A stretch of 38,557 bases of DNA, taken from an uncultured Saprospiraceae bacterium (GTDB taxonomy: Bacteria > Bacteroidota > Bacteroidia > Chitinophagales > Saprospiraceae). The notes below the pieces were generated by a model, which ran no database searches, was not told where the DNA came from, and was given only the letters and a program-made list of their open reading frames with translations. This document shows positions 1 to 38,557 of this stretch, piece by piece. The position numbers and the translations under genes are program-made. The first letter of the stretch is position 1, and the number at the start of each line of letters is the position of its first letter. The stretch covers positions 1 through 38,557 of the forward strand of contig CAKZVK010000159.1 of the NCBI GenBank assembly GCA_937921825.1, written 5' to 3'.

Positions 1-471
1 GATAAACTTAGGAGAAGAGGCCAAAGCTCTAGCTATCTCCGTTCTTCTTCTTTCTCCTCCTGACAAAGAATCTCCGATATTCTTTCTGACTTTTGCGAGA
101 CCAAACTCATCTATGAGCTCTTCTAGTTTCTCTTTTTGCTCCGTCTTGGATAAAGGCATCATCTCTAAGATGGCGGCGATATTATCCTCTACAGACAGCT
201 TGCGGAAGACAGAAGGTTCTTGAGGTAGATAGCCGATACCTTTACGAGCTCTGCGGTACATCGCCAGACTGGTGATCTCTTCTCCATCTAGATAGACATG
301 CCCTTCATCAGGTTTTACAAAACCGACAGTCATATAGAAAGTCGTCGTCTTTCCCGCACCATTAGGACCTAGTAAGCCGACTATCTCGCCCTGTCCGACT
401 TCGATGCTGACCTGATCTACTACAGTCCTCAGACCGTATCTCTTGACAAGATTTGTTGCTTTAAGTACCAT
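1..471 (-). CDS. lptB: LPS export ABC transporter ATP-binding protein LptB (C-terminus beyond window)
   Basis: This is the cytoplasmic ATPase of the Lpt complex, which drives lipopolysaccharide transport to the outer membrane. The visible 157 codons begin [13 protein letters not shown]. They contain the Walker A loop GPNGAGKTT, the Q-loop around [13 protein letters not shown], and the ABC signature LSGGERRR near the window edge; Walker B lies outside. The Q-loop wording and the [12 protein letters not shown] context are typical of LptB rather than a generic ABC ATPase. The ATG at 471-469 overlaps the stop of the upstream lipoprotein gene by 11 bp, so the two are probably translationally coupled. 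The gene is truncated only by the window boundary. Confidence 0.9.
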
Positions 472-2062
472 AAAATAATTCGGTTATGTCTATTGTCGCC
501 TCTATATCCCACCCAGCCTTTAGTGCTTCCAAAGTTACTTGTTCTTTTAGTTCTGGCTTTCTTTTTTCTTTAAGATTTCCAGAAGTCCATCGACCATCCC
601 CATTACTATCCTGGATCATGTCTATACTGTAGGTACCTGCTGGCATATTCGTGAACGAAATTTCTCCAGCCTCCATTACAGTCCGCTCTTCGACAATTTC
701 ACCATTCTTCATTAATGCGAGTAGGTAGCTGATAGAATCTGATTTCGACACTATCAGTTTTATAGACCCAAAAGTAGAAGGATCAGTCGTCGTCAGTCGC
801 ACTCTTAGGCTATCCCTATTTTCCTGACCATACCAATCGGTCACGGCTGCCGAATCCAGTTTTATCATATACTCACTGGCAGAACTGAGCTCACTGAGCA
901 GCCATAGTGTTTTTGCTTCTGTACCATACTCAGAGATTTTATAGTTCTGGGAGGTATCACTAAGCGTTAGTTTTGAAGTGTCCACTTGTGCTAGGGGCTT
1001 TGTCCAAGGTAATCTAATCGTATCTGTTGCCGCAATGGTCAGCGCCGTAGCTTTACAGTCTAGAGGCAGTTCTTTGATAGACTTCTTGGCCTTTTTTACA
1101 TATTCTACTTCTAGTACTTCATCATAAGAAAGTTCTAGTTGCAAGCTGTCTTCGTCGACTGCTGTATGCCAGAAATATATGGTATCATTTATAAGTTCTT
1201 GATAACTGACATATGAGTCAGAAAGCAATTCTACCTTTAGATCCTTTGGCTGTGGCTGATAGACTACTTTTATTAATCCTCCTTCTCTCTGTCGCGCTTC
1301 TACAAACTGTGGTGTATCCTCCTCATCAAATAGCTCTAGGGTCAAGCCTGATATTGGATTCAGTGCCTCACTTAGGATGAGCAGTGTATCTAGATATCCA
1401 ATCTGCTCTTCTTGCATGTCATAAGTATAACTGACATTTTCATCTTTTAGAGCATATAACTGGAAAGTATCTGCTCGTAAGTTTTTTAATTCGAAAACAC
1501 CATCCGAATCAGTCCGGGTGAGATAGGTCGGTCTTATTGTTGTAAAAGCCGTATCCGAAAGATTATCATGCAATAACACAATGATATCTGCTATCCCTTC
1601 TTGAGATTCAAAATCTATCACCTTTCCAGACATACTCAGTTCATCTATCTGATCGCCAGTAGAAAACAAAAAGGTATAATCCTCCAGTGCATTGCCTGCT
1701 GTCAGGTCTTTAATAGATTTTCCAAAATTTATCTGATAGGTCGTATTCTCTTTTAGTTCTTCCTTTTCATTGAATTCTACTATGACCTTCTTGCCTCGTT
1801 CAGTTACTTGGAGAGGATAACTCAGTGGTGGAGAGACAAATATTTCTTTGGTAGTATTAGATACAGTCACCCATTCATCAAAGGCCAGTTCTATCCTTCT
1901 ATCCGAAAAGCGGGTCTGTGCATTAGGCGTAGATCCTTCAGATAGCACTGCAGGTGCTGTCTTATCATCATCACCACCCTCTGGACGACCGATGACGGCA
2001 CAGGATAGGCCGATTAGTCCCAAGACTATATACACGAGTATTCTAAAATGCCACTGCTTCAT
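461..2062 (-). CDS. Ig-like domain (Big_5/SbsA-type) lipoprotein
   Basis: A 533-residue exported protein. The N-terminus has a hydrophobic stretch (residues 8-19) ending in a probable lipobox with Cys21 (GLSC), followed by a Gly/Asp-rich linker, so it is likely anchored in an envelope membrane. Residues about 40-135 read as a bacterial Ig-like domain of the SbsA/Big_5 class ([16 protein letters not shown], then [16 protein letters not shown]). A carboxypeptidase-regulatory-like segment follows ([20 protein letters not shown]), and a second such segment lies near the C-terminus ([18 protein letters not shown]). Proteins of this architecture are common in Bacteroidota and mostly uncharacterised. 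Its stop overlaps the lptB start, which suggests an envelope-biogenesis operon. The specific role is unknown. Confidence 0.75.
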
Positions 2063-2125
2063 CTGTACTACAATTAACGGATAAACAATACCCCTATTGT
2101 GATATCGTCTATTACGATGTCTGGA

Positions 2126-2362
2126 TTAGTTTAAGGACAATCTAATTTGTTTGCCGAATCCTTCTTGAAATATTCTCATTACTGTTGAAAGTCTTATGTC
2201 AGAAGCATTGTTTTCTATCCTTGAAATGTAGCTTTTCGTAGTCCCGCATTTCTCAGCCAATTGTTCTTGTGTCAAGCCTTTTTCCGTTCTAAGTTGCTGA
2301 AGCATTACTCCAAGTTTAAAAGCTTCAAACCCAACTTCATATTCATCTCTATTCTTTTTCAT
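2126..2362 (-). CDS. Xre-family HTH antitoxin (HigA-like)
   Basis: A 78-residue DNA-binding protein. Residues about 18-72 form a Cro/C1-type helix-turn-helix: LRTEKGLTQEQLAEKCGTTK and then SYISRIENNASDIRLSTVMR. The length, the charged N-terminus (MKKNRDEYEVGFEAFKLG) and the conserved C-terminus (FGKQIRLSLN) match antitoxins of HigBA/RelE-Xre modules. In such modules this gene follows a toxin gene with a small overlap. Here the expected toxin position holds only a degraded fragment (2349-2445), so the antitoxin looks orphaned. It would autoregulate in an intact system; orphan HigA proteins can act as ordinary repressors. Confidence 0.8.
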   Translation of the reverse strand: MKKNRDEYEVGFEAFKLGVMLQQLRTEKGLTQEQLAEKCGTTKSYISRIENNASDIRLSTVMRIFQEGFGKQIRLSLN

Positions 2363-2445
2363 TGAAATATTGACTTTTAATTCCTTGAACTTTCTCTAAT
2401 TCTAATTTCAGTGATTTTGGGATTCTAACTCATCCTCACAAAGTT
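2349..2445 (-). pseudogene. C-terminal remnant of a HigB/RelE-like toxin
   Basis: Immediately upstream of the antitoxin, the minus strand encodes RIPKSLKLELEKVQGIKSQY followed by FNEKE and a stop at 2351-2349. This overlaps the antitoxin ATG by 14 bp in another frame. It resembles the lysine-rich tail of RelE/HigB toxins (FVKKTxKTPKxEIEKAxxIRxEYF). The frame closes at a TGA (2432-2430). Shifting by one base near 2427 recovers NFVRMS, which fits the preceding FVKK-type residues. Further upstream no toxin sequence could be read in any frame. I infer a frameshifted, 5'-deleted toxin gene; the family match is from memory of the consensus. Confidence 0.55.
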
Positions 2446-2709
2446 AGCTAATTAGTGAACAGATCTCAAATGTTTTTCTCTCATGGAAAGTTTAGTAGTG
2501 TTGATTGTCTTGATTTATTAGAGTTTTTGAGTAGAACATTTAAGATTTACTTATTTCATTAAGCTGAGTTCGCCTATCTATAGATCAATAGGTAATTAAT
2601 CATTTGCCTCGCCGGCAGGCTTTCATCTTCAAGTCCAAAAAGTAATGCCTTACTTATTTATACAATCTAGGAACAATCCCTTTCAACATTCGCATTTTTA
2701 ATTCCCACT
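2363..2709. other. AT-rich intergenic region between xerD and the antitoxin
   Basis: About 350 bp with no intact gene. The end next to the antitoxin carries the toxin remnant. A GC-rich near-palindrome, GCCTCGCCGGCAGGC, lies at about 2606-2620 in otherwise AT-rich sequence. A small hairpin, CCCAC-TTCAT-GTGGG (2704-2718), spans the xerD stop codon but lacks a clear T-tract in the xerD direction, so it is only a weak terminator candidate. The decay of the toxin gene suggests this is a degrading accessory insertion. Confidence 0.5.
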
Positions 2710-3624
2710 TCATGTGGGTTTCTTATTTCTTGGGTGAAAATTCATGATAGTCTCTCGCAGGTACTTAGTATCTATATGGGTATAAATTTCTGTGGTGGTT
2801 ATAGATTCATGTCCTAGCATATCCTGGACTGCTCTCAGATCTGCCCCGCCTTCTACCAGATGGGTCGCAAAAGAATGTCTAAAAGTATGGGGGCTTACTG
2901 TCTTATCTATACCCACCTTCGCCGCAAGGTCCTTGATAATATTGAAGACCATGACTCGAGAAAGTGACTTGCCTCTTCTATTTAGATACAGAAAATCTTC
3001 TTGGCCAGGTTGTATTTTTAGTTCATTACGGTAATGCTTCATGTAATAGAGGTTCTGCTTTATCGCTTCACTACCCATAGGTACTATCCGTTCTTTATCT
3101 CCCTTACCAGTAACCTTGATATATTCTACCTCGTGATAGAATTGAGAGATCTTTAAAGTAATCAGTTCGGAGACTCTCAATCCGCAAGCATAGAGGGTTT
3201 CTAACATCGCTCTATTGCGATGACCCTGAGGCTGACTAAGGTCTATGGCTTCGAGCATCATTGTGATCTCCTCAAAAGATAAGACTGCAGGAATTTTACG
3301 ACCCAACTTAGGCCCTTGCAATAATCGCGTAGGATTATCATCTATCATATCCTCCAGCAGTAGAAATTTGTAGAAGGCCTTGATGCCTGATAAAATCCGC
3401 GCTTGTGTCCGTTCGCCTAGTCCTAGTTTATAAATGGAACTTATAAAATCCTGTATGTCATTGCGCTGCACCTCTAATGGACCAGTGTTCTCACCTCGTG
3501 CAGTAAGAAATTGTGCCAGCTTTCTAATGTCTCTAAGATAGGCTTCTATGGAGTTTTCGGAAAGTGCTCTCTCCAAAACTAAATATGCCTTAAAACCAGT
3601 AATTGCAGACTTCCAATCCATCAT
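2710..3624 (-). CDS. xerD: site-specific tyrosine recombinase XerD
   Basis: A 304-residue integrase-family recombinase; XerD with XerC resolves chromosome dimers at dif. The N-terminal SAM-like DNA-binding domain spans roughly residues 5-90 (FKAYLVLERALSENSIEAYL). The catalytic domain carries the full set of active-site residues: Arg150 (CGLRVSEL), Lys174 (VTGKGDKER), His246 and Arg249 (PHTFRHSFATHL), His272 (LGHESITTT) and the nucleophile Tyr281 (EIYTHI). Length and the absence of mobile neighbours point to the housekeeping enzyme rather than a phage integrase. Two adjacent ATGs exist (3624 and 3621). A -7-like TACCTTTG box ends 3 bp before the first one, so the mRNA may be nearly leaderless. 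Confidence 0.9.
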   Translation of the reverse strand: MMDWKSAITGFKAYLVLERALSENSIEAYLRDIRKLAQFLTARGENTGPLEVQRNDIQDFISSIYKLGLGERTQARILSGIKAFYKFLLLEDMIDDNPTRLLQGPKLGRKIPAVLSFEEITMMLEAIDLSQPQGHRNRAMLETLYACGLRVSELITLKISQFYHEVEYIKVTGKGDKERIVPMGSEAIKQNLYYMKHYRNELKIQPGQEDFLYLNRRGKSLSRVMVFNIIKDLAAKVGIDKTVSPHTFRHSFATHLVEGGADLRAVQDMLGHESITTTEIYTHIDTKYLRETIMNFHPRNKKPT

Positions 3625-3626
3625 AG

Positions 3627-3634
3627 CAAAGGTA
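3627..3634 (-). promoter_or_regulatory. -7 promoter element upstream of xerD
   Basis: TACCTTTG on the minus strand is an exact match to the Bacteroidota -7 consensus TAnnTTTG. It ends 3 bp before the first xerD ATG. No clear -33 TTG element was seen at the usual distance. If functional, transcription would begin at or just after the start codon, favouring a leaderless message starting at the second ATG. Confidence 0.4.
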
Positions 3635-3800
3635 CAGTGTTTTGGGGAGGAAGGTTTGGTGTTAATCTTGATCTATTAAATAAAGTGATGTCGCAGTTAA
3701 GATGCATAGCATGACCTTTTCCCTTTTTCTTCTAGACTGTAGCAGCGTGAAGTGGGGAACTTTTAACTCTTAACCTACTTTACTTTTAAATCATATTGCA

Positions 3801-3819
3801 TCTGGGCTACAAGCCCAGA
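3801..3819. repeat. REP-like palindrome (variant 2)
   Basis: A perfect hairpin TCTGGGCT-ACA-AGCCCAGA. Read on the minus strand with its flanks it runs CGTC, stem, GATGC. The REP palindromes at 23041 and 24911 have the same CGTC...GATGC frame with a different stem (GAGGTTT/AAACCTC). The shared flanks suggest related REP families mobilised by RAYT-type transposases. No transposase lies nearby. It lies 17 bp beyond the DinB gene stop and could incidentally act as a transcription barrier. Confidence 0.5.
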
Positions 3820-3835
3820 CGAACATATTCCTTAA

Positions 3836-4363
3836 CTATGAGTTGTATTTCTTCATCAGTAAGAAATGGTGTTCTGTATGATAAGCTGTAAATAACACAA
3901 ACTCTCTGAAACTCATCCGACCGATAAGAGGATGTGGAATGATATATTTAGTGAGTGCCTTTTCTGAATGCTTGTTTATAATATTTTGCATGGCGGTTTT
4001 CTCTTCTTGGAACCATGATAAGATTCTTCCTTTGTCCTCATTGGATATATTGTCTGCTATGAATTCTTTGGGAGATTTGACGCCTGGCTTCTTTAGTGCT
4101 TTCTGATATTTAGTGACAACTTGGTCATAAGTCCTTTCCGGCCTATTCATCTTACCGAATTTATATCTGAGGAAGAGCTTTGGTAATTTCATTCCTTTGT
4201 TGATCGCCCGAGTAGTTTTACGGAGATGTTCTAGGTGCTCTCCATTGCTCCATTTGTCAGTTACCTTTTGCGTTGTAAATTCATGATCTGGCTGCTGCTC
4301 TAGCCACTGAGTCACTTTATCAAATTTCTCATCTAGTAGTTTTATCAATTCTTGTTTTTGCAT
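3836..4363 (-). CDS. DinB-superfamily protein
   Basis: About 175 residues from the ATG at 4363-4361 (MQKQELIKLLDEKFDKVTQW). A longer reading with 49 extra residues is possible, but it would overlap the divergent HxlR gene and the extra part has no family features, so the internal ATG is preferred. The sequence has the DinB_2 four-helix outline. Early in the protein is WSNGEHLEHLRKTTRAINKG. Near the end is MSFREFVLFTAYHTEHHFLL. The histidines (HLEHL, H-T-E-H-H) are candidate metal ligands. DinB-like proteins are metal-binding and include thiol-dependent transferases, but the substrate here cannot be told. The gene is divergent from an HxlR regulator. Confidence 0.7.
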   Translation of the reverse strand: MQKQELIKLLDEKFDKVTQWLEQQPDHEFTTQKVTDKWSNGEHLEHLRKTTRAINKGMKLPKLFLRYKFGKMNRPERTYDQVVTKYQKALKKPGVKSPKEFIADNISNEDKGRILSWFQEEKTAMQNIINKHSEKALTKYIIPHPLIGRMSFREFVLFTAYHTEHHFLLMKKYNS

Positions 4364-4378
4364 CGCTTTATAATTTAG

Positions 4379-4393
4379 GTTACTTTTAGTAAC
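4379..4393. promoter_or_regulatory. palindromic operator candidate between DinB and HxlR genes
   Basis: GTTACT-TTT-AGTAAC is a perfect 6-bp inverted repeat with a 3-bp spacer. It sits 15 bp upstream of the DinB-like gene start and about 75 bp upstream of the HxlR start. HxlR-type winged-helix dimers bind short palindromes in divergent promoter regions, so this is the natural candidate site. Confidence 0.45.
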
Positions 4394-4469
4394 TAGATAT
4401 ATAATTGTAAGTAAAGGTACATCAGCCGTCTTGCTTATACAAGAACTTACCTCATGAGAACTCAGTAAC

Positions 4470-4862
4470 ATGGCAGTAACTAAAGCGGAAAATAAAGAGC
4501 TGCAGCTCAAAAAAAAGATTAAAAAAATATACCTGCTCTCTCAGGAATGCTCGATGGATCACAACTGTCCTATCAAGGGGATCTTTGCTCCAGCCGTAGA
4601 TAAGTGGAGTTTGTTCTGTCTCTATAATCTAGCCTACAACAAAGTCTTGCGCTTCAATAAACTCAAATCCTACATCCCTGGCATTTCATCCAGAATGCTT
4701 TCTGTGACTCTAAAAAAACTAGAGGAAGCCGGTATGGTAGATAGACAAATCTATGCAGAAGTCCCTCCTAAGGTAGAGTATCGACTTACCAAGTTCGGTC
4801 TCCAGCTATCAGAAAAACTGGTAGAACTAAATCTTTGGATCTGGAATGAACAGAAGAAGTAA
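4470..4862 (+). CDS. HxlR-family winged-helix transcriptional regulator
   Basis: A 130-residue regulator. It shows the HxlR pattern of an N-terminal cysteine segment (CSMDHNCPIKGIFAPAVDKW) followed by the winged helix. The helices read FNKLKSYIPGISSRMLSVTL and KKLEEAGMVDRQIYAEVPPK, and the wing reads VEYRLTKFGLQLSEKL. The cysteines near residues 29 and 34 may sense redox or electrophiles, as in HypR/YodB relatives; that is inference. The first ~20 residues are a lysine-rich extension that is unusual for the family. Its divergent partner is a DinB-like protein, a pairing consistent with a stress-response switch. Confidence 0.85.
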   Translation: MAVTKAENKELQLKKKIKKIYLLSQECSMDHNCPIKGIFAPAVDKWSLFCLYNLAYNKVLRFNKLKSYIPGISSRMLSVTLKKLEEAGMVDRQIYAEVPPKVEYRLTKFGLQLSEKLVELNLWIWNEQKK

Positions 4863-4968
4863 GATGAAAATGCTGTAAACTTAAATTACAGGTGTAAAAA
4901 TTACTATCTTAAGAACTGGACCAACTATAAGTTCAGTAGGACCTAATACAATAGAGCTAACCCAGGAT

Positions 4969-5688
4969 ATGAGTACTAAAAAGAAATACAAAATTAGCAC
5001 AGGAAGAATGGACCCAAAAAAGCTAATCCGTGCGAATGGCTTGCTTCTAAAAGGTAGAGATGAAATCGAAAAATCTAGGACCACCATTTTAGATCCCTTT
5101 CCTAGTGGCTTTAAATTTGAATCTCTGTTAGTCGAAGCTGTTTCAAATAATCCAGACGATATCGAAACAGATATTCTGCCCGATCTATTCCCATGGATGC
5201 ACAAGCAACCCTCGGCCTTTACGCTTTTGGTTCTGTCACCGAAATTCCAAACAGTTCTAGCTTCACTGAATACACATCATCACTCTCTTTTTGATACAGA
5301 TCTATTATTGCTAAGAGGAACTGTGACTGGGCACAAAGTTTTACATATTACAGAATTACCCTTTTTAGATTATATAGATTTCACTCAGACTGTTGTACAG
5401 AATGGAGAAGTACAAAGGATGTTTTCTCCCGAAACCGTTATTAAAGAACCACAAAATGTTGATAGTTATGAACATTTACTTGAGGTTGCTAAAGGTAAAA
5501 ACTGGCCCTGTTTTGATATAGTTGAGTTTCATGCCAAAGAAGCCTTTTGGCATGATGATTTCATGTTTCTAGCCAACCATGGGTTTTTGGTCAGTGAAAG
5601 ATTTATCCATGAAATAGAAAAAGCCAATATCACAGGTATAGAATATAAGGAAGTCGATCTCAATCTGAGAGTTATACCTTTGAATTGA
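4969..5688 (+). CDS. hypothetical protein, tentatively DUF1629/Imm43-like
   Basis: A 239-residue protein without signal peptide or membrane segment. The C-terminal part (HDDFMFLANHGFLVSERFIH, then EIEKANITGIEYKEV) resembles the end of DUF1629/Imm43 proteins, which include predicted immunity proteins of polymorphic toxin systems. The N-terminal half (KKLIRANGLLLKGRDEIEKS) was not recognised. No toxin gene is adjacent. The frame remains open for 28 codons upstream of the ATG (4885-4968), reading like coding sequence (VKITILRTGPTISSVGPNTI), but it contains no ATG, GTG or TTG start and begins after a TAA. The gene may therefore be the remnant of something longer. Function unknown. Confidence 0.5.
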   Translation: MSTKKKYKISTGRMDPKKLIRANGLLLKGRDEIEKSRTTILDPFPSGFKFESLLVEAVSNNPDDIETDILPDLFPWMHKQPSAFTLLVLSPKFQTVLASLNTHHHSLFDTDLLLLRGTVTGHKVLHITELPFLDYIDFTQTVVQNGEVQRMFSPETVIKEPQNVDSYEHLLEVAKGKNWPCFDIVEFHAKEAFWHDDFMFLANHGFLVSERFIHEIEKANITGIEYKEVDLNLRVIPLN

Positions 5689-5703
5689 GTCTTCTAAAAA
5701 ACT

Positions 5704-7395
5704 CTAGTTCTTCTTGCTGGCTATATACTCTCCTACTATCCTTTCTAGTGTCATCAGAGGAATTGATCCATTAGCTAAGATCAAATCGTGAAACTCTCGA
5801 ATATCGAAATCTGCTCCCAATTTTTTTTCTGCTCTTGATCGGAGCTCTCGTATTTTTAGCTCTCCGATTTTATACGAAACCGCCTGGCCTGGCCAGCCTA
5901 TATAGCGATCTATCTCAGTATTGATCTCGTGTATAGACAGTGCTGTATTCTCTGTCATAAAATTAATGGCCTCCTCTCTGGTCATTCCGAAATAATGCAT
6001 CCCCGGATCTACCACTAACCTACAGGCTCGCCACATCTCATAGGTCAATCTTCCGAAGTCATCATATGGTGTCGTGTACATCCCTGCTTCTTTGCCTAGA
6101 TACTCAGAATACAAACCCCACCCTTCCCCATAGGCGCTGAGATAATGTGTCGTACGGAACTTAGGGAGATCTTCTAGTTCCTTGGCAAGACTAATCTGTA
6201 AGTGGTGACCAGGTACAGCCTCATGCAAGGTAAGTGCTGCGAGTACATACGTTGGTCGAGCTGGTAGATTATAAGTATTCACCCAATACTGTCCACATCT
6301 ACCATCTTTTTGTGAGCCTCCAGAATAGCGACCAGAAGTGTAGGTCGGTGCTATCTCCGCAGGAACAGGTTTGACGGTAAAGGGTAGGCGATAAAGTTTA
6401 TTAAAATACCGTGGTAGTATTTCCTGTGCTTTCATCGATAACCAAGCTGCTTGGTTCAGCAGCTCTTGTCCAGTCTTAGCATAGAACTGTGGATCTTCTC
6501 TCAGGAATTTTAGAAAGTCGGCAAAGTCTCCTTTGAATTCTAGATCCTTAATGATAGCTTCCATCTCTGCTCTGATTCTTGCCACCTCTCTCTTACCCGT
6601 ATCATACACCTCTTGTGGAGTCATATCTAGCGTTGTAAAATATTTGACCCGTTGCTCATAGAAGATCTTGCCATTCTTATTATTGCTGACACCTACTTGG
6701 TCATACGTTTTTGGGAGATACTCCTCCTCCAGGAAAGTTTCTAGTTTTTTCAACCAAGGGATCAGTTCTACTGTCAGTAATTTTTTGGCTTTTTGATTAT
6801 AGTTCTCATCTATAGGTGCAGTCTCCAGAGGCTTCATCAGAAAAGCGGCATCAGTACTCACGGCATTACGCAAGACTTCTAGACAGTTATTCACGATGAG
6901 TTTGGGCATGACCTTATTTTGCTCCAGACCTAGTCGCAGCCATTTGATTTGATTGTCTATATAATTTTTCGTGTCCTCTAGCTTCATAAGATAATCACCT
7001 GCATCAGAAATATCTTCAAGTTGAAGGTTTCTCGTCTGATAGATCATATCTAGGATGAAGCCTCCCTCAGCATTGAGAGGAAACATATAGGCGCCGTATT
7101 GATAATACTCCAGTTTATCTTCGAGGATAAATTTCAGCATCTCATAATTAATCAAATCTTGTCCTGTCAGTAGAGCATTATCTACTTGCCTTAGTCTTCT
7201 TTTGAGATCCCCATAATGGAGATACTCTTCCTTGATCTGTACAGCACTATTTCCTGGCCAACTATTAGATTGCTGATCTCTGAGTTCCTTCAAATGAAAC
7301 TCATAATCAGAGATTACATCATTAAGGTTTCTAACCTGACAGATAGCGATAGAGGACAATAAAGTGCAGAAAAATAAAATGGTACAAAACCTCAT
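5704..7395 (-). CDS. secreted DUF885-family putative metallopeptidase
   Basis: A 563-residue protein with a signal peptide (MRFCTILFFCTLLSSIAICQ). The DUF885 fold is recognisable by the zinc-site-like LHEAVPGHH at residues 390-398, the downstream GEGWGLYSEYLGKEAG segment, and MWRACRLVVDPGMHYFGMTR. The preceding PTYTSGRYSGGSQKDGRCGQ region is also a familiar block. DUF885 proteins are predicted zinc peptidases related to the M3/M32 clan; substrates are mostly unknown. Export suggests periplasmic peptide turnover. It is convergent with the DUF1629-like gene (15-bp gap) and divergent from prfC. Confidence 0.8.
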   Translation of the reverse strand: MRFCTILFFCTLLSSIAICQVRNLNDVISDYEFHLKELRDQQSNSWPGNSAVQIKEEYLHYGDLKRRLRQVDNALLTGQDLINYEMLKFILEDKLEYYQYGAYMFPLNAEGGFILDMIYQTRNLQLEDISDAGDYLMKLEDTKNYIDNQIKWLRLGLEQNKVMPKLIVNNCLEVLRNAVSTDAAFLMKPLETAPIDENYNQKAKKLLTVELIPWLKKLETFLEEEYLPKTYDQVGVSNNKNGKIFYEQRVKYFTTLDMTPQEVYDTGKREVARIRAEMEAIIKDLEFKGDFADFLKFLREDPQFYAKTGQELLNQAAWLSMKAQEILPRYFNKLYRLPFTVKPVPAEIAPTYTSGRYSGGSQKDGRCGQYWVNTYNLPARPTYVLAALTLHEAVPGHHLQISLAKELEDLPKFRTTHYLSAYGEGWGLYSEYLGKEAGMYTTPYDDFGRLTYEMWRACRLVVDPGMHYFGMTREEAINFMTENTALSIHEINTEIDRYIGWPGQAVSYKIGELKIRELRSRAEKKLGADFDIREFHDLILANGSIPLMTLERIVGEYIASKKN

Positions 7396-7437
7396 TCTTA
7401 TTAGATTACTGGTGTAAAATGAAAATTAGTAAATATC

Positions 7438-7467
7438 TCGACGAATCTGTTATTCTTTTATCGTCGA
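7438..7467. promoter_or_regulatory. inverted repeat upstream of prfC
   Basis: TCGACGA (7438-7444) and TCGTCGA (7461-7467) are perfect 7-bp inverted arms 16 bp apart, in the divergent region between DUF885 and prfC. They lie about 28 bp upstream of the prfC -7 box, in the position of an operator. No regulator is known for it. Confidence 0.35.
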
Positions 7468-7494
7468 ATGATAGGGAGGTAGATAATTAGCACG

Positions 7495-7502
7495 TACCTT
7501 TG
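7495..7502 (+). promoter_or_regulatory. -7 promoter element of prfC
   Basis: TACCTTTG matches the Bacteroidota -7 consensus TAnnTTTG and lies 25 bp before the prfC ATG, giving a plausible leader of about 20 nt. No convincing -33 TTG element was seen. Confidence 0.45.
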
Positions 7503-7527
7503 CCCACCGAAAAATTGTCACAGACGC

Positions 7528-9108
7528 ATGAGCCTCAAATCAGAGATAGAAAAAAGAAAAACCTTTGGGATTATCTCCCACCCGGATGCTGGTAAGACGA
7601 CTCTTACAGAAAAGCTCCTCCTCTTTGGGGGTGCCATACAAGTTGCTGGAGCCGTCAAGTCTAATAAGATAAAGAAGAGCGCAACTTCAGATTTCATGGA
7701 AATAGAGCGACAGAGAGGTATCTCAGTGGCAACTTCTGTGATGGCTTTTGAATATAGAAATAAGAAAATCAATATCCTAGATACCCCTGGTCACAAGGAT
7801 TTTGCAGAAGACACCTATAGAACACTGACAGCCGTGGATAGCGCTATCGTGGTAATAGATGTAGCCAAAGGTGTGGAGGCCCAAACAGAAAAACTTGTAG
7901 GTGTCTGCCGAACACGGAATACTCCCATGATTGTCTTTATAAATAAAATGGATAGAGAAGGGCTAGATGGTTTTGACCTTCTGGATGAAATAGAGACCAA
8001 ACTCGGAATGACGGCGACGCCTCTGACCTGGCCTATAGGAATGGGACAGCGATTCAAAGGTGTCTATAATATCTACAAAAAGAACATTAGACTCTTTGCT
8101 GCACACGGTAAGCAAACGGAAGATGACACCATAGAAATTTCTGATCTGTCAGACCCTAGTCTAGATGAGTTGGTCGGTGAAGCTGCTGCCAAGGAACTCA
8201 GGGAAGAAATAGATACCATTAATCAAATCTACCCTGCTCTAGATCAGCAGGCCTACGAAGAAGGAAAACTGAATCCGGTGTTCTTTGGTAGTGCGATCAA
8301 TAACTTTGGGGTGAAAGAAATGCTTGATTGTTTTGTAGACATAGCACCACAACCATTACCTAGAGAGACAGAAGAACGTGTAATAGAACCCGACGAAAAT
8401 AAATTTACAGGTTTTGTATTTAAGATACATGCCAACATGGATCCCAAGCATAGAGACAGGATAGCCTTTATGCGTATCTGCTCTGGCGTCTTTGCCAGGA
8501 ATACAAACTACTTTCATGTCCGCCAGAAAAAGAAAATGAAATTTTCTAATCCGACCATGTTTATGGCCTCTAAGAAAAACATCGTAGAAGAAGCCTTTCC
8601 TGGTGATATCGTCGGTCTCTATGATTCTGGTAATTTTAAAATCGGTGATGCCCTTACTACTGGAGAGAAGCTCACTTTCAAAGGAATTCCTTCATTTTCT
8701 CCAGAACAGTTCCGGTATATCAATAATGCGGATCCTATGAAGTCCAAGCAGCTGAATAAAGGCATAGACCAGTTGATGGACGAAGGTGTCGCACAGGTCT
8801 TCACCAAGATGGATACTAATAGAAAAATTATCGGTACTGTAGGAGCCTTACAGTTTGACGTTATACAGTATAGGTTAGAACATGAATACGGCGCTAAATG
8901 TACTTATGAGCCAGTAGCAATGCATAAAGCATGCTGGGTGAGCACAGAAGATGACGCCGCTCTCTCCGAGTTGAAATCTAGAAGAAGAAAAAATCTTGCG
9001 ATAGACAAAGATGAAAAGCTGGTCTATCTCGCAGAATCTGCATGGACACTAAAGATGGCAGAAGAGAATCATCCAGAGGTCAAGTTTTATACTAGTAGTG
9101 AGTTTTAG
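7528..9108 (+). CDS. prfC: peptide chain release factor 3 (RF3)
   Basis: A 526-residue translational GTPase that recycles RF1/RF2 from the ribosome after termination. The G domain is intact: G1 SHPDAGKTT (residues 17-25), the RGIS switch region near 63-66, G3 DTPGHKDF (85-92) and G4 NKMD (139-142). The segment KSATSDFMEIERQRGISVAT distinguishes RF3 from EF-G. The C-terminal region has the RF3-type pattern (EQFRYINNADPMKSKQLNKG, then GALQFDVIQYRLEHEYGA). Length equals the usual family length. It stands alone, divergent from DUF885. Confidence 0.95.
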   Translation: MSLKSEIEKRKTFGIISHPDAGKTTLTEKLLLFGGAIQVAGAVKSNKIKKSATSDFMEIERQRGISVATSVMAFEYRNKKINILDTPGHKDFAEDTYRTLTAVDSAIVVIDVAKGVEAQTEKLVGVCRTRNTPMIVFINKMDREGLDGFDLLDEIETKLGMTATPLTWPIGMGQRFKGVYNIYKKNIRLFAAHGKQTEDDTIEISDLSDPSLDELVGEAAAKELREEIDTINQIYPALDQQAYEEGKLNPVFFGSAINNFGVKEMLDCFVDIAPQPLPRETEERVIEPDENKFTGFVFKIHANMDPKHRDRIAFMRICSGVFARNTNYFHVRQKKKMKFSNPTMFMASKKNIVEEAFPGDIVGLYDSGNFKIGDALTTGEKLTFKGIPSFSPEQFRYINNADPMKSKQLNKGIDQLMDEGVAQVFTKMDTNRKIIGTVGALQFDVIQYRLEHEYGAKCTYEPVAMHKACWVSTEDDAALSELKSRRRKNLAIDKDEKLVYLAESAWTLKMAEENHPEVKFYTSSEF

Positions 9109-9144
9109 GCTAGGTATAACTCTTTCCACACTAGCATAAAAAAT

Positions 9145-9168
9145 GGCTGCCACATTACTGTGACAGCC
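9145..9168 (-). terminator. rho-independent terminator downstream of Hsp20
   Basis: GGCTG-C-CACA / TGTG-A-CAGCC forms a 9-bp stem with one mismatch and a 4-nt loop. On the minus strand it is followed by ATTTTTTA, so it terminates transcription from the hsp20 side. The plus strand lacks a T-tract after the stem. Confidence 0.65.
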
Positions 9169-9259
9169 TCCCAAATTCATCGTTCTAAGTAAAACTTAGA
9201 TCCGAAAACCAACATTACTTTCGTGGAAATTCTTTAGCCTATCAGGCTGCAATGGCTTG

Positions 9260-9706
9260 TTAGCTGATTGCAATCTTTCTAGGTTCTTTTTCTTTAGCCT
9301 CTTCCTTTTTCACTAATGAAATCTTTAGTACCCCATTTTCGTATGTGGCGTTGATATCTTCAGTGTTGATTGTCTCTGGAAGATGGAAGCTTCTAGTGAA
9401 AGAAGTATAGTTGAATTCTCTTCTTCTATACTTTGCATCATTCTCTGTCTCTTCGCTTTCGCTTTCATTTGAGACCTTTACGATGAGCTGATCCTTATCT
9501 ACCTTAATATCAAAGTCCTCTTTAGAGAGACCTGGTGCGGCTAGTTCCACAGAAAAGGCATCATCCTTTTCTAGGATATTGACACTGGGTCTAGATAGTG
9601 AAAAATCACTTTTTACTAATTCGTTCATGCCTTTAGTGAAGAATTCATCTAAGACTGAAACAAAGGGATTCACAGCTACTGGTTTTTTAAATCTTCTGTA
9701 ATTCAT
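9260..9706 (-). CDS. Hsp20/alpha-crystallin small heat shock protein
   Basis: A 148-residue ATP-independent holdase chaperone. The alpha-crystallin domain spans about residues 40-135. It has PSVNILEKDDAFSVELAAPG at its start, LSKEDFDIKVDKDQLIVKVS in the middle and the conserved ATYENGVLKISLVKKEE near the end. The short N-terminal arm contains FVSVLDEFF, and the C-terminal tail ends EPRKIAIS, which contains the I-x-I motif used for oligomer assembly. The gene is monocistronic with its own terminator. An inverted repeat upstream (9782-9826) brackets a -7-like sequence and may control it. Confidence 0.92.
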   Translation of the reverse strand: MNYRRFKKPVAVNPFVSVLDEFFTKGMNELVKSDFSLSRPSVNILEKDDAFSVELAAPGLSKEDFDIKVDKDQLIVKVSNESESEETENDAKYRRREFNYTSFTRSFHLPETINTEDINATYENGVLKISLVKKEEAKEKEPRKIAIS

Positions 9707-10029
9707 GCTATTCTATTTTTAGTTTTTGATAATCAGATTTACAGTATACCCTTATCAAGAGGTGTTCCATGCCGATTTTCATGCCATAAAGAGGGGTTTT
9801 AATTCAAAGTATATGTCATTATGGCACTTGATTTTATATTTGTGTGACTAATTGGCAGCATAGGGTTTGTTAGAAGTAATTGTCTTGTCCTGAACTAGGT
9901 GACCTAATTGTAGACTTAGGCCAGATTAAGATCGAGCTAAATTTCTTACCTATCATTAAAGTTATTAGTTCGCATTTTCCTCCGCTGGCGGTGGCTGGCG
10001 GTGGCTAGGGGGTGGACAAGACCGATCAC
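9707..10029. other. intergenic region between selO and hsp20
   Basis: About 320 bp without a gene. The part nearest hsp20 contains the inverted repeat described separately. The part nearest selO has a short GC-rich tandem repeat, unit GCTGGCGGTG (9984-10003, then a partial third copy to 10006), out of keeping with the AT-rich surroundings. Nothing else was recognised. Confidence 0.5.
9782..9826. promoter_or_regulatory. inverted repeat bracketing a -7-like box of hsp20
   Basis: TGCCATAA (9782-9789) and TTATGGCA (9819-9826) are perfect 8-bp inverted arms. Between them, on the minus strand, lies TATACTTTG (9813-9805), one base longer than TAnnTTTG. This placement suits a repressor or activator site for the heat-shock gene about 75-120 bp upstream of its start. 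Confidence 0.35.
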
Positions 10030-11610
10030 CTAAGAACTACAAGACAACATAGAACATCCTACCTTATGTCTTGCCCACTCTGGTCGTTTGGCAAACCATT
10101 TTTCTTGCTCGGGATTGTCAGCGTAAGGAGTCTTTAGTAATTCATAGAGCTCATTAATTATAGTATAGTCACCTGCATTAGCCGCATCGATGGCAAGCTG
10201 AGCCATATAGTTTCTGAGGACGTATTTGGGATTAACGACATTCATACTTGTCTGGCGTTGAGTATCATTGCTTTGTTCTTGTTGTAGTTGTGCTTGGTAT
10301 CTTAGGAGCCAGCTTCTCCACTTTTCTTTAAGCTCCTCTGTGTACTCTTCAGGTAGATAGATAGCGGGTAGGACTAGGGGTTCTAATTGGGTATCATCTG
10401 CTAGATCTGTAGTAGTACGCAGTTGCGAAAGCGTCCTAAAAAAGATAGTCATATCTGTCTCTGTGAGCTGCAGCTGTTGTACTAAGTCTGTAATAAGTTC
10501 ATGAGCGACAGGATTCATATTCTTTAGCCCGAGCTTCTGAGACATCATTTGTAAATAATCGTTCGGGAACTGCTGCTGACAGTTATCTAAGATCTCTTGG
10601 AGTGGCTGTACCTCTTCTATGAGCGGCATGAGTGCCGAACCTAGTTGTGCTAGATTCCAAAGGGCTACATTGGGTTGCTGACCATATCGATAGCGGCGAT
10701 TCTGACGGTCTGTCGTATTCGGTGTCCAATTGGGGTCATAGCCTTCTAGCCAGCCATAAGGACCATAATCTATCGTCAGGCCGAGGATAGATAAGTTATC
10801 TGTATTCATTACACCATGTACAAATCCCACTCGCTGCCAGTGAAGGACCATCTCCATTGTACGTGCACAGACAGTTCTAAAAAATTCTATGTACCCTGCT
10901 TTCGTACCTGCTTCCAAACTTGGAAAATAATGTCTAATCGTAAAATCCGTCAGAGCCTTCAGGGTCTCTTTATCCTTTCTACTCGTAAAAATCTGGAAGT
11001 TACCAAAGCGTATAAAAGAAGGAGCCGTCCGACAGACTACTGCGCCTTTTTCATAGGCAGAGTTACCATCATACATGACATCTCTGAGCACCTGATCACC
11101 TGTCAGCATTAGTGATAAAGATCTTGTGGTAGGCACCCCCAGATGATACATTGCTTCACTGCAGAGATGCTCTCTGACAGAAGATCGCAGTACTGCTAGA
11201 CCATCTGCTGTCCTAGAATAAGGGGTCTCCCCTGCCCCTTTGAGTTGTAAAGCCCAGGTCTTTCCTCCTTGCTCTACTTCCATTAGATTGATCGCTCTAC
11301 CATCTCCAAGCTGACCTGCCCAATGCCCAAATTGATGACCACCATAGCACATGGCATAAGGTGCTGTACCTTCTAGAACTTTCTGTCCAGAGAAAACTTG
11401 TAGAAACGCTTCGGAGGCGGTATCCTCTGCGCTTAGACCTAAGGTCTCAGCCATTTCTGGAGATACATGCAGTAATTGTGGGGCTGTCGGAATCCTAGGT
11501 GTTGCATAGGAAAAGCAAGCCTTATGGACTTGTCTTCTGGTATTATTTTGATCAGGATCAGCAGGTAATTCTTTGTTGAATTTGTCCTTAACCTTAAGCT
11601 TTGTAAGCAT
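10030..11610 (-). CDS. selO: protein adenylyltransferase SelO (YdiU family)
   Basis: A 526-residue pseudokinase that transfers AMP from ATP to protein hydroxyl groups and is linked to redox homeostasis. Family hallmarks are APYAMCYGGHQFGHWAGQLG, then DGRAINLMEV, LQLKGAGETPYSRTADGLAV and LRSSVREHLCSEAM. The segment FVHGVMNTDNLSILGLTIDY carries the metal-binding Asn/Asp pair, and YVLRNYMAQLAID lies near the C-terminus. The protein ends in CSMLSCSS, equivalent to the C-terminal CxxU/CxxC redox motif; here the selenocysteine position is not TGA. Length matches the family. Confidence 0.92.
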   Translation of the reverse strand: MLTKLKVKDKFNKELPADPDQNNTRRQVHKACFSYATPRIPTAPQLLHVSPEMAETLGLSAEDTASEAFLQVFSGQKVLEGTAPYAMCYGGHQFGHWAGQLGDGRAINLMEVEQGGKTWALQLKGAGETPYSRTADGLAVLRSSVREHLCSEAMYHLGVPTTRSLSLMLTGDQVLRDVMYDGNSAYEKGAVVCRTAPSFIRFGNFQIFTSRKDKETLKALTDFTIRHYFPSLEAGTKAGYIEFFRTVCARTMEMVLHWQRVGFVHGVMNTDNLSILGLTIDYGPYGWLEGYDPNWTPNTTDRQNRRYRYGQQPNVALWNLAQLGSALMPLIEEVQPLQEILDNCQQQFPNDYLQMMSQKLGLKNMNPVAHELITDLVQQLQLTETDMTIFFRTLSQLRTTTDLADDTQLEPLVLPAIYLPEEYTEELKEKWRSWLLRYQAQLQQEQSNDTQRQTSMNVVNPKYVLRNYMAQLAIDAANAGDYTIINELYELLKTPYADNPEQEKWFAKRPEWARHKVGCSMLSCSS

Positions 11611-11743
11611 CTTTTCTATTTGTAATTCACTAATTCAAAAAAAATTCTCTCCGAGGCAACCTTTATTGTAAAATCTGCACATAGGCTAATGTAACCATCA
11701 TTAAGATGGACTTATTCCTAAAATTTTAAAATCTATCCTGATC

Positions 11744-13042
11744 ATGAAAATCTTAACAAAACTTATCACAGCCTTGTTTATATTCTGCAGTTTGAATCTG
11801 AGCTCTCAGACAATTGTAGATGTGGTCGTTAATAGTCCAGACCACAACACTTTAGAAGCCGCAGTCATTGCAGCAGATCTTGCAGGCACTCTTTCTGGAC
11901 CTGGGCCTTTTACTTTATTTGCACCGACAGATGCCGCTTTTGCAGCCATAGATCCAGCAGTTATAGAAGCACTATTGGCTGATCCCTCTGGAGATCTTAC
12001 AAAGATACTCACGCATCATGTGGTCAATGGTGTCGCCAATGGAGACAACATCTTCGATGGAATGCGTATCAGTAGCTTATTCGGTCAGAACTTAGAGTTC
12101 GACATCAATGGAGGTTCTATTACAATCAATGGAGCAAATGTCTCTGTTGCTAATATTGCCACAACTAACGGTGTAGTACATGTCATAGATGCAGTACTAC
12201 TTCCAGAAATAAAAGCGTCTACAGTTGTAGATATCGTCGTGAATAGTTCTAACCACAATACACTAGAGACAGCTGTACTAGCAGCAGGACTTCAAGGAGC
12301 TCTGAGTGGACCTGGACCATTTACATTATTTGCACCGACAGATGCAGCCTTTGCCGCTATAGATCCAGCTGTACTGAATAGTTTATTAGCAGATCCGCAA
12401 GGCGCTTTGACTGAGGTATTAACTTATCATGCAGTGAATGGAGTTGCTGGTGCTGCTTCTCTATTTGATGGACAGAAGATGGGTACACTAAATGGAGAGA
12501 ACCTCAACTTTATGATTAATGGTAATGGCGCCTTTGTCAATGATATCCGTATCAGTGTGACAGATATCAAAGCTGAGAATGGTGTCGTACATGTCATCGA
12601 TGCCGTACTACTTCCAGGTTATGGGGTAACACCTACTCCAGCGACTGTATTGGATGTCGTCGCAAACAGTCCTGTGCATACGACTTTAGAGACGGCAGTA
12701 CTTGCTGCTGGTCTAGAAGGGGCTCTTGCAGGTCCTGGACCCTTTACAGTATTTGCTCCTACAGATGCCGCTTTTGCAGCAGTAGATCCAGCTGTACTTA
12801 ATAGTCTATTGGCTGATCCACAAGGCGCTTTGACTCAGGTACTACTCTACCATGTTATCTCAGGTGTAGCCTCTACTGGTAATATCTTTGATGGAATGGA
12901 ACTAACGAGTCTGCAAGGCAGTCCACTGAATATTTCTCTGAATGCGAATGGCGCATTTATTAACGGTGCTAGAATATCCGTCACTGATATAAGAACTAAT
13001 AATGGTGTTGTGCATGTCATCGATGCGGTACTAACTCCATGA
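11744..13042 (+). CDS. secreted protein with three fasciclin (FAS1) domains
   Basis: A 432-residue protein with a signal peptide (MKILTKLITALFIFCSLNLS) followed by three consecutive FAS1 domains at roughly residues 24-155, 160-291 and 300-432. Each copy repeats the H1 box (GPFTLFAPTDAAFAA at about 54, 191 and 332) and the H2-like ending NGVVHVIDAVL. Spacing between copies is 137-141 residues. The repeats are very similar to each other, especially copies 2 and 3 (LNSLLADPQGALT in both), indicating recent internal duplication. FAS1 domains mediate adhesion or matrix interactions. There is no T9SS sorting domain after the last repeat. Confidence 0.9.
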   Translation: MKILTKLITALFIFCSLNLSSQTIVDVVVNSPDHNTLEAAVIAADLAGTLSGPGPFTLFAPTDAAFAAIDPAVIEALLADPSGDLTKILTHHVVNGVANGDNIFDGMRISSLFGQNLEFDINGGSITINGANVSVANIATTNGVVHVIDAVLLPEIKASTVVDIVVNSSNHNTLETAVLAAGLQGALSGPGPFTLFAPTDAAFAAIDPAVLNSLLADPQGALTEVLTYHAVNGVAGAASLFDGQKMGTLNGENLNFMINGNGAFVNDIRISVTDIKAENGVVHVIDAVLLPGYGVTPTPATVLDVVANSPVHTTLETAVLAAGLEGALAGPGPFTVFAPTDAAFAAVDPAVLNSLLADPQGALTQVLLYHVISGVASTGNIFDGMELTSLQGSPLNISLNANGAFINGARISVTDIRTNNGVVHVIDAVLTP

Positions 13043-13126
13043 TCGGGCTTCATTCTTTGAAACCGACATACATTTCGAATGTCGATAATTTTGCAGGTTG
13101 AAAAAACCGCATCGGGCATAAAAAAA

Positions 13127-13148
13127 GGGGGTCTAATTTTAGACCCCC
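13127..13148. terminator. bidirectional rho-independent terminator
   Basis: GGGGGTCTAA-TT-TTAGACCCCC gives a GC-rich stem of 9-10 bp. T-tracts follow it in both directions (TTTCGTATTT on plus, TTTTTTTATG on minus). It sits between the convergent FAS1 and mltD-like genes and can serve both. Confidence 0.85.
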
Positions 13149-13159
13149 TTTCGTATTTC

Positions 13160-14299
13160 TTATACCGTTACAAATTTTAATTTGTACACTTTTCTCTCAC
13201 GGTATTGTTGTCTTATTCTATCATAGATAATACCTGGTATCGGTAACATAGGATTGATTGCTGCTCTCTTAAGCAATTCTCTTTCTTCCTTAAGGACGAT
13301 GAGTTCTGCTTCTCTTCTATCTGCTAGCAATTTCTTATAAGATACAGGATCATGTAGCTCTAAGTACCTTTCATAGTGATTCAATGGAATCTTGAGACTC
13401 ATGTTACCACTGTTCTTTGGGAAGTAACCTGTTATGAACTGAGGGTTTAATGTATAGAGGATCTTGTAATCGACACCTAGCTCTTGGCTCAGTCTTCTAA
13501 GATTATGTCCCTTTCCATCACTGATAGTTGTATATGTCTTTAAATCTCTATCTACCTGACGTGGCTCTAAGTTATGTACATGATAGTATTGCATGAGATA
13601 CATTGCTGCAATAATTCTAGGTACATATTTCTGAGTTTCTCTAGGAAGATATTTTCTTAGCTCCCAGTAATTTCTGCTACCAGATTTACGGATCGCCTTA
13701 TTGACTCCACCAGGACCACAATTATAAGCCGCTATAGCTAAGGTCCAATCATCAAATCTATCGTACAACTTCGTCAAGTAATCTAAGGCCGCCTCAGTAG
13801 AAAGCTCTGCATCTTTTCTCTGATCGATATGCTTATTGACTTTAAGTCCCTGTATCTGCGCTGTAGACTTAATGAACTGCCATAGTCCTACAGCACCAGA
13901 CTTTGATTCTGCTGTGATATCTAAATGCGATTCTACAACCGCAACATATTTTAATTCTTGTGGCAAATTCCTCTTAGCAATTTCTGCTTCGAAAAGTGGA
14001 AAGTATAAATCTACCTTCCCTAGTATCTTCTCACCAGCGACTCTATAGCTTACTGTGTATTCCTTGATACGCTTGCCTACTTCCTCTGTATAATGTACAT
14101 CTATGACACTGGAGAGGTTATCTAATCTTTCTACGACGAGTTCTTTAGAAAACTTAGGCACTGAGTGCTTATGCACCTCAGCCGCTTCAGGACTGGTATG
14201 AGCTAGCCCCTTGGTAGGGCTCAGAATTGACAGATATGTAATTATTACTGCTTTTGCAGCAACAACTAATAATTTGTTCATGGATAATAATGTTTGCAA
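13160..14299 (-). CDS. mltD: MltD-like membrane-associated lytic murein transglycosylase
   Basis: A 379-residue exported enzyme that cleaves peptidoglycan glycan strands with formation of 1,6-anhydromuramic acid. A hydrophobic N-terminal segment (residues 9-27) is a signal peptide or anchor. The SLT domain (about 100-235) has the catalytic Glu123 in VVESHLD and the family blocks SGAVGLWQFIKSTA and AIAAYNCGPGGVNKAIRKSG. A degenerate LysM-like segment follows at about 265-310 (HNLRRLSQELGVDYKILYTL). A second ATG at 14281 (MNKLLVVAAK) would give a more standard signal peptide, so the start is uncertain by six codons. Its promoter region has two matching inverted repeats. Confidence 0.88.
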   Translation of the reverse strand: MQTLLSMNKLLVVAAKAVIITYLSILSPTKGLAHTSPEAAEVHKHSVPKFSKELVVERLDNLSSVIDVHYTEEVGKRIKEYTVSYRVAGEKILGKVDLYFPLFEAEIAKRNLPQELKYVAVVESHLDITAESKSGAVGLWQFIKSTAQIQGLKVNKHIDQRKDAELSTEAALDYLTKLYDRFDDWTLAIAAYNCGPGGVNKAIRKSGSRNYWELRKYLPRETQKYVPRIIAAMYLMQYYHVHNLEPRQVDRDLKTYTTISDGKGHNLRRLSQELGVDYKILYTLNPQFITGYFPKNSGNMSLKIPLNHYERYLELHDPVSYKKLLADRREAELIVLKEERELLKRAAINPMLPIPGIIYDRIRQQYRERKVYKLKFVTV

Positions 14300-14370
14300 T
14301 AAGTTGCTAAATCGGTTTCGGACTCAAAATTTGCTTTGGATTTTCTTCTAAACCCTTTATTTATATTCTC

Positions 14371-14400
14371 TTACACATTAAAATAATATTATATGTGTAA
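14371..14400. promoter_or_regulatory. inverted repeat, downstream operator candidate of mltD promoter
   Basis: TTACACAT (14371-14378) pairs with ATGTGTAA (14393-14400), a 30-bp site that would lie at or just after the predicted transcription start. It aligns position for position with the site at 14445-14474. Confidence 0.5.
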
Positions 14401-14410
14401 AACGGGAGCG

Positions 14411-14441
14411 CAAATGTAACCCTCTTTAATGATATTGTCAA
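14411..14441 (-). promoter_or_regulatory. promoter of mltD (-33 TTGACA, -7 TACATTTG)
   Basis: On the minus strand TTGACA (14441-14436) is followed after 17 nt by TACATTTG (14418-14411), an exact TAnnTTTG match. The -33 TTG to -7 distance is 20 nt, as in described Bacteroidota promoters. Predicted start is near 14405, about 105 nt before the first mltD ATG. It lies exactly between the two inverted repeats. Confidence 0.65.
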
Positions 14442-14444
14442 GAA

Positions 14445-14474
14445 CTACACATTAAGAAAAATTATAATGTGTAG
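14445..14474. promoter_or_regulatory. inverted repeat, upstream operator candidate of mltD promoter
   Basis: CTACACATTA (14445-14454) pairs perfectly with TAATGTGTAG (14465-14474), 10-bp arms and a 10-bp centre. It ends 3 bp upstream of the -33 box. No T-tract follows in the gatA direction, so it is not a good terminator. Confidence 0.5.
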
Positions 14475-14525
14475 TATACTCAATATCAATTATGATGCCA
14501 AGCTATATAGTTGATGACACCTATT

Positions 14526-15941
14526 CTAGAGAGACAGTAATGCCTGAGAAACGGCAAGTAGGTAGTTGTCTTGTTTTGAAGCTGTAATAAGTTGCATACT
14601 TAACGGAGCGGCGCCTTCTATATTATATACAGGGTAAGAAATAGCAGGAAGACCACAGAGATTAGCTAGTACCGTGCATCTGTCTGAGAGATAACTTTGG
14701 ATAGGATCTTTTTGCTCCCCTATTGCTTTGGGTAGACTCGTCGTCACTGGCATGAGCAAAACATCATGACTAGCGAGGAGCTCATCTGTATGTTCTTTTA
14801 TCAGGGTTCTGACTTGCTGAGCTTTTAGGAAATAGGCCTCATAGTAACCTTGACTCAGTACATAGGTGCCTAGCATGATTCTCTTCTTCACTTCAGATCC
14901 AAAGCCCTCTGCACGCGACTTCCATATCAGCTCCTTATAGTCATCTACATCTTCTGCTGATCTATGCCCATATCGGATACCGTCATATCTACTAAGGTTA
15001 GAAGAGGCTTCAGCACAGGCCAATATATAATACGTCGGTACATAGTAGTCTTCATACTTCAGGTCCACATCCACTAGCTCGTGACCCGCGGCTTTTAGTT
15101 TTACTATATACTCCCGCGCTCCTTGTCTGAGTTCTGCTTTCAATTCCGGATCATTCATGACCTTAGAAGAATAGGCAATTTTCAGCGTAGTAATTTCTTC
15201 CTTCTGTACAGCGTTAGGAATATCTATACTAGTGCTATCATACTCATCTCTGCCAGCTACAACAGTCAGCACCTTCGTTATATCTTCGGTATGTGGTGCA
15301 ATGAAACCTATGACATCTAACGATGAACCATAGGCGATGAGTCCCCATCTGGATATGCTGCCGTAAGTAGCTTTATATCCTACCATACCGTTATAGGCGG
15401 CTGGCTGTCTAATAGAGCCTCCAGTATCACTACCAATGGCCACTAGACAAGTCCCTAGAGCTACGGAGACGGCTCCCCCACCCGAACTACCTCCAGAAAC
15501 CTTTGTGGGATCGATAGCAGATTTTACAGGACCATAGTAGGACGTCTCATTGTAAGAACCCATACAGAATTCATCACAATTGGTCCGACCTATGATCATA
15601 GCATCGGCTTCTATGAGTCGCTCTACAATTGTAGCAGAATAAGGCGCTACAAAACCGTCTAGCATCTTAGAAGAAGCTGTAACCAAATGATCTTTATAGC
15701 AGAGATTATCTTTGATAGAAACGACAGCGCCAAAAAGTGGGCCCAGTTTGTCCTTGTTGTTTTTGATTTTTTCGTCTAGGGTTTGAGCTGCTATTTTAAT
15801 CTCTTCTTCGAAGATTTCGACATAGGCATTGTGACTTTTGGTCTCAGCACATCTATCCAGATAAGAAGAGACTAAGTCTATCGCTGTGAGCTCCCCAGAA
15901 AGAAGTGCAGCTTGTATCTGAGCAAGACTAGTAATCTGCAC
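14526..15941 (-). CDS. gatA: Asp-tRNA(Asn)/Glu-tRNA(Gln) amidotransferase subunit A
   Basis: A 471-residue amidase subunit of GatCAB, which supplies ammonia from glutamine to convert misacylated Glu-tRNA(Gln) or Asp-tRNA(Asn). The amidase-signature catalytic triad is intact: Lys77 (VSIKDN), cis-Ser152 (SGGSSGGG) and nucleophile Ser176 (GSDTGGSIRQPA). The substrate-specific block ERLIEADAMIIGRTNCDEFC is characteristic of GatA rather than general amidases. It is the last gene of the pheS-hisS-gatA run, starting 1 bp after the hisS stop. gatB and gatC are not in this window. Confidence 0.95.
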   Translation of the reverse strand: MQITSLAQIQAALLSGELTAIDLVSSYLDRCAETKSHNAYVEIFEEEIKIAAQTLDEKIKNNKDKLGPLFGAVVSIKDNLCYKDHLVTASSKMLDGFVAPYSATIVERLIEADAMIIGRTNCDEFCMGSYNETSYYGPVKSAIDPTKVSGGSSGGGAVSVALGTCLVAIGSDTGGSIRQPAAYNGMVGYKATYGSISRWGLIAYGSSLDVIGFIAPHTEDITKVLTVVAGRDEYDSTSIDIPNAVQKEEITTLKIAYSSKVMNDPELKAELRQGAREYIVKLKAAGHELVDVDLKYEDYYVPTYYILACAEASSNLSRYDGIRYGHRSAEDVDDYKELIWKSRAEGFGSEVKKRIMLGTYVLSQGYYEAYFLKAQQVRTLIKEHTDELLASHDVLLMPVTTSLPKAIGEQKDPIQSYLSDRCTVLANLCGLPAISYPVYNIEGAAPLSMQLITASKQDNYLLAVSQALLSL

Positions 15942-15942
15942 C

Positions 15943-17289
15943 TTAGCTTTTTAGTTTATTCACTAGTGTCTCTAGATCTACCTCTGTCTGCTCACCACTA
16001 GACATATTCTTTAGAGTATAGACCTTTGCTTCCATTTCTTTAGAACCAATGAGCAAGACATAGGGTGCATGAATATCATCAGCGTATTTCATTTGCTTTT
16101 TCAACTTCACTGGTGCTGGGTAAAGATCTGAAGCAATGCCCTTCTTTCTTAGCTCTGAGAGCAATTGGAACCCATGTCTATGGCAGTCCTCATCAAAAGC
16201 CACTAGCAATAGATCAATATTCTTGGTTACACTTTCTGGAAAAAGTTTCAGCTCTTCCATGACGTCATAGATACGAGCGAATCCAAAGGAAATACCCACT
16301 CCAGAGACCCCTTTAAGGCCGAATACCCCTGTCAAATCATCATATCTTCCTCCTCCTCCTATACTACCTATCGCAACATCATTAGCAGCTACCTCGAAGA
16401 TGCAGCCTGTATAATAACTGAGTCCTCTGGCAAGAGAGATATCAAATTTGAGGCTATTAGAGAGTGGTGTAGGATCTAAGTACTGGTGGAATGTTCTTAA
16501 TTCCTCTATACCTTTTAGTCCCGTCTCACTGGTTCCTTCAAAGACCTTTTCCAGTTTGTCTAAGCTGTCTATTGCCAAGATATCTATCACTTTTCTAGCC
16601 GCGGCTTCTGGAATGTCTCTAGCCGTCATTTCAGCGACGACCTTCTCTTCTCCGATTTTATCCAGCTTATCCATAGAAATAGTCATCGCCATAAATTGGT
16701 CTGCGATGCCCTGGCTCTCAGCGATGCCGTAGAGTACTTTTCTATTATTGATCTTCAAGGTGACGGCTATTCCTAGGTCCGTATAGACCTTATCAAATAA
16801 CTGTATCAGTTCTGCCTCATACATCAGACTATCAGAACCGACGACATCGGCATCACACTGATAGAACTCTCTATATCTTCCTTTCTGAGGTCGGTCAGCT
16901 CTCCATACTTGCTGTATCTGATACCGCTTAAAAGGAAAGCTGATATCATTCTGATGCATGGTGACAAATCTCGCAAAGGGTACGGTAAGGTCATAACGTA
17001 ATCCTCTATCCGCTATACTGGAAACCAATTTAGCTGATTGTCCATCTGCGATGGCTTGTTGGTCTGCTTTCTTTAGAAAGTCTCCGTTATTGAGAATCTT
17101 GAATAGGAGTTTATCGCCTTCTTCTCCATATTTTCCAGTCAGGGTAGAGAGCTTTTCCATTACTGGTGTCTCTATAGGCACATAGCCATAAGTCTGGAAG
17201 GCCTGCTTAATGACAGAAAAAATATAGTTTCTCTTAGCGACTTGCTGAGGTAAGAAGTCTCGGGTACCCTTAGGTATAGATGGCTTCAT
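15943..17289 (-). CDS. hisS: histidine-tRNA ligase
   Basis: A 448-residue class II synthetase that charges tRNA(His). The N-terminus has the expected PSIPKGTRDFLPQQVAKRNY. Motif 2 is in VWRADRPQKGRYREFYQCDA, and the histidine-specific loops are LARGLSYYTGCIFEV and SIGGGGRYDDLTGVFG. Motif 3 is GVGISFGFARI. The C-terminal anticodon-binding domain starts near residue 350 (IDLLLVAFDEDCHRHGFQLL). It lies 5 bp downstream of pheS and 1 bp upstream of gatA, so it is almost certainly cotranscribed with both. Confidence 0.96.
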   Translation of the reverse strand: MKPSIPKGTRDFLPQQVAKRNYIFSVIKQAFQTYGYVPIETPVMEKLSTLTGKYGEEGDKLLFKILNNGDFLKKADQQAIADGQSAKLVSSIADRGLRYDLTVPFARFVTMHQNDISFPFKRYQIQQVWRADRPQKGRYREFYQCDADVVGSDSLMYEAELIQLFDKVYTDLGIAVTLKINNRKVLYGIAESQGIADQFMAMTISMDKLDKIGEEKVVAEMTARDIPEAAARKVIDILAIDSLDKLEKVFEGTSETGLKGIEELRTFHQYLDPTPLSNSLKFDISLARGLSYYTGCIFEVAANDVAIGSIGGGGRYDDLTGVFGLKGVSGVGISFGFARIYDVMEELKLFPESVTKNIDLLLVAFDEDCHRHGFQLLSELRKKGIASDLYPAPVKLKKQMKYADDIHAPYVLLIGSKEMEAKVYTLKNMSSGEQTEVDLETLVNKLKS

Positions 17290-17294
17290 AGGAC

Positions 17295-18326
17295 TTATAT
17301 AACGGCACTGAATTGTTTCAGAAAACGAACATCATTCTCAAACAACAAGCGGATATCACTAATATTAAAGTTCTGCATGGCTGTTCTTTCTATCCCTATA
17401 CCAAAGGCATAACCGGTGTATTCTTCAGGATCGATATCACAGTTCTTAAGCACATTAGGATCTACCATTCCGCAGCCTAATACTTCTAGCCAGCCCGTAC
17501 CTTTCGTTAGCTTTTTAGTCGCTGGTGTATCTGTACCGAGCCAGACATCCATCTCTGCAGAAGGTTCTGTAAAGGGGAAGTAACTAGGTCTCAAACGTAT
17601 ATCAGTATCTGGACCATACATTTCTCTTGCAAAGTAGAGAAGGGTCTGCTTCATATCTGCAAAGGATACATCCTTATCTATATACAGTCCTTCTATCTGG
17701 TGAAACTGACAGTGTGATCTAGCAGATATAGTTTCATTTCTATAGACTCTTCCTGGTGCGATAATTCTAATCGGTGGCTTCTGAGTGGTCATCACTCTCG
17801 CCTGAACGGAGGAAGTATGTGTCCGTAGCAGATTCGTCGTAGAGTCCTTCAGGTAGAAGGTGTCTTGCATATCTCTAGCCGGGTGATCTGCCGGCGTATT
17901 CATCGCCGTAAAGTTATGCCAGTCATCTTCGATCTCTCTTTCTTCTGCTACTACAAAACCTATCTTCTCGAAGATATCTATCATTCTATTCATCACTATA
18001 GAGATAGGATGTCGCGACCCTTGCTGTATAGGTGCTGCAGGCAGACTCAGGTCCATGTCCTTATATGCCGCTTCATCAGTAGAGGCTTCTAAGGCTTCCT
18101 TCCTAGCATTGAATTTTTCTTCAGCAGCCTGCTTGAGGCCATTCAGGGCTTGACCATATTCCTTCTTACGATCATTGGGGACAGATTTCATCTCACCGAA
18201 GAGCGGTTTGATAATATTCTTGGTACCCAAAAATCTGATACGGAAAGTCTCTAACTGCTCCTTATCTGTTGGTTCAGCGCCATTTATCTCTGATAATAGC
18301 TCTTGTATTTTATTAAATGCTTCCAC
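17295..18326 (-). CDS. pheS: phenylalanine-tRNA ligase alpha subunit
   Basis: A 343-residue catalytic subunit of the PheST tetramer. The N-terminal coiled coil (about 1-90) binds tRNA. The class II core shows GSRHPISIVMNRMIDIFEKI, the motif 2 region APGRVYRNETISARSHCQFH QIEG split across residues ~190-215, GWLEVLGCGMVDPNVL, and motif 3 GYAFGIGIERTAMQNF. The start is GTG (18326-18324); no ATG lies suitably upstream. A -7 box TAACTTTG is 27 bp upstream. It heads the pheS-hisS-gatA operon; pheT is absent here, so PheT is encoded elsewhere. Confidence 0.95.
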   Translation of the reverse strand: MEAFNKIQELLSEINGAEPTDKEQLETFRIRFLGTKNIIKPLFGEMKSVPNDRKKEYGQALNGLKQAAEEKFNARKEALEASTDEAAYKDMDLSLPAAPIQQGSRHPISIVMNRMIDIFEKIGFVVAEEREIEDDWHNFTAMNTPADHPARDMQDTFYLKDSTTNLLRTHTSSVQARVMTTQKPPIRIIAPGRVYRNETISARSHCQFHQIEGLYIDKDVSFADMKQTLLYFAREMYGPDTDIRLRPSYFPFTEPSAEMDVWLGTDTPATKKLTKGTGWLEVLGCGMVDPNVLKNCDIDPEEYTGYAFGIGIERTAMQNFNISDIRLLFENDVRFLKQFSAVI

Positions 18327-18353
18327 AATCTTTCGCTACATATTTAGAAAGGA

Positions 18354-18361
18354 CAAAGTTA
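18354..18361 (-). promoter_or_regulatory. -7 promoter element of the pheS-hisS-gatA operon
   Basis: TAACTTTG on the minus strand matches TAnnTTTG and would start the message about 20 nt before the GTG of pheS. A TTG lies 16 nt upstream, slightly closer than the usual spacing. No T-box-like leader fits in the short untranslated region. Confidence 0.5.
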
Positions 18362-18398
18362 CGTTTTAGTTTTAACTCAATTCACTATTTTAGCCGCG

Positions 18399-19631
18399 AT
18401 GCCCAGTATTACAAACAAAGAAACCGACTTTACCCGCCTAATCGACTTTTGGGTCTTATTGTATCTAATTGGTATCATCTGTTCTAAAGCCTTATTGGCT
18501 GTAGGAATGGTCGGTCTAAGTGGGACTGCACTCTGGCATTGGCTCTCCAATAAGAATCATGACCGCAGGGGATTGGCTATCTTTCTGATACCCAGCATCA
18601 TCTTAGTGATCACTCTACTCTCTGGTCTCAATTCTGATAACAAGACGCTATGGCTGGAATTCGTACTCAAGAAACTGCCTTTTCTAGTTCTGCCGCTGGC
18701 ATTTTTTAGCCTAAAGGACTACTTGGCCAAGCGGTACTATGATTATCTGGTAGGCTTTGTCTTCCTAATAGTGACTGTGTCCTTAGGTGTCCTAGGTAAC
18801 TATATTATGAACTTCGAGGATCTGAATCAAGCGATAGGAAAGGGTAAATCAATTACAACTCCTATCGATCATACCGAATTCAGCATTTTCGTAGCCTTTG
18901 CAGCCTGTGTCAGTCTCTTTGTCTATATAGAACAGAAAAAGGTGTTTCGCATCGGTACTAGAGCTACTCAATTATTGGTTTCGATTTTTTTGATTTTGTT
19001 CTTACATATTCTGGCAGTGAGAAGTGGTCTGGCAGTCTTCTACGGCACCATCTTTCTCGTCGGAACTTATCACTTTATAAAGCAAAAGAAATATACCGCT
19101 CTCGCAGGACTTATAGCTGCTATCGTCTTAGTGCCTATGATAGCTATCAATACCATACCGAGTCTCAAGAAAAAGATAAGTTATGTCAACTGGGACCTTC
19201 GTCAGTACAAACTAGGGGAAGGCTTGAATTATTCAGATTCTGAAAGATTGTACTCTCTTAAGATAGGCCTAGACATATTCAATGATAACAAAATAGCAGG
19301 TATAGGTATAGGTGATATGCGAGCTGGCTGTGATGCTCGTTATCAAGAATATCTCGGAAAGAGTCTGCCACACTATCCACATAATCAATACCTTTTTGCA
19401 CTAGCAGCAATGGGTATCTTGGGTTTTCTGTGTTACATGACAGCCTTGATCTGGCCACTGATCGCTCTACGCCGATATCTAGATCCTTATTTCTTATGCC
19501 TTCATAGTGTAGTGCTTATTTCTGCACTGGCAGAAAACACCATAGAGAGAACTTATAGTATCGGTTTCTATTTATTCTTTTTGTTGCTAGGAATAGCTTT
19601 TCTTTGCCGTCAATGGGAGCCACAGAAATAA
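18399..19631 (+). CDS. O-antigen ligase family membrane protein
   Basis: A 410-residue polytopic inner-membrane protein with roughly ten to twelve hydrophobic segments, for example residues 16-45, 56-72, 88-104 and 112-134. The Wzy_C-type periplasmic loop is recognisable toward the C-terminus, with DNKIAGIGIGDMRAGCDARY and LPHYPHNQYLFALAAMGILG; the H-N-Q motif is a hallmark of WaaL/Wzy enzymes. These ligases or polymerases join polysaccharide chains to lipid A core or to each other on the periplasmic face. Ligase and polymerase cannot be separated from sequence alone. No other glycan genes are adjacent. Its end overlaps the TSUP permease gene by 19 bp. Confidence 0.75.
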   Translation: MPSITNKETDFTRLIDFWVLLYLIGIICSKALLAVGMVGLSGTALWHWLSNKNHDRRGLAIFLIPSIILVITLLSGLNSDNKTLWLEFVLKKLPFLVLPLAFFSLKDYLAKRYYDYLVGFVFLIVTVSLGVLGNYIMNFEDLNQAIGKGKSITTPIDHTEFSIFVAFAACVSLFVYIEQKKVFRIGTRATQLLVSIFLILFLHILAVRSGLAVFYGTIFLVGTYHFIKQKKYTALAGLIAAIVLVPMIAINTIPSLKKKISYVNWDLRQYKLGEGLNYSDSERLYSLKIGLDIFNDNKIAGIGIGDMRAGCDARYQEYLGKSLPHYPHNQYLFALAAMGILGFLCYMTALIWPLIALRRYLDPYFLCLHSVVLISALAENTIERTYSIGFYLFFLLLGIAFLCRQWEPQK

Positions 19632-20386
19632 TCATCTCTTTAATTGGAGGATTCTTTGCCGGTATTATAAATGCTCTGGCAGGGTTTGGTTCTATTATAA
19701 CCCTAGCGATCTACATGGATGTCATCGGTATCGCTGGTCATCTCGCTAATGCTACTAATCGGGTAAATGTACTAGCCAGTAGCTATGTTAGTGGTTACAC
19801 CTTTTATAAAAATGGTAAACTTGATCTTACTGGTGGGAAGTGGATTATCACCATGGTTTTCCTAGGGTCTATGGTTGGTGTATTTATGGCGACGCAGATA
19901 GATGCTGCACAGTTTAAGCAAGCCTTCAAATATCTCTTAATTCCGATCTTCTTATTGCTCTTACTGAATCCTAAGCGATTCATAGAACCTGATCCTAACT
20001 CAGCAGTAAATTCTCCATGGAAAACAATGCCACTATATTTTCTCATTGGAATTTATGCAGGTTTTATTCAGGCGGGCTTTGGCGTACTCTTTTTGATGAT
20101 TGCTGTCATTCTGTCTAAGTACGATCTTATCCGTGGGAATGGATTGAAAATAGCCATAGTGTCCATTTATACTACAGTGATTATAGTCATCTTCCAACTT
20201 AACGGTATGATCGTATGGAAAGCGGGCATAGCCTTGGCTATCGGTCAAGCTATGGGAGGATATGTTGCAGCTAAAAAGATGGTCAAAATGCAAGGCGCTA
20301 ACAAATATGCCTACTGGCTACTTATCCTGATTGTAGGTGCTGTCATCATCAAAAATTTCGAACCTTGGACATGGTTTTTGTCTTAA
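19613..20386 (+). CDS. TSUP (TauE/SafE) family permease
   Basis: About 257 residues from the ATG at 19613; a TTG three codons earlier (19604) is an alternative. The hydrophobic pattern gives seven or eight membrane segments in two repeats. The first begins IISLIGGFFAGIINALAGFG and the second FLIGIYAGFIQAGFGVLFLM; the glycine-rich GxxAGxxxxxxGxG repeat defines the TauE/SafE family. Members export sulfite, sulfoacetate or related organosulfur anions; the substrate here is unknown. It is translationally coupled to the O-antigen ligase-like gene through a 19-bp overlap, a pairing with no obvious functional explanation. Confidence 0.85.
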   Translation: MGATEIIISLIGGFFAGIINALAGFGSIITLAIYMDVIGIAGHLANATNRVNVLASSYVSGYTFYKNGKLDLTGGKWIITMVFLGSMVGVFMATQIDAAQFKQAFKYLLIPIFLLLLLNPKRFIEPDPNSAVNSPWKTMPLYFLIGIYAGFIQAGFGVLFLMIAVILSKYDLIRGNGLKIAIVSIYTTVIIVIFQLNGMIVWKAGIALAIGQAMGGYVAAKKMVKMQGANKYAYWLLILIVGAVIIKNFEPWTWFLS

Positions 20387-20436
20387 ACTAAAAAAAGGAA
20401 AAAGGCCAGAAGCCCTTCTCCACTAGTGTAAAGTAT

Positions 20437-20844
20437 TTATCTACAGACGGGTCTACGTCTGTTATAATAAGCATATCTGTCCGCTCTCCTGTATCTGTAA
20501 ATAAGATTATCGATGTCTGCCCTTAGCTCATTGAGTCTTCTTCTTTCTCGTCTAGAAAGATATCCATCTTCAAAGGCACATCTTTCTCTCTCTCTTAATA
20601 AACGGGTGAGCCGCTTTAATCTCTTTCTATCCGCCCGATTCATAATAGAGGCATAGTAACTATAATCTACTCCACGACCTCTAGTATTATAACTATAAGA
20701 ATGGTGGGAACCTCTGTCATAATATCGATCATCATAATCTCCATAGCGATCTCCTCGAGGGCGATCTGGTTGTGCTTGTACAAGCATCAATGCTCCTACT
20801 AAGAACATCCCGCATAAAATTACTTTCGCATACATAACGTTCAA
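20437..20844 (-). CDS. small exported Arg/Tyr-rich protein
   Basis: A 135-residue protein of no recognised family. It has a signal peptide (KVILCGMFLVGALMLVQA), then a tyrosine/arginine/aspartate-rich low-complexity stretch (RYGDYDDRYYDRG). After that comes a very basic helical part (MNRADRKRLKRLTRLLRERE) and a tail of the same composition. Mature charge is strongly positive, so it could bind nucleic acid or anionic glycans outside the inner membrane; this is inference from composition only. The gene is divergent from an outer-membrane protein gene across a palindrome-rich region. Confidence 0.6.
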   Translation of the reverse strand: MNVMYAKVILCGMFLVGALMLVQAQPDRPRGDRYGDYDDRYYDRGSHHSYSYNTRGRGVDYSYYASIMNRADRKRLKRLTRLLRERERCAFEDGYLSRRERRRLNELRADIDNLIYRYRRADRYAYYNRRRPVCR

Positions 20845-20944
20845 TTTTCAATGTGGCTGATCGGTGTAGATCAGCTGTCCAATATGGACGGACTATTATA
20901 TTCATGACTCCAAATATGTATGAAAGTTAAATTGCACCCAGTAG

Positions 20945-20963
20945 GGTTAACTTTAGTTTAACC
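20945..20963. promoter_or_regulatory. inverted repeat in divergent promoter region
   Basis: GGTTAA (20945-20950) and TTAACC (20958-20963) form a 6-bp inverted repeat with a 7-bp centre, between the Arg/Tyr-rich gene and the outer-membrane gene. It is the first of two TTAA-type palindromes about 30 bp apart. Confidence 0.35.
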
Positions 20964-20973
20964 AGCCATGGAC

Positions 20974-20992
20974 TTAACATTTAAAATGTTAA
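20974..20992. promoter_or_regulatory. perfect 19-bp palindrome in divergent promoter region
   Basis: TTAACATTT-A-AAATGTTAA is perfectly symmetric around a single base. It lies 66 bp upstream of the outer-membrane protein start and 130 bp upstream of the divergent gene. The shape suits a dimeric regulator. Confidence 0.4.
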
Positions 20993-21058
20993 TATTGAAA
21001 GAGCGACCATTGGTTTCTTTAACATGTACTAACAACTTCTTAAATCATCTTAACAGCT

Positions 21059-22336
21059 ATGCAAAAGTCCCTATCCTTTCTGGTTCTGCTCTTTATTTTC
21101 TCTAATGGCTATAGCCAAATAGAAAGTTATGACATCTCAGATTATCTCTTTCCAGATGTAAATAGAAAAGCCTTACAGCTTAATCCCTTTCTAGATTTTA
21201 CCTCTTCTAACAGTCGCAATTTTATAGACTACGATGTATTTGATATTGGAACGGACATATTCGGGTCAGAACTTGACTATAATAGAAAGAGGCAACTGGA
21301 TCTTTTTTATCAATTAAATCTGGGATATACTTCAGGTCAAAACCCACAAACGACCTTCAATTATCAAGACGAATTTTATGCTGCGGCTCAAGTGAATATA
21401 GCCAACAGGTTATTCCTTAAACCGAGACGCTTTTTTGAACTTGCTGGTGGTGGTCGTTTTGCCTTTGATCCTGACTACACATTCGCTGGTGAGAATAGAG
21501 ATGAAGTAGACATTAATGTCAGCATAGCTCCAAAGATAGGATTCGGTAGGACAGAAATTATTACTGACGCCTGGCATGCCGTCACTATACTAGAAGAGCT
21601 ACAAAAAGGCGGTGTCCTAGATAAAGAAATATCACATGAAGAAATTACGGCTTTAGCCGACGAGCTAAGAAGACTTAAGAATTATAGAAATGTGGACTTC
21701 CGGTTAGAAGACCTTTATGAATTAGAGTCTTTAGCTAGATACATGGTAGAAAACAAATTCTCTACACCAGAACAATATAAATTCTTTGCCCTGCTGAATG
21801 ATGCTTATAGATTTGAGGCCTTCGAAAGAAGATTTCAAGGCACAACTTTCAAGGTGGGCTTGAATGCGAACCTGAGTTATTTTGACAATGATTTTATTAC
21901 CAAACGAACACAGACTAGCAGAACTTATGGTTTAATCGCAGAATATGAAAATAGAAACGCCATCAATAATGACTGGCAGTTTGATCAAATATATGCTGTC
22001 CAAGCTGGTCGCCTTTATTTTAGCCCTATAGATACAGAGCAGTTTTTTGACGATTATTTTGTACAACTGAATGCCACTTTATCTCTGGGTTATTTTTTTA
22101 GTCAGAGAACGAATATTCGTATACCGTTATTTGCTTCTTATAGAAAACAAGACTCCTTAGAATCATACAATTATTCGATTAGTTTAAATCCTACCTTAGT
22201 CTACTATGTCTCACCGCAATTGAGATTTAGTGCCCGGGGCAGATTTAATTTAGCACAGACCTCAAATGTAAATGTAACCCTTATTGATTATCAGTTTGCT
22301 TCATTGTCGGCTGGTATGAGTTATTTCTTTTATTGA
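21059..22336 (+). CDS. putative outer-membrane beta-barrel protein
   Basis: A 425-residue exported protein with a signal peptide (MQKSLSFLVLLFIFSNGYSQ). The rest alternates polar and aromatic residues typical of beta strands, and the last residues are GMSYFFY, an aromatic C-terminus suitable for BAM recognition. A central helical insertion at about residues 170-245 (TILEELQKGGVLDKEISHEE) interrupts the barrel pattern. No named family was recognised. The upstream region contains two palindromes shared with the divergent Arg/Tyr-rich gene, so the two may be co-regulated. Confidence 0.6.
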   Translation: MQKSLSFLVLLFIFSNGYSQIESYDISDYLFPDVNRKALQLNPFLDFTSSNSRNFIDYDVFDIGTDIFGSELDYNRKRQLDLFYQLNLGYTSGQNPQTTFNYQDEFYAAAQVNIANRLFLKPRRFFELAGGGRFAFDPDYTFAGENRDEVDINVSIAPKIGFGRTEIITDAWHAVTILEELQKGGVLDKEISHEEITALADELRRLKNYRNVDFRLEDLYELESLARYMVENKFSTPEQYKFFALLNDAYRFEAFERRFQGTTFKVGLNANLSYFDNDFITKRTQTSRTYGLIAEYENRNAINNDWQFDQIYAVQAGRLYFSPIDTEQFFDDYFVQLNATLSLGYFFSQRTNIRIPLFASYRKQDSLESYNYSISLNPTLVYYVSPQLRFSARGRFNLAQTSNVNVTLIDYQFASLSAGMSYFFY

Positions 22337-22523
22337 TGGAGGGGGGGTAACTGATCTATGGACGTTCTTTGGGGAAGCTCAGTACAGGTCTTTTGAGAAG
22401 AGAAGTGAGTTATGGGCACCTACAAATAAACTTTGTTCTTGTAATAGGTAAGTATCATGCAAGCTGAGGATTAAAATCAAGAATTAAAATAAAAAAACTA
22501 AGCTGTAGTTAGAAAATCACAGA

Positions 22524-23096
22524 ATGAGTGAAATAGTCATATATCAAGATTCAAATAGTCAAATCGAATTAAATGTTCAATTAGAAGGAGAGACAGTATG
22601 GTTAACTCAGAAACAAATGTCAGAATTATTTAATACTACTCCTCAGAATATAACGATGCACCTAAAATCAGTCTTCTCAGAGGGTGAATTAGATGAAATT
22701 TCAACTTGTAAGGATTTCTTACAAGTTCGTCAAGAAGGAAATAGAAAGGTCAAAAGGAACCAAAGACACTACAATTTAGATGCAATCATATCGGTTGGAT
22801 ATAGAGTCAAATCTGAAAGAGCAACACAATTTAGAATATGGGCAACATCTAAGCTAAGAGAACTTTTGGTTCAAGGCTATGTCGTTAATCAACAACGTCT
22901 CAAAGAAAAAGAACAGGAAGTAAAGGTTTTAAAATCAGGCATTCAAATATTAGGAAGAGCTATAGAACAAAAGGCTGAAGAAGAAGGCTATGTCTGGTTA
23001 GATACTTTCGCTAAGGGACTCGGTTTATTGGACCTTAGATCGTCGAGGTTTGTAAACCTCGATGCAGTACGCTTGAAATTAAAGAAGCAAAACTAA
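22524..23096 (+). CDS. rhuM: truncated RhuM-family protein with REP-encoded tail
   Basis: A 190-residue protein; RhuM family members are normally around 330 residues. The N-terminal signature is clear: DSNSQIELNVQLEGETVWLT, then QKQMSELFNTTPQNITMHLK and NLDAIISVGYRVKSERATQF RIWA. The middle (GIQILGRAIEQKAEEEGYVW) still aligns with RhuM. From about residue 170 the sequence is the translation of the 111-bp direct repeat (RSSRFVNLDAVRLKLKKQN), so homology stops where the repeat begins and the C-terminal third is missing. RhuM proteins occur in genomic islands and near restriction systems; their biochemical role is unclear. This copy is probably non-functional or altered. Confidence 0.75.
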   Translation: MSEIVIYQDSNSQIELNVQLEGETVWLTQKQMSELFNTTPQNITMHLKSVFSEGELDEISTCKDFLQVRQEGNRKVKRNQRHYNLDAIISVGYRVKSERATQFRIWATSKLRELLVQGYVVNQQRLKEKEQEVKVLKSGIQILGRAIEQKAEEEGYVWLDTFAKGLGLLDLRSSRFVNLDAVRLKLKKQN

Positions 23097-23142
23097 CTAT
23101 CAATATAGCCAGTTAAGTTTTCAAGTTTAATTACATCTACTG
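23032..23142. repeat. direct repeat copy 1 with REP palindrome and RAYT tail
   Basis: About 111 bp nearly identical to 24902-25013, same orientation, with a handful of substitutions and a one-base indel. It starts ACCTTAG and contains the palindrome TCGAGGTTTGTAAACCTCGA (9-bp arms) with CGTC and GATGC at its edges. It ends in the 3' end of a RAYT-type transposase read on the minus strand. In this copy the transposase homology continues to 23296. Confidence 0.9.
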
Positions 23143-23296
23143 AAAGCTCGCCAGTACTATCCAAATAGCAACTTGCACTACTGTAAAGATAGTCTTCTGC
23201 TTTAGATACAAGACCTGCTCTAATCGGATTTTGATGAATGTAAGCTAATTTCTGATTTATCCATTTTGGTGAAACCAGTTCTATTGGGTAACCAGT
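23093..23296 (-). pseudogene. C-terminal fragment of a RAYT (IS200-like Y1) transposase
   Basis: On the minus strand 67 codons read YPIELVSPKWINQKLAYIHQ and NPIRAGLVSKAEDYLYSSAS, ending LENLTGYIDS and a stop at 23095-23093. YIHQNPIRAGLVxKAEDYLYSSA is the signature C-terminal block of REP-associated tyrosine transposases. The frame is closed by TGA at 23299-23297, and the HUH motif and catalytic tyrosine are missing, so only the tail remains. Its end overlaps the last 4 bp of the truncated rhuM frame. Confidence 0.8.
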
Positions 23297-23349
23297 TCAA
23301 TTAAGCAGCACCTTGATTTTCTGGTCAGTATACATTTATCTTTATTAAT

Positions 23350-24753
23350 ATGAATTCTACGATAGAACAACCAACTATACCGGATTATTTAGCAGAAGAA
23401 ACTCGAATTCTGCTAGACAAATTTGGAAAAGGAAGCCACAAACCTGGATCAGGTAGTGCTGCAGCATTCTCAGGAATGATATCAGCCAAACTTTTGTTGA
23501 CCGTAATTAGTCTAACTATTGATGAAAAAAGAAAAGAAAAGTATCAATCTAATTGGCCTCGACTAATAGAAATAAGTGAGGATGTTAAAAACATTATTTT
23601 TCCTAAGCTATGTGAATTATTTCAAGAAGACTGTGAGGCTTTTAGCTTAGTCGTAAAAGAAAGAGAGAGAAGAGATGCAACTTCAGATGAACTTGAAAAG
23701 GCAATTATTCAGCGTAGTATTGACTCCTATATGGTAGACGCCATATCGATTCCATTTGAAATAGCTAACATTTGTACGGAATTGGCTAAGTACTCTCTTG
23801 AGGTATTTGACCTTGGGTGGAAAGCAGTCCGAGGAGATTCTGGAGTTGCAATAGAGAATGCCCTAGCAGCAATAGGAGGAAGCACTTTTGTAATTACTCT
23901 GAACCTTAGTCACATCTCAACTCTGAATGAATTTTCAGCAAATTCTAGAGTAGAATTACAAAGAATTGAATCTGAATTTGGTAAACTTAAGAAAGCTTTG
24001 GAGGTTCGACATCAAACTCTAAGAGATGAACTTTACTCAAGAGTTGATATACAAGATTCGATTTATTCAATTAAGGAAAATATTTCTTCTCAAGAACTCA
24101 ATAACTACGATTACATTCAAAGAATCGTCAGAGATGTTCAGTTAGCCTTATCCAAGAATCACAATATAGGTTCAGAATCAACTCTGAAACAAAAGATTAA
24201 AATCCTTAATGCACGTAAAGTGCTAGCTCACTTGGGATACAAAGTAGCATATAGTAACAAAGTCGGTTCAGCATATGTCTCTAAAAAGTATAAAGAGATT
24301 GCAGGTGTTTGTGACAACAAGAACCAATTAGTAGCTATCTCCAAACTATATGAAAAAGAAATACAGAGGTTTACTTTAGCACATGAACTTGGTCACGCTT
24401 TACTCCACAGTGAAGAAACTATGTTTAGGGATATTCCATTAGATGGTGCTGACAACCAAGTGAGAGATATAATAGAGATTCAGGCAAACAAATTTGCCGC
24501 TTTCTTTTTGATGCCTAGTAAGTTGGTTACTGATGAATTCTATAGAAGATTTGGTCTGTCAGCTATTACTTCAGATATCTATAAATCATCTATGAATTTT
24601 TCTCCTCAAAGCCAGATTAAATTAAGAAAGATATCTCGACACTTCGCTTCTCTTGTGCAAGAGGAGTCCAAAGACTCAATAGCAAAATTGTTTGGTGTCT
24701 CTCATGAGGCAATGGCAATTAGACTAGAAGAACTTCAGTTAGTCGTTCAATAA
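23350..24753 (+). CDS. FTCD_C (cyclodeaminase-like) domain fused to ImmA/IrrE metallopeptidase
   Basis: A 467-residue two-domain protein. Residues about 15-195 resemble the formiminotransferase-cyclodeaminase C-terminal/cyclohydrolase fold. KPGSGSAAAFSGMISAK (31-47) corresponds to the family's PGGGSVAA loop. FQEDCEAFSLVV (91-102) matches the EDAEAF helix, and GDSGVAIENALAAIGGSTFV with LNLS (162-187) matches the closing helices. A helical linker (about 196-285) leads to the ImmA/IrrE domain. That domain has the zinc site HELGH (345-349), Glu376 in EIQANKFAAFFLMP (376-389) and the C-terminal AKLFGVSHEAMAIRLEELQL. ImmA/IrrE peptidases cleave repressors after DNA damage; the N-terminal half could be a folate- or nucleotide-type sensor. 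No Xre repressor partner is adjacent. REP repeats flank the gene. Confidence 0.75.
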   Translation: MNSTIEQPTIPDYLAEETRILLDKFGKGSHKPGSGSAAAFSGMISAKLLLTVISLTIDEKRKEKYQSNWPRLIEISEDVKNIIFPKLCELFQEDCEAFSLVVKERERRDATSDELEKAIIQRSIDSYMVDAISIPFEIANICTELAKYSLEVFDLGWKAVRGDSGVAIENALAAIGGSTFVITLNLSHISTLNEFSANSRVELQRIESEFGKLKKALEVRHQTLRDELYSRVDIQDSIYSIKENISSQELNNYDYIQRIVRDVQLALSKNHNIGSESTLKQKIKILNARKVLAHLGYKVAYSNKVGSAYVSKKYKEIAGVCDNKNQLVAISKLYEKEIQRFTLAHELGHALLHSEETMFRDIPLDGADNQVRDIIEIQANKFAAFFLMPSKLVTDEFYRRFGLSAITSDIYKSSMNFSPQSQIKLRKISRHFASLVQEESKDSIAKLFGVSHEAMAIRLEELQLVVQ

Positions 24754-24757
24754 AGGC

Positions 24758-24830
24758 AACTGATAACACAGTATGATAAGGGAATCGCTCCTTCGTCACG
24801 ACTCCCGATATACTAATTCCGTTATCAATT
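24758..24830. repeat. 73-nt imperfect inverted repeat (MITE- or REP-like)
   Basis: Outer arms AACTGATAAC (24758-24767) and GTTATCAATT (24821-24830) pair with one mismatch. Inner arms GGGAATCG (24780-24787) and CGACTCCC (24799-24806) also pair with one mismatch, and AGTAT/ATACT pair between them. The element begins 5 bp after the FTCD_C-ImmA/IrrE stop. There is no T-tract, so it resembles a small palindromic mobile repeat more than a terminator. Confidence 0.5.
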
Positions 24831-24901
24831 TACCACGATCGCGATCACCATCGCTAATCATATACACCTCCAATTCATAATACATTCTCTTTAATCTGAT
24901 C

Positions 24902-25013
24902 ACCTTAGTTCGTCGAGGTTTGTAAACCTCGATGCAGTACGCTTGAAATGTAAAGAGTCAAAACTAACTATCAATATGGCCAGTTAAGTTTTCAAGTTCA
25001 ATTACATCTACTG
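24902..25013. repeat. direct repeat copy 2 with REP palindrome and RAYT tail
   Basis: The second copy of the 111-bp repeat. The REP palindrome is intact at 24910-24931. On the minus strand 24964-25011 encodes VDVIELENLTGHIDS and a stop, the same transposase ending as copy 1 with two substitutions. Similarity ends abruptly at 25013, about 80 bp before the helicase start. Confidence 0.9.
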
Positions 25014-25042
25014 CACCAAAAGCCAACCCCGTGCACGTTAGC

Positions 25043-25058
25043 TACACAGAACTGTGTA
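25043..25058. promoter_or_regulatory. palindrome upstream of the helicase gene
   Basis: TACACAG-AA-CTGTGTA is a perfect 16-bp palindrome 33 bp before the helicase ATG, placed like an operator at the promoter. Confidence 0.4.
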
Positions 25059-25060
25059 AT

Positions 25061-25090
25061 TTAGCTTCATAATTAAAAATGAGAAGCTAA
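25061..25090 (+). promoter_or_regulatory. hairpin immediately before the helicase start codon
   Basis: TTAGCTT (25061-25067) and AAGCTAA (25084-25090) are perfect inverted arms that end one base before the ATG. In the mRNA this would form a 7-bp stem next to the start codon and could limit ribosome access. Confidence 0.35.
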
Positions 25091-25091
25091 G

Positions 25092-28000
25092 ATGTCAGAG
25101 CGCAAACCCACTAAGTACGATGTAAGTTTTCAGAATGCTTACAATAAACTCAATACAGAACAGAAAGCTGCAGTAGATGCTATAGAGGGTCCCGTTATGG
25201 TTAATGCTGGACCAGGAACTGGTAAGACTCAGATACTTGCGACACGTATAGGCAAGATACTCCAGCAGCAAGATGTCTCTCCTCATAATATTCTTTGTCT
25301 GACCTACACAGACTCCGCGACCATTGCGATGCGGAATAGGTTGGTCCAGTTTATAGGGCCTACGGCACATCAGGTGCATATCTATACCTTTCATGGTTTC
25401 TGTAATCAAGTGATCCAAGAGAACCTGGACATCTTTGGAGGGTATCGCCAACTAGAGCCTATTACAGATCTCGAAAGTGTGGATGTGTTTAGAAAACTGA
25501 TAGATGATCTCGATGATAATAATCCGCTGAAGCGCTTTAAATATGATAAGTACTATGAAGGCAAGCGTATGAAGCATCTCTTTCAGCTAATGAAGAAAGA
25601 GAACCTATCTGCAGATGAAATGAAAACAGCTACGCAGGCCTACCTAGATGATCTGCCGAATAGGGAAGAATACATTTACAAAAGAAAAACCACCGATAAG
25701 AAAACAGGAAAAGTCTATCAAAAGGGAGACGTCAAAGAAAAAGACATAAAAAAGAAAGAAGCCAGCTTCGGTGAATTACTTGCAGCTATAGAGGAGTTTA
25801 ATAACTTCAACAAGGTCATGGACGATAGCTCTAGGTATGACTTCAATGATATGATCTTATGGGTGCTAGAACATTTCTCTAAAAATGAAGACCTCCTGAC
25901 CAGGTATCAGGAACGCTATCACTACTTCCTTGTCGATGAATACCAAGATACCAATGGTGCTCAAAATGAATTACTAGATTTATTGATCTCTTATTGGGAT
26001 AGCCCCAACGTATTCGTCGTGGGCGACGATGACCAAGCCATCTATAAGTTCCAAGGGGCTAACCTAGGCAACATTCTAGACTTCCAGAAAAAGTATAAGC
26101 CCTTCACTGTAATCTTAGAAAAGAACTATCGATCTAATCAGCTCATCCTCAACAAAGCAAAAGATCTAATTCAGTTCAATCAAGAACGAATGGTGGTGCA
26201 AGTGGAAGGCTTGTCAAAGGAACTAACTGCAGAGGGTAAGTATAAAGCGGATAAAACCTCACCTACTATACTAAGCTATTCTAAGATTTCTCATGAATAT
26301 GCTGACCTGGTCTACAAACTCAAGAAACTGCATGACGAAGCTCCTCAAGAACTAAGTAAAGTCGCGATCATCTATAGAAAACATAAGCAGGTAGAAGACC
26401 TCGTTAATGTACTAGAGAAGTTAGGTGTCCCACTCAATATCAAAAGAAGAATCAATATCCTAGATCTGCCTATCATCAGAAACTTGCTGAACATTCTGAG
26501 TTACCTGAATGAAGAAATGGTCAACTACGAAGACGGACAACACAGACTCTTCGAAATCCTCCATTACAAATACTTTGGCATCAATCCTCTAGACGTCGGA
26601 AAGATAGCACTGCACTGCCAGAAAGGAGTCGTCACTGAAGAAGAGGCAGGAAAAGAAAACGAAGAAAAGAAGAAGAAAAAAATATATCCTAAATGGAGAG
26701 AGGTGATTTCTGATGCGGACTTACTAAAAACTCTTAACCTTCGAGAACCAGAAAAGGTCTTGCAAACGGCTGCCCTCCTAGATAGTCTGATGACTGAGAT
26801 TCCTATCATTACACTACAGTCTCTCTTCGAACGTATCCTCAATGAAGGCGGTGTCCTCAGGCATATCATGATTACTGAAAATAAAGCCTGGAATCTACAG
26901 GTCGTCTCTACTTTCTTTGATCTAATAAAAAAGGAAACCGCTAAAAACCCGACGCTTAATCTCAAGAGCCTACTAGCAATGGTCAAGAAGATGGAAGAAA
27001 ATGAAATTGCACTTCCTATCAATAAAACCATCTCCTCAGAAGACGGCCTTAATTTTATCACAGCCCATTCTGCCAAAGGCCTTGAATTCAAGCAGGTCTA
27101 TATGATCGGCTGTACTAAAAAGATATGGGACGGCTCTGGAAAATTTATGAACCAGTATTCCTTTCCAGACACCATCAATGCGGATAACAGTTCCAATACT
27201 GAAGATGAGAGAAGACTCTTCTATGTCGCAATGACCAGAGCAGAAACCGATCTCTTCATTTCATACGCAGAGACCAATGAAGAAGGCAAACAGCTCGGCG
27301 CCTCACAATTCGTAGACGAGTTACGTGTCGATGAAAATATCAAAGTAGTGCATCCACAGGTATCAGAGGATACGCTTGCAGAATTCTACTACAATCTGCT
27401 GGCCAGGGATCAGAAAACCATCCCTCTTATAGAAAAAGATCTAATAGACAGCTGGATGGAAGGTTATAAGCTATCGGTCACTCACCTCAATAAGTACCTG
27501 AAGTGCCCGCTTAGTTTTTATTTCGAATCTATTCTGAGAGTGCCCTCTGCAAGGAATGCTTCCACTGGTTTTGGTACTGCGATGCACCATGCGCTGAATA
27601 AATTTTTTGAAAAAATCGGTGACCCTACACAGCGATCACTAGAAAGAATGCTCTACCACTTCGAAGAAAACTTGATCAAGCATCGATCCCACTTTACAGA
27701 GGAGGAGTTCAAGAGCTATCTCACTCATGGCAAAATGACCTTAGAAAAACTTTATAAGGAACAACTCGATGAGTGGATCGCTGTGCCGAAGTATGCACTA
27801 GAGGAAGAACTGGCACATGCTGTATATAAAGGCGTGCCTCTAAAAGGATTTATAGATAAGGTAGAAGTCTTCAAAGATCATGTCAATGTCGTCGATTACA
27901 AAACCGGTAAGTACAGATCAGAAAAACTCCAACGACCTAAAAAGACCGAAGATCCTAAGGACCTCAAAAGACTCGGAGGTGATTATTGGAGACAAATTGT

Positions 28001-28304
28001 TTTCTACAAAATGCTGCTCGATAGTGACACCAAAAATGGCTGGAAGATGGCCGCTGGTAAGATATCTTTTATCGAGCCTGATAGAAAAACAGGCGATTTT
28101 ACGACCAAGGAATTTTCTGTAAAGCCAGAAGATATGCAGATAGTAGGACAGCAGATCACTGAGACCTACGAAAATATTAAAGCCTATAAGTTTGACCAAA
28201 CTTGCGAGGACGAAAAATGTCGCTGGTGTAACTTCACAACTAATAATTATGATCTGCAAGCAGATACAGAAGAGCATGATTTTAGTTATGATGACTTAGC
28301 TTAG
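25092..28304 (+). CDS. UvrD/Rep-type (SF1) helicase with AddB-like PD-(D/E)XK nuclease and Fe-S cysteines
   Basis: A 1070-residue ATP-dependent helicase-nuclease. SF1 motifs are in place: Q-motif region LNTEQKAAVDA (20-30), Walker A GPGTGKT (40-46), motif Ia CLTYTDSATIAMRNR, motif II VDEYQDTN (281-288), motif III GDDDQAIYKFQGA (311-323), motif IV LEKNYRSN, motif V TAHSAKGLEFKQVYMIG and motif VI RRLFYVAMTRAETDL. The C-terminal RecB-family nuclease has GTAMHHALNKFF and VDYKTGK (934-940). Four cysteines, Cys805 (LKCPLSFYFE) and Cys1038, Cys1043, Cys1046 (CEDEKCRWC), match the AddB-type 4Fe-4S staple. It combines helicase and nuclease in one chain, suggesting DNA repair or end processing; a defence role is possible. 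Two palindromes precede it. Confidence 0.88.
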   Translation: MSERKPTKYDVSFQNAYNKLNTEQKAAVDAIEGPVMVNAGPGTGKTQILATRIGKILQQQDVSPHNILCLTYTDSATIAMRNRLVQFIGPTAHQVHIYTFHGFCNQVIQENLDIFGGYRQLEPITDLESVDVFRKLIDDLDDNNPLKRFKYDKYYEGKRMKHLFQLMKKENLSADEMKTATQAYLDDLPNREEYIYKRKTTDKKTGKVYQKGDVKEKDIKKKEASFGELLAAIEEFNNFNKVMDDSSRYDFNDMILWVLEHFSKNEDLLTRYQERYHYFLVDEYQDTNGAQNELLDLLISYWDSPNVFVVGDDDQAIYKFQGANLGNILDFQKKYKPFTVILEKNYRSNQLILNKAKDLIQFNQERMVVQVEGLSKELTAEGKYKADKTSPTILSYSKISHEYADLVYKLKKLHDEAPQELSKVAIIYRKHKQVEDLVNVLEKLGVPLNIKRRINILDLPIIRNLLNILSYLNEEMVNYEDGQHRLFEILHYKYFGINPLDVGKIALHCQKGVVTEEEAGKENEEKKKKKIYPKWREVISDADLLKTLNLREPEKVLQTAALLDSLMTEIPIITLQSLFERILNEGGVLRHIMITENKAWNLQVVSTFFDLIKKETAKNPTLNLKSLLAMVKKMEENEIALPINKTISSEDGLNFITAHSAKGLEFKQVYMIGCTKKIWDGSGKFMNQYSFPDTINADNSSNTEDERRLFYVAMTRAETDLFISYAETNEEGKQLGASQFVDELRVDENIKVVHPQVSEDTLAEFYYNLLARDQKTIPLIEKDLIDSWMEGYKLSVTHLNKYLKCPLSFYFESILRVPSARNASTGFGTAMHHALNKFFEKIGDPTQRSLERMLYHFEENLIKHRSHFTEEEFKSYLTHGKMTLEKLYKEQLDEWIAVPKYALEEELAHAVYKGVPLKGFIDKVEVFKDHVNVVDYKTGKYRSEKLQRPKKTEDPKDLKRLGGDYWRQIVFYKMLLDSDTKNGWKMAAGKISFIEPDRKTGDFTTKEFSVKPEDMQIVGQQITETYENIKAYKFDQTCEDEKCRWCNFTTNNYDLQADTEEHDFSYDDLA

Positions 28305-28411
28305 AAAATATTCATATTCTAAAAAGAAGGGTTTGATATTTTCAGATCTGTCTAGGTTTTAAAAAAAGAAATATGATGATGTGACATTAAGTTATCTCTA
28401 TGGCATAGAAG

Positions 28412-28510
28412 ATGAAAATAGATTTTCAATGGCCAATTATTGATGATTATATAGAGAAAATTCAACAATGTCAAACTATACTCTCACGAGCCAAAAGAGC
28501 AAAAACTTAG
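28412..28510 (+). other. possible small ORF, 32 residues
   Basis: ATG at 28412 opens a frame reading MKIDFQWPIIDDYIEKIQQC followed by QTILSRAKRAKT and TAG. It looks like an amphipathic helix with a basic tail. It could be a small protein, a fragment of a longer lost gene, or chance. No family was recognised and no promoter or ribosome-binding site stands out. Confidence 0.25.
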
Positions 28511-28634
28511 ACACAAAAAATGGACATATAATGAAGGCCCTACACTTGCTTAGTAATATGGACGTATCTACATCTTCACTTCTTTAAAGACCTGCATATT
28601 TTGCTTATTTGCCACACTAGTTTTCTAAATATTA

Positions 28635-28642
28635 TAGCTTTG
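28635..28642 (+). promoter_or_regulatory. -7 promoter element of the Asp-box gene
   Basis: TAGCTTTG matches TAnnTTTG and ends 4 bp before the ATG at 28647. A TTTG at 28608-28611 could be the -33 element with a slightly long spacer of 23 nt. Transcription would start about at the ATG, implying a leaderless message. Confidence 0.45.
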
Positions 28643-28646
28643 TCGT

Positions 28647-31004
28647 ATGTCTAAGCAATTTTCCATTTTATTGAGCACCCTCTTGTGGACCGTTAGTCTA
28701 TTTGCTCAGACAGGAAGCAAAGCCATTACGCTAGAAGAAAACAATGTGAGTGGTGGTGGATTCCAGAGCGATGTTACGATAACAAATGATGGATTAACCG
28801 TCTATTCCTCAGCTGATGTTTCTGGCATATTCAAATCTACAGATGGCGGATTGTCCTACAATAATGTCAATGAAGGACTGAAGAGCCCTAAGGTGGCCTC
28901 GCTGGCTATCACAGCAGATAACGAAATGATCCTATATTCAGGAACTGGAGACAAAGGAGGCTCGGGCGGATTATTCAGATCTATAGATGGAGGAGATACT
29001 TGGACACTGACAGCTGATGGAAATTTAGCGCAGTTTGCTGGTAATCATTCCGCAACAAGTGATCCTATCCCTAATGGGCATCCCAGATCTAATGGCGACC
29101 TGATCATTGTAGATCCTGGTGCACTGCAGGCTGTCCACACAGACGACATCGTTATTGCTGGAACCTATGATACTGGCGTTAAGATTTTTACACAAGGTGG
29201 AGATCAATTGGCTTCTTCAGTAAATAATTCAGGTTTTGTAAGATCCGTCGCCTATGACCCCTCTGTACCCAATACAGCTTATGCAGCAATCTACTTTGCC
29301 AATGCTGCTCTCAATGGGATATATGAAATCGACTACAGCAATCCTTCTGCAGCTACATCTAGCTTGGTCTATCAGACTCCTCTTCCTGAAGGTCTGACTG
29401 TATTAAGTAGTGGTAATGTGTATGCGGCCATCGGAGAGAATGGCATTGTAAAGTTTGATGGGAGCAATTGGTCTCCTGTAAATACAGGTATAGATACTAA
29501 TAATCCTCTAAGGCAGTGGACAGCTGTTACAGGCTATGTAAGCGGTACTTCTGATGTCGTGTATGCCGGTGTGAATAATCTCGGGGGTAACCAGAACGGG
29601 ACTAACTATTCTAGCATCTGGAGAACAACAAATGGTGGCAATACCTGGAATCCTTTAGTGAATGCTAACTCTAATGTTTCTGACCAAATATATGGTCAGT
29701 CCTACGACTGGTGGTATAGAATTGCTGCCTTTCCTCAAGCTGGTCTAGGTCGTACCAATAATGTCGTAAGTTCTATTGATGTTGCACTAGGAACCTCACT
29801 CCAATCTGTTAGCGATGATATTATTTACGTCTCTGGAAGAGGTGGCATCTGGAAGTCAGAAGATGGGGGCGCCACATGGCAGCCCGCTGTCTATAACATG
29901 CAGGCCACAGCAAACAATGGTGTCGCTGTCAACCCCAATGATCCTACACAAATAGCAATTGCGAATACGGATTATGTCGTACTGGAAACAGGCGATCGAT
30001 TTGAAGGTGGTGATATGTCGAGAGACAAGCCAGGAGGTGCTGAATCTAGAGCATATGACGTCATATTCGATACGACCTCTGATCTACTTATAGTGGGCAC
30101 TGGAGACAGGGATCAAAATTTTGGAGGAGAAGTGTTTATTAAGTCCTCAGCCACCGTAGGGGATCCTTCTGACGCTGGCTGGACAAATACTAATCTGAAT
30201 GCAGTCGTAGACAAAAGGGTAAGGGCCGTTAGCTATGGCTATCATAACGGCAGTTCTGCAACCACCCAAACTATCTTGGCCGCTGTGGAAGGCGCAGGTG
30301 TCTACAGATATTTTAATGGCACTTGGTCTTATACTGGCTTACCAATTGGTGCAACGAAACGGAGTAATTTCGTATGGCCTGACAATGAAAATTCTGGTGT
30401 CGTCTACTTATTGGATCTATCAATCGGATTTTATAGATCTAATGATGGTGGACAGTCATGGACAAACATTTGGCCTAGTATGAGTTTTAACAATAATGAC
30501 TTCTTTAATACCGGCTATCTTACAGGAGACGATAATAATCCCACGACTGTCTATCTTTCTATCCAGGGAGCATCTGGCTCGCCTATAGGAACCCAGTTCA
30601 AAGTATATAGGATGACAGATGCGGATACGCAAATCTATGGGTCTCCGAACAACTCGAGTACTACGGGTATTACAGATATTACTTTCCACTCTGGCAGCTC
30701 AGACATTGATCGTCCGGGGCCAATAATTATAGGTCCAGATGGTTGTCTATGGGTGACTCAGCACCAGAACTCTCCTAACGACATTGACGCTGGATTATTT
30801 GTCATGGAAAATCCGATGACTGCCTCCGCCTTCGTAGACGTCACTACAAACGAATATCGTAACATTGCCATTAGGCCTAGCGGAATAGATGTCTCATGCG
30901 ATGGCAAGGTGTATATCGTTCAGAACGGGACAGGGCTGGTAAAACTAGATTATGGAAGCTCGCAAGATTGCTATCCTATTCATATACTAAGAAATGATGA
31001 ATAG
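28647..31004 (+). CDS. secreted Asp-box/BNR beta-propeller protein
   Basis: A 785-residue exported protein with a signal peptide (MSKQFSILLSTLLWTVSLFA). At least five Asp-box turns of the form S/T-x-D-G-G-x-T/S-W are visible: STDGGLSY (near 64), SIDGGDTW (112), TTNGGNTW (327), SEDGGATW (404) and SNDGGQSW (598). They are spaced as in sortilin/Vps10- or sialidase-type propellers. The catalytic arginines and FRIP motif of sialidases were not seen, so it is more likely a binding propeller. The C-terminus (CYPIHILRNDE) is not a T9SS sorting domain. Confidence 0.78.
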   Translation: MSKQFSILLSTLLWTVSLFAQTGSKAITLEENNVSGGGFQSDVTITNDGLTVYSSADVSGIFKSTDGGLSYNNVNEGLKSPKVASLAITADNEMILYSGTGDKGGSGGLFRSIDGGDTWTLTADGNLAQFAGNHSATSDPIPNGHPRSNGDLIIVDPGALQAVHTDDIVIAGTYDTGVKIFTQGGDQLASSVNNSGFVRSVAYDPSVPNTAYAAIYFANAALNGIYEIDYSNPSAATSSLVYQTPLPEGLTVLSSGNVYAAIGENGIVKFDGSNWSPVNTGIDTNNPLRQWTAVTGYVSGTSDVVYAGVNNLGGNQNGTNYSSIWRTTNGGNTWNPLVNANSNVSDQIYGQSYDWWYRIAAFPQAGLGRTNNVVSSIDVALGTSLQSVSDDIIYVSGRGGIWKSEDGGATWQPAVYNMQATANNGVAVNPNDPTQIAIANTDYVVLETGDRFEGGDMSRDKPGGAESRAYDVIFDTTSDLLIVGTGDRDQNFGGEVFIKSSATVGDPSDAGWTNTNLNAVVDKRVRAVSYGYHNGSSATTQTILAAVEGAGVYRYFNGTWSYTGLPIGATKRSNFVWPDNENSGVVYLLDLSIGFYRSNDGGQSWTNIWPSMSFNNNDFFNTGYLTGDDNNPTTVYLSIQGASGSPIGTQFKVYRMTDADTQIYGSPNNSSTTGITDITFHSGSSDIDRPGPIIIGPDGCLWVTQHQNSPNDIDAGLFVMENPMTASAFVDVTTNEYRNIAIRPSGIDVSCDGKVYIVQNGTGLVKLDYGSSQDCYPIHILRNDE

Positions 31005-31032
31005 CACTAATTCGGAATAATGCAAATAACAA

Positions 31033-31054
31033 AGGGGCTGAAAAATCAGCCCCT
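31033..31054. terminator. bidirectional rho-independent terminator
   Basis: AGGGGCTGA-AAAA-TCAGCCCCT is a perfect 9-bp stem with a 4-nt loop between the convergent Asp-box and DUF937 genes. T-rich sequence follows on both strands (CATCTTTTGTTG on plus, TTGTTATTTG on minus). Confidence 0.85.
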
Positions 31055-31066
31055 CATCTTTTGTTG

Positions 31067-31687
31067 TTATTTATTCCTTAGAATTTTCATCCCCATTCCC
31101 AAGAGATCGTCCATCATATTACCGTCGCCGTCTCTGTCTAGTAATTTCTCTAGAATATTACCGCCGCCTCCTTGTCTAGCCTGTCCAGCTTGTTGCTGAC
31201 TTGCCCCTCCAAGAAGTATCTGAGCCAAACCTCCAAGGTCTAGGCCACTTGATTTCTGCTTTTGTCCGACTACTCCCATAACTATAGGTGCTAACAGTTG
31301 CATAAGTACACCTGACTTGAAGAAATCCAAACCACTGTTCTGCTGGATAACCTGAGCCGCTTTGACTTGATTGTCTCCGAGCAAATGTCTTAGAATTCCT
31401 TCTCCGTTCATAGTAGAAGGATTATTGACTTGTCTTTGTCCGTTTAGTACTCCTAATAGGTCTCCAAGTATTCCGCCATCGTGATCTTTTTGTATAGCTC
31501 CGAAAAGGCCTCCACCTCTCTGCTGATCGTTAGCATTCTGAGCTACTGCTCCTGTCAGTATTTGTATTGCACCCTGGGCAGCTTTAGCCACTTGATTGAC
31601 ATCCATAGCTCCGAGTTGTCTCGTAATCTGAGAAAGCACCTCTGGACTAAGGTGTTTGATCACCTCATTAATCATGTTGTTATTCAT
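31067..31687 (-). CDS. DUF937 domain protein
   Basis: A 206-residue cytoplasmic protein. The DUF937 pattern is visible as repeated helices with GGxLG-type turns (HDGGILGDLLGVLNGQRQVN, then GEGILRHLLGDNQVKAAQVI). LMQLLAPIVMGVVGQ follows, and the C-terminal GGNILEKLLDRDGDGNMMDD is the usual calcium-loop-like ending of this family in Bacteroidota. Function is unknown; the D-x-D-x-D-G-N loop may bind a divalent metal. The gene is convergent with the Asp-box gene through a shared terminator. Confidence 0.8.
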   Translation of the reverse strand: MNNNMINEVIKHLSPEVLSQITRQLGAMDVNQVAKAAQGAIQILTGAVAQNANDQQRGGGLFGAIQKDHDGGILGDLLGVLNGQRQVNNPSTMNGEGILRHLLGDNQVKAAQVIQQNSGLDFFKSGVLMQLLAPIVMGVVGQKQKSSGLDLGGLAQILLGGASQQQAGQARQGGGGNILEKLLDRDGDGNMMDDLLGMGMKILRNK

Positions 31688-31835
31688 CTATCGTTTTTAA
31701 TTTTCAGAAAGAAGCAAGGTAGCTAAAACTGATAATAAATGTTTTGGTTTAACAACTATAGCAGGTCGAAGGATAAGAAGAGTATCTACATCGTCCGTTA
31801 CTAAACAAAAGATAGTGAGTTAGTCAATATGCAGT

Positions 31836-32672
31836 CTATGAGAGAGTAGTAGAGGCGTCCAATTTTTGGATTTCCTTTATCACCTCATCAAAAGCGACCA
31901 TCAGACCATAGCCAGAATTCTCTACATGTGGTGGCTTGAAACGATTATTGAGCCAGGGCACAAATTTGGAAACGATACCTGCTAGGTATCTTTTATCGCT
32001 CATCTTTAATCCTTTCTCTGTCTGCTCGACTCTTTTCTCAGTAATAAAAACTGGTCCGCCACTATTACCAGGATAGACGGCACAATCAATGACAATTGTA
32101 CGATTAGGATTCTTACCACTGACGATTCCCTTTCTGACTAGTGGCTTATTGAAGTTGAAGGCATTAGTCGGAATCATAGCCAGAGCTTTAGGATACCCGA
32201 TGACATACAGGTCTTCTGCTATCTCTATATCAGCATAGGGCTTAATCATACTGAGATGTGCAGAATTGATATTCAGATTTGGGCTCAGCTTAGTGACTCC
32301 TTCCACTAGATCCAACTTGCCATTGGCTATATCGGCTAGTTTGAAAACACAAACATCATGCGTATGGCTGAAGCTGATCTGATTATTTTTAAAAAGTATT
32401 GTTAGATCTACTCGCACACGATCTGCAGATTCGAAATCAGAATCTCTCGAATATGATAAGATATTCACTACTGGGCTGATGAGATTAAAGGCCTTGATCT
32501 TTTTAGTCTGTGGATCTTGCTGCGCCTTCCAGAATACATGTCTCGCTGTGACCAGATATATCGCGGACGCTGTTGCCAGATAAAGACCTGAACCATAGCC
32601 CTTACCGATTTGGATAAGTACGGCTAGACTTATAAGGTCCGACTGAAAAGAATTTGTGGTAGTACTCTGCAT
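31836..32672 (-). CDS. trypsin-like serine protease without signal peptide
   Basis: A 278-residue protein with a chymotrypsin-fold catalytic triad: His45 in LVTARHVF, Asp106 in HTHDVCVFKL and Ser204 in PGNSGGPVF. ERV/DegP-type supporting blocks are EDLYVIGYPKA and LAGIVSKFVPWL. There is no PDZ domain and no N-terminal export signal, so it is probably cytosolic, unlike most DegP relatives. It lies 93 bp downstream of the histone-like HNH gene on the same strand, separated by a terminator. Signal-less trypsin-like proteases are sometimes parts of conflict systems; nothing nearby proves that here. Confidence 0.8.
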   Translation of the reverse strand: MQSTTTNSFQSDLISLAVLIQIGKGYGSGLYLATASAIYLVTARHVFWKAQQDPQTKKIKAFNLISPVVNILSYSRDSDFESADRVRVDLTILFKNNQISFSHTHDVCVFKLADIANGKLDLVEGVTKLSPNLNINSAHLSMIKPYADIEIAEDLYVIGYPKALAMIPTNAFNFNKPLVRKGIVSGKNPNRTIVIDCAVYPGNSGGPVFITEKRVEQTEKGLKMSDKRYLAGIVSKFVPWLNNRFKPPHVENSGYGLMVAFDEVIKEIQKLDASTTLS

Positions 32673-32712
32673 TGATTTATTCGATATTGTTACCCTATTA
32701 GGGGGTAATAAA

Positions 32713-32740
32713 AAACCCCAGTCTTTGTGGACTGAGGTTT
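32713..32740 (-). terminator. rho-independent terminator of the histone-like HNH gene
   Basis: AAACC-C-CAGTC / GACTG-A-GGTTT forms an 11-bp stem with one mismatch and a 6-nt loop. On the minus strand it is followed by TTTTTTATT. It separates the HNH chimera from the downstream protease gene. Confidence 0.7.
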
Positions 32741-32765
32741 CTGTTTCTTAGATAAATGTGGTTAT

Positions 32766-33605
32766 CTATATTTTCACATGGCTCCAGTTTTCACCAGAGG
32801 CAATTCTATTGATCTGTGTAATAGAAACACCATACTTGTTAGCAAGAGAAGTTTTAGTCTTGTTACCCGCTTTCAGTACTTTCTTGATAGTTCTTACTTT
32901 TGCTTCAGTAAGTTTAGAGTTGTACCCTCCTTTTCTATCTAGACCTTCAAAGGTTCCTAGCTTCTTATGCAGTTTAGACCATTCGTCTCTACTCGCCCAC
33001 ATAATATTCTTTGCTTTGTTGTTTTTCTTATTACCATCTTTGTGGCATACTACAACTTGATTTTTCTTCTTCTTATCGAGGAATAAATCAGCAACTAATC
33101 TATGTACATAGAATGTCTGTCTAGACCCACCTTCTAACTTGATGTTGAACTGGTGGTAACCGCCCTTAGTGTAAGTCCCTTTGATAAGGTGCTCATTCTT
33201 AGACTTTTTGTCTACACTTTTGATTCTACCATTACTAGAAATCATGTAGTACATTCTCTTAGTCGTACCGTTTGATTTCACTTTTTTCCAAACCTCAGAC
33301 TTAAGAGATTTTACAATTACTGGCTCAGATTTTTTAGCTGCCGTCTTTTTCTTCGGAGCTGCTTTTCTTGCAGTCGTTTTCTTAGGCGTTACTTTTTTAG
33401 TAACTCTCTTTTTAGGAGCTGCTTTTTTAGCTGCTGCCTTTTTCTTTGGAGCTGCTTTCTTTGCAGTCGTTTTCTTTGCAGTTACTTTTTTAGTAACCTT
33501 CTTTTTAGGAGCTGCTTTCTTTGCTGCTGCTTTTTTTACAACTTTCTTTTTAGCTGCTGCTTTTTTAGCGGGCTTTTTCTTAGCCACTTTTTTCTTTGCT
33601 GCCAT
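32766..33605 (-). CDS. histone H1-like tail fused to NUMOD4/HNH endonuclease and HTH segments
   Basis: A 279-residue chimera. Residues 1-92 are almost entirely Lys, Ala, Pro, Thr and Val (AAKKKVAKKKPAKK and so on), like bacterial histone H1-type proteins and eukaryotic H1 tails. About 100-135 is NUMOD4-like (SEVWKKV, then MYYMISSNGRIKSVDKK). About 165-205 is an HNH_3 nuclease (FYVHRLVADLFL and then VVVCHKDGNKKNNKAKNIMW). Residues 228-275 form a small helix-turn-helix of the type that follows HNH domains in homing enzymes (SKLTEAKVRTIKKVLKAG, LANKYGVSITQINRIASG). The catalytic His188 and downstream Asn residues are present. The basic tail contains a 31-residue tandem duplication. Not inside an intron or intein here. 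Confidence 0.8.
   Translation of the reverse strand: MAAKKKVAKKKPAKKAAAKKKVVKKAAAKKAAPKKKVTKKVTAKKTTAKKAAPKKKAAAKKAAPKKRVTKKVTPKKTTARKAAPKKKTAAKKSEPVIVKSLKSEVWKKVKSNGTTKRMYYMISSNGRIKSVDKKSKNEHLIKGTYTKGGYHQFNIKLEGGSRQTFYVHRLVADLFLDKKKKNQVVVCHKDGNKKNNKAKNIMWASRDEWSKLHKKLGTFEGLDRKGGYNSKLTEAKVRTIKKVLKAGNKTKTSLANKYGVSITQINRIASGENWSHVKI
33330..33515 (-). repeat. two 93-bp tandem units in the histone-like tail
   Basis: Residues 31-61 and 62-92 of the chimera are the same 31-residue unit with four changes (AAPKKKVTKKVTAKKTTAKK versus AAPKKRVTKKVTPKKTTARK). The basic tail therefore grew by in-frame duplication, and its length may vary between strains. Confidence 0.8.
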
Positions 33606-33962
33606 TTTTTTTTAATTATTCTAATTAGTAATAAAGCTTTGTGCCTACGAAGTTATGAATACTTAGTGAAAAAGTCCATATATACAGGCATATGTAAGCA
33701 ATAGGTAGGGTTAACGGATAATATTTCTAAAAAAATAACCTAACTACCCTAACGGTATTGGCAAAAATCTTGCCACTAAATAAGGCATAAGAGCTGTTTC
33801 AACAAGGACTCCAAACGGTTCTATATAATGGCTTTTGTTCTCCTTTATCCATAATCGAACATGGAAAACAACAGTTAGTTTGACAATGCTAGACATAGCT
33901 AATAAGCAATATGCACTAATATAAAATGCGTAACTTTAAGTCTTACACCTAGCAAATAATCG
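33606..33962. other. intergenic region between HNH chimera and SRPBCC gene
   Basis: About 355 bp of AT-rich divergent upstream sequence. A small hairpin TGGCAA-AAATC-TTGCCA lies at 33759-33775. TAGGGTTAACGG near 33710 and ACCCTAACGG near 33746 are partly complementary. TAACTTTA just upstream of the SRPBCC gene is one base off the -7 consensus. No gene was recognised. Confidence 0.45.
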
Positions 33963-34391
33963 ATGAAATTCAGCTGCTCCGTAGAAATTGAATTGCCGAG
34001 ATCTCGAGTGATAGAACTCTTTGATAATCCAGATAATATGCGCCACTGGCAAGATGGTTTTTTATCTTTCACAACTCTATCTGGAGAGCCAGGTAAGGCT
34101 GGTACTACTTCAAAGGTTCGATATAAGACTGTCGAGCTCACAGAAACCATAATAGAAAATCAATTGCCACTGTCACTACTTTGCAGCTACGAGGGCTCTT
34201 GGGGAAAGAATATGATGCATAATTACTTTGAAGAATTATCACCAAACAAGACGCTGTGGAGGTCTGATCTAGACTATGTAGAGATGAAAGGATTCATGAT
34301 GAGAATAATGAAAACTTTGATGCCGAGCATGTTCAGAAAACAAACGCAAAAATGGATGGACCAATTCAAAGTGTTTGCTGAAAGCCAATAA
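33963..34391 (+). CDS. SRPBCC/START-like family protein
   Basis: A 142-residue cytoplasmic protein with the SRPBCC helix-grip pattern. It begins MKFSCSVEIELPRSRVIELF followed by DNPDNMRHWQDGFLS. The middle beta strands read KVRYKTVELTETIIENQLP, and the long C-terminal helix is rich in Met (MRIMKTLMPSMFRKQTQKWM). Such proteins bind hydrophobic ligands in a deep cavity; the ligand is unknown. It ends 13 bp before the T9SS type B protein gene, so the two may be cotranscribed. Confidence 0.8.
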   Translation: MKFSCSVEIELPRSRVIELFDNPDNMRHWQDGFLSFTTLSGEPGKAGTTSKVRYKTVELTETIIENQLPLSLLCSYEGSWGKNMMHNYFEELSPNKTLWRSDLDYVEMKGFMMRIMKTLMPSMFRKQTQKWMDQFKVFAESQ

Positions 34392-34404
34392 GAACCAAGC
34401 CAAG

Positions 34405-36252
34405 ATGATTAAAAAAATAGCACTTATACTATTCCTCTATAGTCTGTCACTGATATCAGTCTGTGCACAACAGCTATGTGATGGAAATCTAGGTGTAAAT
34501 ATTTTTGAAGATGGTTCTTTTGGTTCTGGTACTGCCAATGTCATAACTGTAGATCCTCAGATAGCACCAGGCTATATCTATCGACCTGATGCTAATGCCC
34601 CAATGGATGGATTCTATAATATCACTAATGATATTTCTCAATGGAATTTTGTGTACGATTCCTGGATAAAAATACCAGACAATAGCGATGATCCTAACGG
34701 CTATATGATGGTAGTGAATGCCAGTTTTGAACCTGGTCTTTTCTATGAAAAAGAAGTCGATGGACTGTGTGAGAATACCTTATATGAATTCTCTACCGAT
34801 GTCATCAATCTGATCAGAATCCCCGTAAGCAATCATATAGAACCCAATATAGATTTTCTGATTAATGATATAGTCCAGTTCTCGTCAGGTGATGTACCCC
34901 AAGATGCTGAGTGGCATAAGTATGGCTTCACCTTTACAACAGAGCCTGGTCAAACCTCCGTAAAGTTATCTCTCAGAAATAATGCTCCTGGTGGTATAGG
35001 TAATGATTTAGCACTAGATAATATTCGATTTCAGGCTTGTGGGCCAGCAGCTTTTATAACTGCAGATGAGACAATCTTTGTATGTGAATCTGATAATAAC
35101 CCTGTAGAAATTCGTGCAGAAATCGCCGCAGCTAATCAAGCCTTGCAATGGCAACTCAGCCTAGATAGTATCAGCTGGATGGATATAGCAGAAGCTACTG
35201 AAGAATTTGTATTCCACGAACTCTTCGATGTGGGTAAATATTATTACAGATATATCTCCGCTGGAACTGCCTCAGAATTACAAAATGAAAAATGTAGAAT
35301 CATATCAGATGTCTTAACAGTAGAAGTGCTACCACTGGACTATGAAGTCTATGATACTATCTGCTTTAATGAGAGCTATAGCTTTGGCGGCCAGATCTTG
35401 GATATGACTGGGTCCTACTATGAAGAATTCACCTCTATACGAGGTTGTGATTCATTTGTAGATTTAAATCTCTTCGTCTTAGAACAGGAGAGCTTAGAAT
35501 TAGACACTGTACTCATAGATCCCCTCTGCCATGATAGTGCAGATGGTTCTATAGAGATTAATGTACTTAATGGGAACAACCAACCTTATACTTTTGCCAT
35601 CAATGAAGTCACTACACAGATAAACATCTTTAACGGTCTCACATCAGGCAACTACACTATCACGATTACAAACAATAGAGGCTGTGCAGAAGAGGTGCTA
35701 CTGACCCTAGATCAACCCGATGAACTAATCATACAACTGCCCGATGATACCCTCATCAACCTAGGAGAAAGTCTAGAGGTAGAAGTACAGATCAATCAGA
35801 CCATTACTGACCTCATCTGGGACCCACTCGATACTAGTCCGTGTGGGACTTGTCTGGAGTTCAGTTTTATACCCCTACTTTCGCAAAACTATACCGCAGA
35901 AGCTACTAATGAAAATGGATGTAAGGCCTCGGATGCCTTCCAAGTGATAATCAATATTGATAATCTAAAAATCTATATACCTAATATCATCAGTCCACGT
36001 CTCTCTGGTCCTGATAATATTTTTACAATCGGTGCCCAAGAGGGACTCATCTCCCAAGTTGTAGACTTTTCTGTCTATGATAGATGGGGGAGTCTTGTAC
36101 ATCGGACTGAGAACTCTACTGACCTCAGTCTATGGGATGGACGTATTAATAACAACTTGGCCCTCCCTGGCGTCTATGTGTACCTGCTGACCTTAGAGCT
36201 AATAGATGGAAACGAATACTTCTTCTCTGATGATTTTCTTCTGATAAGATAA
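34405..36252 (+). CDS. T9SS type B cargo protein with SprB-type repeat (gliding motility-associated C-terminal domain)
   Basis: A 615-residue exported protein from the ATG at 34405 (MIKKIALILFLYSLSLISVC, a signal peptide); an earlier TTG-initiated reading is unlikely. The N-terminal 200 residues contain a jelly-roll-like region seen in Bacteroidota surface proteins (CENTLYEFSTDVINL). One SprB-type repeat is at about residues 371-440 (PLCHDSADGSIEINVLNGNN to TITITNNRGCAEEVLLTLDQ). The last 95 residues are the CHU_C/gliding C-terminal domain (VYDRWGSLVHRTEN, NLALPGVYVYLLTLELIDG), the type B sorting signal for secretion by the type IX system, often with SprF-like help. Confidence 0.88.
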   Translation: MIKKIALILFLYSLSLISVCAQQLCDGNLGVNIFEDGSFGSGTANVITVDPQIAPGYIYRPDANAPMDGFYNITNDISQWNFVYDSWIKIPDNSDDPNGYMMVVNASFEPGLFYEKEVDGLCENTLYEFSTDVINLIRIPVSNHIEPNIDFLINDIVQFSSGDVPQDAEWHKYGFTFTTEPGQTSVKLSLRNNAPGGIGNDLALDNIRFQACGPAAFITADETIFVCESDNNPVEIRAEIAAANQALQWQLSLDSISWMDIAEATEEFVFHELFDVGKYYYRYISAGTASELQNEKCRIISDVLTVEVLPLDYEVYDTICFNESYSFGGQILDMTGSYYEEFTSIRGCDSFVDLNLFVLEQESLELDTVLIDPLCHDSADGSIEINVLNGNNQPYTFAINEVTTQINIFNGLTSGNYTITITNNRGCAEEVLLTLDQPDELIIQLPDDTLINLGESLEVEVQINQTITDLIWDPLDTSPCGTCLEFSFIPLLSQNYTAEATNENGCKASDAFQVIINIDNLKIYIPNIISPRLSGPDNIFTIGAQEGLISQVVDFSVYDRWGSLVHRTENSTDLSLWDGRINNNLALPGVYVYLLTLELIDGNEYFFSDDFLLIR

Positions 36253-36253
36253 G

Positions 36254-36940
36254 TCAGTCGCGCATGCGCACCTTCTGTACTTCAAATTCATACTGAGTAG
36301 CATGAGGGTTTTCTGTGCTATAAATGACTAGTTCACAGCGACCCTCTATCAGTAAGCGTTCGAAGTGTACATCATAAGAACCACTCTCTCCAGGAGAGAT
36401 AAAGTCTTCTCCTAGGGTATAGTCTTCGAGATAGATAATTTGATCTTCTATAGAGCCTTGTGCAGCATTGTATTGTCGCCTCTCCTCCATAATGTCTGCT
36501 GCCCTAACTGTACCCTGTATCACTGCATCTGTCGGCGTTCCTCCTGCAATAATTCTAGTGACAACATTGAGTCCAGAAAAGACCACACTGGTAGCAGTGT
36601 TCGCTTGTTTTTCATATTGTAACTGTTCTTGCTCAGCAACTAGATCTTGTATGAGTTGTTCTTTTCTGATCGGTGCTATATTCCCTCTCCGACTCCTTTC
36701 ATGTCGAGTTCTGAGCTCTACATCCCTCTCTGATACAAATAAGGTATCCTGAGAGTTGTTCTCTATATCTATCTGAAAAGTAATGTACTGAAAAGCATCG
36801 CCCACATAATGGGTCCGGATATCTATGTCTGAATTAGCACTTTTGCGATCTGTTTCTATAAGGTAGGCTTCCTGTACTAATACCTTTCTAGAACAGGAAG
36901 ATAGGAGTAAGAGACTGAGGAGGAATAGGTGATTTTTCAT
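36254..36940 (-). CDS. hypothetical lipoprotein
   Basis: About 228 residues from the ATG at 36940 (MKNHLFLLSLLLLSSCSRK), which gives a clean lipoprotein signal; an upstream in-frame ATG at 36979 adds 13 residues before the signal and is less likely. The mature part has a beta-rich segment (YITFQIDIENNSQDTLFVSE) resembling a DUF4352/Ig-like strand pattern. A charged coiled-coil stretch (EEQLIQDLVAEQEQLQYEKQ region) and a second beta part ending in YEFEVQKVRMRD follow. No family was recognised. It is convergent with the T9SS type B gene with one base between the stops. Confidence 0.6.
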   Translation of the reverse strand: MKNHLFLLSLLLLSSCSRKVLVQEAYLIETDRKSANSDIDIRTHYVGDAFQYITFQIDIENNSQDTLFVSERDVELRTRHERSRRGNIAPIRKEQLIQDLVAEQEQLQYEKQANTATSVVFSGLNVVTRIIAGGTPTDAVIQGTVRAADIMEERRQYNAAQGSIEDQIIYLEDYTLGEDFISPGESGSYDVHFERLLIEGRCELVIYSTENPHATQYEFEVQKVRMRD

Positions 36941-36989
36941 GGTATACAAGTGAGTTGGCAATACAGATATAAATAGCAACCTGCGTATG

Positions 36990-37009
36990 CAATACGTTAA
37001 CTGTTAATT
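36990..37009 (-). repeat. upstream repeat copy A (shared with 37991-38010)
   Basis: CAATACGTTAACTGTTAATT, identical over 20 bp to the copy at 37991. It lies 49 bp upstream of the lipoprotein start. On the minus strand it ends in GTATTG, which could supply a -33 TTG element. Confidence 0.5.
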
Positions 37010-37069
37010 TATAAGTTTAGGTAATTACAAAAAGTGAATCCTTCAATTATAGAATAGTTAATGATATAT

Positions 37070-37930
37070 CTATAGTTTCACTAATTTGGAATGAGAAAGA
37101 ACTTGATTCCTTTTGTCCAAAACAATTAGATAGTAAATCCCAGATGGAAATTCAACAATGTCCAAGAAATTGGTTTCTGAGTCTAAGTCCATCTCTAAAA
37201 CTAATTCACTTTGTGAGTTGAAAATACTTAAGTACTCTGTCGAATTTGACTGTCTTATAACGTTTATATGACCATAAGTAGGATTCGGATATAGAACCAG
37301 GTTCTGATTATCTGCACTATTTATGGTTGAGGAAGCAAACATTGAAAACCTTTCACAAATACTTGGATCTGAAAATGGGGAAAGATGAATTTGTCCATTC
37401 ATATCATTAATACAACTAAAGTAGGTGCTATAACCTGAATCAGCTTTTGTGAAATCAAATCCTGTAAATTGAGAACCAATACCTTCTATGTATAACTCAG
37501 ACTCAGGTGAGACACCGTCTGGTGCCTTTAGACTATAAGTCTTTCTGGTTTTATTGTCATTGAATATTGTATCTCCAATAGCAACGACCTCTGTCTTTCT
37601 GCCATGCACTGTTAGTGAATCGCCGATACTGACATCAAAGTCAAACAGAAGTCTTTTTGAATCACAAGTATCAACTATCATCACTTTACCATCGTCTATA
37701 TCTAGATAAATATTTTCGCCGTATGAAGTGTTGAATCTCAAAACTGATTCCCCACAGTATAATGTATCAGAGTCGAAGTATAAAGACATGTTCGCATCAG
37801 GAGCTTCTGCCGTGTTGATTGCAACCATGATTATTTCATAACCTGGTAATGAGAACAACTCTCTGGTAGACTGTCCGTAAATAAAGTTTGTTGATATTAG
37901 TATTGCAATAACGAGTTTAAAGTAATTCAT
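37070..37930 (-). CDS. T9SS type A sorting-domain protein
   Basis: A 286-residue exported protein with a signal peptide (MNYFKLVIAILISTNFIYGQ). The central region (about 25-200) is beta-rich with no recognised domain; it has two cysteine pairs (CGESVL, CDSKRL, CINDMN, CERFSM). The C-terminal 75 residues are a type A sorting domain: LVLYPNPTYGHINV at its start, then LSIFNSQSELVLEMDL and FPSGIYYLIVLDKRNQVLSH SKLVKL, so secretion through the type IX system is expected. It shares a 20-bp upstream repeat with the neighbouring lipoprotein gene. Confidence 0.85.
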   Translation of the reverse strand: MNYFKLVIAILISTNFIYGQSTRELFSLPGYEIIMVAINTAEAPDANMSLYFDSDTLYCGESVLRFNTSYGENIYLDIDDGKVMIVDTCDSKRLLFDFDVSIGDSLTVHGRKTEVVAIGDTIFNDNKTRKTYSLKAPDGVSPESELYIEGIGSQFTGFDFTKADSGYSTYFSCINDMNGQIHLSPFSDPSICERFSMFASSTINSADNQNLVLYPNPTYGHINVIRQSNSTEYLSIFNSQSELVLEMDLDSETNFLDIVEFPSGIYYLIVLDKRNQVLSHSKLVKL

Positions 37931-37990
37931 TTTGTTTTGTTTTGGTCTACTCCTCTTGTGCTACAAAATACTACTATCAAGCACTGTATA

Positions 37991-38010
37991 CAATACGTTA
38001 ACTGTTAATT
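37991..38010 (-). repeat. upstream repeat copy B (shared with 36990-37009)
   Basis: The second copy of CAATACGTTAACTGTTAATT, 60 bp upstream of the T9SS type A gene. A TATTTTG sequence lies 20 nt downstream of its TTG on the minus strand, close to a -7 box. Confidence 0.5.
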
Positions 38011-38144
38011 ATAGCAAGAAATATAGGCCAATGAAGAATGTCTCCTATAATACCTTACCTTCGATTAGGTAAGCTCCTCTAAACAACTTAGACACCTTAT
38101 TGTTAGAGCCCTTTAGAAAAAACTAAAATCTATCATTCTACACT

Positions 38145-38557
38145 ATGTACGATCATTTATTACCTTACTTAAGATTCTTGTTCTGTCTGTCTATAATTCT
38201 AACAGCTAATACTTACAGTTACTCTCAAAGCACCAGCGATATGAATGCCATTACCAAAGGAGAAAAACTCATCGAAAAAGCAGTTCGTGTACATGGTGGT
38301 GAAAAATATGCACAGGCTCATTTTCAATTTGTGTTTAGAGATAAAACGTATTCTTTTCACAACAGTGCAGATGGTTATAACTATACCCTGAACTATAACC
38401 AAGGTGAGAATCAGATCTATGATGTATTAGATAACAATAGTTTTAGCAGAACGGTAAATGGTGAACTTACTACCCTATCTGCTAAAAAACATAGTGGCTA
38501 TAAAGAGTCCCTTAACTCAGTAATCTATTTTGCCTTACTGCCTTACAAACTCTTAGA
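38145..38557 (+). CDS. DUF6503-like exported protein (C-terminus beyond window)
   Basis: The first 137 codons are visible. An N-terminal hydrophobic segment (PYLRFLFCLSIILTANTYSY) acts as a signal peptide. The following part (LIEKAVRVHGGEKYAQAHFQ, then FVFRDKTYSF, FSRTVNGELTTLSAKKHSGY and SLNSVIYFALLPYKLL) matches the pattern I recall for DUF6503 proteins of Bacteroidota, which have unknown function. The gene is cut by the window end. Confidence 0.6.
   Translation, partial: MYDHLLPYLRFLFCLSIILTANTYSYSQSTSDMNAITKGEKLIEKAVRVHGGEKYAQAHFQFVFRDKTYSFHNSADGYNYTLNYNQGENQIYDVLDNNSFSRTVNGELTTLSAKKHSGYKESLNSVIYFALLPYKLL

Follow-up and report, generated by a model that had tools for sequence, protein, structure and literature searches.

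A recurrent fusion of an FTCD_C domain to an ImmA/IrrE metallopeptidase suggests an uncharacterised sensor-protease among bacterial defence and mobile genes

The window analysed here, meaning the whole stretch of 38,557 nucleotides from an uncultured Saprospiraceae bacterium, carries on its forward strand a single open reading frame (23350-24753) with an ATG start, which codes for a protein of 467 aa. Its N-terminal half contains a cyclodeaminase/cyclohydrolase-like FTCD_C domain (residues 21-190, 23410-23919) that includes a PGSGS loop (residues 32-36, 23443-23457; PGSGSAAA covers residues 32-39), and this is followed on the same strand by an ImmA/IrrE (Peptidase_M78) domain (residues 317-400, 24298-24549) with a HELGH zinc site (residues 345-349, 24382-24396) and a downstream glutamate, Glu376 (24475-24477). 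Both domains, and a complete HELGH...E site in the same frame, had been claimed in the original prediction, and profile searches of the two halves bore this out: FTCD_C (PF04961) matched the 467-aa protein with 94.9 bits against a cut-off of 24.5 (E 6.1e-27) and Peptidase_M78 (PF06114) with 61.2 bits against a cut-off of 22 (E 1.1e-16). The protein thus has the curated Pfam score and the fold of FTCD_C, the stronger of the two matches, as well as the curated score, the HExxH motif and the downstream Glu of PF06114. By sequence, the closest solved structures are methenyl-THF cyclohydrolase 7vg4 for the first half and IrrE/PprI chains for the second. A long helix between residues 194 and 243 (to base 24078) is probably also part of the FTCD_C portion, since stand-alone relatives of about 223-250 aa extend equally far. 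The fusion is real, with one polypeptide holding an FTCD_C domain and a complete ImmA/IrrE zinc site.

The gene sits within an insert of about 4.2 kb (20845-25091) that has no counterpart in related genomes and is placed between the gene at 20437-20844 and a helicase-nuclease gene (25092-28304). The arrangement in relatives identifies the stretch between these flanking genes as an insert: the 20437-20844 product has a homologue (E 6e-15 to 8e-5) adjoining the helicase-nuclease in five of six relatives (L151-L155), with a permease gene next in four of these five; neither homologue nor permease was found in the sixth (L158). The fusion, rhuM and the 425-aa gene are all missing upstream of the helicase-nuclease in these six. 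The latter gene, the helicase-nuclease, had been regarded as defence cargo of the island; this could not be upheld, because it is a core gene present in 11/12 other genomes of the same genus.

Besides the fusion, the insert contains a gene for a 425-aa protein, rhuM, two REP-like repeats and a transposase-like remnant. The 425-aa protein (21059-22336) has no Pfam match, and relatives with 33-34 percent identity were found at other places in two same-genus genomes, out of 20 genomes searched. The rhuM gene (22524-23096, forward strand; Pfam and PADLOC) runs into the left repeat. Its product matches RhuM (PF13310) at model positions 1-73 of 252 only, and its match to PADLOC PDC-S05 (E 2e-66) ends at residue 169, position 173/212 of the model; rhuM is probably cut short, since this match stops where the repeat begins (23032). 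This weakens the case for rhuM as cargo. The REP repeats predicted to flank the fusion are real direct copies, identified by repeat comparison at 23032-23142 (left copy, with the palindrome CGAGGTTTGTAAACCTCG) and 24902-25013 (right copy). A 311-base query of the repeat region found eight places in the same genome, including both copies in the window; three of these REP-like places are clustered at G000:C162:19026-19454. An antisense remnant at 23097-23260, transposase-like in translation and similar to a frame in another locus (L160), resembles the terminal part of a transposase, which we would assign to the REP-associated (Y1-type) family; no Pfam match was obtained with a 102-aa frame similar to it. 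G+C content is about 0.35-0.36 over rhuM and the fusion, compared with 0.37-0.40 leftward and 0.39-0.40 just rightward. The absence of a repressor beside the fusion gene also held, as the sole Xre-type match in the window (2129-2395) is about 21 kb away.

The same arrangement was found in other bacteria. A search at the level of the order detected the full-length fusion in 4/396 genomes, the window's own included, with a fifth match to FTCD_C alone. A scan for the motif FGxGxHxPGSGSA over one genome per species (84,980) returned 63 stretches, of which 55 had an FTCD_C profile match and comprised 34 one-frame fusions, 16 stand-alone forms of about 220-250 aa and 5 broken or incomplete copies. 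The remainder were seven loci judged to be chance motif matches (L038, L052, L056, L057, L067, L074 and L077), with no FTCD_C match, and L044, a broken frame of 34 aa without profile match that is a relative by eye only. The 34 fusions include four that are cut by the locus end but were also seen whole (L039, L062, L076, L080), one with a shortened end (L054), two copies on one contig (L025 and L026) and two on the contigs of L003 and L004 (L047 and L081, respectively); the fusions of the window and of genome G381 come in addition to these 34. One stand-alone form cut at the locus end (L079) measures 243 aa in L119, and the loci of all 16 stand-alone forms gave no match to the peptidase profile. 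Among the remaining five relatives, two are broken fusions (L037, L040), two are other broken copies (L059, L082) and one is a cut copy of uncertain class (L031). The broken copies of fusion or stand-alone FTCD_C genes (L009/L040, L037, L010/L059, L044 and L082) fit rapid gain and loss.

The fusions belong to Bacteroidota, Pseudomonadota and Planctomycetota, and one stand-alone form is from Acidobacteriota. The closest relative of the window protein, 67 percent identical, comes from another Saprospiraceae MAG (L051). With 34 one-frame fusions from three phyla and both halves conserved, an assembly artefact, which would have made the fusion unique, is ruled out. Distribution is patchy: of 14 genomes in the genus, 7 with a completeness of at least 90%, one has the fusion. 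Single-protein scans of genome contigs and viral contigs gave no match, and nothing was found in viral contigs with the fusion alignment (A1) or with the motif. The phage collection had no match to the window protein (P0001) or to that of L066; in the plasmid collection four records matched P0001 in its peptidase part, none matched L073 or L066, and nothing was fused.

In a tree of 61 rows (35 fusion, 16 stand-alone, 10 canonical), the motif family separated from FtcD/FchA by a long branch with 100 percent SH-aLRT support, a split that is partly due to sampling, since rows picked by the motif miss intermediates without it. The tree is of a quick kind with SH-aLRT support, the window and L109 stand on long branches, and the canonical L006 was left out. 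L006, an FTCD_C protein of 216 aa that lacks the GxHxPGSGSA motif, adjoins a DnaA-like gene by eye and possibly belongs to an intermediate branch. Fusions require three changes on this tree, with which a single origin may be compatible. Mean identity is 0.46 and 0.45 in the two halves and 0.24 in the stretch between them, and the halves are co-inherited (Mantel r 0.75, with 0/2000 permutations as high). Where it could be computed, dN/dS was 0.08-0.16 in 11/12 comparisons (six pairs, two domains each), rough values given that dS is high in most pairs. These sequence comparisons show that both halves have been passed on jointly and that purifying selection acts on them.

Structure prediction agreed with the profiles. 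An AlphaFold2 model from the 35 fusion sequences reached a mean pLDDT of 89.5 and a pTM of 0.76. Foldseek matched its first half well to FchA and TM1560 chains (7vg4, 1o5h; TM by target 0.81-0.87, 0.86 for 7vg4 chain A), and its protease half weakly to IrrE 3dti/3dte and PprI 8sln (E 0.009-0.03, TM by target 0.28-0.35, rmsd 8-13). With the FchA/FTCD cyclodeaminase domain (PF04961; 7vg4, 1o5h, 1tt9) the family shares the fold and residues P32, G33, G35, S36, D94, D163 and N185, which are 97-100 percent kept across fusion, stand-alone and canonical rows. Conservation of F25, G26, G28, H30 and P32-A37 is by construction in rows taken from the motif scan; however, P32, G33, G35 and S36 are present in 10/10 canonical rows, the PGSGS loop is also found in the four fusions obtained by protein search without the motif (the window, L003, L004 and L005), and D94, D163 and N185 lie outside the motif, with D163 kept at 0.97 in fusions. 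Unlike FchA/FTCD, the family forms a separate branch with a protease attached. It differs from the 10 canonical rows at R108 (0.91), R161 (0.94) and G162 (1.00), as well as at H30 and S34, the last two within the scan motif, and the canonical invariants N54, T111 and others are changed in motif-family rows. The window protein scored 69.5 bits with the FchA equivalog NF045657, whose cut-off is 275. The core of a putative folate-type pocket is thus apparently kept, with its chemistry shifted toward basic side chains. Since R108 and R161 are new beside the kept D94, D163 and N185, the ligand may differ from folate, and with a pocket canonical in part only, folate may be one candidate ligand among several.

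The genomic neighbourhood was compared over 26 fusion loci of 10-20 kb on 25 contigs. Counting genes of at least 100 aa on the same strand, the fusion has one within 50 bp in 2/26 loci (L090, L106) and within 100 bp in five (also L104, L107 and L108); the fusion gene is mostly outside operons. Two neighbours of at least 100 aa were taken per side, and the control genes came from 20 stretches at places of our choosing, away from the fusion on 20 of the same contigs. At E 1e-10, the 97 fusion neighbours matched 266 PADLOC families and the 99 control genes 16, figures that count families and not proteins, since one protein can match many, and of which the first 25 of 266 were listed. The enrichment near defence genes that had been anticipated was therefore seen, against one control set, and an association with defence and mobile genes is observed across the fusion loci. 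Pfam naming covered the 97 fusion neighbours, and the first 25 of 93 families include N6_Mtase 3, AbiTii 2, HsdM_N 2, AAA_21 2, and one each of a BsuBI/PstI endonuclease, the TIR of CAP12/Pycsar, a SMODS-associated NUDIX, TraM and a Mutator transposase, together with metabolic families (Radical_SAM 3, UbiA 1, Aldo_ket_red 1).

The recurrence of the fusion protein in scattered bacteria, frequently in the company of virus-defence and mobile genes, suggests an uncharacterised sensor-protease. The original interpretation, a metabolite- or folate-gated and possibly anti-phage protease, is partly supported, with gating and phage defence as its conjectural parts. The reading we tentatively prefer, at somewhat less than an even chance, is that of a single-chain metalloprotease gated by a ligand and encoded on defence and mobile islands. 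The FTCD_C domain, with the core of its folate-type pocket kept, would bind a small molecule that changes in infection or stress; candidates are a folate or one-carbon derivative, or a more anionic ligand that could be held by Arg108, Arg161 and His30. Binding would switch the protease on, much as ssDNA acts on PprI/IrrE via a GAF-like domain, and the protease would cleave an unlinked regulator or another protein of the cell or of a phage. This last step is the least certain, and an unlinked target is proposed because no repressor is regularly encoded beside the fusion. The sensor-protease reading is supported by the domains and their fold, the recurrence and co-inheritance of the two halves, the low dN/dS, the kept residues D94, D163 and N185, the helical end that leaves no GAF-like domain, the scarcity of operon-like neighbours, the defence neighbourhood, the patchiness and the presence of a separate FtcD. 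It is weakened by the changes at several canonical invariant positions, by the 16/55 relatives without protease, in which the domain may serve elsewhere, and by neighbours that are plainly metabolic, as well as by the finding of nothing fused in the viral, phage and plasmid collections.

The main rival, which we consider possible although rather unlikely, is a CapP/ImmA-like regulator in which FTCD_C would be a novel input domain. In response to DNA damage or infection, its protease would cleave an Xre-type repressor, whose gene may lie nearby or elsewhere, and so activate a defence system or an integrative element. CapP/CapH, ImmA/ImmR and IrrE/DdrO are reported to act alike, with the protease cleaving an Xre-type repressor upon DNA damage or infection (PMC10233336, PMC10904395). 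CapP is the best match of the protease among defence models (PADLOC, E 2.6e-19) and, with the family profile, among peptidase structures (7t5t, E 9e-10); CapP of the CapH/CapP-regulated CBASS is the closest peptidase, with the HELGH..LH and AD.FA..LMP pattern and the defence setting in common. The TraM match and the conjugation-like genes seen by eye in L100, L104 and L107 would also suit this rival, and so does the greater frequency of Xre-type frames around fusions: 13 matches in 10/26 fusion loci (472 kb), compared with 1 in the 20 control stretches (240 kb). An HTH frame also adjoins one broken fusion (L009). However, in only 3/26 loci (L088, L089, L098) is the distance from the fusion to an Xre-type frame 2 kb or less, a count made with a profile built from six sequences, two of which come from these three loci. 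No Xre-type frame is near the window gene, and the fusion is seldom in an operon. An obligate Xre partner was not found, either in the window or as a constant neighbour across the 26 loci. Overall, Xre frames exceed their frequency in controls, which resembles the situation on mobile or regulated islands, but do not form a steady partner of the fusion.

The adjacent Xre repressor gene that defines CapH/CapP is not a regular neighbour here, and CapP has no N-terminal FTCD_C domain. ImmA of ICEBs1 and related ICEs shares the peptidase family, and one TraM match was found among the 97 neighbours, but the fusion family carries FTCD_C and has no steady ImmR-like partner. IrrE/PprI of Deinococcus belongs to the same peptidase family, with a weak structural match. 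A GAF-like domain of PprI that answers ssDNA is described in PMC10904395. IrrE/PprI has this domain at its C-terminus, whereas the 91 residues beyond Glu376 in the fusion model are helical, with no strands of at least 3 residues, which indicates that the domain is absent; FTCD_C, at the opposite end, may be the input domain in its place. H345, E346, H349 and E376, the last of the third-ligand type, are invariant in the 35 aligned fusions, and the same alignment shows a well conserved C-terminal tail, FGVSxEAMAIRLEELxL (residues 444-467, 24679-24750; FGVSxEAMAIRLEEL in its conserved part). Single-chain Xre-ImmA regulators such as spr1629 and RmrA hold regulator and peptidase in one chain, and the fusion has FTCD_C instead of their HTH. 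Similarity lies in the peptidase core, and the one plasmid Xre-ImmA protein compared showed none beyond it, although the match of the window protein to one PHROG profile (phrog_2439) starts at residue 222. A plasmid Xre-ImmA gene (L162:1489-3639) adjoins multiubiquitin and ThiF-family genes, an ImmA-type protein in a conflict-like setting.

It is also conceivable, though improbable, that FTCD_C is still an enzyme that generates or eliminates a signal molecule, folate-like or other, with the protease as a partner or maturation activity. The polar pocket residues S36, D94, D163 and N185, kept as in canonical rows, would be expected of an enzyme, and other defence genes have stand-alone versions as neighbours; the loss of N54, T111 and other invariants argues against it, as does a score far under the curated FchA cut-off. 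We find it very unlikely that the fusion belongs to a selfish module, as a protease of toxin or antitoxin type that addiction and not defence maintains: the spr1629 repressor/antitoxin and RmrA models gave weak matches in the peptidase part alone, and the patchy spread and broken copies elsewhere would fit, but an addiction pair needs a constant partner gene, and this is absent. An ordinary enzyme of the folate pathway whose protease tail is decaying, to which the higher Pfam score of FTCD_C might point, is hardly credible, and a housekeeping folate enzyme is rejected, given the separate branch, the complete and conserved zinc site, the defence context and a separate, complete canonical FTCD_N-FTCD-FTCD_C protein (FtcD) encoded in the same genome.

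If the sensor-protease reading is correct, one-carbon metabolism would be tied to bacterial immunity or stress signalling via one small protein, and ImmA/IrrE proteases would accept inputs besides ssDNA or DNA damage. No title on an FTCD_C-ImmA/IrrE fusion appeared among the matches listed from the open-licence literature, which does not imply absence from print. The motif FGxGxHxPGSGSA offers a handle on the whole branch of defence-associated FTCD_C proteins. A broader proposal, which we regard as doubtful, is that this branch, a defence-specific form of the folate cyclohydrolase fold, could constitute a new type of prokaryotic immune sensor. It would read a phage-altered metabolite, such as an intermediate of folate or one-carbon metabolism, with the fused form directly activating the metalloprotease within the same polypeptide and the stand-alone form serving other candidate cassettes such as PDC-M11.

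For 14 stand-alone loci, the 56 neighbours matched 140 PADLOC families, a figure with no separate control set behind it. A pair of GNAT(-PIN) and ASCH proteins, which is the PADLOC candidate PDC-M11, had 5 members each (L112, L116, L119, L123 and L124), and FTCD_C may be the third part of this candidate system. The cassette is recurrent, with a GNAT(-PIN) protein of 670-740 aa, an ASCH-domain protein and a stand-alone FTCD_C, the latter on the other strand in L112. The neighbours of the 14 loci also include three mad3 members and one each of GajA and GajB, both in L114, where an Xre regulator and a stand-alone FTCD_C lie beside the GajA/GajB-like genes on the opposite strand (L114:8974-14117). 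In L117, FTCD_C is followed two genes on by AbiH.
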